64,000 bases of DNA from Phellopilus nigrolimitatus (lineage: Eukaryota; Basidiomycota; Agaricomycetes; Hymenochaetales; Hymenochaetaceae). Shown here piece by piece: positions 1-64,000 of the stretch (the stretch's first letter is position 1; every line of letters starts with the position of its first letter). The stretch is taken from contig JAJOHG010000001.1 in assembly GCA_021029095.1 (NCBI GenBank), forward strand, positions 1,240,001-1,304,000, given 5' to 3'. The position numbers and the translations under genes were made by a program. Under the pieces are notes generated by a model, which made no database searches, had not been told where the DNA came from, and saw nothing but the letters and a program-made list of their open reading frames with translations.

Positions 1-1227
1 ATAAGGAAGTGGAGCATTCAAGCGGGAGTGGCGAAGAAAGACAGCTAGACGTAGACGAGCCACGGGTAGCTCGATGGGAGCCCGAAGATGAACTCGATAC
101 CACATCTGAGCCCGACACCGACGATGATAAAGAAGAGGGTTCATCGAGGACCAAGCTGGTACGCACGGTCTCCAAGTTTGTTCGTACTCACTTGTTCAAA
201 CTAAAACAGAATGTAATGAAAGGCGATCTTTCTTCTCTACCGTTTGGCAGCATATTGAAGGCTCGCCAAGTACTCGACCAGACTCACACCGAAGGTCAAC
301 TAGACGAGTCTAATTCGAATGACGAAGATTATGCGTCCGACAAGTCTGGAAGAAAAGAGGACACTACTTCGGAGAAGCCGCGAGAACGTGAACAGTATTC
401 GCATGCCACCAAAAAGGTGGAGAAACGAGCACACAAGCATGCGTGAGTAACTACAACTCCATTCTTGTTTATCAACTTCTTATACTTTTGTACCAGTCCA
501 CTAGAAATGAGCTCTAAGAGAGCTGTTACGCGGAGAAGGCAAGTGGTAGAGGTGAAGAAAGTGGTTCGTAACAATTTGTAATCAAATCGACTTGTTTCTG
601 AATCTTTACCTTGCAGAACTATCGAGACCCACGATTTTCCACGTTGACCGGCGAGGTCTCTTCTGCCGCTTTCCAAAACCGGTATTCTTTCCTTGTGGAT
701 ATGCATAAAGCAGAGCTCAGCACGTTAAGGGAGAACCTCAAGCGGGCCAAAAACATACTTCGATCTTCTCCAAGGGATCAGCGAGAAGTACGGGAAGAGG
801 AGGTGCAGAGACTGGAGCACGCAATGAAAAGAGCTGAAAGCTCAGTGAATCGAGATAAGAGGGAGGGTGTGGAACGCGAGGCGTTAGAAAGGATACAAAA
901 GGAAGAGAAACAACGAAGGAAAGAAGGGAAAAGCGAGTGGCATATGAAAGACTGTAAGATTGGTCACAAACTCATTCAATTCTTGATCTGCTCTGACTTT
1001 TTTTTAAATCTACAGCTGCCAAAAGAGAGCTGCTTCTGCGTGCTCGCCACGATGCATTGGCGGAGACCGGCGGACGATTTGCAGTGCGGAAAGCGATTGA
1101 AAAAAGACAGAAGAAGATCAGTCAGAAAGAGAAGAAACGCATTCCTTCATTCGTTTCTCGGTCTGCTCCTGAAAGGGAGGCAGGCTATGGGAACGGAAGC
1201 AGTAATAAACGGCGGAGGGTTAGTTGA
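1..1227 (+). CDS. RRP36: rRNA biogenesis protein RRP36 (5' end outside window)
   Basis: Nucleolar factor of the RRP36 family, known to act in early 35S pre-rRNA cleavage and 18S/40S maturation. The coding frame is already open at the left edge, so the start codon is missing. Exons read as 3-442, 497-563, 617-953 and 1016-1227; each junction keeps the frame. The N-terminal part is acidic and low in complexity. The family core begins at the second exon with APLEMSSKRAVTRRRQVVEV, then RDPRFSTLTG, then a long charged helix (KRAKNILRSS...QREVREEEVQRLEHAMKR), and ends in the basic tail KRELLLRARHDAL...EKKRIPSFVSRSAPERE and SNKRRRVS. About 350 residues are visible. The PRFS and ERE-type tail motifs make the family call secure; the missing 5' end is only a window edge effect. 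Confidence 0.9.
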
Positions 1228-1432
1228 AGTTGTACGAAATCTAGTGTACATGTCTATTTTGTGGTCACTGGTAGTGACGGTGACATAAAGCCTGTGCTTA
1301 TGGCTGCGAGGTTGCGTGGCTTCTCTATGTAGTCCCGCTTCTACGTTCTACATATGGCTTCGAATCTCGAAAATTTCGCAGGCCACTCTCCTGCTCCAGG
1401 TTACCTTCCTTGCCTTCTTCTCCTTTGATAGT

Positions 1433-4122
1433 ATGGCAGATGTTCTGGCAGACTCGACTTCCGAATCAAGCCGCCACGAAGAGGGGCGTGATGCTGGCCA
1501 CCGGTCCACAAGCTCAGCACCGTTTACAGTGGAACCGCCAGTAGCTCATGCAGATATGACCATTCTCTCGCATCTACCTGTGTCCAGGCAACAAGGCTTT
1601 AATGTGGACGGGGCACCACTTGAGGATGAGCCCAGCGACTCTGACATTTATCGAGGGGAACCGCGTTCTTCAATTCCAAGGATTAGGATTCAAGACGTCG
1701 GTGAAGAGAGTGTAGCGTCTAGCTCGTCTTCTTCGACCTCGTCGAGCTCCTTGAATGTGGGCAGGCGTCTTGGAGCTCTGGCCACTTCCGTTGAAGCGGC
1801 AATCACTCGCTGGGCGCGAATTCATTCCAGTTCGTCCAGTAAATCCAGCTCGTCTTCCTCTTCATCGGCTTCTACGACTACTCGAACTCATGTGGCTCGT
1901 CGCCGGAGAAGCCGCCGCCACTCCAGCTCCGCGTCTGTGTATAACATGGTGCACGAACGCGCTATCTTGGCGCGTAAAAGAGCTCGGGAGGAATTCAGGG
2001 CCATACCACGCGAGTTTACACTACTTCTTCCGTCTGAATTTGTCGCGGGGCGGACACACCCGTCACATTTCCCGAAACGAGAATCTCAATCTGCAGAGGC
2101 GCGCGTGCAAGCTAATGAACGGCGGATTATCAGAACGACATCGATGCCATTAATTGTCGCTCAGCTGGACTCGGCGTTGAAGAAGTCAGCAAAATGGAGG
2201 AGAACGAGGGAAAAAACGGCTGACATCCCATTGGCAAGTGTAATCAACAAAGGAAAAGGCAGAAAGCCGAAGGCTTCCGGCGATGCTCTAAACATTTCGC
2301 AGGCGTTGGCGGCCTCGACTTCTTCAAAATGTACAGATGTGCATACAGCAGAGAAGGGGTGGTGGTTGGACATTGCTAGCCCAACCTGGGATGATTTGCG
2401 CTCAATTGGAAAAGTATGTTCTATTTTTGTCTGGTTCGCTTCATGGTTAGTTGTGAATGTACATCTCTCAGCTCCTTCATCTTCATCCTCTCACCTTGGA
2501 AGACATATTACACCAGGACCCGCGTGAAAAACTCGAGTTATTTCCAGGTCTAGGGTACTATTTCGTTGTCTTCCGTGCTCTGGAAGGAGAGCAGTCAAGG
2601 CAACGCTTCCGTCAGTTCAAGACTCAAGAGACTGAAAATTCAGCAAGCTCCACAACTGGATCAGGAGATGAAGGTGCCACCGGTGCGGTGAATGTTTATC
2701 TTGTCGTTTTTAGGGAAGGCATTTGTTCTGTGAGTATCTCGACCCTTTTTTTCTTTTTAGCAGGATTAGCTGGGTTTACGGACTTTTCTACTTCTGTATT
2801 TCGAAACATGGTCGTTTCTACTTCCAGTTCCATTTCGAGGATATCTCGGAACACACCGACAAACTGCGGAACAAGGTCTTACACCTCGAAGACACTTTTC
2901 TCATGACGTCTGGTTTGTGCTCCCGCCCTGCTTAAATCTATACACTAAAATGACTGTATATTAGATTGGATTGCCCATGGCCTATTAGACTCCATTGTTG
3001 ACTCTGTGAGTTTCCGTTGAATCTCGACATGTTACTCGCTGCTATTCTTAATGTATAACACCGTTTAGTTCTTTCCCATCCTTGCCGCTATAGAGAAAGA
3101 AGTGAAGGAGGTGGATGATCTTGTTTTGAGAAATCCCACGACCCCTGAGACCAAGGAGTCGATGAAGATGGAAGAGGCGGCTGTCGAGCAAACTGACGCA
3201 AGCTTTTCAAATCATGATTCTTTCGAGAAGGAGAAGGCTGTCTTGACCGGGTGCTATTTTGCTGACGAGGAAAACGAAAAGCGTGATGAAGCAGGAAAGG
3301 AGGGAACGACCCGCCTGTCCTTGCCCGTTGGGATCAAGATTTACAGGTCTCCTTTTATTTTATTTTGTCGTTTGGAAATTGCAGTTCGGAGCTTTCTGTG
3401 GAAACGAATGATGGAGAGGAAGTTCAGACAAATAGTCGAAAAGGATCAATTCATGTCCTCCACGTCGAAAACACTTCTCCGAATGGCCGCGACGAGGAGA
3501 ATCGTAACTTCGCTGGGACGTCTTCTTGGCACGAAGGGCGATGTGGTTGCCCAAATTCGCAAGAGATTATTGACAACTTCTGTCGAAGCAAGCAGCGCGC
3601 GTCTTGGCATGGGTGTATTGGATGCAGGCGAAGTTGCAATTTACATGGGTGACATACAAGGTCGGTAGTCTTGCGCTCTCGATTCATTTGACGTCTCCGA
3701 CTTATTCTCTTCTGTTTTAGACCACATAGTGACGCTGCAGCAGTCCCTTACGCATTACGAGCGGATGCTAAGCCACTCGCACCCCGCATACCTGTCTCAA
3801 CTTCGCATCTCGCAGTCTGTAGCTAGAAGCGGCACGGATACCGCACTCCTTTTGCTTACCGTCGTCTCTGTGAGCGTTTTATCCATTCAGGTTGTGCTAG
3901 GTATTTGTTTTCGCGAGTCTACTGATTCGATTGTACTGACATTTCCTGAAAGGATTGTTTTCGGTTAATTTGGGGAGAATACCATCGAATGCGAAGCCGG
4001 GCGGCCCTTATAATGTCTTCTACGTTATATTGAGTATTGCCGTGCTCATTGGTTTTGGAATTGTTACTCTCGTTCGTTACTGGCAAATGAAGGCGAGAAA
4101 GAAATTCTCTCGTCAGATTTGA
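1433..4122 (+). CDS. CorA-type magnesium transporter, Mnr2/Alr-like
   Basis: Probable Mg2+ channel of the fungal Mnr2/Alr branch of the CorA family, in the vacuolar or plasma membrane. Seven exons (1433-2413, 2472-2729, 2828-2912, 2965-3005, 3069-3660, 3721-3900, 3953-4122) sum to 768 residues in one frame. The first 300 residues are a Ser/Arg-rich cytosolic region. The CorA domain starts at WWLDIASPTWDDL and continues with HPLTLEDILHQDPREKLELF and YYFVVFRALEG. The helix SLTHYERMLSHSHPAYLSQLRI precedes two C-terminal membrane segments (TALLLLTVVSVSVLSIQVVLG and VFYVILSIAVLIGFGIVTLV). ATG 1433 is the first in-frame ATG. At the end of the first membrane helix the expected Gly-Met-Asn signature reads Ser-Val-Asn (GLFSVNL), so selectivity could differ. 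Family sure, ion and membrane inferred. Confidence 0.88.
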
Positions 4123-4326
4123 TTCTTTGGGGTTTTCATCGCCATTTCGTCACTTGTTTGTTTACTCTTAAATTATTATATATGTTTGTTTCTGGGCCCA
4201 GAATGTGCAAGAACAACTTGTTTATGCGGTATAGCTGAGCAAGCAGGGAGGAAAAAATAACAACGGGAACGCCAGCATATTTTAACATGCCCACACAACA
4301 GCTCATAGGGCATCTATGTCCGATGT

Positions 4327-7300
4327 TCATACATAACGCGGTCCCATCTCTTGTTCCGGCTGACTGCGTTTCATCGACTCGACTACATCATTAAACCGAT
4401 TTAATTCAAATAGCACTGCCAGATAATGAATGCGCTTACGGATGACTCGGTATGCGTCCTCCTTGTCCTTGAGACTTCGTTCAGCTTCGTCAACAGCCTC
4501 TGCCGCTTTGAGAACATCGGCGTCAGAGACGGTAAAACGGGCTCCTTTCCGCTTGCGCAGGTCTTGAAGTCTTCTCTCTTGATGAATTAATGCAAGGTTA
4601 ATCGCGGACCGCAGTGAATAAAGACGCAATACTCACTTGCACTATCAACCTTGTCCTCTGCCTCACGTACTTCCTCGAGTGCTTTCCGGTCCTTAGGAAT
4701 CTCGATCCTTACGCTCTTATTCGAGCGCTGACTGCACGCACTGCTTGAGCGCTTCAAGATACCCCGTGAAGGAGAACGCGACGCAGGACGCGATACAGGA
4801 CGAGATTGCCCACCATGTACATCTGAGGCATACCCAGAGCCGTAGCCATCGCGTGTCCTGTACGGACGCCTATAGAAGTTGCCGTCTCTGCCATCTTGTT
4901 CTCCCTCGTCCTCGTTATCAGACGAAGTCAATTCGGAAAGGTCAGAATCGGAAGCATAATGCCCTCCACCTTCCTCTGAAGAGGTTTGGAAGGGAACAAG
5001 CCTTCGGCGGACACGCTCAGTCTTACTTTTACTGAGCTCCGCTTCCATGATTAACGAAACGTCTGGAATGACAGGCTCTGAAACGCTCGACTCTCCGGAC
5101 GTGTATCGGCTATTCCGCTTGCTTTGGAAAGGACTGGTTGCAGCCGATTCGGGCATGACATTATCAACATGTCGAGGAGAATTGTTTTGGCCGAAGTGTA
5201 GTGCGTGTCAAATGCTCATTGTGTCTGAGTTCCGGACGATGCGTAATTTCATCCGTAACAAATTGCGCAGTAAGAGGAGATCCCTTCGGGGATCTTCCTC
5301 CTAGATGATGAGAATCTGGCTCTGTCAAGGCGAATGATTTTGGCTCAACAGCTTGTGCGCCCGAATTAGCGTCACCCAGCACCTGGCGTGAAGCAGAACG
5401 CCTGTGTTGAAGCTTTGGTGACACATTTCCGATCTGCTGGGCAACCGGATTTGCTCTGGTTGCACTGCCGCTACTATCATTTGACCCTCGGCGCAAGCGA
5501 AATTGCAGTGCCGGCTCTGGAAGTAAATGGCTCGAAGATCCCGCGTTCATTGCATTGTCTGGATGCCTCGATGCGGCGGCCGGTGGTACGGGAGACATCC
5601 TTTGCGAAGGCAGAGCCCTGTTGGCGTTATCTTGCCCATGGTGAGCGCCCTCTGTCACGTAGTGATTACTGGAGGAGCCATGCGAATGAGAGGAGTTCGA
5701 GGGCGATTCGGAACTTAAAGGAGAGCCAACGCTTTTGAAACTCTGCTTTAGAGCACGAGATATTCGTCGCAAAGTCGACGGACTGTTGTCCCCGTCGTGG
5801 TGGGCTCCTTGGTTGTCATATGGACAGTATATGCTGGGTGGTACGTTGACGTATTCGTTGATGTGGTGAGCATCAGACGAACGGTACATGTAATCTTTTG
5901 GCCGAGGAACACTTCTGTCTGTGTCATCGCAGTCGACAGTGGCACGCCTCCGGTGCTCTTTGTCGGCAGCAGGAGGGGCATGCACGGCGCCAGAAGGTGG
6001 TATGTTTGTCGAGTAGGAGACGGTGAACGACTTGTGCGCTTGGTTACGCGTCGGACTATCCTGTCCATGTCCGACATGTAAATGGCTTCGGGGGATGTGA
6101 AAGGCACTGGCGCTCCCGCGGGATGGATGATGTGGGGTGGATGAAGATTTACTAGTATTGGAGGAAGGCTGAATTCGAATTAGAGGGTGATGCCAGGTAA
6201 GTCGCTTGAAATTGACTTTTCAGAAGTGATGGATCTGCTTGGGCATTTGCTGGCGCATACGAAGCATCCGCAAAGTGATGGGATTGGATGCCTCTATTGC
6301 TCAGAGGCTCGGAGGCTCCCTGGCTCGACTCATTTCGAACCACGTGAGTGGGTGAATATGGTTCGGGAAACGAGCTGTAGTGCTCAGAAGCGAAGGTTCT
6401 GCGAGAACGCGGGCTGGAAGGTTCCTGGTGTCCGGTTTGAGAAGCAAGGGAGCGATTTGGGTCAAAATAAGGGTTATGAGGTGTTTCTAGAGGAGATGCG
6501 GATTGGCTATTAGTATAAAGAGGCCTATACGTGAGCGACTGATCCGGCGAGGGTTTTTGAGGTGAATTGCGAGGGGTACGCTCGTAGGTATGAGGAGAGG
6601 CGAAGAGAGGAGAGGCGATATGAGAGTGTTGAATAGGTGTATATGGTTCAGCCGTGGAAGATTTCGAAGGTGAAAACTGTTCGGGACTTGAATGAGTGGA
6701 CGAAGATACCGATAGGTGGGGGAGCCTCTTTCTGCTGCCATTCAATGAGTTCCCTACGTCATGCGTAGGCAGGGCAGCTACCCTTGCAGATTTGGTAGTG
6801 TGGTATGTTCGCGGGCTAGGGTTTGGATTTTGATCAGGTAAACGACTGCTGCTTTGTTTTTTGACGAATGACGAATGATTCTTCTGGGTACTGGGTACAG
6901 CACGGCCATTTGAAGACATCCTATGAGCTTTTCTAGGCGACACAGCGACTTCCAGCGGAGTGGCATAGCTGCTTTGTCGACCTAGATAAATATATGCTCA
7001 ACTACGTCGAGCTCAAGTAGCGCGAGAAGCACACCTTTCGACAACTCTGATACACCGGCAGATATACCACGTTTCTCTCTCTCCTCCCACCACTGCTCCA
7101 GCCTCTTCAATCTGAAGTCCGGGGGCGCTATTATCGATGTAGCCTGTGGATCGGATTCAAGGCTTCGCTGCGCGAGCTTCCGACATTTCTTAACCATAGC
7201 CTCTTTGAGAAGATGGATGTACTGTGCATCTCGCAGAGACTCTGCGTCGTGTTGAGCCAACACATGGGCTTCGATTTTGAGTAAGTTGGCGTAAATCGCG

Positions 7301-7542
7301 GCTGGACGAGGAGGAATCAAGACCTATGAATTGCGAGTGAGTACCGTCGGACATGATGGAATGAATGATGAGCAGAGACATACCCGAAGCTCATCAAGAG
7401 AATCTGCACATTGGAGATATCGCCATCCTCCCTTTGTTTGTTTGGAACGTCCATGTGGCTCCAGTCGACCACAGACACTTGCGGCAGGGGCAGATACGTT
7501 GAAATTATTGGAGGAATTTCTGCTTGTACCGTGAGCGTACAT
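4327..7542 (-). CDS. serine-rich protein of unknown function, probably one gene, frame broken near 5175
   Basis: I do not recognise the family. The likely start is ATG 7542. Exons 7542-7384, 7323-7035 and 6981 onward join cleanly. A charged helical module follows the start (PRPAAIYANLLKIEAHVLAQ, KKCRKLAQRSLESD, FRLKRLEQWWEEREKRG). A very long Ser/Pro/His-rich low-complexity stretch comes next, down to about 5165. The C-terminal part (5156-4637 and 4577-4327) has SDSDLSELTSSDNEDE, SRPVSRPASRSPSRGIL and a terminal coiled coil (VLKAAEAVDEAERSLKDKEDAYRVIRKRIHYL). Two joins are unclear. One near 6130-6190 needs either an intron or a one-base shift. At 5165-5175 the frame stops 5 bases before the next open frame, and removing one A from the AAAA run joins them. 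It could be two genes, but 5-base spacing argues against that. Confidence 0.5.
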
Positions 7543-8157
7543 CTGGCATGATCATGGGAATGGACAAGCTACAGGCGGCGGTAGGCTATATGGTGATAGA
7601 GGTCATAGACTCGTGTTGTTTGACGCGTTTACACGCTGTTCAGCGGCAAAAGTGAGGCAGGGCAAATGGACAGTATCGGGCAATACACGTGTTGGGAGAC
7701 GCCTTGAGGCAAGGATGCATCACCACTCATCCTCAGCTACATATTCACTCTTCATCACAACAATATTTAGCACTCGAAGCACTGAATTATGAACTGCTTC
7801 CTTCGGTTTCAAAATACATACTTTTTCGCCAAGGCTAGGACACCACTGTAACCCCCGACGTCCACACCGTCACCTGTCCTCTCCCTTCCGAAAACTGCGG
7901 ACTCTTCCGTCAGACAACAGCCCTTGAGCGAGAATAGTAACGAGCAAGAATAGTAATGAAAAAAGGTCAAGCCAGTTCATTTAGCCTGTCTAAAGAGCAT
8001 TCATTACTCTAGACCAGCGGGATACAGTAAATATCGGCAGAGTGGCTGTTAGTTACCGAATGCGTAGACACGTGTTTCGTGCTCCCGCTTACCGGTTAAC
8101 CACACTGCACATCTTGCTGCAAACCGTCAAGCTGCTTGTACGCTTGTACGCTATTAT
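7543..8157. other. intergenic, divergent promoter region
   Basis: This lies between the start of the minus-strand unknown gene and the PEX16 start. I see no convincing open frame, RNA gene or repeat beyond the short duplication of gcaagaatagtaa/gagaatagtaacga near 7928-7955. Confidence 0.5.
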
Positions 8158-9586
8158 ATGTCATCTCCTCTCGTGCACTACGAAAATTTCCTGCTCAGCA
8201 ATGCGAGCACGATTTCAACACTAGAATCGTCGCTCAGGTCCTTGACCTGGTTTCTCCCGGGCCGTTTTAAGGATGCGGAATTGGCATCAGAGGCTTGTAC
8301 GTGCTCGAAGTCCTACGCAGTTCCCAGTTCCCTCGTCCTGAGGTCTTCATAGTGTCCGCTTTTCTCAATGTAATGAGCCTGTACCACGACACGCTTTTGT
8401 CGCGTATTGTTCGTTCGGATGCGAAATTCAAGCCTTTGCTTCCGCCGTCTCCTCATTCACGTTTCACGCGCGCCTGGTCAGACAAGAATGTGCGATACAA
8501 GTGGGCGGCTCGCACGCTCGAGATGATTCGCTTCGTGGAGCTTGTCATTGAGATGGGTCTTAGGAGGAAGACGTCAAATCGGACTAGATGGAGAGGAATA
8601 GTTCTGCTCGAGATGATCAAGTGCGTATACTGTCTGCAACTGCATTGGAGGAGTCAACGAGCATATCTACAGAGCAGTGCTTCGTTTGGTAATACTGAAG
8701 ATTACACGTCGACCGATGCTTTCTCCGCCCCTTCCAGAGCGCGACTTCGATACGTCCCATATCCCGTCGCAATCTGCAGCTTCATCACCCACTCTTGCGC
8801 CGTCTTCGCAGCCCAGTTCACCCCTGATGACACCAGACCACTTGAAAAACAATCATATTTCTTTGGATATTAACAATTCACTTCTTAATACGCCAGCTGC
8901 TCTGAGCTCCGAAGCTCCTATAGAAGAATACTTACTTCCGAAGGCACTTTCCACCACGTCTGTCAAGAGTTCATCAGCTCTGATGCGAGAACTCGGTTCT
9001 CCAACGGATTGGCTTGCGGAAATCATCTATATCTTGCGGCCTCTAGTATATGGTATGATTCTACCTATCCCCCGAACGATCGATGCTAACGCCATTTTGT
9101 AGTCGGGATCATCAGCAAAAACCCGAAGTCGACGAATCCTTTGATTGTGTCTTTGTCCCTTGAGTTATTCTCTCGTTACTTGCGACGTGTCGCGCCTCCT
9201 TCCGCAACTCTAGAACGTGGCGAGTATGCGCGACGAGACCGTGACTTCTTGTGGTACCTATTACGCGGTTCCATATGGCAGACATATACAAAGTAAGGAG
9301 GATAAGTTTCGTTTATTAGAGTGGCATCGCTGAATTATTTCCTTTTCAAATAGGCCAAAACTTGAATCGTTTGCGAACAAAACGGCACGTACACCTGTTT
9401 TGGGTCTAATGAGCGCCTTTATCAAGGACTGGATACCTTTGATTGAGGAGTATTACTACTGTTAGTCGATTTTTATTAAATTATTATATTTATTTGACTA
9501 ATGTAGCGTACAGATACTGCGACATAGCCGATTTCGCCGTTCGTCCCAGGCGTCTTGCTAAATTATTGTGTTTGCCTGAAAGGTGA
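8158..9586 (+). CDS. PEX16: peroxisomal membrane biogenesis protein PEX16
   Basis: Peroxin 16, an integral membrane protein that recruits Pex3 and supports import of peroxisomal membrane proteins. Six exons (8158-8296, 8353-8620, 8673-9052, 9103-9292, 9354-9460, 9507-9586) give 387 residues with no frame break. The start ATG leads directly into the family N-terminus YENFLLSNASTISTLESSLR and SLTWFLPGRFKDAELASEAL, followed by FLNVMSLYHDTLL. The middle has a Ser/Pro-rich linker (SSPTLAPSSQPSSPLMTP). The conserved C-terminal half includes SPTDWLAEIIYILRPLVYV, SLSLELFSRYLRR and the terminus RPRRLAKLLCLPER. Length and motif order match the family. ICE2 follows on the same strand 355 bp downstream, with no functional link evident. 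Confidence 0.95.
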
Positions 9587-9941
9587 TGGTTTGGATATAT
9601 TGCGTGAGCAGATGTTGGTCACCAAAATATCATACTACTTTTATACCTTTTTTTTGTACGATTATGTTGCCCTTCTGTCTTCTTTAATTGGCCTCTTATC
9701 ACGGTGAGATTTTATGTAAATCTTGTAAGTACACGACCGATTACATAAGTAAGTAAGACGGCGCTCCTCATTCCGAGTTGAAACAGGCTGAAGCCGCTGC
9801 AGGGCTGATTTATGACCTCTACGGCTCTTGCGCTCGTTGGAATTTGAGCTTCATACGCTGAAGCTTTCGCGTTTATACCCTCTGGATACCCTCTCTTACT
9901 TCACTCTTACGCGACGAAAGGCCTAAGCTTACGCGAAAGTC
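9587..9941. other. intergenic, PEX16 terminator side and ICE2 promoter
   Basis: No open frame or RNA gene is supported here. The sequence is AT-rich, with poly-T runs near 9640-9652 that fit a PEX16 3' end. A short imperfect direct repeat (gaagctttcgc / aagcttacgcg) lies at 9860-9935, just before the ICE2 start. Confidence 0.4.
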
Positions 9942-11321
9942 ATGGCTCCGTGGATCATATGGCGTACGGTTTCGAGTGCTGCAAAGTGAGTTCTTATGCG
10001 AAGTTTCACGAAGATTTTCTGTAATTGATAACATCCAAAATGCAGGCTGTCGACTGTTTTGCAGATACTCTTATTCCTACCTTTGACATTGGCGACTCTA
10101 TCTACTCAGGCCTTCCTGCTGCTGTCTTTACTTCTGTTCATTCATTCGGTCATCCATGGCACGATGCTTTTGTTGTGGGGTTCTTCATCGCTCTCCGTCC
10201 TACAGGTTCCAATGCACCCGTTCCTTCTCCTCCTTTGTTTCAATATCTTCTCGCAAAGTGTTCCTCCAGTCTTGGTAGCTGCAGCGACTTGGTGGGGTAA
10301 GATCCTCAGTTGGAGCAGTCCATGGTTCATAGCCATGGAGGGGTTGAGCAGCCTACTTGTGGCGCAAAAGCTTGGGAGAGTCGGCAGGGAACTCGCAGGT
10401 GAGGGTGAGGGGTACCAATTCAGTTTACTCGTGGCTTCTGCGGTGGCCTATGTTGGATCAGCATGGCGTATAGGCGTAGTAAGTGATTCGCGTGTTTCGT
10501 CCCGAGGAATTCTCACAATAGTCTTGTTCCTTCTAGTCCTATCCATCTGTGGCTACTTCTCCACTTTCATCAACACTATTGGGAGCGGCATTGACTGCCT
10601 TTGTCTTCCTGACTCTGATTGGGTTCAGCTTACGCCGCACGAACGTTATCGAATCGTCTGCGTTAGCCCTATTCTTGGCATATAACATATGGCTGTGTGG
10701 CTTTGATGATTCTTCATATTCAGGCCATGTTTCTTCATAGTGCGTCCGCCTTTTGAGGGTTTGAGAAGATGACACTGACAACTACCATCCTGCAGTGCTC
10801 CACTGCTATCCAACATCCTTCCTCATATCCAAACATTAATAAACTTCGTCACGAATACTCTTCCGAAGCCCGTTTTGTTCGCGCTTGCCTACCGTTTGAC
10901 GGTTCTTCACCTTGCGTCATATGTCCTTCCTACGATAGGGGCCGATAGCTGGGAAAAGGAATTTGGCGTGGATGATGGCTGGAGCGAACGACCTGTACGT
11001 GATGCCGTGCTGCTTCTTTCTAAATGCGTAGATTACTGAACTACTCTCCAGACGACAAGACTCACGTACTTTCTACTCACGTACAGGCAGTCAATCTTGG
11101 TGACAGTGTACTCTCATCTTTTATGTAGGCCTTTGAATTTTCCTTCATCAATCATTGTTCACGTTCTGTTATTCTTCTTTTCCTTAGTCCTGGACCAATC
11201 ATCTCAAGTTTGGTGGCGTTGGATGAATATCTTCCTGACTTTGGTTATATGGTCGATTGAGCTCGTCGTCAGCAGTGATAACGATTCAGATCCGATCGGG
11301 AAAGAGTGGAAAGTCGATTAA
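9942..11321 (+). CDS. ICE2: ICE2-like endoplasmic reticulum membrane protein
   Basis: Polytopic membrane protein of the fungal ICE2 family, known in yeast for cortical ER inheritance, ER-plasma membrane tethering and lipid-droplet to membrane lipid flux. Six exons (9942-9985, 10046-10478, 10537-10739, 10796-10994, 11052-11124, 11188-11321) sum to 361 residues in frame. At least eight hydrophobic segments are visible, starting with LSTVLQILLFLPLTLATLST and FLLLSLLLFIHSVIHG. The family-like central segment MEGLSSLLVAQKLGRVGREL is followed by FSLLVASAVAYVGSAWRIGV. The C-terminus has WWRWMNIFLTLVIWSIELVVS and a short cytosolic tail ending EWKVD. No signal peptide is separate from the first helix. 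The family assignment rests on overall hydropathy and the central block, so it is good but not absolute. Confidence 0.78.
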
Positions 11322-12178
11322 TCTCTACTGTGACTTCTACTCCACTACAATCCATTGCACCTTACACGACGGACTCTATCCTCACGCAAGCAGCACTGTA
11401 TCAACTACATGGAACACGTTTTTTCCTCTTCTTCAGCCCCGTATCATGTGCCTTATCGATTTAACCCCAAGCCAAATCGGACTACGCAGAGTACAGTTCG
11501 TAGCTTTCGCTTTCGATCATGCCTACGACTAAGGACTTCTAGTCACGATCAGCAACTTGCGACCAGCATTGTTAATTTGTTGTACGGTAAGTGATATTCC
11601 GCCCTAGCAAAAGGCTCTCAGAGTTAATGTAGTTGCCTCTGATTTGCTATCTTATTTCCGTTAAGATGTAGCATTATGTAGCATTCCGAGATCTCCTACG
11701 GAGTGGATGCTGCCGTTTGATAACCCGGACAGTAAACCAACCGCATCCCAAGTCAATTTCTGGATGGTGACACGATCATCGAGATATAACAGAATAGCAT
11801 CATCGAGAACGTGTCATATCGTCATATACGTGGTGAAGTGCCCAAAAGATGAGGAGCTCAGAGGCAGTCACCAGAAGAACAAGTCTTATAAGAAAATGAC
11901 ACAGCTCAGATCTACGCCTGCGGACCAGAACTTTGGAGTAAAAATTAGTGTTCCTTCTCGAAAGAGTCAAACACTCCTTGAGGGAAACCGATCATGCATG
12001 TGCATGTAGGTCATTTGTTTCCAAGTTCTGGCCATAAGATTGGCTTCGAGAAACAACTCCGCTCTGCTATCCAGAGAGCCCTAATGCTGCTGAGCTCGGA
12101 TTTCGGCTGCGATTCGGAAGATAAATATTTATCATGGGTCAAGGCTATCGGTGACAAACAAAAATAATATCATGCCGT
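11322..12178. other. convergent intergenic stretch without a gene
   Basis: This is 857 bases between the ends of ICE2 and the phosphatase gene. Short open frames exist on both strands, but none shows family motifs or plausible splice chains. There is a local duplication of atgtagcatt near 11667-11685. No tRNA A/B box pair could be found. Confidence 0.4.
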
Positions 12179-12922
12179 TCATAAGCTCGCTGAAGGCGGG
12201 ATTGAATCAAGGAATGCCTCGGAATACCGAACACATTGTTGGTAAACGTCCTCAAACCCTCGCTAAGAGCGACAACATTAGCACATGAATATGCGCGATA
12301 TAGCACGAATACCGACCGCGCCGCCATAATACGGATCGGCGATTGGTTTCCCATCGACGTAGGAGCCCCACAAACGAATTTCGGCCGTCGATCCCTTCGG
12401 AGCCATTTTCCGCAGATTGAACAAATTCGACTCGTCTGCAGCCAGGATATGCGTAAAAGTTGTGAAATCTAAGATATCAGTAATACATGACTGTTCTAGC
12501 ATGGGATTTGAAGGCGACACGCTCACCTTCTTTGCTTACTTGACGCGCGAGACAGTCTACGGGAACTTTGTACTTCATACCGTATCAAATGTCGTGAGTG
12601 TCAGCCAAACTGTACGTTTGCTTACTTTATTGCATACTGCCACTGTCCTGTGAACAATATTGATGCATAAGGGGTGATTGTAAATGTTAGAGCGACAGGT
12701 CTTGCCTTTCATCCGGTTCCTCTCCAGCATGATAGGCAGCTGTCCCGGCACTGTCGACGGTGATGTCAATACCTCTCTCCTTTGCGATGTGTATGTGATC
12801 GCGGATCGACATGAGTCGCGATTTTCTGACTGTTGACGAAAAGAGCAAACTTAAGAACGGCCTCTCCCATGGGAGAACGGCAGATATTTCCAGGCAATAC
12901 AACGAGCACTGGAAGGAGCCAT
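12179..12922 (-). pseudogene. low-molecular-weight protein tyrosine phosphatase, P-loop disrupted
   Basis: LMW-PTP family, cytosolic tyrosine phosphatases that use a C-X5-R-S P-loop cysteine and a DPYYGG aspartate. Downstream exons are clear: VDSAGTAAYHAGEEPDER (ends 12706, a GC-AG donor), RTVAVCNK (12647-12626), VPVDCLARQVSKE (12572-12527), DFTTFTHILAADESNLFNL to DPYYGGAV (12468-12313) and GFEDVYQQCVRYSEAFLD (12258-12179). The N-terminal exon at 12922-12840 encodes GNICRSPMGEAVLK, but the residues before GN read Leu-Pro in that frame instead of Cys-Leu. TGC-CTG (Cys-Leu) is present one base out of frame, and the exon does not join the next one in frame without a 25-base intron. Either the gene is decayed or inactive, or the sequence lacks a base in a G run. 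Start codon uncertain. Confidence 0.7.
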
Positions 12923-13213
12923 CTGTTTCAGAAGTGTCTATGCAATTAATGCTTGATTGTTCGGTGTGAGGCGGTCCTGTTAATGTTGATCTGCAGCAAT
13001 GTCTGACATTTTTTTGCTTTTTATATACCTGGTTATTATCTAGTCCACCAAAAGCAAGGAACCTCACGTGAAACCATCCCTCCTGGCACGCGCCCGTTTC
13101 GACGCCTCGATCGTCTCCACTTCTGAGATACCATCACGACCCACTTGTACTCTGCTCCTGCCTCCTTTACAGGACTGGTGGACTCTTATTTACTGTTGTG
13201 AAACACCTTCCGA

Positions 13214-14185
13214 ATGCGGTCTCCACCCGTCCAAGTTTTTCTAAACAAATTGCATCGCAACCTGCTCTGAGGCAACCGGCAGGTAGCGCTGAGCTTACTT
13301 GTGTTATTTCGCGCTTTCTCTGAAAGCTTAACAGAATACATCCTTCGTATACTACAAATCAAGAAAATACCGTTCACCTCATATGATCTGGCCTCGAATG
13401 AGGAAGCCAAGAGGCTCTGGAAACGAAAGGCGCCAGTTGGTGCGCTTTAAGTTATGTGGCACCATCAATGCCTCTGAAATCAATCCGCCTTCATTTGCAG
13501 CCAAACAACAGCTTCCAGGCATTCTTGTCGGCGGAGTTTTTCCAGGAGTATGTGCTTTGCTTTTTTATTCGTGACCCAGCATTCATCCAAGTACACAACT
13601 AGACCTACGACGATTTGTAAGGCACGCTTGTCCACGATCCTTGTGATACTCATAATTTTCGCTTTCAGTGAAGAAGCAGTAGAGTACAAGGAACTGGAGA
13701 AATTCCTGCGTGTGAATGAATCTTGGGATCCGGACAACCATGATGTCTCCACTCTCTCGGTAAAACCAGTTGGCGTTCCTGGCGCATCGTCTCCATCACA
13801 GATGACGAACCACAAGCCGTCGTACTCTGCGAAACCTCCTTCGCTAAAGGATAAATCGAAACAGGAGGAAGAACTCGATGCGGGCTCCGCGCTGGAAGAC
13901 GCGGTACTTCAAGGTGTATCCGTCACAGATGCAGAGCTAGCCGATCTCGTGAAGGAGTTGGGGCTCGAAGGCGACGAAGCGGGCGATTTGGTGAAAGGCC
14001 TTAGCGTTAGTACTCAGAAAGAAGCCGAAAATGCGGCTACGGAGGAAAAGTCCCCTGGGGTGAAGTCCGGTACAGCGGTCGAGGAGAAAAAAGAGGCTGC
14101 GGAGAATGATGAAAAGACAGAGGATATAAAAAAGGCCTCGAAGGAAAATTATGTCTTGGAAGAAGAGAAGAAAGTTGTCGGGTAG
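13214..14185 (+). CDS. SH3BGRL/glutaredoxin-like protein with acidic C-terminus, frame break near the start
   Basis: Thioredoxin-fold protein related to SH3-binding glutamate-rich (SH3BGR) proteins. These resemble glutaredoxins but usually lack redox activity. Exons 13214-13282, 13335-13439, 13501-13547, 13603-13616 and 13669-14185 are supported by IASQPALRQPAEYILRILQ, KKIPFTSYDLASNEEAKRLW, KQQLPGILVGGVFPG, TYDDF and EEAVEYKELEKFLRVNE. The last exon adds about 150 low-complexity, Glu/Lys-rich residues ending EEEKKVVG. The exons total 752 bases, one short of a whole frame. The start MRSPPVQVF and the block IASQPALR lie in different frames on either side of the TTTTT run at 13236-13240, and one extra T repairs it and gives 250 residues. 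No CXXC pair is visible in the fold. The function remains unclear for this family in fungi. Confidence 0.78.
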
Positions 14186-14321
14186 TTTCAGCTCTGCACT
14201 CTGATTATTCGAAGGACTATTCTTGTACTGGATTTCGACGACTACTGTGTTTTATTAGGATGCTGGGTATATATATCATAATAACTACGCCAAAGGTCTC
14301 CCATGTTGTCAACCGGGGTAT

Positions 14322-15564
14322 TTATAATTTCCCTTTCACCGATACGACTGATCCCCCATCGAGAGTGATCGTTGCGCCGTTGACAAATGCACCAGCTCTC
14401 CCAGAGAGATAAAGTGCAGTGCCAGCTACGTCCTCTGGAGTGCCTATGCGGGTAAGCGGGATCGTACTAACGATCGCATCACCCATTGTTTCTAATGTGT
14501 GTGCCATCACTGCGAGGAAATAGAATAAGAAGTTTTGCAATAAGCACAGCAGAGAACGAAAATGCGCTTACTTTTACTTTGAAACGGACCTGTCCCGATA
14601 TTAAAATAGATTAATGCTGAATCACAAATTTACTGCTAATACGCGCCATGCACTCACCGCACGCAATCGTATTGCTTGTAACTCCTTCCCAGCCAAGGCG
14701 ACCAGCCAGATTCCTGCTTAGATGATGCAAGGCAGCCTAAGAAGATGGGTTATTCAAGCCGAGTGTATCCTTTTCGTCTTCCATACCTTTGACGCAGCAT
14801 ATGCGTATGTTTCATGGCTCGGAACAGTTATGCCTTCTACAGAGCCAATCTAACAAACATCGTTAGCTTCAAATTTCTCTCTCTTCGACATATGACAGAC
14901 CCACGTTGATAATACGAGCAGGATCCTTCCACGACTCACCCTCTCTCCCTCCGGCAAGAGCAGCTGCGCGAAGCAGAGGAAGACATTTCTGAGTAAGATT
15001 GAAAACCCGCTGCAAGTTGAGTGTGAGGAGTTTTGTGAAAGCTTGATCCTGCATGATGTCAAGAAGCAAATTCCGTAGACTGTTAAGTGACAATTTCTCA
15101 CAGGGTATTCGTCGATGCCGGCACCCCAGGCAGCACCAGCATTATTAACGAGAACATGCAGTGCATTCTCCCTGCTTCCAATTTCGTGGACGAGCCTATC
15201 CACCTCGGAGAGCTTCTGCATGTCTGCGGGAATAGCGATACACTTTCCCGGGCCCATTTCACTGAGCTCCTTGGATGTCGCATCACAATCCTTCGCTGAG
15301 CGCGAACTTATGTAGACCTGACTTCTTATCTATTTCCATGCACTTCGAATGGCAATGTCGCGAGTGCAGCTTACCTTCGCACCGTTCTTCACAAACCCAG
15401 CAGCTATCTTTACAGAGCAACGCGAGCAGCAAGTAAACATTTATGTACGAACTCCTCAGTCCGAAACTAAGACTCACCATTTTTCCAATTCCCCTGCTTC
15501 CCCCGGTGACCAGCACGACTTTGTCCTGCACACTAAATAAACTGTTCACTCCAAGACTTGCCAT
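14322..15564 (-). CDS. short-chain dehydrogenase/reductase (RhlG-like)
   Basis: NAD(P)-dependent oxidoreductase of the classical SDR family, about 290-300 residues, cut by several short introns. The start ATG 15564 gives MASLGVNSLFSVQDKVVLVT. The Rossmann glycine motif TGGSRGIG follows at about residue 20. The pattern AAGFVKNGAKVY is the next beta-alpha unit. Then come the conserved NNAG (HVLVNNAGAAWG), the YxxxK catalytic pair within TYAYAASKAALHHLSRNLAG, and the C-terminal PLTRIGTPEDVAGTALYLSG with GATITLDGG. The order and motifs are intact, so the enzyme should be active. The substrate cannot be read from the sequence. The closest general type is the RhlG/3-oxoacyl reductase-like group. 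It is transcribed in the same direction as the downstream dehydrogenase gene, with 340 bp between the two coding regions, and has no evident shared pathway. Confidence 0.87.
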
Positions 15565-15903
15565 GGTGGTTCAGAATGAAGGACGAAATGCACACGCCGG
15601 CTTATGCAGGCTTCCGCCAATAGCCGGCGACCATAATAATATACCCGAGGGATCGACGCTCCGAGACGAACGTGATTATGACATGGCAGAGCATTGTCTA
15701 TTCGAACACCGAACATGAGTTAGTAGCAAAGTAACGGGACGACTATAGTCTAGAGTACAGTGATGATCCAGTAATTATTTGTATATGTATGCCAGTTGAA
15801 TGGTGCAAAGAGCAAGCGTTTTTTACACTCTAGTCATCGGGTGGAACCGTCCATAGCAGCCTTTTATTTACGGGACCTCGAACCTGCTTGGAAGCTAATG
15901 TCT
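15565..15903. other. intergenic between SDR start and phosphoglycerate dehydrogenase end
   Basis: The stretch holds the SDR promoter and the 3' region of the upstream dehydrogenase. No supported open frame, RNA or repeat was found. Confidence 0.4.
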
Positions 15904-17430
15904 TCACACCAAAATCCTCGTAAGTATGTTAGCCCTCGTCTGTCTGACGAGATCCTGGAGCCTTTCAACGTCCTGCTTGCTAACATCCGAGATATCCGCC
16001 ATAAGGTACGCAATGTCACCTTTGCTGTCCGAGTACTGCTTTTCGACGTTGTACGGGCTGAGAATCTCGTTGACCTGCCTGAGCACCCCAGGCTGGTTGT
16101 TGTGCACGTGGCATAAACGAATTTGGTTGCGCTGGTCGGCGTCGATCGCACGCAGGTCGACTTCGGGGAAGTTGACCGAGCCGAACGTCGCTCCGAGAGT
16201 AAGATAACGCGTCAGTGCGGACGAGACCTCCTCGCCGATCATGCGCTGTGCCTCTTCGGTCGACCCGCCAATGTGAGGAGTGAGAATGACATTCGGGATA
16301 GAGCGGAGGGCCGTCGACCAGGTGTTAATTTGGTCGTCGAAGGGTGCACCGTTCGCACCTGGCTCTGCCGGGAACACATCCAGCGCAGCGCCAGCCAAGT
16401 GTCCACTCTTCAAGGCAGATATCAATGCAGGGATGTCGACGACTTTGCCACGGGCGTTGTTGAGCAGGTAGGAGCCCTTCTTCATCTGTGCAAGCTCTTG
16501 CGCCCCAATAAGATTTATCGTTTCCGGCAGCTCGGGGATATGGAGAGTAACGAAGTCCGCTTCAGAGAGGAGGCCTTCGAGCGTGGAAACTTGTCGAGCA
16601 GAACCGAGGGGCATGATGTTGACCACATCATAGAAGAGGACACGGATACCGAATGACTCTGCAAGGACTGAGAGCTGCGAACCGATGTGTCCGTAGCCGA
16701 TGATGCCCAGTGTCTTCCCTCGCACTTCCCAGCAGCCCTTCGACATCTTGTTCCAAACACCTTCCTTTAGCTCGCGGGCACGGTCGAACAGCTGACGTGA
16801 GAGTGCGATGACCTCGCACATGACAAGCTCCGCTACCGACCGGGAGTTGGAGAAGGGAGAGTTGAAGACAGGGATGCCTGCGCGGGCGGCACTGTTGAGG
16901 TCGACCTGATTGGTACCAATGCAAAAGCACCCGATGACGAGCAACTAGGTCGGGGAACGGATGAGCCCTACATATATACACACATATTTATGTCGAAGAC
17001 ACGAGCTGCATACCTTAGAAGCAGCCTTCAGCACTCGCTCAGTGATCTTAGTCTTGCTACGAATGCCGATGGCATGGTACTGGCCAATTTTCTCGACGAG
17101 CTCATCCTCGCTCCAGGCCTTGGTGAAGTGATCGACTTGGAATCCCTGGGCTTTGAACGCGTTGACGGCTTCCGTGCTAATGTTCTCCAGAAGCAGGAGA
17201 CGAACCTCGTCCTTGTCGACAGGCCTTAAAACATGAGACTGGCGAATGGAGTAGGAAAGAGAGTCCTTGCGAAACCTGTCATGGAAGGTGCTCTGTGGAG
17301 GTGACTGGGACAGGGAAAGAGAAGCCATGGTTGAGATTGGAGACCTAGAGATGGAGACCGCGTTCGGGTTCGTGTTGGAAGCAGGAGTCTTGGAGGGTAT
17401 AGAAATGGAGGCCGAAGGTGTTGACGACAT
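15904..17430 (-). CDS. SER3: D-3-phosphoglycerate dehydrogenase (serine biosynthesis)
   Basis: Catalyses NAD-dependent oxidation of 3-phosphoglycerate, the first step of serine synthesis from glycolysis, in the cytosol. Two exons (17430-17014 and 16944-15904) give 485 residues. The first 70 residues are a Ser/Thr-rich extension ending near SHVLRPVDKDEV. The substrate domain has LLLLENISTEAVNAFKAQGF and AIGIRSKTKITERVL. The NAD-binding motif is GIIGYGHIGSQLSVLAESFG. Catalytic regions include NNARGKVVD and LTPHIGGSTEEAQRMIGEEV. The C-terminus is an ACT regulatory domain (RLCHVHNNQPGVLRQVNEIL), consistent with serine feedback. The 236-bp divergent promoter is shared with HIS7, and a near-palindromic TGAGTC/GAGTCA pair lies in it. 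All key elements are intact; start ATG 17430 is the longest frame, and ATG further in (MASLSLSQS) is an alternative. Confidence 0.95.
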
Positions 17431-17555
17431 TTTTCTTCTCGTAAGGGAGGCTAAGCGAGATGGCGGGGGTGTGTGATCCGATGCACGATGAAAATAAGAG
17501 GGCGATTTACGAAAGACTTGTGCTGACCGAAGTTTTCAAAAGTGAGCGCATATAG

Positions 17556-17568
17556 TGAGTCCGAGTCA
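17556..17568. promoter_or_regulatory. possible Gcn4/cross-pathway-control element in the SER3-HIS7 promoter
   Basis: The bases tgagtccgagtca form two partly overlapping half-matches to the TGASTCA site bound by Gcn4/CPC1-type bZIP factors. They lie between two divergent amino-acid biosynthesis genes, about 100 bp upstream of HIS7 and 126 bp upstream of the dehydrogenase start. The match is imperfect (one inserted C), so this is an inference from position and sequence. Confidence 0.4.
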
Positions 17569-17666
17569 CATCGCCGTTGGCTCATGTATGCTGGTCGGCC
17601 GAATCCTTGTCTGGGTCCGCTTTAGCCAACCTCCTAATTACATGCATACTTTTCTCGATCGACTAG

Positions 17667-19425
17667 ATGGGTCTCTACTTGCTCGACTACGGAGCAGGAA
17701 ACGTCAGGAGTCTCGCTAATTCTCTCAAAAAGCTCGGCTATGATTTCCAGTGGATATCATCTCCAGATGACTTCGCAAAAGCAACGGTTGGTGTCGTGAA
17801 AACTTATCTCCGAACATGCACAAGTGTTGAACAACTATTTCGAATCACAGAAACTCGTCTTTCCTGGCGTAGGGGCATTCAAGAGTGCTATCGAGCACCT
17901 GAAGTCCCGTGAATTACTCGAGCCTCTTAGGCAGTACATTGCCTCGGGTCGACCCTACTTCGGTATATGCATTGGCCTCCAAGTGCTTTTCGCTTCCTCC
18001 GCAGAAAACCCCGGCGTCGAAGGCTTGGCCATTATCCCATCCACCATCAACATATTTAACAATGCAGACAAGTCCGTGCCGCACATGGGCTGGAACTCCG
18101 TCGAGTTCGTCGATCCGGAAGAAAAAACGAAAGAGGGCGTGGACGAGACTTCTCACTATTACTTTGTCCACTCCTATCGCGCCGCGTACGATCCAGCAAA
18201 CCTCGCGGCCGCGCAGTGGGTGCATGCTACGGCGCAGTACGGCCAGGAAATATTCATCGCGTCTGTGCGCAAGGGGAACGTGTTCGGCACCCAATTCCAC
18301 CCCGAAAAATCAGGCGAGGCTGGCCTGCGCCTCCTGGATGCCTGGCTCGGCAAATCCGCGGAGGAGCTAACCAGCGAACCCCCCAGACCTGCCGTCATCC
18401 GCACCCCCAAGCCTCGCGATGGCCTGACTAAACGCATCATCGCGTGCATGGACGTTCGTGCGAACGACGACGGCGACCTGGTCGTGACGAAGGGCGACCA
18501 GTACAACGTGCGCGAAAAGGTTGCCCCTTCCGCATCGACCGTCCAGGCCACCTCGGCAGGCGCCGTCCGCAACCTCGGCAAGCCCGTCGCGCTCGCCTCG
18601 CGCTACTTCGCCGCAGGCGCGGACGAGATCTGTCTGCTGAACATCACGTCTTTCCGCCACTCGCCGCTGCTCGACCAGCCGATGCTCGCCGTCGTGCGCG
18701 CAGCCGCGGAGAACATCTTTGTCCCGCTCACGATCGGCGGGGGGATCAAGGACACGGTCGACCCCGACGGCACGGCGCGCAGTGCGCTCGAGGTCGCCGG
18801 CGAGTACTTCCGTGCGGGCGCGGATAAGGTGTCTATCGGCTCCGAGGCGGTATTTGCCGTCGAGAAGCTACGCGCGAACGGGCGCGGGGACGGGACGAGC
18901 GCGATAGAGACGATCGCCGAGGCGTATGGGCGGCAGGCCGTGGTGGTGAGCATCGACCCGAAGCGCGTGTACGTCGATCTTGAGTCGTACAATGGACCAT
19001 ACAAAAATGAGCTCGTCATCGGTGAAGGCGCGGAGAAAGAGAAGGCCTGGTGGTATCAATGCACCGTCTCCGGAGGACGCCAGACCCGAGATCTCTCAGC
19101 GCTTCAGTTGGCTCAGGGATCAGAGGCGCTCGGGGCGGGGGAGATTCTACTGAACAGCATCGACAGAGATGGTTCTGGGAAGGGTTTCGACCTCGATCTC
19201 ATTCGACTTGTCCGCAACGCCGTCACCATCCCTGTCGTCGCCAGCAGTGGTGCAGGTAGTGCTGCTCATTTTGCAGAAGTGTACGCGAAGACGGGAGCTG
19301 AAGCTGCGCTCGCTGCTGGGATCTTCCATAGAGAAGAGGTCCAGATTGAAGAAGTAAAAATAACGATGGAGACGGCTGGCATCGCGACTAGAATACCACC
19401 TTCTAGCAAGTTGCTGATTTCTTAA
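17667..19425 (+). CDS. HIS7: imidazole glycerol phosphate synthase, fused HisH-HisF
   Basis: Bifunctional histidine-pathway enzyme. The glutaminase half makes ammonia, and the cyclase half makes imidazole glycerol phosphate and AICAR. Two exons (17667-17786 and 17851-19425) give 564 residues. The glutamine amidotransferase domain starts MGLYLLDYGAGNVRSL and carries the nucleophile in FGICIGLQVLF and the triad His in GTQFHPEKSGEAG. A short linker (PPRPAVIRTPKPRDG) leads to the TIM-barrel cyclase: KRIIACMDVRANDDGDLVVT, GADEICLLNITSF, PLTIGGGIKD, ADKVSIGSEAV, EILLNSIDRDGSGKGFDLDL and PVVASSGAGSAAHFAEV. The catalytic Asp at the start of the barrel and in SIDRDG are present. The length matches the yeast enzyme. 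It is divergent from the phosphoglycerate dehydrogenase gene, which suggests shared amino-acid starvation control. G+C is locally high at 18380-18960. Confidence 0.97.
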
Positions 19426-19855
19426 AAAAACTGGAATACATGTAATTACAAGCAAGTTCATGGATATGCCATATTCATTCGAGCACTAAGTATAGAGTAA
19501 AGTACAAAGGAATCATATTCCAATCACAGACCCAAGGACAGAAATCGTCACTGACTTTACAAGGGTAGAGGGAAGGTGTCACCAAAAGGCATGTCGCAAA
19601 AGAAGACAGATGGAAAGTGAGGTGTGGTTTTACAATTGAAACAACGGGTGGCAAAGGATATATCAAAAGACAAATGGCACCCAAAACCATCTAACAAAAT
19701 AGACAGGGAGACCCAAATTGCGCATGTTTGCAGAAGAACAGATAGAACTCAAGAAAAGGAGAGATGAGGGAAAGGGCTTGAATATAGCCCCAAACATGGC
19801 TCAACGCAAGGTATCTTCAGAGAAAACCGGAGAATGGAAGAAACTGTTCCCGTGT

Positions 19856-21492
19856 TTATCTGTTTCCTCCTCCCCGCACGACACCTTTAACCTTCCTGAG
19901 AATGCTCGTCTTCCTGGCCATACCGCCGCCGGGCGACACGGCAGTTTCACCAGGGGAGCTAGGCCCATCAAAATAACCGTCTTTTTCGTAACCATTGCTA
20001 GGAGGCGTCTCCGCAGGTCGAGGGGGTAAAGCCTTGTTGCTGACCGGAGCCTTCTCCACGTATACATAATGATCGGACGAGTCTGTAGGAGATATATGAC
20101 CTGCATGTGCACTCGCGTTGCGACCAAAGCGCCCAAAGAATGAGTTCTGGTGACGATGAGCTGGCCGGCCCGAGCGTCCACCATCGACAGGAGCAGAGGC
20201 GTAGTTCTCGATGGAAGAAGGAGGTGAATAGTCGTCGCCGACTTGCGCAGAGTCTACAGGGACATTAGGCGCATCGCGCATCTTGCGGATTTTCTGCATG
20301 AGTGACTTGCTCCTCTTTGGCGCACCGGGAGACGATGCATGACCTGGCGAGGACAAAGGCGGAGAGACTACTTCTCCGTTCGCACCAGGGAGGTTAATGG
20401 GTTGAGGCGGGGGCATGTTGCGCGCCGATGGCCTCCTCGCAGGGCGTGGCTTGCCTTCGTCAAGGTAGGTCTCACGCAGCTCCCAGCCCTCACGCGCACG
20501 AGGACGACCGTTTTGAGTGTGGCTCTCATTGCCCCCGCGGATTGAACTTGGTGCCGACGCGTCTCCGCCACCGCCTCCGAAGAATTCTTCATACGGCTCG
20601 GGCTCGTGGATACCCCAGGCTTCTGCAATACGGTCAACTTGTTTCGGGTTCTTTGGCTGGCCATCGTGGTCTGCACTTGGATAGCCCACGGTCGGGTATG
20701 GAGAATCATAATGACCGCCTCCCATAGTATCAACTGCAGCCAACCGCCGATCGGCGCGGAATTGTGCGGCAGACATTCGACTATCATCATCTGCGGAAGT
20801 CCAGGCCATCATCGGCGCCTTCGATTTATGGCGATTGCGAGAGGGAGCACAAGCATCGAATGGACCATCGTGATGGAACACTTCGAGCAACAAATTGCAT
20901 CAATACACCATCACCGAGCAATAAGAAGCATAAGTATACGAGACGTACTTGGACCAACACCTGTGAAATCAAGCCTATCAATCACGTCTGCGTGGCTCGA
21001 GCCCTTTTTGGCGGGTTTGCCAGACTTGCGAGCCTTCTCCGCGGCATTAGCGGACTGAGTGACGGAGTCCTGCGAGTATGAGCGACGTGATGTAGGTGGA
21101 GCGTGCTTAGAGCCAGAAGCTGAAGTTTGTACACCGCTGTTGCAAACTATAGTCAGATTTGGCCGCAAGCGGAAATGACTGGAAGCGGCATACCCGGTCT
21201 GGCTCCTACTGATCTTGGCCCTCGGAGACTGGTCGGTTGTGCGAACGGTGACAGTGTCGCGGACAGCGGCTTCAAGCATTCTGTGATCGCGTGTGTCGTA
21301 GTGTCTGGTCGATTTCTTTACTTGCTTCGGAGGCACCTGAGGGGCCTGAGCTGATCTGGGATAGGAGTTGTCGTAGGAGAGATGAGGAGCTGGGTATATG
21401 GGGTCAAGGAAGGGATCTGAGCTGGACCTCGCTCTCTGGTGGACAGGGCGGGAAGAGTGGGAGGAACGATGGGGGTTGGTAGACGAGGGCAT
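19856..21492 (-). CDS. PAL1: Pal1-family cell morphology protein
   Basis: Cortical protein of the fungal Pal1 family, known to localise to growth sites and endocytic patches and to be needed for cylindrical cell shape. Three exons (21492-21194, 21136-20949, 20880-19856) give 503 residues in frame. The N-terminus has HQRARSSSDPFLDPIYPAP, the middle has PPTSRRSYSQDS and KKGSSHADVIDRLDFTGVG, and the second exon junction completes GPMFHHDGPFDACAPSRNRH and KAPMMAW. These two blocks are the Pal1 signature. The rest is disordered and rich in Pro, Ser and Gly, with a basic C-terminus (MARKTSILRKVKGVV). I chose ATG 21492 (MPSSTNPHRSS), the first ATG of the frame. The intron between DFTGVGP and MFHHDG is 68 bases. 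Confidence 0.92.
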
Positions 21493-22297
21493 CTTAGAAG
21501 CGGGCACGAGGTCAAGTACTGAAGCGGCGAGCAACGGTTGATTGGGAAATCGCTTGGCTAATGGATCAGGTACGTACGGTTCCGGAAGAATTCTAAGTTT
21601 GTTGTGCGTTGCGCTCTCGGCTGTCTGACTGGAAGCGGGGAGATCGATGGAACCGAGTAGGACGTGTAGACGACGACGAGGGCGACGGCGAGGGCGATGG
21701 CGAGGGCGATGTCGAGCGTCGAGCGGACAAGCCTAACGGCGGAAGGTAGCGGAACAGTACAAGAGGTGCCTTTGGTTGTCGCCCAATCAACTCCACTTCA
21801 ACTTCAGCATCGGCACTTTCCGAAACCTTGTTCTACCACAGGATTAATGTGGCGTAAACCTGCTATGCGCATACACTTTCCCTCCTTCGCAGTACATTAT
21901 TCATATGATGCATAGCAAAACCGGATCTTTCACCTTATGTTTACGTCTACTGAGATAGTAATAAAAAAAAATCGTTTCAGTGATTAAGCTGAAGGCAAAA
22001 TCAAAGCAGATCCCCTTAGAACGATGTGAAACAAGCTGTGAAATGAGTAGCTGATATGCTCCGTAGGGAATTCGAGAGAGTCTTGCGCTTGCAGAATTTC
22101 GGTCGCGTTTACTGAAATGGCATTCGGCACTCGGCACTCGACACTCGGCACTCGACACTCGGCACTCGGGAGGCTTCGTACAATACACGTGACACACGAA
22201 GTCTCACGACTCCAGTTTATGATGCACGTTCGCGCGCGCAGCATCGATTTGCACGTCGCTGCTGGTCGCGACTCGACTTGCTTCACTTGCACGGACA
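21493..22297. other. divergent intergenic between PAL1 and the desaturase
   Basis: This stretch holds two simple repeats and no supported gene. At 21665-21720 there is a purine-rich tract built from gacgag/gcgagg/gcgatg hexamers. At 22121-22169 there is an array of cactcgg/cactcga units. The remaining sequence is AT-rich near 21890-21990. Confidence 0.5.
22121..22169. repeat. short tandem repeat of cactcgg/cactcga units
   Basis: Seven-base units ggcactc and gacactc alternate about seven times in 49 bases (cattcggcactcggcactcg, then acactcggcactcg repeated). It lies about 130 bp upstream of the desaturase start and so may vary in copy number within the promoter or 5' leader. Confidence 0.85.
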
Positions 22298-24194
22298 ATG
22301 GGAAAACCACCTCCGCTCTCCACGAGCGACGGTCCTTCGCTTCTCGCTCTCTGCGAATGGTCTCGCGACGAGATCGCCGCTCGCATCCTCGCTGGCGAGT
22401 ACCTCTTTATCTACCACTCCCGCGTCGTCCGCGTTACCCCGGCCTGGCTCGCCCGCCACCCGGGCGGTGAGCTTGCCATTCTTCATTTCGTCGGTCGGGA
22501 TGCAACAGATGAGGTCGACGCGTTTCATCCCGACGAGACGCTTAAGCGCATACTGGGCTATGTAGTCGCGCGCGTAAATATAGGTCCAGATGGCTGGGAG
22601 CCGTTTGTGCCGCCGTATATGATGGGCTGGGTTTGGAAGGAAGGGAAGGACGGTAAACGGACTTGGACGAGGGAGGCGAGCATCATACACACCACGAAGT
22701 CTGGTGTGACAGCAGAGGCGACCGGCTATCCGCATGACGAAATAAGTCCCTCGTCGCAAATCCTCCTCGTCAAGAAAGAATCCATCGGCCAAGAAATACA
22801 GATTGGAACCCCTAGCCTCGAAACGCTCTCTCCTCCGCCGAGCACGCTTTCCCGAAAAATACAGGCTCAACACTCTGCAGCGTACAAGGATCTTCACCGA
22901 CGCGTCACCGACGCGGGTCTGTATAAGACGCGTTATATCACAGGCTATGGACCCGAGTTCGTCCGTTACACGCTCTTCGCCGTGCTCTCAGCTGTCTTTT
23001 ACTCGAAAGGATGGTTTATTCCGAGCGCGGTTTTCCTGGGTTTCTTTTGGCACCAGCTGACTTTCTTTGTCCATGATCTCGGTCATATGGGCGTCACTCA
23101 TGATTGGGTTTGGGATCGTATCATTTCAATCTTCCTCGCTGATTTTCTTGGAGGATTGAGTGTTGGGTGGTGGGTCGCCGTGAGTGAAGTTAAGATTATC
23201 AATTGTCTCAACTAGTCTAATGTAGTCTTGTCCTGAACAGAATCACAATATACATCACCGTTAGTTTAATTTGTCTAAATAGTTCGAGAAGATGCTGATT
23301 TTGTCCTTGAGAAGTGGTCACAAATCATCCCAGCCAGTACGTTTCCTGCTATCATCTTGCTCTCTCGAATCTAAACGATATTGATAGTGACCCTGACATC
23401 GAGCATCTACCCTTCTTTGCTATTTCACCACACTTCCTATCCGATCTATACTCGTCCTACTACAAGCGAATCATGCCATTCGACTTCGCAAGTCGCGTCT
23501 TTCTTCGCATGCAACACCACCTATTTTACGTTGTACTGTCACTCGCACGTTTCAACCTTTACGCGCTATCGTATGGACACCTAATAAAGACGATCCGTGA
23601 CTCTCCGAAGGCGCGCGGTGGACGCTGGAGCTGGTGGGGCGAAGTAATCGGTCTAACCACGTTTTGGATATGGTACTTCTTTGTGCTCCGAGGGACTGGC
23701 AGCTGGCAGAATGCGTTGCTTTACTTGCTCGTGAGCCATGTGGTGACTAGTCCGTTGCACCTTCAGGTAGGATGATTCTACCCCTCTTGGCTAACAGTTT
23801 TTTTTCTCACAAATGGATTATTCAGATCGTCCTCTCTCACTTCTCTCGCTCAACCGCGGACCTTGGTCCCGTCGAGTCTTTCCCGCACAGGCAGTTGCGC
23901 ACGACGACAGACGTGATCTGTCCCGAGTCAATCGGGTTCATTCACGGCGGACTGCATCTGCAGGTGACACATCACCTCTTCCCGCGTCTGCCGCGCCACA
24001 ATCTCAAGGCGGCGAGCAAGCTCGCCAAAGAGTTCGGGCGCGAGCAAGGGCTCGAGTATGCTGAATTTGGTTTCATTGAGGGCAACAGTGAAGTGCGAGG
24101 AGTGCTGAGGAGCGTCGCGGAGCAGGTGCGGGTGATGGGTACGATTGCAAATGCCAATATTCAGGAGGCGTTGAGCATGACGGGTAAACAATAA
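22298..24194 (+). CDS. sphingolipid delta-8 desaturase with N-terminal cytochrome b5
   Basis: ER membrane di-iron desaturase that introduces the delta-8 double bond in the long-chain base of glucosylceramides. Five exons (22298-23179, 23241-23259, 23312-23336, 23388-23766, 23826-24194) give 557 residues. The cytochrome b5 domain shows RHPGGELAILHFVGRDATDE with the heme His in HPGG and a second near DAFHPDE. Membrane segments flank three histidine boxes: HDLGH (within FFVHDLGHMGVTHDW), box 2 NHNIHH followed by VTNHPSHDPDIEH, and box 3 QVTHHLFPRLPRHN, where Gln replaces the first His as usual for front-end desaturases. Box 2 is built from two microexons of 19 and 25 bases. All metal ligands are present, so activity is expected. 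A delta-6-type substrate is less likely given the fungal context. Confidence 0.93.
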
Positions 24195-24431
24195 ATTTGC
24201 CGTCTCATTTCCTTACTCGTAAAATTCTTGGCTTGTACGATTTCCCCCGCCTTGGAGACAATTTGGTCTCATAGCAAAAATGAGAAATCGGGGACATGGC
24301 ATAATCATATCCATTGCATGTAAGAACATGAGATCTGATGAGGACCGAGTACACGCAGAAACCCGGGAAAGTTTTGAATGGCATACAATATAACAAAGGG
24401 GAAAGCGATGTAGCAAGACGGAAGACGCTGT

Positions 24432-25177
24432 TTACTTCTTCTTGTTCGCCTCCTCCTCTGCCTTCTGTTGAGGTAAAATAAATGATATCAGCATACACAG
24501 TTTCTATCCACGAAAGGGAGAAACAAACCTTGGCAGCGCGAAGTTTGCGCTTGCCCTCGTATCTCGCCTCGGCGCGGCTCTCACGGAGGGTGTGGTAGGC
24601 CTCAAAGTCGCGCTCTTCTGCGGTGATTTTGCGAGGAGCCTCGTGCACTGTGCCAGCCGGGAGGGGGAGCGACGAGCGGGTAGTCGCGGAGGTGAGATCA
24701 TCACCCTTGTAAAATCGGATCAGGACTGGAAACGAAATTTCTAGAACAAGAAAAACACACCGTCGAGTCGCCCTGCTTGGGCTTGCCAGCCTTGCGGGGG
24801 AAGACAATGAGCTTGGCTTTGTAGGCCGTGAGCCTGTCAACGTTGAGCTTCTTGCCCTCCTCGCTCAGATTCCGTCTGCGGTGGTCGACAACGATGCCGA
24901 CTCCACGGGCCTCCTTCTTTCCGATGCCCGCCTCCTTCAACTCGGCGAGAGTGAAGCCACGGCCTTCGCGAATCTTAGTGTTGTAGCGAACGGTCTGGGC
25001 GCGGACGGCAGGGCGGAGGGGTTTCAAGGGGCGGACGCCGAGGGTGGCAGCCTTCGTCTGGCGGGCGCGGCGGCGCCTGAGCTTGCGGCCAGGCTGGTCA
25101 AACCAGGTCCTGACGCGGCGCTGCCAGTCCTTGCGGAAATGGTTGTCGTGGAGGACGTTGTTGTGTGCGAAACCCAT
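24432..25177 (-). CDS. RPL13: 60S ribosomal protein L13 (eL13)
   Basis: Cytosolic large-subunit ribosomal protein. Three coding exons (25177-24761, 24705-24529, 24464-24432) give 208 residues. Motifs are [60 protein letters not shown] and [16 protein letters not shown]. The ending EEEANKKK is supplied by an 11-codon last exon. ATG 25177 lies two bases after a good acceptor (ctccgtag). A matching donor (aag/gtgagacg) sits at 25377, so a 198-base intron in the 5' leader is likely, as in many ribosomal protein genes. A telomere-like tagggttagg at 25494-25503 lies upstream of that leader exon. The family is certain. Confidence 0.97.
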
Positions 25178-26158
25178 ATCTACGGAGTTGTCGGAGAGAA
25201 AGAGAGACAAACGTCAGTACGTTGTGTCCGCGACATATTCCGTGTATCCACATCCAAAACGACCATCCATCCCATCCATCTGTCGTTTCTCTCCATTCAA
25301 CCGCCAAAATCTCTCATGCAGAACCCATGCACCCCAGCGAACGACTGCAAGAGCAAAAAGACGAAACGGCGTCTCACCTTGAGGGTAGCGACTGTCTTCG
25401 TGAGGAGGTCGACGAACGACCGCAATCTACAGCAGACGCTTCCTTCAGGCCGAGATGCCGATCAACCGAATTGGGTATTGACTACGATTTGTCTAGGGTT
25501 AGGTTACGTCGGTTCTGACTGTTTCATTATTTCCTCCTCTCTCATCAAGCATTACTTGATATCTTTCGTAGTTATCGGATGATGATAATATCTTATCTTG
25601 ACTATGTAAACGGACAGTGCGCTAGAGCGAAGATATCTCTACACTTATTACAAGTACCTGCCCTGAGAGCAATAATATCGCTTCGCAAAGATAAGTTGGT
25701 TTTGTACGAGAATACTTGGGATGAGGGGTGAAGGTGGGTGAAAGTGGCACGTAATTGGCACTTAAGTAGTAGACTTATTGGAAGTATGTCATTGGATGAC
25801 GATTGTGTTGAATGAATTTGAATACTATACATATGCGATGAAATACACAGAAGCCTGCCAATCATTGGCTAAACGGTGTCGCCGTCCATCGATTATCTTT
25901 ATCCTCAAACCCCGGGAAAGGCTTTTATTTCGCATGTGGTCCTCCAGTTTTCGTGAAAGCTCCGAAAGTTTTGACAAATATGCATCCTGTTATCTTATTC
26001 CTGATTTTTGGCTATAGGCTTGTGGCTATAATCTTACGCAAATGCTCATGTGACCTAATGCTACCCGACTCGGGATTATCATTTATCCAGGATTATATCT
26101 AGAGACATTTTTCGTTCTCACAGTTCCTCTCAATCCCAGCCCTGCTCCTTATCGCACT
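25178..26158. other. intergenic between RPL13 and the MetE-like gene
   Basis: 981 bases without a supported coding region. It includes the probable RPL13 leader intron (25377-25180) and promoter, an AT-rich middle at 25560-25620, and the MetE-like promoter. A run of ccatcc units lies at 25262-25280. Confidence 0.5.
25494..25503. promoter_or_regulatory. telomere-repeat-like motif upstream of RPL13
   Basis: The bases tagggttagg (cctaacccta on the RPL13 strand) match the core site of Tbf1/TRF-type Myb factors, which in several fungi bind ribosomal protein promoters. It lies about 317 bp upstream of the ATG and just upstream of the inferred leader exon. The role is inferred from sequence and position only. 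Confidence 0.4.
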
Positions 26159-27813
26159 ATGTCCAGCCCAGTCCTCTTTCCACCCTACCGTGCTGAGCAT
26201 CTTGGATCGCTCAAACGTCCCGCCGAGCTTTTGCAGACGCGCGCCGCTTTCGAAAAGGGCGAGGCCACCAGAGATGAACTCACAGCTGTTGAGGACAAGG
26301 CCGTGAAGGCAATAATAGAAGTACAACGTGCGACGGGCATCAAGTCGATCACGGACGGAGAGTTCAGGCGGTTAGTCACTGCTGGACAGTATATACGCGA
26401 GACAGTGTGTATTGACACGCATATACACAGGCATATGTTTTTTGACGGTGTTTTTGACAATTTGGAAGGCATGAAGTATATCAAGGAAGGTATATGCGAT
26501 TCATTCGATGCTTTTCTTGCACGATTAATCTGACTTTTTTACCCCCCAAAATCAAAAGTTCCCCGGCATATGCTCATGGTACCCTACCCATGTCAAACAA
26601 TCCAAACACAAACGCTCACCTGCTCATAGGCGTACGTTCCCGACGTTGCGGCATTCATTAAACTCGACTTCCATGGGGGCGACACTTATATTTGCGAGGT
26701 ATCTTCCATGTCTGACCTCGCTAAATAATGATGGCTGACAACTAGCTCAGAGCAAGCTGAAGCGGACGAAGCCTTTCTACAAGGCGCAATTCGAGGCGCT
26801 CAAAGCGCTCACGAAACCAGAGGAGCACAAATCGCTGAAGATCACCATGTGCTCCCCTGAGTGGTACCACTTGCGACATGGTGAATATGCATACAACAAG
26901 GAGGTGTACAAGAACGATGGTGTGTAGACACGTTCTCCCCCCTGTTCTCTTAAAATGAAAATTCGCCGTCATAGATGAATACTTCGCGGATATTGCTATC
27001 GCATACCAGCAAGAAATCGCGGAGTTATACTCTATTGGTTGCCGAAATATTCAGTTTGACGATCCATTACTGGCTTATTTTTGTGCGACGTCCATGCTCG
27101 AGGGTATGGAAAAGAAGGGTATCGATCATGAAGCGCTTCTCGATACTTACATTAGGACGTACAACAAGTGCCTTGAGGGACGCCCTTCTGACTTGGTTGT
27201 CGGCCTGCATCTGTGTCGCGGAAACTTCAAGAACGGTATGCATTTCAGCGAAGGCGGATACGACAGAATTGCGATCAAACTCTTCAACGAAATTAACGTG
27301 GACTGCTACTATGTACGTGTGCTGATGGTCTTAAGCATTCCTAATTACTTATTTGTTCTAGCTTGAGTATGATACGGATCGCGCGGGTACTTTTGAGCCT
27401 CTCAAATACCTTCCGAAGCACAAGACTGTCGTCCTCGGTCTTGTTTCTTCAAAAGTGCCAAAGGTGCGATTGCAGCGATTCTCTACAGTGCACTCGAGCC
27501 AATCTAACAACCGTTCTACATACTAGCTTGAAGATCCTGAAGAGCTGAAGGCGCGCATCATCCAAGCAGCAAGAGTGATCGCGGATGGTACACCGAAGCG
27601 CTCTTTTGAGGAGGCGCTGAACCAGTAAGCTCATAAATGGAAACTGTTTAAGCCTTCTCAGTACTCATGAGCTCCGACTCTAGGCTTACTATCAGTCCGC
27701 AGTGCGGGTTTGCCTCACACTCTGAAGGAAATGCTATCTCCGAAGAGGTTGTGAAGGAAAAGCTGGCGCTTGTCGCAGCGACAGCAAAATCCATCTGGCC
27801 AAACGATGCATAA
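26159..27813 (+). CDS. UROD/MetE-like protein (cobalamin-independent methionine synthase C-terminal fold)
   Basis: TIM-barrel protein of the MetE/UROD superfamily, about 400 residues, cut into about nine exons. The start ATG leads to VLFPPYRAEHLGSLKRPAEL, then KSITDGEFRR joined by splicing to HMFFDGVFDNLEGMKYIKE. Later blocks are KITMCSPEWYHLRHGEYAY, YQQEIAELYSIGCRNIQFDD, VVGLHLCRGNFKNGMHFSEG, YYLEYDTDRAGTFEPLKYLP, VVLGLVSSKVPKLEDPEEL and LTISPQCGFASHSEGNAI. The His/Cys/Cys zinc ligands of MetE have plausible counterparts in HLCRGN and the C-terminal PQCGF. It is half the length of a true MetE and lacks its N-terminal domain, so it is probably not the housekeeping methionine synthase. The reaction is unknown, and a related methyltransfer is possible. 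Confidence 0.83.
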
Positions 27814-28046
27814 AGCGAACTACGCAATTGACTTCCCATTTTTATTTATTCGGCTGTATGTGTAGTAGTACATACATAAAATGCAAGTCTATTGTTACCT
27901 TTTCGGTACGTCGGTGATCGACGTAGGCGTAGGATCGACGTTTATCAAGGCGTGATTGCTTCCGACTCCTGAGTCTGCTTTTTACTTCTGTCTATCACCA
28001 GCTTTTGTTTTATGAGCCTCGCTCGCCCGTTCTCTGCTGGAAAATA

Positions 28047-29951
28047 ATGTCAACTGAAACAAAGCCAACCAGACTCAAACGTGAATGTGTTGCTCCAGAA
28101 GAGGCGCGCCTTGCATCGCATGCCACTCGCGCCGCTACGGGACCCACAACAAACAAGAGCTCAACGAGTTCAAAGAATATCGCATCCCTACGCTCATTCA
28201 GGTCGTTGTCCTCCAAATCATCGCTCAGCACTGCTAGCTCCTCAGGGTCCACACTATCTTTAAAGAAATTCAAGGTTTCACCGCGGAAACGGACGCGCGT
28301 GCTGCCACGCGCGTACAAAAGAGGCGGGAAGAACAAGCCGATCGTGGTCCGCAACTCTGAATCCGGCGAGTGTAAGGAGAACAATGGAGTTAAGTCCGAG
28401 AATAAAGCTCAATACAAGCACAAACTTGCCGGAGCAAAGGCGGAGTAAGTGACAATTGAATGATGACTATATTACTTCAGCGGTTGGATACTGGGAATAT
28501 AACTCACACATGACATTTTCACTCTCTTCTTTACCAGACTTATCGATCCAGGCCCACTCAAAGTCCTCGAGGAGCTGCGTCTGTTGCAATTCAAGGTCTT
28601 GCAGTCTCTCGGTAACCAGGACTCACCCGGAAAAAGAAGGCGTAAAAAGTCTTACCATCCACTACTTCTTGGAGCTTCGCGGTCATCATCATCCGATCTC
28701 TCTTGTCGCGTTTCTCGACGCAAGTCTATAAACACAAGTGATATGGCAGACTCAACGACAGATGTCTGCGAGAATAAATCTGTCAACGGACTGGTCGCTT
28801 CTCAGACATCTCAAGGCTCTTCGTCTAACACGGGCGTTCTTTTGATTACGAAGGATCTGAACAAAGACGCGACATCCACTAAATGCTCTTTTTCTGTCAG
28901 ATTTGACTCAGAGGAACCAGGAAGCGTGCCAAAAGCCGAGACCCTAATAAAGCCAAACCCGCCGAGCAGCGTATTAACTGCGACAAGTTCGAATTCGAGG
29001 TCTGCCAAGGACGACTCGTCACTTTCCCAGAAGAGTCCACCATTTGGCACTGGTTTTCAGTCTGCGATATCCCAGTTTCAAGCAAAGGAGATTAATCATC
29101 TTACTCCTCAAACTCGCTCAGTATCGACTGTCGGAGTGAAGGCGAGGTCCGAGGCACCCCCGATCAATACTAAAGATGACTTGAAGCTGGATATCTCGAA
29201 CAGAAGACTCGATGAAAATGTGCAGAAGAAGCCTACACGTCATCGCGACAAGACCCCGAGAGTGATTTCTGTTCCTATCTCTTTTGAAGCTGCGACTGGC
29301 GCATTGGACTATTTTGTCAAGGAATCCTCAGCTTGCCCTGGATCTGCCGTCACCTTTCCTGTCTCTTCTACTCTTACGCTCAACAATTCCACCAAAGATT
29401 ATTGGAACAAGCAAGCTCTCGCTGGTACCTCCGTCGAGTCAGCACCTGCTGACGTAGGTTTGTCTGTCCACCACGGCATGCTCGCAAATGACTACACCGA
29501 ATTAGAAGCGCAAGCAGAGGAGCTAAGACTGATGAAGTCAGAGCTGGCGGACATCGAGAAGCGACTGAAATTCCTTCGCGATCACCCCCCACAGGGAGGT
29601 CCGGGCCAGCTTGCAAACCGTGACGTTCATGCGGCTCTTCTTCAGGCCCACGCGCAGGGACTAGAACCGTTGAGGTCCGAGGTCTCGTGTATCGAGAAGC
29701 AGTTATGCTACCTCAGTGACGACCGGGGCAAATACAGCATCGACGCTTTTCAGGAAGCAGAGGGCACCATACCGCGTGCGTGGATTGACGAAAACAATCT
29801 GGAAGCGCAGACTCCTCATCAGCTTGAAGCGGTGGATGCAGGATCCTACGACGCGCTAGGTGCATTTGATCCCATTGGAGCCGTATCGAAATTGCTTGAC
29901 ATCGTCGCCTTTCCGCTGAAGCTTGTACTGAGGATTGCCTACCAGAAATGA
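28047..29951 (+). CDS. hypothetical protein with basic N-terminus and coiled coil
   Basis: I do not recognise a family. Two exons (28047-28444 and 28538-29951) give 603 residues in frame. ATG 28047 is the first in-frame ATG. The first 130 residues are Ser/Lys-rich and basic (SLKKFKVSPRKRTRVLPRAY). The exon junction leads into a conserved-looking helix LIDPGPLKVLEELRLLQFKV and a basic patch (KRRRKKSYH) that could be a nuclear signal. The middle is disordered. A coiled coil follows near residue 460 (LEAQAEELRLMKSELADIEK), with a second helix (LEPLRSEVSCIEKQLCYLS). The C-terminus is hydrophobic and amphipathic (GAVSKLLDIVAFPLKLVLRI), which might touch a membrane or partner. Nothing in the neighbourhood suggests a role. 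Confidence 0.65.
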
Positions 29952-30183
29952 GATTCTCGTCATGTGGTGGTTGATTATACTTCATATTATTGGGTATGAT
30001 CTTCGGAAGTGTATTTCCATGGGTTTCCTCGTCGAACATTAGAATGACATAGTGCTACACATTTGTGAAAAGGAGCGATGAGGTACATGCGATTGTGAGT
30101 TAAGTTATGGAACATCCCTGAAGAAAAGAGCACGGTCGCGAGCGAGTAGTAGCAGGGGACTAGCGGAAAGCAAGTCACTTCGT

Positions 30184-31561
30184 TTATACGTCCTCCTCCG
30201 GGTCACCAATACCGTTGCTGAGAATAGCAAAGTGCGTCTCGCTCTCCGGCAGGCAAGGCGAGTCGTAGATTTTGCATATACGTGTGTTCGCACGACCTTT
30301 CCGCAGCTGCAGGCTGTGTGGGATAGCACAACGATGATTAGTAACTTGAATACACTGCTATAAAACACTTACCGGGTTGTCGATGCGTGGGCCATAATGT
30401 TGCCGCCGATCGGTTTCTTGTCATTTCCAGCGTACGGGCCCGCGGCGGCGTCTGGAGAGGACATGACCTGGTTTGTGATGAGAACGGCGATACCAAACTG
30501 CAAAGTCAAGTGGAAGTTAGGTTGACCGTGGATCTTAAGAAGCTTTGAATGGAAACGCACTTCATCCGCTAGACGTTGCAGAGTACGCAGAAACCGTGCG
30601 AGGTGCGTCTGCCGTGCAGCGAGCTCGCCGCGTCCGCTATAGTCCGTGCGATAGAGCGCCGTACAGGAGTCAACGATGAGCAGCGAGAACCTGAGCGAGA
30701 CTGAGTGTCAGCCACTCTTGTACGAGTGCGAAGAAAGAGAGGGAAGAACACACCTCGACTCAGACATCAGCGCACTCGCGTGTATGAGTAGCTGCTGCTG
30801 GTGATCCGCGTTGTACGCGCGCGCATACGCGACATTGTCGAGTACCTCCTCGCCATTGAGGCCGTAGCGCTCTGCGACAGAGAGCAGACGCACAGGACGG
30901 AATGTACCTTCCGTGTCGATGTAAAGGCACTTGCCCTCGCCGCCGCCCATGCTCACAGGCAGCTGGCAAGTGACTGCAAGCGTGTGGCAAAGCTGTGACT
31001 TGCCTGTGCGGAACTCGCCGAAGAGTTCAGTGATGGCGCCGGTTTCAATGCCACCTTGAAAGAAACATGTGTGAGAGGCAGAGGGGGAGAGGAGCGCAGC
31101 AACTCACCCGCAAGGAGGGTGTCGAGCTGTTTCGACCCCGTGGTGATGCAAACGAGTTCTGACCTCCGAGCGTGCACCTCTGTCGCACTTTGGAAACCGA
31201 GCGGGATGATTTTGAGTGCTGATGAAGACGTGATGCTTCAGATTATATCATCATGAGACAATCAAGAATGAAGGGTACCTTCAGCGAGAATTTTGTCTGC
31301 CTTCTGCTCTGAAATGCCCTTTATGCCCAACAACGCCTTCTTCGGAGTGTATGCGACGGACTCTATCGTATTTAGGCCCGCATCCGAGAGCTTCTTGACA
31401 TCCTGAGCAGTGATACCTACTTCCTACAAGGTAAACCGGTCATTAGATTGCGAGTGGGCGGAAACCGCGAGACGACGGACTTGGAGTTTTGCGACAAGCA
31501 GCGGGCCTGTGAATGAGGTTTCCTCTTCCTCGTTAACATCCTGTTGGGAGTTCTGCGACAT
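30184..31561 (-). CDS. RAD51: RAD51 recombinase
   Basis: Eukaryotic RecA-family strand-exchange ATPase that forms the presynaptic filament in homologous recombination. It has about 340 residues over several exons. The N-terminal helix-hairpin-helix region reads [20 protein letters not shown] and [19 protein letters not shown]. The polymerisation and linker part is [20 protein letters not shown]. Walker A is GEFRTGKSQ, followed by [11 protein letters not shown] and [20 protein letters not shown]. Walker B is [12 protein letters not shown], followed by loop 1 [20 protein letters not shown]. Loop 2 is [25 protein letters not shown], then AHASTTRLQLRKGR and the C-terminus [12 protein letters not shown]. 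All ATPase residues are intact. ATG 31561 opens the frame. An MluI box and a CACGTG palindrome lie 87 to 111 bp upstream. Confidence 0.97.
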
Positions 31562-31647
31562 GCGTGAGAAGGTCGAAATTGGCAAGCACGTCGTGGCGAC
31601 TGCTGAGTGATGAGAGTCAGACAAGCGACGCGGCTTGCTCGCGTTCA

Positions 31648-31672
31648 ACGCGTTCTAATTGAGTCACGTGAC
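31648..31672. promoter_or_regulatory. MluI cell-cycle box and E-box upstream of RAD51
   Basis: acgcgt at 31648-31653 (inside the palindrome aacgcgtt) is the MBF/MluI box known to drive G1/S genes in fungi, RAD51 among them in yeast. gtcacgtgac at 31663-31672 is a perfect ten-base palindrome holding CACGTG. Both lie 87-111 bp upstream of the RAD51 ATG and on the 3' side of the mitochondrial ribosomal gene. The function is inferred. Confidence 0.5.
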
Positions 31673-31678
31673 CCCGTC

Positions 31679-31707
31679 TTTTTATTTTATTTTTATTTTT
31701 ATTTTTG
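31679..31707. repeat. (TTTTA)n microsatellite
   Basis: Five-to-six-base units tttta/attttt repeat for about 29 bases between RAD51 and the uL4m gene. On the minus strand it reads as an A-rich tract and could form part of the uL4m 3' end signal. Confidence 0.8.
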
Positions 31708-31802
31708 TTCTGAGCACCCCGAGGAAAAGCAACAAAAGCAAAACCAGAGCACATCCATGCAATAAAACGAGAAAGTAAAGTACGATTACATAGAGAGAGC
31801 AC

Positions 31803-32792
31803 CTATTCAAAGAGCGCACCCTCGGGTGCCGGAGTTCCTTCCTCATCTACGTCCTTAATGAACGCCGATGTCTTTCTCCTTCTCCCTGCTTCCATCCGTG
31901 TGTAGCGCAGCTTCGGTGGGCTCGGCATCGCTATTCGCTCCGACTCCGGAATCTCCTTGCTCAGCAGTCGCTCTAGGTACGCGACCGCCTCGACGTCCAT
32001 CACCATCTTCGGCCAGCGCAGCATTTCGTATACGTTCAGGTCCGCCGCACACCGCACATCAACGTCCTTCACATTACGGCACACCCGCTCAAGGCGCGCG
32101 GGGATGGTCTCCGCGCCGGCAACAAACAGCGTGCGACCCCAGCCGAGCGCGTCCACCCTAGCCGCGAAGTCGCGCGTCTTGGCGCCCGGCCAGTCAAGCG
32201 TCGGGGCGACGGCGAGCGCGCGGTCGTTGACCTTGGCGGAGAGCGCGACACGCATGCCCATCTGGCGCACCTTGCGCGGGAGGTCCGTTGCAAAGTCACG
32301 CGCCTTGGGCCCGAAGGCGACGCCTCCGCCACGCAGCATGGGCGACTGGCCGTCGCCGAGACGGGCGCGGCCAGAGCCCTTCTGGGGGCGGATTTTCCTG
32401 CCGGAGCCGCGGACCTCACCGCGGGTCTTGGTGTTGGCCGTGCCCTGTCGGAGGGCGTCACGGTAGAAGTTGACGCAGAGGTAGAGGATGTCGCGACGGA
32501 TCGGGTGGGCAAAAACCGTCGGGTCCAGAGCAGCGACCTGCTCTTCCGTGGAAGAGCCTTCCTCTATTAAGTTGCTCATCGCAATGTAAACGGGCACATT
32601 CTGAGGAGGGACGGCTGAAAGAAGAGCAACTTAAGAGAGAGCAAACAGCTACGGAAGAATGACAAACAAACCTTGCACCAACTGCACAGCAGCAGCAGAG
32701 CTAGGCGTCGACGTCGATGCTAGTGCAGCTAGGTGGCGCTGAGAGTGGCCCACTGCTCGTTGAGCAAGTGTGCGCCGGAGTGCAGACAGCAT
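31803..32792 (-). CDS. YML6: mitochondrial large-subunit ribosomal protein uL4m
   Basis: Mitochondrial ribosomal protein of the L4 family. Two exons (32792-32672 and 32614-31803) give 310 residues. The N-terminus MLSALRRTLAQRAVGHSQRH is basic and lacks acids, consistent with a mitochondrial presequence. The L4 core is clear: RRDILYLCVNFYRDALRQGT, TKTRGEVRGSGRKIRPQKGS, GRARLGDGQSPMLRGGGVAF, GPKARDFATDLPRKVRQMGM and RVALSAKVND. The C-terminal region has DVEAVAYLERLLSKE and a charged tail. Length and motif order match fungal YML6/MRPL4. It is co-directional with RAD51, 241 bp apart. The G+C content is higher than in its neighbours over 31950-32420, but there is no sign of transfer. Confidence 0.93.
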
Positions 32793-33309
32793 GTCGACGA
32801 GTAAGAAAAGAGACTTGCACCTGCGGTGAACTCCAGAAAATGATTACGTCAGCAACGTCCCAGTACTCTTGAGTCCTTGCTATTTCTTTCGACTCTTGAA
32901 AACAGGATTGAATGAAAGGATTTGAAAAGATTGATACAAGTAATGGTTGCTGTGTATTTTTTTACGAGAAGTTTTATGTTTTGAGTAGACGAAGTTGAAT
33001 AAATGTAAGAAATGAGTGGCGGAAGCGGGGATCGAAGAGGCGCCTCAGAAGCACAGCCCGTGGTCGACCCACTATCGACCAAGACAACTTCAACGACGAC
33101 AACCGCAGCAAGTCAGGAGTGTGAGTGTCTGTTATTCTGTTAGTCGCGATGCCGTTCGGGACGTTCTCAGTTGGTTGGAGTCGGTCAGTCGGACTGGAGA
33201 GGCTGGGAGGTTGGATGGAGGCGTTTCGGACTGGATGTGAAACTCAGGCGATCGACTCAGCGGAACTGACTGTCCTTTGCTCTCCCCGCTAGTCCTCAAA
33301 TTCTCCACC
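32793..33309. other. divergent intergenic between uL4m and RPS16 genes
   Basis: 517 bases with two ribosomal protein promoters (mitochondrial and cytosolic). The RPS16 side holds short aaga/caacga tracts at 33085-33110. No open frame with family motifs or RNA gene was found. Confidence 0.4.
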
Positions 33310-33865
33310 ATGGCCTCGTACAACGCCGTCCAGACTTTCGGTAAAAAGAAGGTCCGTTTCGCGCACATCTTTCGTACAATGTCGTTCATTACTCACATGC
33401 TTGGCTGCAGACCGCCACCGCGGTCGCCCACGCCCGCGAGGGCAAGGGACTCATTAAAATCAATGGTTCGCCCATCACGCTGCTGCAGCCCGAGATCCTG
33501 CGGCTCAAGGTGTACGAGGCGGTGCTCGCCGTCGGCGAGGAGACGTTCGCGCCGATAGACGTGCGCGTGCGCGTCAAGGGCGGAGGCCACGTCTCGCAGG
33601 TGTATGCGATCCGCCAGGCGCTCGCCAAGGCTGTCGTCGCGTACTACGCCAAGTACTTCGACGCTGCGAGCTCGTTCGAGCTCAAGAAGAAGCTCGTCTC
33701 GTACGACCGCACCCTCCTCATCGCCGACCCGCGTCGGATGGAGCCCAAGAAGTTCGGTGGACAGGGTGCGCGTGCCCGCAGGCAAAAGAGGTGCGCACCC
33801 ATTGGTTCTGCGTTCACTCTGACCTGTTGCTTATGTCTGTTCCTTTCGTTTTCAGTTACCGTTAA
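33310..33865 (+). CDS. RPS16: 40S ribosomal protein S16 (uS9)
   Basis: Cytosolic small-subunit ribosomal protein whose C-terminal tail reaches the decoding site tRNA. Three exons (33310-33351, 33411-33790, 33856-33865) give 143 residues. The sequence shows [80 protein letters not shown] and [11 protein letters not shown], then [20 protein letters not shown]. The end [11 protein letters not shown] is completed by a 10-base last exon that carries only Tyr-Arg and the stop. The universal SYR terminus confirms that splice. Codon usage is strongly biased to C and G endings, as expected for a highly expressed gene. Confidence 0.97.
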
Positions 33866-34094
33866 GGGATGTCTCTTTTCCTTTTCCTTCTTTTCTGTAT
33901 GGCATACGTACATTTATTGCATTCATGTCGCTGCATCATGCCAAAACAATATGCACATCCTTTCTGACATACTTGTAAACAAATGTGGGACCTTGGGTAT
34001 AGCTCTGATTACAACAACAGCACAACAACAGTAAACGAAAACAAGATACAAAGCAAGATCTAGCTCCAAAACAAATTAGAAAATAATGAGTACA

Positions 34095-35278
34095 TTAGAC
34101 GTGAGGCTTGTTGTCAGTGCCCCCCAATCTTTTTTGATGCATGCCATCTCTATGCCCTGCCTCGTACCCGCGCTGGCCCTGCCAACGCGTGAGGTGCTCG
34201 ACTGCTTCGCGCGCGGCACGTGCCTCGCTAGTTGGAAGTTTTGCAAGAGCAGCGAACAGAACATGCGTATGCCGCGTGATGTCCTCTTTTGTGAGCGCTG
34301 GAGGAGATGCAGATTTGGCAGCAGCGCCCGGGGTCAGGTCCCCAGTCATCTGATGTGCTACGGCCAAGGGATTCAGATATGCTGTGACTTCCGCGAGCGA
34401 AGTCGGGATCTTGGGTGGGGGACGCATGAATATGGAGGGGAGCTCGGTTTCGCGAGCCTTCCCTTTCCCCTTTGCGTCCGTGCGTGCACGAGCTGCGGCA
34501 GTCTCTGCTTCTTTTTCGCGATCGACTCCATCCCACTCACTGCTGCCGGCCTTCTGACGAAGCGCGGGTGGGGGGCTCGAGCGTGGAAGACTGATATCAT
34601 CGCAGTCGTCGCGGACGCGGAGATCGACTTGGGCGCACACGCTCCACGCGTGCTTGTGGTTGCGAGCTTCGATATTCCATTCTGTGTCCGCGTCGGTGCA
34701 AGCATCGGTTTCGCTTGTTGCACCGGCAGCCAAGAGGGTGGGATGCATGATGAGCGGGACCGGGCTGCGCGATCGCAGAGGTGGGGGCGGAGCATGAGAA
34801 GGAATAGATGACGGACTGGGGAACGGCGGGAGACTGGCAAGTGGAATAGTTGTAGTTGATGATAACAGTCCGCCATTCTGGTCAGGCAAGGCAATGTGAG
34901 AGGGGTGGGGAGAGGGTGGGCGCTCGCTGGTGTATTTTGCGACCGTGAGCTCAGCCCAGAGCGAGTTGTCGCGTGTTGCGGGATGAAAGCGGACAGACTT
35001 TTTTGTGTTGGGAGGAGGCGTGGACGGGGACTTGAGACGTTTGGGAGGTAAAGGGGACTGTAATTTGCGACGCTTTGGGGGAGACGAAGACGACGGCTTG
35101 CGACGGTTTGTGGCCAACTTGCGATCAGAATCTGAGAAGTCCTCGTCTGAGCTGCTGGAGGCCTCCCAATTGCGCTTTCCAGCTCTCTCGAGGCTTATGA
35201 ACTGATAGTAATCGGATAAGTTGAGATTCAGACATTAGAAAAGAAGAAATAACGTACGCCCATGGAAGATAAAGTCAT
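34095..35278 (-). CDS. hypothetical proline/serine-rich protein
   Basis: Unknown family. A 21-base first exon (35278-35258, MTLSSMG) splices to 35201-34095 and gives 375 residues. The N-terminal third is basic and Pro-rich (PPKRRKLQSPLPPKRLKSP), with VRFHPATRDNSLWAELTV, which looks like a small conserved motif. The middle is disordered (PFPSPSSIPSHAPPPPLRSR). The C-terminal 110 residues look folded and helical: IPTSLAEVTAYLNPLAVAHQ, LTKEDITRHTHVLFAALAKL, ARAAREAVEHLTRWQGQRGY and HRDGMHQKRL. The basic start suggests a nuclear protein. The gene is convergent with RPS16 and divergent from the BRCT/Myb gene, whose starts are only 192 bp apart. No function is proposed. Confidence 0.65.
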
Positions 35279-35470
35279 GATAGGCGTTGTGGCTCGGGGA
35301 TGGAGGGAGAGGGAGAGGGAGAAAGTGGCATTGCGAGAAGATGTTGGGTTTTAATACAAAGGGCTCGGGTGGCTTTGTCTACCTTGTTCTTAGCACCCGT
35401 GCGAACATCATTCCATTTCAGGTTCTGGTTACGTGCGTCACTCAGCGGTTGACACCTACTACTCCTCATC

Positions 35471-38438
35471 ATGGCCTTTTCCTCCTCCCAGATGCCGCTT
35501 AGCTCTCAGAACAGGCCCCCCGTCTTCCTCGACAACGACGGCATCCCCCTTAACATCTTCGTCGAGTCCAACGGCGTCTCCGAGAACAGACCTAGGCTCG
35601 TCAGGTCTTTACGTGTATGCTCACTCACTCTTTCTTTCTTTCTCCCTTTTTGACTTCTATTGACGTCCGTGTCTGTCCATCCAGAACCACGGTGCAAACA
35701 TCTGCGCTGATGTCTCTCTTTCTCGCATCATCATCGTCGAGCCAAATTCCCCCGAAGGCCGCCAGTTCGTCCGTGATTGGGGTGCCGACCCCGGAAAGAT
35801 CATCCTCGAAGTCGCATGGATACACCGCTCCATCGACGCCGGCCACGCTCTCCTCGAGCAAGACGCTTGGGGCGGCTGTGGGAATCTGGACGGCACGCCC
35901 CTGCCTGGCGACGACGTCGATGCTGATGATGCTCCCGGTCCGAGCTCAAAGCGCATCTCCAATCAGCGTCCACGGCTTCCAAGTGTTGTGAGTAGGTCCG
36001 ACATCCCCGACTCCCTTCCGACCCCAAGACAAACCCCCGTTGATCGCATCTCTTCTCGTTCTGGCACCTTCTCCGCTATAAAGAAAAACATGTCTGCGTC
36101 CTCCCAGCGCCTCCCGACTCCGCCTTCTACGTCATCTTCCACGTCCTTTCATACCCAAAAAAGCGCTCCTCCGCCTTTACAGACACACAATTTGCCACCT
36201 AATCACCCATCCTCCATGCAACCTAGCCCGCCTATTGTACCCTCAGTCTATGACATGGCTGTCGCGCGACCTGCGCAGTTCCCGAACTTCGGGCTTCCCA
36301 CACAAACTATGCAGCAACTCATCATGCAAAACCCGGAACTTCAAGCGATGGCTGTCAACTTATGGATGCAGCAAAACATTCAGGGAATGCAGGGAATGCA
36401 GGGAACGCAAGGGATGAACTTTCCCTCGCCATCAGTGTGGCCTCAGATACCTAATAATCAGTATATGCAAGCCCCGTCTCCATTTACGACGATGCAGAGC
36501 CAGCAACCGCAGCCACAAATGCCTATGCCCATGCCAATACAGACTCCGCAACTCCGTGACCCTTCCCCACCCATCAAAGACGAATATTCTCCCCCGCCCC
36601 TTGAGACTGAGCCTTCGCATCATTACGTTCGTCGATCTCCGTCTCCACTCCCTACATTCACCACGTTCCAGGATCGACTCAGCTCGAGTCCACCAATTTC
36701 AACCGCCGAGAGGTCCATGCTTTCGCAGAAAGGCAAGAAACGATCTCTCGACTCGAACGCGTCTTTCAGTTCTCCAAAGGCATCAAGGCGACGCACTAGG
36801 TCTCCACCCGCCTCCAGTAGCAGGCGCCGCGAGAAGAAGAGCAAATCCTTGATAGAGCCGAAGCCCTCGTTAGAGCCTGTACGGCGTGAAATTATCAGAA
36901 AGGAGGCTCCTCCACCGATCGGGTTCTTCACCGCACAGGATGGCACGCCTATGAAGTTCTTCCTCCAGGTACAGATTCGAAACAGAGTGCAGCTCATAGC
37001 TCAAATTAGGGTACATTATTTTTCTTACTACACTGTCTCGTTTCTTTCTCCATGTACTCAATTCTGTTATTGATTATAGAAAAATGGCGGTCAAATTTCT
37101 AAAGACCTAGATGACGCTACGTGGATCATCCTGTTCCCTAACGGTGGGAAGTTCACAGACCAATGGATGAAGGTGGCTAAGGACTTGAAACGGACTGTTC
37201 TGCGACCGGGTTTTCTCGAGGCATGTCTCGAAGCCGGCGAAATCGTTGACGACACCGAGTTCAGGATGGACCCAGCCAAGAAACGCGGCGCGTCAGTGCG
37301 GAAGTCTTCCGGGATGCAGCCTCCCGCGCTGCCACACCGAGACCTCAGTCCAGACCTCAGTCCAGAGGAGGAGGAGGAGATCGTTTTCTCGTCCCCGACG
37401 CCGCCACCTGCGTCACAGCAGTCCAAATCGACGAGCAGAACCGGGAACGGAAGCACGAGCGCTACGCGCGGCCGCTCACCCACGCCTCCCGTGGGGAAAG
37501 TCAAAGTCATGGGGGGTGGGCGGCACGCGTTTACGCACGAGGAGAAGGAGTACGCGCTGAAGTTTGTGCGGTATCATTTGCGCGACAAGCCTGATGCGTC
37601 CATGCATTCTTTGGGGTCTGAAATCTCGCGTCGGGTGTGTTGTTCCCTTTTGTCTATTCCCCGATCCTGCTGTGCTGAATGGCTATCCCAGGTCCCTACC
37701 CACCCGCAGAACTCGTGGGTAAATACGCTGTACAAATACAACAAGGAGATTGACAGGATCCGCGAGGAGCTCGTGGCGGAGAAGCACGGAACGCCGGAGA
37801 ACGCGGTCGAGGTTTCCAGCGAGCCGGAGATAGATGAGGTCGAAGAGGTCCTGGAAATGCCAGCGCCCGGCACCGTTCGCGGCAGGAAGAATGGCCAGAC
37901 ACCCGTTTCGCACGCACACGGGGCAGCGAACGGGACCGCGCATGAGAAGCCGACCGTGCCCGCCAACGGCTCCGGGGATACGAACGGAGTTGGGAAGAAG
38001 GTCGGGTTCGCGCAGGCATACGATGGGAAGGAGGAGCATGCCGAGCATGTCGACGCAGATCTGAAGACGATCATCGACTACTTTGTGCGCCCGCCTGAGG
38101 GCGTCACCGACGATGAGAAGCTGTGGGCCGCGCTGGAAGAAAAGGTAAGTCCCATCGTGCGCTTCCACTCCTCGTCGGATGCTGATACGAGTCTGTTGCA
38201 GTATCAGTGTCTGACCGCGCATTCGTGGCAGGACTTTTACGAGATGCACACGGACGAGGTGAACACGCGGCTGCGCAAGGCGCTGAACCTCGCTGATCCC
38301 GACCCGGCCGAGGAGCAGCCACAGCCGATGGAGGAGCAGCACAACGAAAGACCCCGTGAGGCGCAAGTCCAAGCAGGTTTCAAAGCAAGTGCCGTTGTAG
38401 ACGCGGGCATGCCGCAAGCACAAGAAATCAGTAGCTGA
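35471..38438 (+). CDS. BRCT and Myb domain protein, Rap1-like
   Basis: Probable chromatin or telomere protein related to Rap1. Five exons (35471-35614, 35685-36968, 37080-37634, 37692-38144, 38202-38438) give 890 residues in frame. A BRCT-like domain opens it (PVFLDNDGIPLNIFVESNGV, RLVRSLRNHGANICADVSLS, VRDWGADPGKIILEVAWIHR). A 300-residue disordered linker rich in Gln, Met and Pro follows. The second BRCT-like block is TPMKFFLQKNGGQISKDLDD, WIILFPNGGKFTDQWMKVAK, RTVLRPGFLEACLEAGEI. Then comes a Rap1-type Myb motif (HAFTHEEKEYALKFVRYHLR...PQNSWVNTLYKYNKEID). A weaker second Myb-like block ends in TAHSWQDFYEMHTDEVNTRL. The BRCT-Myb order resembles fission-yeast Rap1. The Rap1 identity is inferred, and a general BRCT regulator is possible. 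Confidence 0.72.
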
Positions 38439-38805
38439 TGAGCATTTTATGACGTTTTCATCCGACCATGGTATATTATTGCTATTCGTTTATTCTTTGC
38501 GTAGGACTTCGTACTCGTTAGTATTCACAACCCTTGCTCGTACTTCTGATATAACCACGAGTTTGCCAACGTTATTCAATCTTCGGATTTCAACTTCCAT
38601 CTCTTATGAAGACCGAATCACACGATTTTGCAGAAGTCTATGGAACTTTTTCGTTGTTCAGCGTGAACATGCAAAACATCCCCGATAGCACGAGGACAGG
38701 GCAGAAAGAACAAAGAAAAAATAGCAGAGAATATATGTAATAACCGTAAGGAATCTAAGGAAAGCCTAACCAGCAACATACATGCATCCGTAAGGAGCAA
38801 GACAA
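38439..38805. other. convergent intergenic between the Rap1-like gene and the carrier
   Basis: 367 AT-rich bases containing two 3' ends. A-rich runs near 38700-38725 suit polyadenylation. No coding frame or RNA gene could be supported. Confidence 0.4.
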
Positions 38806-40316
38806 TCAACCAGAGCCTAAACGGGTTCGTTAATATCGTTCACAACCAATCGAGAAGACAGACATACCTCCAGAGTAGACTTTGCCGAACATAAGCTCCT
38901 GAGCCTTGTCGTAGAGCGAAAGCACACCAGCACCAGCAACACCACGGAGGATGTTGGCAGCCGCACCCTTGAATAGCGACTTCGTACCCTCCTTCGCAAC
39001 AATCTGCGCAGCGGCGTCGAACATGGACTTGTAGTGCACGGTACCACCAGACGTCATCATCATGCGACGACTGTGGAAGAAGTGATTAGAGATAAGGATG
39101 AAACAATACCCGATGACAAAGATCGTACCGGATAGTGTCCAGAGGGTAAGAGGCAAGACCAGCACCAATGGTGACACCCCAACCAAGCCCGAACGACGCG
39201 AGGAACGAACCCTCGAGAGCACCAACCAGAACAACCGGTTCTGCAACCAATAGTGAGACTAAGCCAGAAAACATTTAACATACATGACTCACTGAGCGAG
39301 TCGTAGACACCGAAGTAGAGACCACGGTAGACGATGATACCAACGACCGACGGGACGAAACCACGGTAAAGACCAGCAATTCCGTCCGACGCAAGGGTCT
39401 TCTTGTAGACATCAACGAGACCATTGAATTGGCGCGCACCACCCGACTTCGCCGACTTGGCGTCATTCGCAAGACGCGTACGGGCGTAGTCGAGCGAGTA
39501 GACGAAGAGGAGGGACGTCGCACCAGCGGCACCACCAGACGCAACGTTACCAGCGAACCACTTCCAGTAGCCCTCGTTCTTCTTGAAGCCGAACAACGAC
39601 TTGAAGTAGTCCTCTGAAAAAAGTGACGTGGCAATCAGTGTATGTCCCAAATAGGCAACACGAGATGTACAGACTGAAGGCGAAGTTCAAGGCTTGGGTG
39701 GGGAAGTAACGAATGACGTTGGCGGTGTTGCCACGCCAGAGAGAGACAAGACCCTCGTCGCGATAGGTACGACCAAAGCAATCTGCGATGCCCTTGTAAG
39801 GCGACGCGAGACGGCCCTGCTTGATCTGAAGCAGAATGTAAGTCGTACTGCATTGATCGTCACGGAGGTAGGAAAATTCTCACCATCTCATCCTGATGAC
39901 GATGCGCGATGGGTACATTAAGTCAAAAGATATTGCGACTTTGAAAAACGAGTGCAGACCTGGTTCTGAATGAGGAGCTAGAAAAATAAAATAAAAAAGA
40001 TCGTGTGAGCAGCGATAGGCAAAGCAAAATGGTATGCAACACGAACCTTGATACGCTCGATGGGGGCAGCAGAGGTCTTCGCGACAGCCTAAAAACGTAT
40101 AGTACGTCAGTGTTAAGCAGTTCAAAAGCTGGTTAAGTGAACGCACCGCGGAGACACCACCCATGAGGAAGTCCGCTACGAAAAGACAAGTGCCAGGTCA
40201 GCACCAAGAAGGGAAAAAAGTGGAAAAAAGGCGTAACGACGGTCAAAAAGCGCGTCAAAAAAGATATACGCACTGGCGAACTCCTTGGGAGTCTTGGTCC
40301 TCTTAACGTCGGCCAT
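38806..40316 (-). CDS. AAC: mitochondrial ADP/ATP carrier
   Basis: Inner-membrane carrier that exchanges cytosolic ADP for matrix ATP. The gene has about nine short exons from ATG 40316 ([13 protein letters not shown]) to a last exon of 11 bases at 38816-38806 that ends the protein YSGGSG. Three carrier repeats are visible: [20 protein letters not shown] with [29 protein letters not shown] with [11 protein letters not shown]; and [10 protein letters not shown] followed by RRMMMTSG. Splicing restores the nucleotide-carrier signature RRRMMM at the third repeat. Aromatic and basic residues around [19 protein letters not shown] also match. Length is about 310 residues. The short last exon is easily missed: reading through it would add [11 protein letters not shown] instead. 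Confidence 0.95.
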
Positions 40317-40709
40317 TTTTGATAACGGAGAAGAGAGGAGGGGAGAATAAAGAGATTGAGTGGTGGTTGTGGAAAAGAGGGAAGTGTCAGTGCCCTTCGG
40401 CCTTAAATAAGGCAGTCGCCCACTTCGGGCAGCTTCGGATCAGGCAACCTTTCTCAGTTCGTCTCTCGGCCCGTTTCTACTGGTTCATTAACACGTTTTT
40501 CTCCCGGCTTTCTATTTTCTCTTCAAGACCAATCGCATTGCGTGCTCGGACGTAACCCTCATTACACCTCCTCATAAGGTGTTCAATCTTCGCATTACAA
40601 TCGTATACCAATCTATGCACCACCAGTAAACCCAGAATACGTTACATCGCAGAAATAGAGAGGGAAAAAGAAATGAAAAATGAAAAATAATAATGAGTCA
40701 CCACAAGTA
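40317..40709. other. carrier promoter and 3' side of the SUMO ligase gene
   Basis: The region upstream of the carrier contains cttcgg-type short repeats at 40396-40440 (ccttcggccttaaataagg, cacttcgggcagcttcgg) and an A-rich tract at 40660-40692. No gene is supported. Confidence 0.4.
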
Positions 40710-43540
40710 CTATGGCCATTGCGACCCGCCACTCCCGTTCGCCCGCGGCAGGTAGGCGCGATACGTAGTTTGTGCCGATGTGGGTGGTACCTGCCTCGAT
40801 CCATCCGCGGCCCCGTTGTAGTTCACACCCCCGCCATTTGTCGCCGGCGCCGGGTATACCCCATTATATGGTATGAATGGACGCGCATTTTGTGCAGGAG
40901 CAGGCTGTGGATGCGTTGCGTAGTAAACCGGAGGAGAGTTTGCAACGGGCGGCGAATGATGTGGGTGCGTTGACGTAGATGACACCGACACTTGACGCGT
41001 CAGCGGTGGTAGTGTTCTCGAAGCGTAGCTGGAGTCCGATCCAATAGGCGTAGGCGTGCCTCTGGTTGGATATCCATTGCCAACTTCTTTCCTGGACGTG
41101 GTGAGCTTGAGTCCATCACTCGTGCGAGACTTCTTGTAAGCCGCCTCGTCTGCACGATCCAGTAGTTCAGACACTTTCCGCTTCGCAGCAGGTGGCCGAA
41201 CAACTGGAGGCGCGTCCTCCGTGTCTGAGTCGAGTGTCAGGTCGATCACAGCGGATGAAGAGGGTTTGGAACCGGAGGCGACCGAAGATGCTGCGCCGTT
41301 CCTACTCGCGCCATTTGCCATTGAGATCGAAGCCGAAGTAGACGGCGAAAATTCCTTCTTGACTCGCCCTTCATCTTCGTTTTCAGAATCGGAATCGAGA
41401 ATAACAACTTCTTCTAATGACCTGGAAGCAGATGCAGAGGCTGATGATGCAACCTTTGTTGGCGAAGATAGCAATGACCGAGCCTGGCCATTAGACAATG
41501 GAGCCTTTTGAGGTGCTGATGGTGTTTTTACTGGCGCTTTCGACCGATATGCAGCAATCCAAGCGGCCGAACCGTACTTATTGTCGCCAGTATGCCATTC
41601 GCCATCCGGTTCGACCTCGACTTCGTCGACACTGTCTGGCGTTTGATCGAGTATCTTGCCGAAATAGCTGTCATACTCGTCAGTCGGACAATATGAAATA
41701 CACCGATATGAGAATACGTACCCGTCCACGATTAGCTCCTCGGAAATCAACGCCTTTTCACACACTGGACATAACCAGGTCGTCGTCTGTTCCATCACCG
41801 AATACCATGAATAAGCATCGAAGCACTGTGGATGAACGCATTTGTCCGATCGACAGGGAATCTTGATCCGCGTATAGCTCAACTTCGAACATCATGAGCA
41901 AAATGGGATAATGAGTAAGGGAAACCACTGACTGGGCACTTCAAAGACATCGTCTGTTTACCTATCACAATCTCGTCGTCGTCATTGGAAGACTTCACCA
42001 CTGGAAAAGGTCATTAAGTATCTGACTTTGGGAAGCCTGTGATACGAATGCTTACTCTGAGCTTTGACTTCATCTGAAGTCCGAGATTTGCTCTTTCTGA
42101 GGCGATCAACAAGCTGGTCGACGGTCGAAACCTCTACAAGAAAAACGACCAAAAAGAATTTCTGGTACCAAAATTAGCACTTCCGCCAACTGAACGTTTT
42201 AGCAATCACTTACTTTTGGCCCACTGTTTGCCTGACTGTTGACATATATCATGTCGACCCTGTTCTGTACCCCCGCATTCATCCGCACCGTCTTGCTCAG
42301 GTCTGCAGGAGGCGCAGTCCCAGGCTTCTTCTTGATTCCCTTCAGATTGGCCTGGAGTAGTGTGTTATTCACGCGAACTTCGCATGTAGCAGGAAATTCG
42401 ATGGGACATGGCCCCGTGTTAGAGCGAAACCCTGTTGGAGATGGAGCGTAAAAGGTGTTCGTCGTACAGTACAGTCGCAACTGATACTTCGAGCTGAATA
42501 ACCGACTCAATCGATTAGTTTTAGAAGGCAGTCTGCACGAGCTCAACTAACCCGGGCTGTGAAAGTTTGTTGATATGCTCTTGCGAAAGGGAAAACTGAA
42601 GCGTCTGGGAGCGCCGATCCATCGAACCAGTTGATTCTGAGCACGTTGATTAGTTGGGCAAATAGTTGACTTTCTCATGGACGACAACATACCGGGACAT
42701 TCGACGACACTTGATACGGCCTGGTCGACTTTGTAAAATGGCGATGACTTGAACCGTATTGAAACGCCTGAATCTGAAACAATGTCAAGTTGTGTATATA
42801 TGGCGATGTGGTACGTTTGACATACTGGTCCTAGATGGGGACGACGTCGACGACGTAGGAATAGGTCGGCGAGGGGGCGCATATGGGTCGTAGCGCCCTA
42901 TGGAACTACTACTTCCGCCACTCGCCGAATGATGACCATTGACTGCGGCCCTCGGAGATGCATAAGCTGAGCCATGCGCGATGTTGTGCGCAAAATTATG
43001 ACTAGGAGTGAAGGTCTGGCTTGATCCCGTGCTGGTATACCTGTTAAAAAAACCGTTGTTGGCGGGTGTCAGAAATCCGATATAAGAATCCATCACAGGT
43101 TCAACGAGCAAAGAAACCCGAATCCGGAGAACATGGACGGCGAAGATATACAATGGCTTGCCAGCCGCTACGAAGCAGCTTGAAAGAAAGAAAATATCAG
43201 GCCAAATTGAAACGCACATGCCAGATGTCCGAACTTGGTGCAGCACAGTGCGAGCACGGAGCCAATGTTCTGTCTCGTGTTTGTACCGATACTTGTCGAG
43301 CTCGCCAGTAATTCTGTCGATGAGTTCCTGCTTCTTTCCTGACTTCGATAGCTGAGCGTTGCACTCCTCCGTGAGGCCAGCGATGATTTGCTTGAGTCTG
43401 TCGACGGTGTGCGATTTGACGGTGTGACGGAGATTCTTGCAAGAAAGATGCTGTCAGTAAGCGGAGCTGGTATGACTTTGTTGTATCAAGCCCACCTCAA
43501 AGTCGGACCAAGTGGCCGCATCCGGCTGCGTCGAGGACAT
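40710..43540 (-). CDS. SIZ1: SIZ/PIAS-type SUMO E3 ligase
   Basis: Nuclear E3 that promotes SUMO transfer from Ubc9. Multi-exon, from ATG 43540 to stop 40710. A SAP DNA-binding motif comes first (LRHTVKSHTVDRLKQIIAGL, KKQELIDRITGELDKY). A disordered stretch follows, then the PINIT domain (PIEFPATCEVRVNNTLLQAN, TVRMNAGVQNRVDMIYVNS). The SP-RING has KIPCRSDKCVHPQCFDAYSW and TTWLCPVCEKALISEELIVD, with Cys-His-Cys-Cys spacing as in Siz1/PIAS. Behind it are EVEVEPDGEWHTG and two SUMO-interacting motifs next to acidic serines, VVILDSDSE and VIDLTLDSDTED. The last 150 residues are Pro/Ser-rich. Every functional module is present. Some internal exon joins (about 42540-43070) were not resolved to the base. 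Confidence 0.92.
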
Positions 43541-43732
43541 GGGAAATAGACAAGAGGTGCGAGGGCAGCCACGGCAGCATGAAGCACTTGAATAGTGGCG
43601 GCGTCGCTGACATAAGCAGAATCCGCGTGTCTAATTGACGCGTTGAGGACTCGGACAACCAACCGCGTTTGCTACTTACTTACATCTTCGATCGCTTGAT
43701 TCTTGCATATACAAGACCTACTTCAATCAACA

Positions 43733-44656
43733 ATGTCTGACACTGGCGACGATAGTTTGACTGCAGAGGAGAGGGCGGCAAAGGAAAAGGTTGAGAAGCA
43801 GAAAGAGGAAGAGGAGCAGGCCGGTTAGAACATCTTCCCTCTGCATCATCAATTCTCGGTTTCCGTGACTTTCGTTTCGGTCGTAGCTTTACCGTACAAA
43901 TGGCAGCAACAACTTGGTGATGTCGACATCACCATTCCCGTTCCAAAGGGCACCCGCGCTAGAGACCTTAAAGTTGTTATCGCTAAGAAGAAACTCAGCG
44001 TTGTCCTTAAGGGTCATGAGCCCATCATGGAGGGCGAACTCTGCAAGGAAATTAAGATTGAAGATAGCACATGGACCCTTGGTATGTGTTGGAACACGTC
44101 TAAAAATGCGCATGTGCTAAATCCTCTCGTGATCGTCTACTTATCAGAGGATCAGGAGAAAGTTTTTATTCGCCTAGAAAAAATTAACAACATGACTTGG
44201 TGGGAGAACGTGCTCACTCACCATCCAAAGATCGATACGAAGAAGATTGTGCCGGAGAACAGTAAGCTGAGTGATCTTGACGGAGAAACCAGGTGGGTAT
44301 ATGCGATCTTATGCGTGAACAAAACCTATGTGTAACCTGAAAATAACAGAGGCATGGTTGAAAAGATGATGGTGAGTGTACAAGGGGCTAGCGGCAGCTG
44401 TTAGACTAACATGATTGCTTCTAGTACGACAATCAGCGCAAAGTGAGCAGTCTCTAAAGTCACTCCGAGCTCGGTATATCTATATCTATTCGTCTAGCAA
44501 ATGGGACTGCCTACGTCTGATGAACAGAAGAAGATGGATGTACGTATATTCAACATTCATGGCTTGGATCCGTTGTCTCAAATGATTGCGGAAGACATTG
44601 AAGCAATTCGAGCGGGCTCATTCGGAATTGGACTTTTCAAACGCCAAGATTTCATA
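43733..44656 (+). CDS. NUDC: nuclear movement protein NudC (CS domain)
   Basis: Cytosolic p23/CS-domain co-chaperone linked to dynein and nuclear migration. Several exons start at ATG 43733 (MSDTGDDSLTAEERAAKEKV). The CS domain is YKWQQQLGDVDITIPVPKGT, KVVIAKKKLSVVLKGHEPIM, GELCKEIKIEDSTWTL, then DQEKVFIRLEKINNMTWWEN and VLTHHPKIDTKKIVPENSKL. The tail SDLDGETRGMVEKMMYDN, QMGLPTSDEQKKMD matches NudC. Small exons (for example the 44448-44536 region) separate the pieces. The end is recovered by a splice after KKMD to 44598, where TLKQFERAHSELDFSNAKIS ends with the stop at 44654-44656. About 190 residues in total, typical of fungal NudC. It is divergent from the SUMO ligase, with starts 192 bp apart. 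Confidence 0.93.
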
Positions 44657-44896
44657 GGAAATGAGTGAGTCCTCGGGCATTTCTGCTATATCTGCAAGTC
44701 TTTTCTCATGCAAGCGTGAAACAGAAGTGTTACTCAGTAGCAACACAGTAGTACCGAATTCTGTAGCAAATGTATTCACCAAAATGTATTCTACGCGTCT
44801 GTTGGTTCGAATTCACGTCATCGCGTAACTCGTTCCGAGTCGCGTCTACTCCCACACTCTTGCCTTTTCGAGTTTGTTGTCAACCAGCGTGTTCTT

Positions 44897-47486
44897 ATGC
44901 TTCGTCTGTTGGGACATGCTCGATTTCAAGTACAACGTTCATTAACACCATTTCATCTTACTCTTGTATGCCGGCGCCTGGTGACGTTGACGCAAACGGT
45001 CGAACATCAGCCTATTCAACTTCGTCCCTACCAAGAGACGTGTTTGCAGGCATGCCTAGACGCGCTTCGCGAGCAAGATACGACGCGTATTGGTATATCG
45101 CTGCCGACAGGATCAGGCAAGACGACAGTCTTCATTTCGCTCATCTCTATGCTGCACCCCCCGCCTCAAAGCCCTGACGCGAAACGGGCGTTAATCATCG
45201 TAAATAGTGTCGAGCTCGCGAGACAGTCTGCTGAACAAGTGACTAGAATGTTTCCGGATTTGAGTGTGGAGATAGACCAGGGAGTCAAACACAAGGCAAC
45301 GGGCGAAGCAGATGTGTAAGTGAGAACTCGGGTCTCCGTAAATGATTTACCGCTCACATCCATGCAAAGAACTGTGGCTACGTATCAGAGCCTTCTCCGG
45401 GGAAACAGAATAGCGAAATTCAATGCGGACAAACTCAAATGCGTCATTATCGATGAGGCCCACCATGCCGCTGCACCCTCGTGAGGCTTGCTCCTTCATC
45501 AAATCAGCTTTCTGTTTGACAAGATTTCAGGTACCGAAAAGTGCTCTCTCGCTTCGACACAAACATCCGCCACCCCGACGTGGATGTCCCACCTCCAACT
45601 TTATCTCATCCTATCCCAATCATAGGATTTTCTGCTACATTTAGTCGTCACGATGGACTCGCGCTTGGATCAGTTTTCCAGCGTATAGTATACCATCGGG
45701 ATTTTTTGGAAATGATCAAGGAGCAATGGTGGGAAGCACGTATTCAGCGGAAATCAGGAAATTGAACAGAATTTTACAGGCTTTGCAATGTTCGCTTCAC
45801 TTCAGTGACGGCTAAGCTTGATCTCAGTCAAGTTACCATAAACACGCGTTCTGGAGAATTTAATCCGACCAGTCTGGCTCATGTAATCAACAAGCAGAGT
45901 GTGAATGACTTGGTCGTACAAAGCTGGCTTGACAAGGCTTGTGAATTATTGTTCTCTACCTCGATTACTTGCGTCTCGAAGTACTGACATATTGCATCAA
46001 GCATCTCGACGTTCGACTCTTGTGTTCTGTGTAGACCTCAATCATTTAAGAGACTTGACGAACACTTTTAGGCAAGCAGGTGTCGATGCACGCTATGCAT
46101 ACTCAGGCACTCCAGCTATGGAACGGAAAGCACTTGTGGACGCATTCAAAAACGGCGATTTTCCCGTGCTCTTGAACGTCGGTCAGTTTAGACGTCTTTC
46201 ATGTACTTATTGGAAAAGGACACCAATAGTCAAAAATCCTAGCTATTTTCACCGAAGGTACCGATATACCAAATATCGATTGTGTAGTTGTCGCGAAACC
46301 CACTCGCTCAAGAAACGTATTCGCGCAGATGGTTAGAGCCTTATGCGCATCTCATTTCCTAATTTACCCACTTTTGTTCAGATTGGCAGGGGCATGCGAT
46401 TGTCTCCACAGACAGGAAAAGATGACTGCCATATCATCGACTTCGTAGACAGCACTAATCGTGTCCCCGGAGTCGTCTCTATCCCAACATTGTTTGGACT
46501 TGATCCCGATGCTATTATAAACGGTGAGTCTTTTGACATTGCTATGCTTCGCACCGACCTTATCATCTCCTTAGATGAGACGTCAGAGTCTCTGGAAGAG
46601 CGTGCAGAATCCTTAATGAGCGCTGTCTACGATAGTGACGATGTTCCCGAACCAACATCAGTCACATACGTTGACTATGATAACCCTTTTGATCTCGTGC
46701 AAGATACATCAGGAGCTCCTCACATAAACAAACTCAGTCGTTTTTCTTGGGTAGGCTGTGGAAGTGACATTTATGTCCTTGAGTGCATGGGCAAGGGGTT
46801 CATACGGATTGAGCCTGACATTGATGACGATGGTGAGCTTCCCATTCATAACATATGTCAGGAAACTAACTCGAGGTAGGCGAGAAGGTGTACCATAGTC
46901 ATTATGCGGAAGCTGCTCCTGAATGGGAATCACAAGGCCCTTTCAAACCTGCCCGTTTCAGAAAGCCGAGGAAAATTCTGACGGCAAGCTCTTTAGACGA
47001 CGCAGTTCGAGGCAGTGATAAATACGCAACTGCCAAAGTAGTTTTCGGCAACCTTGTCTCTGGGTGCGTAAGATCTTATGATCTGTGACATATCACAACT
47101 AATTTGTCCTTGCGATTGTTACAGGCTGTTTCGGACTGCAAAATGGCGAACAGCACCAGCTAGTAAAAGTCAGAGAGAAATGATCTCAAAGCGATCCAAT
47201 TCAGCCAAAATCGAACATCTGAAAACATCCACTGATTTTGAAAGCCTGACAAAAGGACAAGCCGCAAATATAATTACACGATTAAAACATGGCGCTCAGG
47301 TATCTTATATTCCTCCTTCCCCTCAGGATGACGCTGAGCCCGCACCAGGCGCGCTACGCAAAGAAGGTCAAACTCGCTCTGAAAGATGCACAATCGGCAG
47401 ACAAAGAGAAGCGCCGCAGAGCCAGAGAACACGTCGCTGTCGGCCCTTTGCATTCCGGCGAAACTGTAGACCTTCCCGACGCTTGA
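44897..47486 (+). CDS. IRC3: mitochondrial DEAH-type helicase IRC3
   Basis: Superfamily 2 helicase of the Irc3 group, which acts on branched mitochondrial DNA in yeast. The N-terminus [20 protein letters not shown] is basic and amphipathic, fitting mitochondrial import. Motifs appear in order: Q-like [14 protein letters not shown]; Walker [42 protein letters not shown] box [14 protein letters not shown]; motif [16 protein letters not shown]; the second RecA domain ([54 protein letters not shown]); and motif [14 protein letters not shown]. The C-terminal domain runs through [10 protein letters not shown] and ends [20 protein letters not shown] after a final 47-base intron. All helicase residues are intact. 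The stop lies only 21 bp from the stop of the convergent neighbour. Confidence 0.92.
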
Positions 47487-47507
47487 AAAACTTGAATGGT
47501 GTGATGT

Positions 47508-50500
47508 TTATAGGCTCGACTCGTCTTTTCGGAGTAGAGGGGAAATCGCCCGAACACTATGCAGGGACAAGACAGCTGCTTTTTGAGCGAGCTGGATCGC
47601 TGTGTCCAGCTTTCTCGGGTCATGGAATGTCGAAGGGTCGCTGACAATCGATGCACAGAGTGCACCCACGAGCGAGTCTCCTGCGCCCGTAACGCTCACG
47701 ATTTCGTCCTTCTCCATCACAATAGCCGGGAAATGTTTGAGGACTACGATTTCTTTGGAATGAATACCCTTTGCAACAATGTACCGCCTCAACGGATTGC
47801 TTCGCTCGTTCGCCCACGCAGTCGATTCAACATCCTGTCCGGAAATTCGCATCGCGACGACAACGCCTCTTTCGCCGCACTTGATGATGAGATTTTGGAA
47901 GAATGGCAGCAAGTTGACGGCCATCTGTGCGATACCTTCCGTTACCAGGAACGAAAGATTACCCTTGTCTTTGGAAGGACAAGCAGGCTGCCTGCCTAGC
48001 TGTTCGAGGTCCATTCGCCATTCTGAACCAAGGTTGAAGCTGTTGATGACGTCCCACCACAGACGGTGGTTTATCAGTCCGTGCGTTTCAGAGTCAGCCT
48101 CGCGGTACATAAGGGAGAGTTCTAGAAGATTGGGAGAGGCGTATGTCACTGGTGACCGTGTAGAATCGTTCTTGTTTGTGATAAGCTGGTCTAGAATTGC
48201 AGGAAGGATCGAGATTGACTTTGAAGACGAAGTTGGCTCGCTAAAATAGAATAAAAAGAGTGAACAGGTTGAGATTTTGGAACAGCGAGTGTTGCTTACA
48301 AGAAAACTTTTATTGTTTGTAACGTGAGTGAGTGTCTGGAAGTGATTCACAAGAGACATGCTTACAATCAATTGGCTTCTGACGGTTACAGAACCTGGTC
48401 AAAACCGCAGAAAGAGTCGATGATAACATGTTACCGTCCATTACTACCAATGATGGGCTCTCTTCGTTTAAACGTTGGAGAACCTGGACAGCGATCAGCC
48501 ACCAATAGTGCAAAGTTTCGAATGGTTTTCAGGCTCACCTCTTTCTCGGATACATTACGTATGATGTCCATATCCGCCACTCCACCCACAAGCGCGCCAG
48601 ATGCATCGAGCACCATGTCACAAACTGCCGTTCTGGCGTCCTCAGAGCGCAAGAACCCGTCACTACGCATATTGAGCCGTGCATGTTCGTCCAGGAGGAA
48701 AGGCGCGAACTCGTCTTGGCCTACAGGTGACACGAGCAACGTAGCGTGCGGGTCTGCACCGGGCCCAGACGATAGAATACGGTGTGCCGCTTCTGCGATG
48801 TTCCGCGCGACGCCGCCTATGGTCAAAGACACTGTTCCCGGCGCTGTCGTCTGCGAAACCTCGACATGTTTTTCGCCGTCGCTTGGCGCGACTCTTCCGG
48901 TGATGTCGATCGCTGAAGCACCGATGACAACAAGCTTCGAAGGCGTCTGATTGCTAGGAGTCAGCAGGGGTCGTACGTGGCATGTTAATGCTACGATACC
49001 CTGAACTCAGAAGATGTTGGGCTTTGCTCGCGAGGCTCGGGCCGTTGTTTTTCTTTTGGGTCGGAAAAGGTTTTGTTCGAGGTGGTCGATGAGCGAGACG
49101 TTTTCGTCGAATCTTCGTGCTGTCAAAATGCGAAAAATATGTTTATTCTTGAAATTAGATTACGTTTTATCGGTGGGCCTCACAGCTTCCTCCGCTTCCA
49201 GTTTTGCGTATTCCACGGCAATTTTGCCACCTGAGGTCCAACATACACAGCACAAGCCACAGTTAGAGGTAATCTTCAATAAGCCAGGTCGGAATTCTCA
49301 CCAATTACCGCAGCATTCTCAAGAAGAGCAAGGTCTGTACACGGCCTCAATCACGGTAGTAACAATAAACAATAAAAAAAGAAACACGCACTGCTCTGCA
49401 GAGATTTTCCGCCCGTCAATTCTACTACGCGAGCAAGGAGCCACGGCGTGACCTCCTTCCCCTTCTTGCTTACCCCGTTCATCTCGGATTCTAGGATGGC
49501 TTGGTCGACGGCTGCTTGAATCTCAGCTCCTTGCGAGGCATACTCGTCGGGTATCGGAGCCGCAAACAAGGTCCCATTCTCCAAACCCAAGCGCCATTGT
49601 GCTTCTTCAAGAAGCAGGATGAAAGTGTCAAATCCACCGTAGAGTTATACTTAACTTCACGTACTGAGTATATCGGCTGCTGCTCGAGGGTTGTTGACTT
49701 TCCAGTTCGTCTGGTGCAGTGAAAGATTAGACGTGATTTGCAGACCTGGCTGAAGAAAGGAATGTACCTTAAATTCGCTTTTGCCACAGTAAAACGCAGG
49801 GAAATCATAAGTCTCCCCATATGTCAGGACTGGGACACCAAGAGTTTCCTATCAACGAGTAAGTATTGCAATTTTAATGCAAAGATGGACATTTTGCAAC
49901 TGACAAGATATTCCAAGGTCCTGGAGTTGCCAATGTTGTCGTAAGATCCAAAAAAAAAGGTAGTAAATAAAATGAATATCGTACCTTCCAATATCCAAGA
50001 TCGACTTGATACCTCCGGAGACAACCCCAACATTGCGTCTCGAAAGCTCATGTAAGTCAGCAGATATGTCTAAGGCTATATAACAAAACTTGCTGTAAGG
50101 AATCACATTTCAATGCATGAGATCATACTCACTATTTTCCCCTCCTCGATGCACCCCGCCCAGACTAAAGGTTAGTCAATAACGTCGGACCTTCCGTAAT
50201 ACAAGACGACGAATACTGACCCTCCAGTAGCGATGACCTTAATCCCAGCCATATGCGCAAAAATCAAAGTAGAACATATAGTCGTACCACCATCCCTTCG
50301 CAGACCAATTGCAGGGCCAATATCACGACGGGAGACCTTGATGCGCTTCGTGAGTACGCCTGCCATGCATCTAAGATAGTAAGCTACAGTACCTTCACAA
50401 TGTTCTTGTTCCCCTCCGTATCCGCGAGCCGCTCCAGCTCAGCATCCTGCAGGCCGATCTTGACTCTCCCCTCGACGATGCCGATCGTCGCGGGTACGGC

Positions 50501-50812
50501 CCCCTGTGCGCGTACGATGCTCTCGAGCTTCCTTGCAATCTCGAGGTTCACTGGGGGCGCGACACCGTTCGTGACGAGGGCTGTTTCAAGGGCGACGATA
50601 GGCCGGCGCGCAGCGAGAGCCTCCTGGACCTCCGGGTGCAAGTCGAGTGCACCCCCGCGCCTCGTACGCTTCAGAAAGGCATTTGTAACAGCCCCGGGGT
50701 GTGTCGCATATGATCGTGCGCGTGTGGGGACACCGAGCGGTCTGACACGCCGACTGAACATTATGATTGAGTGAGCCTGAGCACTATTCACGCTCGCTGC
50801 TCGTGACTTCAT
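47508..50812 (-). CDS. fused pseudouridine-5'-phosphate glycosidase and PfkB-family pseudouridine kinase
   Basis: Bifunctional pseudouridine salvage enzyme. The kinase makes pseudouridine 5'-phosphate, and the IndA/PsuG-type domain splits it to uracil and ribose 5-phosphate. The glycosidase comes first (about 50812-49170): LDLHPEVQEALAARRPIVAL, ETALVTNGVAPPVNLEIARK, IGLQDAELERLADT, RRDIGPAIGLRRDGGTTICS, THE helix AHMAGIKVIATGG, ADLHELSRRNVGVVSGGIKS and the C-terminal NGTLFAAPIPDEYASQGAEI. The PfkB kinase follows (about 48950-47508): KLVVIGASAIDITGRVAP, PGTVSLTIGGVARNIAEAAH, FLLDEHARLNMRSDGFL, and the nucleotide/catalytic motif VTGAGDSLVGALCASI. ATG 50812 gives the longest frame. ATG 50761 (MFSRRVRPLGVPTRARSYA) is a basic start that could target mitochondria. 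The domain order matches fungal and animal fusions. Confidence 0.9.
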
Positions 50813-50917
50813 GGACTGAGCGTGACTGTGACACGCCGCGCATCGTCGATCATGTAAGGGTGGCTGTGCCGTCGATCACGACGATAGCCTTGCGAATATT
50901 ACCTCACCCATAGCAGA

Positions 50918-51486
50918 ATGGATTCTACGTCGTCCATCGCAGCGCAGCTTAAGACAGATGATGGCGTCTGCGTTCTCACATACGACCCTCTCGACACAGC
51001 GAGCATCATCAGTTCAGTGAGCAGCGACGCAGCAGGCGCTCAAGCTGTATTTATTGGCACGACCCGCAACTCATTCAAAGGTGCTCCATATTCTCCAGTC
51101 CATGGCTACCGCAGACACTACATCACTGACCACATCGGAACACAGGCAAAGTCGTCACGCGCCTTGAGTATCAGGCATATAGCAAGCTCGCGATAAAGAC
51201 CATGGCCGACATCCTGCGTGCCGTGCGGTCAGTCGTTTCACGTTCAGACCACGACCCGGCCGCCTCTCCTTTAATCCTCTGTGCCCTTTACCATAGGCTG
51301 GGCACAGTTCCGGTCGGCGAGCCGTCCATTGTCATCGCTGTCTCGTCTCCGCATCGGAAGGAGGCCTTCCGTGCGTGCGAGTACATCCTCGAGGAGGTCA
51401 AACTTAAGGCGCAGATATGGAAGAGGGAGTACTACGAAGGTGATCGCGAGGAAGATGCTAAATGGAAGGCGAATACCGCAAGTTGA
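50918..51486 (+). CDS. MOCS2B: molybdopterin synthase catalytic subunit (MoaE/MOCS2B)
   Basis: Large subunit of molybdopterin synthase, which inserts sulfur into precursor Z during molybdenum cofactor synthesis, with the MoaD partner. Two exons (50918-51080 and 51146-51486) give 167 residues. Motifs are VCVLTYDPLDTASIISSVSS, AGAQAVFIGTTRNSFKGKVV and TRLEYQAYSKLAIKTMADIL. Then come CALYHRLGTVPVGEPSIVIA, VSSPHRKEAFRACEYILEEV and KLKAQIWKREYYEGD, the last holding the conserved catalytic-site Lys in the KxxxxKRE segment. The apparent intron at 51230-51295 is not used: the frame is open and encodes ALYHRLG, which the family requires. The gene starts 105 bp from the divergent pseudouridine salvage gene. 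The MoaD partner is not in the window. Confidence 0.94.
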
Positions 51487-51902
51487 GACTGTTTTTCTAG
51501 CCAATTACCCCATTACAGTATTGTATCTCTCGGAGTATATAGATGATTTCAACGAGTCAATATTGTGCTGAAGAACGACAAAGAGTGCGGGAGAAACTAA
51601 AACAAAACTGAAGCACGATTGAATGTGCAAACAGTGGGAACGAAAAACAAAAGAATACAGAGCCACAGCCAGTGTCCTTTCTTCAACAACCGTGACATCT
51701 ATGATCGCCAGCGATGACAGGCACCCCGAAATGCGTTACCGAATCTGTTTAGGAATAATGCGTCAGACACGGTTCACATAATATTGACAAAGAATGGTAC
51801 AAGCTATAAATCGTACAAGCTATACGCGCGCTTGTCCATCCTAAGATTGACATGAAATTCAGTTCAATGGCTTATACTCGTCAAAAATGAGACTAACGAA
51901 AA
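51487..51902. other. convergent intergenic between MOCS2B and the repeat-peptide gene
   Basis: 416 bases with two 3' ends. A short direct repeat (tacaagctata) occurs twice at 51798-51830. No coding frame is supported, and in particular no tailoring enzyme for the neighbouring peptide gene is here. Confidence 0.5.
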
Positions 51903-52722
51903 TTAAACGCTCGCCGTCTGGACAGGCAAAGTGTCGACATCCTCGGGCTCAGCAGGCGCATCACGTTTCGCGTTCCCATACGGTTCGATCACACCGTTAG
52001 GTGACTTCGTCGGGATCTGTGCCGGCATAGTGTTGATATCCTGGCGCTTTTCGAGTATCTCGTCGCGCTTGTACGGTTCAATCACGCCATTAGGAGATTT
52101 CGTCGGGATTTGTGCCGGCATAGTGTTGATATCTTGGCGCTTCTCGAGAATCTCATCGCGCTTGTACGGTTCGATCACGCCGTTAGGTGACTTCGTTGGG
52201 ATTTGTGCAGGCATAGTGTTAATATCCTGGCGCTTTTCGAGTATCTCGTCGCGCTTATACGGTTCGATTACGCCGTTAGGTGACTTTGTCGGGATCTGTG
52301 CCGGCATAGTGTTGATATCCTGACGCTTCTCGAGTATCTCGTCCCGCTTATACGGCTCAATCACGCCGTTAGGCGATTTCGTCGGGATCTGGGCCGGCAT
52401 AGTGTTGATGTCCTGGCGCTTCTCGAGTATCTCGTCCCGCTTATACGGCTCAATCACGCCATTAGGAGATTTCGTCGGGATCTGTGCTGGCATAGTGTTG
52501 ATGTCCTGACGTTTCACGTAAGCAGGAATGGGCTCAAAAGGCCCAGGCGAGCGCGCTTCAAGAGCATCCTAAGGGTAAATAGAACAGAGGATATTAGAAT
52601 TTTTATTCAACCGTGTAAGGAGGACTGCTTACGACCGCAGGCGCGGGACTAGGGACAGGGACGGCAAGGGCCTGCGTGATCATGAAGAGGGCAACAACGG
52701 CGAGGGAAGTGATGCGAATCAT
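51903..52722 (-). CDS. secreted kexin-processed repeat-peptide precursor, six identical 22-residue peptides
   Basis: Secretory precursor of 251 residues from two exons (52722-52633 and 52568-51903). Residues 1-20 (MIRITSLAVVALFMITQALA) are a signal peptide. Residues 31-50 are a leader ending AYVKR. Then come five 31-residue units, each a 22-residue peptide starting QDINTMPAQ and ending VIEPY, followed by KR, the spacer DEILE, and KR. A sixth peptide ends in GNAKR and a 19-residue acidic tail. Unit starts in DNA are 52508, 52415, 52322, 52229, 52136 and 52043, exactly 93 bases apart. The Lys-Arg pairs are Kex2-type sites, so processing would release six copies of the 22-mer with N-terminal Gln (able to form pyroglutamate) and five DEILE pentapeptides. 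There is no Cys, no CaaX box and no dikaritin-like core. The role is unknown; signalling or a surface-peptide role is possible. The ATG at 52881 is less likely, as the signal peptide begins at 52722. Confidence 0.88.
51978..52508 (-). repeat. 93-bp tandem coding repeat, 5 full units plus a partial sixth
   Basis: The units are in frame and of identical length. They differ by scattered third-position changes such as CAG/CAA for Gln, CGC/CGT for Arg and GAC/GAT for Asp, while the encoded 22-residue peptide is the same in all six. It is a true protein-level repeat, not a recent pure DNA slippage product. Confidence 0.95.
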
Positions 52723-53085
52723 GGCGATATTGAATGCTTCAAAGCTGGGGTGAAGTCGTGTCTGAAGAAGTTGGACTGAAGAGTGGAAAGGACAGCGAAT
52801 GGAAAGGTCGCCCTGCGGCCTGTGTCGAAGAACGAAAGATTGAAGAGGGGAAAAATGAAGAGCACGGCTCAACAGCAACAACGACTGGAAGAAATAGAGA
52901 GAGAGAGGAAGGAAACGAGGTCTTTATGGGAACGAGAACTCGAGGCTGCCAGCTGCGGTGACCATAGTGACCATAGTGACCATTGGATGGCAACCACCAA
53001 TCACAGTCTATTCCAAGCGCGCGTAACTTTTCTAATTGGGCCTAGCTTTCTACTCCCGCCCGCCGTCCCCGAGCCCACAATTATT
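52723..53085. other. divergent promoter of the repeat-peptide gene and ESF1
   Basis: 363 bases shared by two divergent genes. Near 52958-52984 a nine-base unit (gaccatagt) repeats three times, ending accattgg. An A/G-rich block with gagaga runs lies at 52885-52915. The frame MLLLSRALHF from 52881 extends the peptide gene upstream, but it would bury the signal peptide and is judged untranslated. Confidence 0.5.
52958..52984. repeat. nine-base tandem repeat gaccatagt x3
   Basis: Three direct copies of tgaccatag in a 27-base stretch within the promoter between the peptide gene and ESF1. It may be a cluster of factor sites or plain slippage. Confidence 0.75.
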
Positions 53086-55483
53086 ATGAGCGACCCCCGC
53101 TTCGCCCGTCTCCGCACCGACCCCCGCTTCCGCAAGCCAAAGAAAAATCAGCAAAAGGTCGTCGTCGACGATCGCTTCAAATCTATCTTCGAAGACGACA
53201 AAAAAGGTGCTAAGAAAAAATCAAAAAGTACGCACATCCTCTTGTTACATGCCGCATCGCATTCGTTCTGACGCGGCAACGCTAATTGATATCTCCCCTT
53301 TGAACGGACAGGCGGTCATGTAGACAAGTACGGGAGACACGTCTCTGACAGTCATGAGAAGGACAATCTCCGGCGCTTCTACCGCCTTGAGGGCGAGGAA
53401 GAGGAAAAATCTGAGACTCCTCCGAAAGTCCTCGACTATGCGCGTGGAGAAGTGCTCCTCGAGTCCTCCGACGAAGAAGATGAAACCGGACCTGGAGACC
53501 CGGCGAGTGATGATGATGGGGAGGAAGTAGTGCTGGGTCGTCACGCCTCAAAACCCATCCCCGTTCCCGGCGAAGAAGAGCACTTAGAAATTGATCTCAA
53601 CGAAGACGACGATGCTTACGCGGACCTCGATGCTCAGGCTGCTGCTTATGCTGAGGAACACGCGGAAGACGAGACTGAAGGAAGTGGCTCCAAGACCAAC
53701 AGACTGGCGGTAGTCAATCTCGACTGGGACCATGTCCGCGCTAGCCACCTCTACAGGATTTTCTCGTCATTGGTCTCTTCCACTGCACCCTCTTTCTCTG
53801 TTGCTACCGGAGTTGCATCCTCTGCGAAGGGCAAAAAGAAAAGTGTACCCTCTGGTGCGAAAGTAATCCGTGGAAAAGTTCTCAGTGTGCGCGTCTATCC
53901 TTCTGAATTCGGCAAAGAGAGAATGAGAAGGGAGGAAGCTGAGGGCCCGCCGAAAGAGATCTTTAAGAAGAGCAGGCGTGATGACGATGACAACCTGGAT
54001 GGTCTGATTCAGGAGGACGAAGGCGACGAGTATGACGAGAACGCCTTGAGAAAATATCAGTTGGAAAGACTCCGGTAAGCAAATCGAAATTTTGGTACCT
54101 GCACGTCTTTTTATTTTGTTCATTTTTCTTAGCTATTATTACGCCGTAGTTACATGCGATACCGTCGACGCCGCGACGCATCTACTCTCTGAGCTGGACG
54201 GAACGGAACTCGAACGTTCGGCCAATGTTTTCGATCTAAGTTTCGTTCCGGACGACATGTCATTTGACGATGAGTTCAGGTGAGGGCTCTGATAGTGTTT
54301 CATCTCATTTACTAATCTCGTTTTAGGGAGGAAGCAACACCTGCAACGGAATCCGCTGGTACAGCCTACAAAGGCCTTGACTTCTCGACGGACGCGCTGC
54401 GGCATTCCAAAGTGACGCTTAAATGGGATGAGGATGATACCGAACGGAACAAGATCACGCGTAAAGCTCTTTCGCGCAAGGAGATAGAGGAAGGCGACTA
54501 CCGGGCTTACATCGCTTCCTCGGGCTCGGAGGACGAAGACGAAGGGAAAGGAGAAGAGGCTGGCAAGGGTGATCGAGAAAAGCTTAGGAAACTACTCCTC
54601 GGTGGCGGAGGGGATGGCATTCCAGAGGGTTGGGGAGGCGACCCCTTCAATAACGGCGAGGATGGCGAGGACGGTGACATGGAGATTACATTTATGCCAG
54701 GTCTGAGTGAAGCCAACACGAAAGATGGTGATGAGACGACTTTGGAGGCGTACAAGCGGAAACAGAAAGAGAAGCGACAACTGCGGAAGCAGGAGCGGAA
54801 GGAGCAGCCAGAGGGGAAGAAGAAAACGGAGGGGAAGAAGGCAAAGGGCCTTAAGGACGATTTCTTCGATGAAGACAGCGAAAGCGACGATGGCGATGCT
54901 GTGGACGATCCTAAGAAGGCGGCGGAAGAGCATATAGACAGGAGCGAGAGTCCCGTTGAAGATCGCCCCGCTACAGAGGCTGAGCTGGAGCTCTTGGTCG
55001 CACCTGATGGTGCCTCTAAAGGACAGAAGCACTTCGACATGAAGTCGATCCTGAAGGCGGAAAAGGCGAAGGGCAAGCAAAGAGTGCAAAGGGGAAAGAA
55101 AAAGGGCAAGGATGCGGGAGAGGAGGAAACGCAAGAGGATTTCCAGATCGACGTCAAAGATGAGCGTTTTAAGGCTTTGCACGAAGAGCACATCTTCGCA
55201 ATTGATCCGAGCAACCCTCAGTGAGTTTTATTTCCTATTTCATGCACGTATGACGCTCATCAAATCCTTACTATCTAGTTTCAAGAAAACAAAGAGTATG
55301 GCAGCATTATTGGAAGAACGAGGGAAGAGACAGCATGGTAGGGGGGCGCGAACCGGCGAGAGAACATCGGCGAAAGGAGATGAAACTTCGAAGACGCAGA
55401 GTCTGCAAAGTTTAGTAGAGAGCGTCAAGCGAAAAAGCAACCATTTAGGTGGCAGAGGTGTAGACAAGCGCCGTAAAGTATGA
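53086..55483 (+). CDS. ESF1: pre-rRNA processing factor ESF1
   Basis: Nucleolar protein of the ESF1/ABTAP family, known to be required for 18S rRNA maturation within the U3 processome. Starts at ATG 53086 with the conserved DPRFARLRTDPRFRKPKK and VVVDDRFKSIFED. The next exon supplies GHVDKYGRHVSDSHEKDNLR and RFYRLEGEEEE. The central RNA-binding-like fold includes TNRLAVVNLDWDHVRASHLY, KVLSVRVYPSEFGKERMRRE, ALRKYQLERLRYYYAVVTCD and DTVDAATHLLSELDGTELE, then VFDLSFVPDDMSFDDEFREE. After GLDFSTDALRHSKVTLKWDE, the C-terminal half is highly acidic and basic by turns. The terminal NUC153-type motif is DERFKALHEEHIFAIDPSNP, followed by the basic end VDKRRKV. All ESF1 hallmarks are present, at about 700 residues. 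Confidence 0.95.
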
Positions 55484-55650
55484 TTTTAGTTTTTTAGTTT
55501 ATCAATTTCAAGATAAATACACATTTATTGAGAATCGGTATGTGCCGGCAATTGCCGGACCAGTTGGAATGGCAGCGTCTGTACTCGAATATCTTGCAGT
55601 TTACCACTGCCGCCCTCACCGTTGCCTAGGGTCTGTTAACACACTCAGCC

Positions 55651-56309
55651 ATGGCTAGCGCGGACGCCCCGGCCAAGCCGGAATCTCTAGACTTCTACGA
55701 ACCGAAGCCGACCATCAAGTATGCGTCCATCGTCGGCCTCCAGGCAGGCATCGTAGGGCGCGTTCGTCAGCGCCGTGCAGAACGCGCTCGGCACGCACAA
55801 TAAGGGCGCTATGGGCGTCTTCACTCGCACAGGCGGGACTATTGGATTCTTCGGTGCGTTATCTTGTCTGTTTTTTGCCAGGCGTGTGAGCAAAAGCTGA
55901 TGCTGTTCGCGTTCGCCATCGTGCAGCGGCGGTAGGCGCGACGTTCGCCGCGACCGAGGCGATCGTCGCCAACACGCGAGAGAAGAAAGACCCCTGGAAC
56001 GGTGCCGCTGGCGGGTGTGCGGCTGGTTTCCTCGCGGGCCTCCGAGGTGCGTGTCTGCTCCGTGCCCTGCCTCACAGTTACAAGCCTGACTTTCCTTCCT
56101 TGCACTGTTCCATGTTATTCACTCCAGTCCATTCTCTCCCCATTGCCGTCGCCTCATGTGCATTCATGGGAACGGCAGTAGGCACGTTTGATGCGTCTGG
56201 CGAGCTGGCTGGCGAACGGCGACAACTCGGCACACAGGAAGCATGGGAGGAGCGTCGAAAACGGTTCTTCAAGCAGAAGAAAACCGCTGAGGTTCCAGCG
56301 GACTCGTAA
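55651..56309 (+). CDS. complex I accessory subunit, NDUFA11/B14.7-like (Tim17 fold), with a +1 frame break
   Basis: Probable inner-membrane accessory subunit of NADH:ubiquinone oxidoreductase. Three exons from ATG 55651 (MASADAPAKPESLDFYEPKP). Hydrophobic Tim17-like segments follow: AFVSAVQNALGTHNKGAMG, TGGTIGFFAAVGATFAATEA, GAAGGCAAGFLAGLR, then a last exon SLPIAVASCAFMGTAVGTFD and a charged tail QEAWEERRKRFFKQKKTAEV. The segments fit well, but the first exon changes frame at the GGG of 55756-55758. As written, translation stops at 55801. Removing one G joins IV to GAFVSAVQNAL. This is most likely a homopolymer sequence error, but a real pseudogene cannot be excluded without reads. The family call is based on fold-like composition and the length of about 180 residues. 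Confidence 0.68.
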
Positions 56310-56505
56310 TATTCTTCTTTCTTATATCCCTTAATGTACAAAGCCGCTTTCCCTCTCAATGCACGCATAGAGATTCGCAAACCCATCGCATGTGCGACAT
56401 CTTAATCTCAATAAGTGCAAATTTGCACGTCTCCAATCAACATATATCCAACAGATTGGTTGGTCCACTATAAGTACAATGTCAAATTCCTTCAGTCAGC
56501 CCCCC

Positions 56506-58819
56506 TTACCGCATCGTGGGCATGTCCACGGACGCCTTGTTCCCAATGGCGTCCTCGGCTTTCCATAAGCTAGTAATGGTCTAAGAGCAAGAGTCAATAA
56601 ATGACAGCTCTCTTTTCACTCTGTCATCTGGACGTACCTTGCTGTGAGTGTAGAAATCAATCCCGCTCTTGCCATAGAAGGCGATATCGCCGAGGAAGCT
56701 AGCCTTGTTCCCGCTCCATGAAAACATAGGAAGAGGCACTGGGATGGGAACATTAATCCCGATCTGCCCCACCTCTACCTCACGCTCGAACTTGCGAGCC
56801 GTCGCGCCCGATTGCGTGAAAATCGCCGTGCCATTTCCGTACTTGTTGGCGTTGACGATATCGAGAGCATCGTCCAAAGTATCAGCAGAAATTACGACAA
56901 GGACCGGTCCGAAAATCTCTTCCCTGTATATCAACGTCAGTAGATTTGAGGGATACAAAAAAGCTTCAGCACGGACTTGTAACACCGCATGGTGGTAACA
57001 GCCTCGACAACAGTGGGGCCAACGAAATTTCCATCAGGATAACCAGGAACTTCAATATTACGACCGTCCAGGAGAATGCGACCTCCCTCTTCCTCTACAG
57101 ATGCAATAAGGCCAGTCACGCGCTGCTTCGCCGCAGGCGAAATTAGAGGACCTCTGAAAGAAAAGTCAATTAAGATTGTCCTGGCAGACCCAAGAAACCG
57201 CCCACAAATCAGCTCCCTTTTCAAAGCCGCCATTGACTTTGAGCTTCTTTGCGCGTTCGACTAGCTCTGGCAGCCAAGATTGAGCGTTTCCAACGAGGAC
57301 GGCTGTTGAGTATTCAAAGGCACACTGAGTACAGAGCAAACAAAATTCAAGTGGGTCTGCATACCAACAGAGATGGCCATGCATCGTTGACCCGCGGCTG
57401 ATGTATGAACGAAGTTGAGAAAATGCTTCTAAAAGCTTTTGCAGAACCTAACCTCCAAATGCTGCTCCAAGAATGGAGTTTAAAGCAGTGTTTTTGTTGG
57501 CTACGATAAGAGTTCAAAAATCATCTATGCTCCAGGTAAAAACACAAAATATCGCACCATCCGGCATAATCACAGCATGATTCTTCGCTCCCATGTTAGC
57601 CTAACCAATAGTCAATCCCCGATTTCAAGTAATTCAAGCATAACGGTATTTTTACCTGCACACGTTTACCGTTCTTCGTTCCTCTGACACAGTATGGAGT
57701 CAGAAAATAATGAGTCTGGCAATGCATGTGATAAACACCTTTCATAAATGTGCTTGCCAGCCCTATCACCTCCAACGAAACTGATGGCTTTGATATCGGG
57801 ATGGTCACAGATGCCATTCACGGTAGGTACTGTTCCATGAACGACATTCAAGACGCCAGGAGGGAGGTCAGCGCGTTCGCAAAGCTCCGCAATTATCATT
57901 GCTGCGCCTGGGTCACGCTCAGAGGGCTTCACAATAAGCGTGTTTCCCGTCACAGCCGCCATTGGGATGGTCCAGAGAGGAATCATGCTATAAAAGAGAC
58001 ACTTGATTTAGAGAACGATAATGTGAAGATTAAAGAGGTTCACTCACGCAGGGAAATTGAAGGGAGCGATGCTAAAACATATCTGTCAGAATAACAATAC
58101 TCGGACACACTGATCATTCAACCTTGCGCAAACCCCAAGGGGTAGTCGTCGCGTCTCCGTATCCATGTCCTTGCTAACTTCAATCTTGTCACCAAGCAAG
58201 GTTGAAGTAATCCCGCATGCGGTTTCCACGACCTGGAGCCCGCGCAGGACATCGCCGTGCGCGTCTGGTCTGCAGTTGAGCAGCATTTATCAGAAAGCAA
58301 TAAGCTTCAACGTACCAGCGAATGTCTTGCCCTGCTCGAGTACAATGCTATTCGCTATTGCGTCGGCATTCTTGCGAATCTGGTGTTGCAGCTCAAGTGC
58401 GAACCGCTGGCGGGTAAGAATGCTAGTCCGGCTCCAGGATTTGTAGGCATGGGAAGCAGCATCTACGGCACTGTCAAATTCGGTACTAGTGGTCTCAGGC
58501 ACCCTTGTGAGGAGCGTTTGGGTCGACTGCTCGATGTGTAAGCTAGCATAGTACCGAACGTTGTAATTGAGAAACTCACTGGGTCAACAACGTCAATAAG
58601 CTTATCTGCCTTGCTCTCCACAAACTGGCCACCGATATAATTTTTTGTAGTCTCGCCAGAGGCGTTCGTGCCCTTCCAGCCTGCCGAAAGCTGCTCTGCC
58701 CTCTCACGGATGGCCGGGGCCAAGCCAGTAAGCGGGCTCTTGATGCGCACATTTGCGGCGGTCGCAAAGGTGCGCACTGGAGGGGAGCGAGCAATGCGAG
58801 AGGCGCGTGTCAGAGACAT
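56506..58819 (-). CDS. ALDH6A1: mitochondrial methylmalonate-semialdehyde dehydrogenase (ALDH6)
   Basis: CoA-dependent aldehyde dehydrogenase of valine and pyrimidine breakdown, converting methylmalonate or malonate semialdehyde to propionyl- or acetyl-CoA in mitochondria. About nine exons from ATG 58819. The N-terminus [20 protein letters not shown] is a clear presequence. The ALDH body begins [20 protein letters not shown], then [60 protein letters not shown] and LPLGVCA. The NAD site is [20 protein letters not shown] with [20 protein letters not shown] and [20 protein letters not shown]. The nucleophile is in [19 protein letters not shown]. The second half has [20 protein letters not shown] and [20 protein letters not shown], where the N-V-P-I-P-V-P block is typical. 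End: [14 protein letters not shown]. All catalytic residues are intact. A 513-bp transposon lies 116 bp upstream of the ATG. Confidence 0.94.
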
Positions 58820-58934
58820 GGCGCATGAAAAGGGACAGGCGCTCGGATAAGTGCTGCCACGGTTAAGTAGTAAGTGGGGACGCGGGGTAACACGTGATCA
58901 ATATTGCGTACATAAAAGAAGGATTGAGAACATA

Positions 58935-59447
58935 CAGTCAAACCTCTCGTTAAGCATTCTTGTAGTTAAGCATTACCTGTCATTAAGCATAGAAATTTGG
59001 GTCCACCGACTTGGTAGATACGAAAATAAGGGTCCATTAAGCATAATTGTAGTTAGGCATTAAGCATAGAGGCTTTTTGAATAAATAATTGGGAATATGC
59101 TTAATGAGAGGTACCAAATACGCTCAAACATTTGGCGGAATTGTAATTTTTTTGTGTTTGGCAAGCTCATTGGCCGAGTTACAGTCACAATTATTCAAGC
59201 CACAGCCATAAAGTAATTCTCATTTAAATTTTAGGCTAATAATGAGCATGTTCCCAAGTTTGAGGTTGCCAGAGTCTGAGCCCGAGCTACTTTTCTCACT
59301 TATCCGGCAGTTATGTGATTTTGGGCAAGAGCAGAAACTAAAGTATTTCATTATGTAATATATGCAAAGCCGGCGATAAGCATAACCCTTCGTTAAGCAT
59401 GACCTGAGGTGTCCACCGAGGGCTATGCTTAACGAGAGGTTTGACTG
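58935..59447. mobile_element. non-autonomous TA-flanked DNA transposon (MITE, pogo/Fot1-like termini)
   Basis: 513-bp element with perfect 23-base terminal inverted repeats that start CAGTCAAACCTCTCGTTAAG, flanked by TA on both sides (58933-58934 and 59448-59449), as expected for Tc1/mariner-pogo target-site duplication. The inside carries eight copies of TTAAGCAT (six direct, two inverted), plus GTCCACCGA near both ends at 59001 and 59411, which look like subterminal binding sites. There is no transposase frame, so it is non-autonomous. It lies between the dehydrogenase and the Myb-repeat gene, about 116 bp from the former's ATG. Confidence 0.88.
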
Positions 59448-59734
59448 TACATACCTATGACCACCGCATCGTCCTCGAACTGATCCCCAGAAACCAGAAA
59501 TGCCAAGGTAAGTTAGTACTATCCAGGAGACATTTCTGGGCCCAGATACTTATAGGTTTAACTACAAGGAATTCCTTGGGAATACTTGATTATCTTCCGT
59601 ATTCTTACGTCAACATGTATGCCCAAATGAGGCGATAGACTAATAAAGTCGAGCATTGCAAATGAGCGCTACCGCCAACTTTATCATCCGTCTTGCTCTC
59701 GCATTCGCGTCTTTTTGCTCTCAAAGTCGCGACA

Positions 59735-61698
59735 ATGTCTTATTTTACACCGCCGCCCACCGCTGGTAGTGGTTCTCCATGGACTCCGTCTGCTCATTCC
59801 GGCCCTTCGGCCGCCGTCCATATGAACGGCCACCCAATGCACCCCCCTGGCCCTCCTCTCCCTCCTGCATCCCCTGCCAACGCGCAACAACAGCCTAACG
59901 TGAACCATATGTTTGCTATGTATGCCACTATGATGCAACAGCAGATGCAAAACCTCCCTCATAATAATTTGCCTCCGCAATACGCTCAACCACAGCCCCC
60001 CACTCCTGTTGTTGAACCACAAAACCTACGCACGCCGCAGTCTTCGGACAACAATCTGATTGCCCAGATCCTCTACGAGCAGACAAAACGGGGTCTGACA
60101 TACAAAGGCGCGCTGGAAAGCTTGCACGGTGTACGTCTCCTCGCATTTATCGGCTTTTTATCGTACCTTCTGAATAAAATTACATCCAGCACAACGGGAT
60201 CGCCGCCTTTGCTTGGAAGGACTATTACCTCGAGCACAAACAATTCATCGACGACCTTGTCAATAAGCTCAGGACACGCGTCTCGTTAGTCCCGAGCGTG
60301 AAACCGGAACCGCGAAGTTCGTCTAGCATAATGGTCGACAATCTCGTTCGTGATTCGCATGAAAATGAAAATAAAAAAAGACATCCACAAACGCAGCCGC
60401 GTGCACAGAGCTTGTCGAGGAAGGGGAAGGTGAAGGAAGTTACGCCGGTGCCGAGAGTCAAGAAAGAGAAAGACATGAACGGGAAAAAAGTGAAGGTACA
60501 GGACTTTGAACCCGATAGCGCTTCCCGGCGGAGGACTCTAAACAGCCTAAGCAGCACGCCGTCTCTCGGCCTTCTTGCAAGTGTGCCTCCTAGTGTGCCA
60601 ATCGACTCTCATACTGGCCTTCCTGCTTCTCCTTCGCGTTCTCCTTCTCCGCCGGTGGCTGCTCCGGGGCAGAAGTACACGGACGACGATGCTGTGTTCT
60701 TCTTCAAGCGTATCGCCTATGATCTATCACGTAACCCTGAGCATAATAAAGCGAGTCTGTGCGATATGCTGGCAAAGAAGGTGTGTGGTTTGATCAATGT
60801 CGCAGTCTGCTTTGTACTAAAGGGCAGTACTATGGCTTCCTCACTTGTATATAAGGCTCCGCATCATTCTGCCTTGTCATGGAAAACATATTGGATTAGA
60901 CACGAGGATGTTGCAGACAAAATGCTTCTTCTCACCCAGCTTGACGATCAAGATCGGGAAGAAGTCATCCGGTCTTGGAAGACCGGTATTTCCGTAACCG
61001 CCAACGGGACCGGCAATCAATCGCGCAAGCAGGCGAAGAAAGTTAATTACCAGGAGAACTCTGAATCTGGGTCCGGTTCCGACTCTGAGTCGGATGGGTC
61101 TGAGTCTGCGTACTCCGAAGAGGTTAGCAACGACGAGGACGAGGACGGAGACGATGCCGTTGGCTCGACAGATGATGATGAGGAACTCGGCGTTGCTGGA
61201 TCACCGTTCACAACTGCAGAGTGCCGCGTTCTTGCCAAACATATCGCGATTGTTCCTGACTGGTTCAGAGGCTATAAGGAGTGGGATGATTTCACTTCAA
61301 CTGTATGTTCAACGCCATCTCCCTCACCTTCCTTTAGGGGACTAATCACGTTCGCTATGTTATTTCAGTATACCCAAAGAACCCCGGCTTCGTGGAAAGA
61401 ATTCTATAGACGAAGGTCGAAAGGTATGTGCGTCACTGAGTAGTATAAATACCCTCTGATCATAAATAAAACTTTAGACGTTGATGCTCTTGCGAAGAAG
61501 TACATCAAACGAGCAAAGAAGCAACAAACTGTCGCTGCACAACGCGGAAGACCCAGTTGGGCCCGCCGCGGGTCCTCGAAACCGTCAATGAGCTCTGTTG
61601 GCGACTCCGGTTCAACCAAGCGGAGATACTCTAGCTCGGAAGAGCGAGAGCGCTCTGAGGAGAAGAGAGCAAAAATGAACGAACTTGACATATATTAG
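59735..61698 (+). CDS. protein with three Rap1/Myb-like repeats
   Basis: Not a family I can name with certainty. Five exons (59735-60130, 60190-60780, 60856-61302, 61369-61423, 61478-61698) give 569 residues. The first 100 residues are Pro/Gln/Met-rich. Three helical repeats resemble the Myb fold of Rap1. Repeat 1 is NLIAQILYEQTKRGLTYKGA followed by FAWKDYYLEHKQFIDDLV. Repeat 2 is YTDDDAVFFFKRIAYDLSRN followed by LSWKTYWIRHEDVADKML. Repeat 3 is FTTAECRVLAKHIAIVPDWF followed by ASWKEFYRRRSKDVDALA. Each has a Trp-Lys-x-Tyr/Phe-Tyr or Trp core. Between repeats 2 and 3 is an acidic Ser/Asp tract (SGSGSDSESDGSESAYSEE). The end is basic. A DNA-binding or chromatin role is inferred. The related repeat in the gene at 35471 is noted as a finding. 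Confidence 0.7.
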
Positions 61699-61978
61699 TA
61701 CTACGTAATATTTCTTTACCCTTTTTTCATTTTTGGGTCCTCTTGTTCGATGGTGATGCACAGTGCACAGTGATTTATATAATTTTGTCTCAGCTGTGAT
61801 TATATGTAACTTCCCGTCATCTGAGTCGTTTTTTTTTTTCCTTTTAAGACGGGCATATTCTGAAAGTATAGCTTTACTTCTCCGTATTCATTCCTCATAT
61901 CGTCCATTACGCTGAAGGTGTCGTCGAAAACATTTAAACGAGAAAATATAATTTAACCAGATTAACCCAATACATACA
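61699..61978. other. convergent intergenic with AT-rich 3' ends
   Basis: 280 bases with a long T run at 61829-61842 and other AT-rich tracts at 61920-61970, which fit the end of the Myb-repeat transcript. No gene was found. Confidence 0.4.
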
Positions 61979-64000
61979 TTATACATGATTCATTACAGTA
62001 ACCGATGCAGAATCTCCGGGCGGTGGACCTTCCACATAGCGATGCCTCACGCGTCGCTTTGCTGTGACCCTTCGCTCGCCGTTTTTTGGAGGAGAGCCCG
62101 TAAGTGAAGCAACTTCAGCCTCGAGCACTTCAGTCTCTACGCGCCATCCGCCAAGGGAATAAGATCCGGGTTGTGTCACCCACACTTTCACAGAGAGGCT
62201 TACGCTCTGTGACGGTGCAAGCCTCTCCCTGCGCGCCAGTCTCCCGGAGAAAGCAGGTGGGAGTAACCCTGCATGAGAAGAAGAGTCTGGACACGCCAAT
62301 CTAAGGAGGAAATGGGCATCGTGCGAAGACGAGTAATTTCGGATGTTGAAAGTGACGGGCACCGAACATGGTCTGGTGAAGACATGAATCGAAAGAAAAG
62401 GAAGCTGACGTGAACGGCTTACCCTGTAGAAAAGTCGTGCTCTACGACTTCTTCAGATTGAACGGCGGTGACGATGGGATTCATTTCCATGTTCCACTCG
62501 CTGGCCTTGATACCCCCGAGGACCTCCTCCCTTTCTCGCTGAGTTTCAGCGAACATACTACGCTTCGCCTTGCCCTGCTCGACAGCCTGTATCACATCCT
62601 GCAGTGGGGCATGTACGGCGCCCAGGAGTAACCCAGTAACTAGTACATAACCGGATCGGTTCAGAGATGGGATGTCCCAGAATAATAGAACATCGATCGC
62701 TGAAGGATTGTAGAGAGGGAAAATGTGCGGATGGGTGGAAGAGGGGATGTAGGGATGATTGATTATCGCAGACTGGGAGACCACGTAACGCTTGCCAAGA
62801 TGAAGGAGGCGCTCCTTGCAAGGAGAGGTCAAACTCGATCTTGAATCATCCTGTTCCATTGTCAGAATCAATATCACACATACATGAAGATATACGTTAC
62901 CTGATGGAAATGACAACATAACAAGGTCTATAGCTGGTGGGTCTGATAAGTCTACTGGACTCCCGCGTAATACTTGAGTCAACTTCAAAGTCACGAAGTT
63001 ATATGTATTTTTAATGTCTGTGGACCCATCTTCTCTCCTAACGGCCCCGAGCACAAACTTTGCTGTTTGAATCGGAGGTAATGCACTACTAAATACCCGA
63101 AAACAATTAAAGGATCAGACAACAGCAAAAGTCTTGATCTTACTCACCACGGAACATGACCCAAAGAGCTGCAGCGCCACGTCGGGCTAATCGTTGATAT
63201 ACCAGAAATATTTGCTTCGGTCGTAGAGCTCAAATTCTGAATTTGCAAATCAATAACAAACATATAGCCCAGATTGCTGCTCGGCCTGGATATTACGGAA
63301 ACGTCTAGTAGAGGCCTAACATCGAAGGAGCGTTTGACGCAGACGCTGCGGAAATTGCCTTGTTCCGACTGCTCTCCGAATCAAAGTCAGAAAAACATAT
63401 CGAAGTTTAGGTAGAATATGCAAAGTACCTCGCGGTAAATAATCATAAAATGGAGGTCTAGGAATCCAGTTCCGGCAGCATGTAGGACGAAGGGCACATC
63501 GACAGTTTCTTCAGGTTGCAATGTAGGGGTGCCAAGTAAGGATTGTAGAGGAACGCTGATGGGCGAGGGCGAACGGATGCAGTTTGATGACGTTATTGTT
63601 TCAAATGAATTCCCTTTGTTATGCACGAAGAGTGAGTTGAGAACACTTGTAAAAAGGAAGCACGTTCTTGCAGACCTGATATGTTTTGGTTTTCCCCTAG
63701 CCAAATTTCATCCGAAGGGCCATGTACGAGCCAGATCTCGCCAATGTCTCTCAAGCCATTGTTTTCGATTTGCAGGGACATAGTAGCTTGTTCGCCGTGA
63801 GCGAGGTTACGCGGTTGAGTGTCCGTGAACGCGGCCGCAAGCCGGTGTTCTGCAGCTTCAACCTGTACCTTCAGAAGCACATCCGGCGCATACATTTTGC
63901 TCTGGCGCTGAAGAGCAGATTCTTGTAACCGTCGACCTCGAACGGCCAAAGATTCGGATGCGGGTAGAAGGCCAAGGAACTCATACGATATTCGTGAAAT
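61979..64000 (-). CDS. TRS85: probable TRAPP complex subunit Trs85/TRAPPC8, C-terminal part (5' end outside window)
   Basis: C-terminal half of a large protein that runs beyond the right edge. The reading frame is assembled from several exons: RGRRLQESALQRQSKMYAPD, LLKVQVEAAEHRLAAAFTDT, GEQATMSLQIENNGLRDIGE, then PTLQPEETVDVPFVLHAAGT with FLDLHFMIIYRE. Next come SVCVKRSFDVRPLLDVSVIS, ISGISTISPTWRCSSL and FVTLKLTQVLRGSPVDL. The end is SVPVTFNIRNYSSSHDAHFL and SVSLSVKVWVTQPGSYSLGG. The beta-sandwich-like (ASPM/TRAPPC8) repeats and the SPTWR block resemble the C-terminal domains of Trs85, which acts with TRAPPIII and Atg9 vesicles in autophagy. No catalytic motifs are expected. The N-terminal Trs85 domain, which would confirm this, is off-window. 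Confidence 0.55.

What the first reader, a model, noticed from the sequence alone, without database searches (positions are those of the whole stretch)
51903..52722. Kexin-processed repeat-peptide precursor with six identical copies, no known family
The protein has a signal peptide, a leader ending in Lys-Arg, and five perfect 31-residue units of [22-mer]-KR-DEILE-KR followed by a sixth 22-mer. Cleavage would release a 22-residue peptide six times and a DEILE pentapeptide five times. The peptide has no Cys, no prenylation signal and no resemblance to known basidiomycete pheromones or dikaritins. Seen in the sequence: the repeats and cleavage pairs. Established: Kex2 cuts after Lys-Arg. Inferred: secretion and a signalling or surface role.
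Basis: partly seen in the sequence, partly recalled or inferred. Interest (0 to 1): 0.92.

Follow-up and report, generated by a model that had tools for sequence, protein, structure and literature searches.

The report
Member of known mushroom peptide-precursor family
This fungal gene encodes a secreted protein that carries six identical copies of a 22-residue peptide to be cut out, and it belongs to a peptide family already described in mushrooms whose job is still unknown.

Summary
On the minus strand (52722-51903), after one predicted 64-nt intron, lies a 251-aa precursor with a signal-like N-terminus and six letter-identical 22-mers (QDINTMPAQIPTKSPNGVIEPY), five followed by KR-DEILE-KR. 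All DNA differences between copies are synonymous although median dS is about 1, so this is a selected coding sequence, not a chance or freshly duplicated ORF. "No known family" is wrong: the 22-mer matches at 12 of 18 positions a peptide detected in Coprinopsis cinerea (pyro-QIPAELPTKSINGNIEPY from KEP 497993; Vogt et al. 2022), reported to have at least 13 agaricomycete homologues. I found 51 related proteins, the named ones in Polyporales, Agaricales, Russulales and, distantly, Cantharellales. It probably also belongs to Umemura's type G-1/#7, the KEP type found in most genera (49). Most likely mechanism: Kex2/Kex1 release of linear, pyroglutamate-capped peptides; neither a dikaritin nor an alpha-pheromone. 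By the KR rule five copies come out as the 22-mer; the sixth keeps GNA at its end. The published knockout of the relative had no visible phenotype, so function is open. New here: a fully homogenised six-copy member, and a conserved leader block that predicts a further peptide (SPGPFEPIPAY).

The parts
52663..52722 (-). Signal-peptide-like segment, MIRITSLAVVALFMITQALA (residues 1-20)
   Evidence: translation; hydropathy maximum 2.8 over 10 residues; ALA before the assumed cut (recalled -3,-1 rule)
52569..52632 (-). Predicted 64-nt intron, GTAAGC...CCCTTAG
   Evidence: many other GT-AG pairs also keep the frame; no transcript seen
51903..52568 (-). Exon 2 with stop codon (exon 1 is 52633-52722)
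52518..52550 (-). Leader block SPGPFEPIPAY (residues 37-47) between a single Arg and V-KR; candidate further peptide
   Evidence: Leader pattern in 18 of 52 precursors including the window, 0.6% of shuffles
52443..52508 (-). Core 1, 22-mer
52350..52415 (-). Core 2, 22-mer
52257..52322 (-). Core 3, 22-mer
52164..52229 (-). Core 4, 22-mer
52071..52136 (-). Core 5, 22-mer
51978..52043 (-). Core 6, 22-mer, followed by GNAKR (51963-51977) in place of KRDEILEKR
52044..52442 (-). Stretch holding the five KR-DEILE-KR spacers (52416-52442, 52323-52349, 52230-52256, 52137-52163, 52044-52070) between the cores
   Evidence: coordinates worked out from the residue numbers
51906..51962 (-). C-terminal tail DAPAEPEDVDTLPVQTASV; begins with dipeptides of the XA/XP kind

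Best explanation
A single-copy gene of the agaricomycete KEP family whose characterised member is Coprinopsis cinerea KEP 497993. The precursor enters the secretory pathway; Kex2 cuts after the KR pairs; Kex1 trims the basic residues; the N-terminal Gln closes to pyroglutamate. This gives up to five linear pyro-QDINTMPAQIPTKSPNGVIEPY peptides per precursor and a sixth ending ...EPYGNA. DEILE stretches are acidic spacers. Shown here: gene anatomy, family membership of the core, protein-level selection on the copies, and Kex2-type genes in the same genome. Shown by others for the relative: release and pyroglutamate capping. Inferred: secretion and processing in this fungus. For function I commit, at about 0.4, to a short-range peptide signal made in particular tissues (the relative's core peptide was found mainly in young caps), acting between hyphae or towards the biotic surroundings.
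For: 18 of 18 core changes synonymous, mean dS 1.02 with dN 0. 12 of 18 identities with the C. cinerea peptide; 20,000 shuffles reach at most 9; a unit HMM built from relatives, holding neither, scores window 38.8 and C. cinerea 40.4 bits, shuffles at most 13.5 and 12.2. 51 relatives with the same plan (read). Gln is the first residue after the dibasic site in 76 of the 102 relatives' units that have such a site within 8 residues. Two loci with subtilase plus P domain, Peptidase_S10 pieces. Published detection, processing in yeast and loss in the knockout of the relative.
Against: No transcript or mass spectrum for this fungus. The whole C. cinerea precursor was not among my hits, so the link rests on its peptide. 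A second peptide of that precursor, pyro-QVPVDEPA, scores only 2.4 bits with the unit model. The knockout of the relative grew and fruited normally and synthetic peptides did not inhibit five bacterial strains, so no function is shown. Kex1 was not singled out among 58 S10 pieces, and the M28 search is not specific for a glutaminyl cyclase.
Confidence: 0.85

Rival explanations
1. A structural or surface peptide of the hyphal wall, working like Ustilago Rep1, released in bulk and assembling outside the cell.
For: Repeat precursor with many copies; published surveys propose wall roles for some KEPs (PMC6339444). In C. cinerea the core peptide was found in tissue and not in the supernatant.
Against: The 22-mer is hydrophilic (GRAVY -0.63), with four prolines and no Cys; Rep1 peptides form amyloid-like fibrils (stated in PMC9769878). 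No Rep1 sequence was compared here.
Confidence: 0.2
2. A defence or competition peptide against other organisms.
For: The authors of the C. cinerea study favour a role towards the biotic environment because the knockouts looked normal in pure culture.
Against: No antibacterial activity of synthetic peptides on five strains. The core is conserved across orders and here kept identical, unlike what I would expect of an arms race (inference).
Confidence: 0.2
3. A dikaritin-type RiPP, cyclised at Tyr by UstYa oxidases.
For: Same kind of precursor; a conserved Tyr or Phe ends the core; the genome has UstYa matches (17 at E <= 0.001).
Against: None of the 17 lies on contig C1. Umemura type #7, probably this family, has 0 of 64 genes with DUF3328 within 15 genes. 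The relative's peptide was found linear.
Confidence: 0.03
4. An alpha-type mating pheromone precursor.
For: Same overall plan. The tail after the last KR starts DA-PA-EP, fitting the XA/XP rule for Ste13; two DPPIV_N loci in the genome.
Against: No XA/XP dipeptides stand between KR and any of the six cores: each starts QD. Basidiomycete mating pheromones are a-type (PMC6339444). The knockout of the relative fruited normally. The Ste2 search found nothing but no control rang, so it says nothing.
Confidence: 0.03
5. A chance or non-coding tandem repeat that happens to be open.
For: A 130-aa ORF is also open on the other strand.
Against: All changes synonymous in this frame, signal-like exon, conserved leader and relatives in other orders.
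Confidence: 0.01

Closest known systems
Coprinopsis cinerea KEP 497993 (Vogt et al. 2022, PMC9769878)
   Same: Core QIPAELPTKSINGNIEPY matches at 12 of 18 positions; N-terminal Gln; ends in EPY; basic residue follows; Kex2-processed precursor
   Different: Window core has four more N-terminal residues (QDINTM- for QI-); six identical copies; constant DEILE spacer. Full C. cinerea precursor not compared
Umemura 2020 KEP type G-1/P-2 (#7) (PMC7329392)
   Same: Single copy, no UstYa/DUF3328 nearby, spurious TubC_N match, agaricomycete range including Coprinopsis, Pleurotus, Panaeolus, Hypsizygus and Termitomyces
   Different: Its repeat profile is a figure I could not read. Lentinula, a genus with a homologue in Vogt and among my hits, is not in its genus list. 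Membership inferred, about 0.8
Somion occarium P0001 (closest protein found)
   Same: SP, leader REPAPLEVIPAYLKR, cores [AQ]D[VL]N..PAEI.TKAP.GQIEPY; DEV spacer after KR
   Different: Four core units that differ among themselves (at most two identical) and a variant last unit ending IELI
Ustilago maydis Rep1
   Same: Basidiomycete Kex2-processed repeat precursor
   Different: Forms amyloid-like fibrils (PMC9769878); sequences not compared here
Dikaritins (ustiloxin, phomopsin)
   Same: Signal peptide, repeats between KR sites
   Different: Need UstYa genes nearby; none on this contig

Membership tests
KEX2-processed repeat proteins (KEPs, Le Marquer 2019) | Signal peptide and no membrane helix | tested here: inconclusive
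   Hydropathy fits (10-residue maximum 2.8 in the first 20; after that the 19-residue maximum is 0.11); SignalP and TMHMM not available
KEX2-processed repeat proteins (KEPs, Le Marquer 2019) | At least three similar fragments between KR/RR/KK sites, filling 15% or more of the protein | tested here: met
   Six identical 22-mers, 132 of 251 residues
KEP 497993 family (Vogt 2022) | Homologous core peptide | tested here: met
   12 of 18 identities, shuffle maximum 9 of 20,000; HMM 38.8 and 40.4 bits against at most 13.5 and 12.2
KEP 497993 family (Vogt 2022) | Full-length homology to the C. cinerea precursor | not testable with these tools
   Its full sequence is not in the text and it was not among the 51 hits
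KEP 497993 family (Vogt 2022) | Pyroglutamyl linear peptide present in tissue | not testable with these tools
   Needs mass spectrometry of this fungus; the N-terminal Gln is there
Umemura type G-1/P-2 (#7) | Matches the type's repeat profile | not testable with these tools
   Profile is a figure; supplements closed
Umemura type G-1/P-2 (#7) | No DUF3328 gene nearby, about one copy per strain | tested here: met
   No UstYa match on C1; one locus only
Dikaritins | UstYa (DUF3328) gene in the neighbourhood | tested here: not met
   17 matches in the genome, none on contig C1
Alpha-type pheromone precursor | Ste13 XA/XP dipeptides between the Kex2 site and each core | tested here: not met
   Each core starts QD directly after KR

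The most novel reading that the evidence does not exclude
The family is a peptide-hormone system of the mushroom-forming fungi as a whole, kept in single copy from Polyporales and Russulales to Agaricales and perhaps Cantharellales. Its precursor releases two conserved peptides: the repeated ..PxE...K.PNG.I.PY core, and a leader peptide of the type [SE]PxP[LF]xxIPAY that ends in a similar I-P-x-Y and lies outside the published alignment, which starts at the first Kex2 site.
Probability: 0.2. Interest if true: 0.8.

Novelty: new member of a known kind. Interest (0 to 1): 0.36.

Why it matters
It joins a gene for which no identical protein was found in the collection searched to a peptide family that has been seen by mass spectrometry and is probably the KEP type found in most fungal genera, yet has no known function. 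Six copies that stay identical in protein while their synonymous sites have largely diverged show that selection holds the residues of the 22-mer; that argues for a specific function more strongly than the published knockout, without phenotype in pure culture, argues against one. The conserved leader block gives a concrete further peptide to look for in existing mushroom peptidomics.

Tried and rejected
Chance or junk tandem repeat: rejected, all of at least 18 core changes are synonymous. Recent duplication as the cause of identity: rejected, dS 0.24-3.6, mean 1.02.

Pfam TubC_N (34.1 bits, cut-off 26): rejected as an artefact; no single stretch passes on its own. The other five Pfam matches lie below their cut-offs. 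PDB: one match at E 1.7, meaningless.

Dikaritin and alpha-pheromone readings: rejected. The Ste2 search had no ringing control and says nothing. The M28 search for a glutaminyl cyclase is not specific. The promoter/terminator scan uses bacterial consensus and does not apply.

A paralogue: P0013 as query gave this locus (six matches, E 1.3e-4 to 0.015) and two weak ones elsewhere, E 0.66 and 4.8, not followed.

Literature: the first KEP searches listed Le Marquer, Umemura and Vogt. Six core and leader words: 0 papers. C. cinerea core words: one paper, Vogt 2022. KEP papers from 2020 on: 14 listed, of which I opened two (Vogt, Umemura). Pyroglutamate/basidiomycete peptides: 9 listed, nothing further opened. 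All of this covers open PMC papers only.

Full report
What is there. The gene lies on the minus strand between a convergent MoaE-domain gene (pieces 50918-51193 and 51202-51483, +) and a divergent ESF1 gene (start near 53086, read; Pfam RRM_ESF1 and NUC153). Exon 1 (52722-52633) encodes MIRITSLAVVALFMITQALA plus ten leader residues; a 64-nt intron with GTAAGC donor and CCCTTAG acceptor follows; exon 2 (52568-51903) encodes the rest. The 251-aa product is: signal-like segment; leader ending SPGPFEPIPAYVKR; five units of QDINTMPAQIPTKSPNGVIEPY-KR-DEILE-KR; a sixth 22-mer; GNAKR; a 19-residue tail. Many other GT-AG pairs also keep the repeat frame open; I chose this one for its donor, acceptor and intact signal segment. 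It is a prediction. By the KR rule cores 1-5 leave as 22-mers and core 6 as a 25-mer ending EPYGNA, a correction to the finding.

Is it more than chance. Among the six cores 16 of 66 nucleotide columns vary, needing at least 18 changes; over the five full units 20 of 93 columns vary. All are third-position and synonymous. With a neutral synonymous fraction of 0.24, 18 of 18 has probability about 7e-12 if changes are independent. Pairwise dS over 15 pairs is 0.24 to 3.6, mean 1.02, with no non-synonymous difference; units are short, so single values are rough. The copies are not freshly made; they are kept at the protein level, perhaps with exchange between copies.

Relatives. The whole precursor found six proteins at E <= 10: Somion occarium (2e-48), Macrolepiota fuliginosa, Hermanssonia centrifuga, two metagenome proteins and, at E 8e-3, Amanita thiersii. 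Only the 7,994 candidates sharing most words were scored. A profile of six (window shortened, two relatives trimmed) found 39 at E <= 1, three of them found before, with Hymenopellis, Russula, Lactarius, Termitomyces, Lentinula, Agrocybe, Amanita and Rhizoctonia solani among the named ones. A search from the Termitomyces protein gave 18, nine of them new. In all, 51 distinct relatives were read. Orders looked up: Somion and Hermanssonia are Polyporales, Hymenopellis Agaricales, Russula Russulales, Rhizoctonia Cantharellales. Under a fixed pattern, 126 units came from 41 of the first 42 relatives (the Rhizoctonia protein has none and is at best a distant member). Weighted per protein: E at 96%, P at 95%, final Y 87% or F 13%, G 100% (columns that the pattern itself fixes or narrows), and N 55%, the late P 81%, K 78%. 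Gln is the first residue after the dibasic site in 76 of 102 units with such a site within 8 residues; 24 of the 126 have none.

Link to the published family. Vogt et al. 2022 (PMC9769878; [quoted passage not shown] All derive from KEP 497993, are lost in its knockout, and the paper reports at least 13 homologues in other species. The window 22-mer and this 18-mer share 12 of 18 positions; 20,000 shuffles reach at most 9. A unit HMM from the relatives, holding neither, gives 38.8 and 40.4 bits; of 5,000 shuffles each, 4,421 and 4,257 got a score at all, with maxima 13.5 and 12.2. The short peptide QVPVDEPA scores only 2.4. The relatives were found starting from the window, so the window's score is partly built in; the C. 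cinerea score is independent. 'No known family' therefore falls.

Umemura 2020 (PMC7329392; read: passages and the section on diversity) gives type G-1/P-2 (#7) as the one found in most genera among 838 KEP types: 64 KEPs, 62 strains, 49 genera, 0 of 64 with DUF3328 within 15 genes. Its genera include Coprinopsis, Pleurotus, Panaeolus and Hypsizygus, genera of Vogt's homologues, and Termitomyces, one of my hits; Lentinula, named by Vogt and among my hits, is not in its list. Its Pfam list includes TubC_N, the same spurious match that our protein gives. I put membership at about 0.8 (0.85 before I checked the genus list again).

Processing machinery in the same genome (56.4 Mb, 635 contigs, matched exon by exon): P-domain matches at two loci, both with subtilase domain, where C. 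cinerea has three Kex2; Peptidase_S10 58 matches, not resolved into Kex1 and others; DPPIV_N at two loci; Peptidase_M28 19 matches, not specific. UstYa: 17 matches at E <= 0.001, none on contig C1. The KEP locus is single by one DNA match, by the window unit and by P0013 apart from two weak matches not followed.

What is new here. First, homogeneity: six of six cores identical; in the 51 relatives the largest set of identical cores is four (P0008 of seven, P0014 of five, P0022 of four; same pattern). Some relatives are fragments, so this is a comparison, not a rule. Second, the spacer: KR-DEILE-KR is constant here, while relatives have none (P0006, P0007, P0012) or different, often acidic ones (P0001, P0016, P0018, P0019) and some that are not acidic (P0008). 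I read it as a spacer. Third, a leader block. The pattern searched was R, 1-2 residues, P or A, up to two more, L/I/F, 2-4 residues, I or V, two residues, Y. It occurs in 18 of 52 precursors including the window (13 of the 38 with a hydrophobic N-terminal segment), against 0.6% of 10,400 shuffles; 34 of 52 lack it, some with a looser form by eye. Of the 18, ten by eye have the full [IV]P.Y-x-KR. The published family alignment starts at the first Kex2 site (legend of Fig. 3c), and the text I read does not discuss a leader peptide of this family. The block lies between a single Arg and KR, and Vogt et al. infer cleavage after single Arg in KEPs, so SPGPFEPIPAY, perhaps with a further V, is a testable prediction.

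Function. Shown by others for the relative: linear, pyroglutamyl, tissue-dependent; knockout normal in growth and fruiting; synthetic KEP peptides without effect on five bacterial strains. The sequence adds strong constraint. My ranking: short-range signal 0.4, structural or surface 0.2, defence or competition 0.2, the rest unknown or vestigial. The window is from an agaricomycete by its relatives; the closest hit, Somion, shares the [QA]D[IVL]N extension of the core, but the order of the window's fungus was not tested.

Noticed in passing
51931-52323 (+): A 130-aa ORF is open opposite the repeats, a shadow of the repetitive coding strand.
   Followed up: no
52722-51903, Pfam TubC_N: The precursor passes Pfam's curated cut-off for TubC_N (34.1 against 26 bits) by summed repeats, so automatic annotation would misname members of this family; Umemura's type #7 carries the same label.
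   Followed up: partly
P0001, P0008, P0037, P0039: Several relatives end in a variant last unit of the type IPS[EQ]..[TSV]RS.[DN]G.[IV]EL[YI], without a dibasic site after it; the window lacks it.
   Followed up: no
G000 contigs C401/C169, C15/C168, C223/C436: Pairs of contigs carry near-identical matches, as if both nuclear haplotypes were partly assembled; the KEP locus appears once.
   Followed up: no
52885-52930 (-): A pyrimidine-rich tract lies upstream of the start codon, in the roughly 360-bp stretch shared with the divergent ESF1 gene; recalled as common in strongly expressed fungal genes.
   Followed up: no
22119-22169 and 58942-58990: Two other short tandem arrays, period 7 (7.3 copies) and period 16-17 (2.5-2.9 copies).
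   Followed up: no
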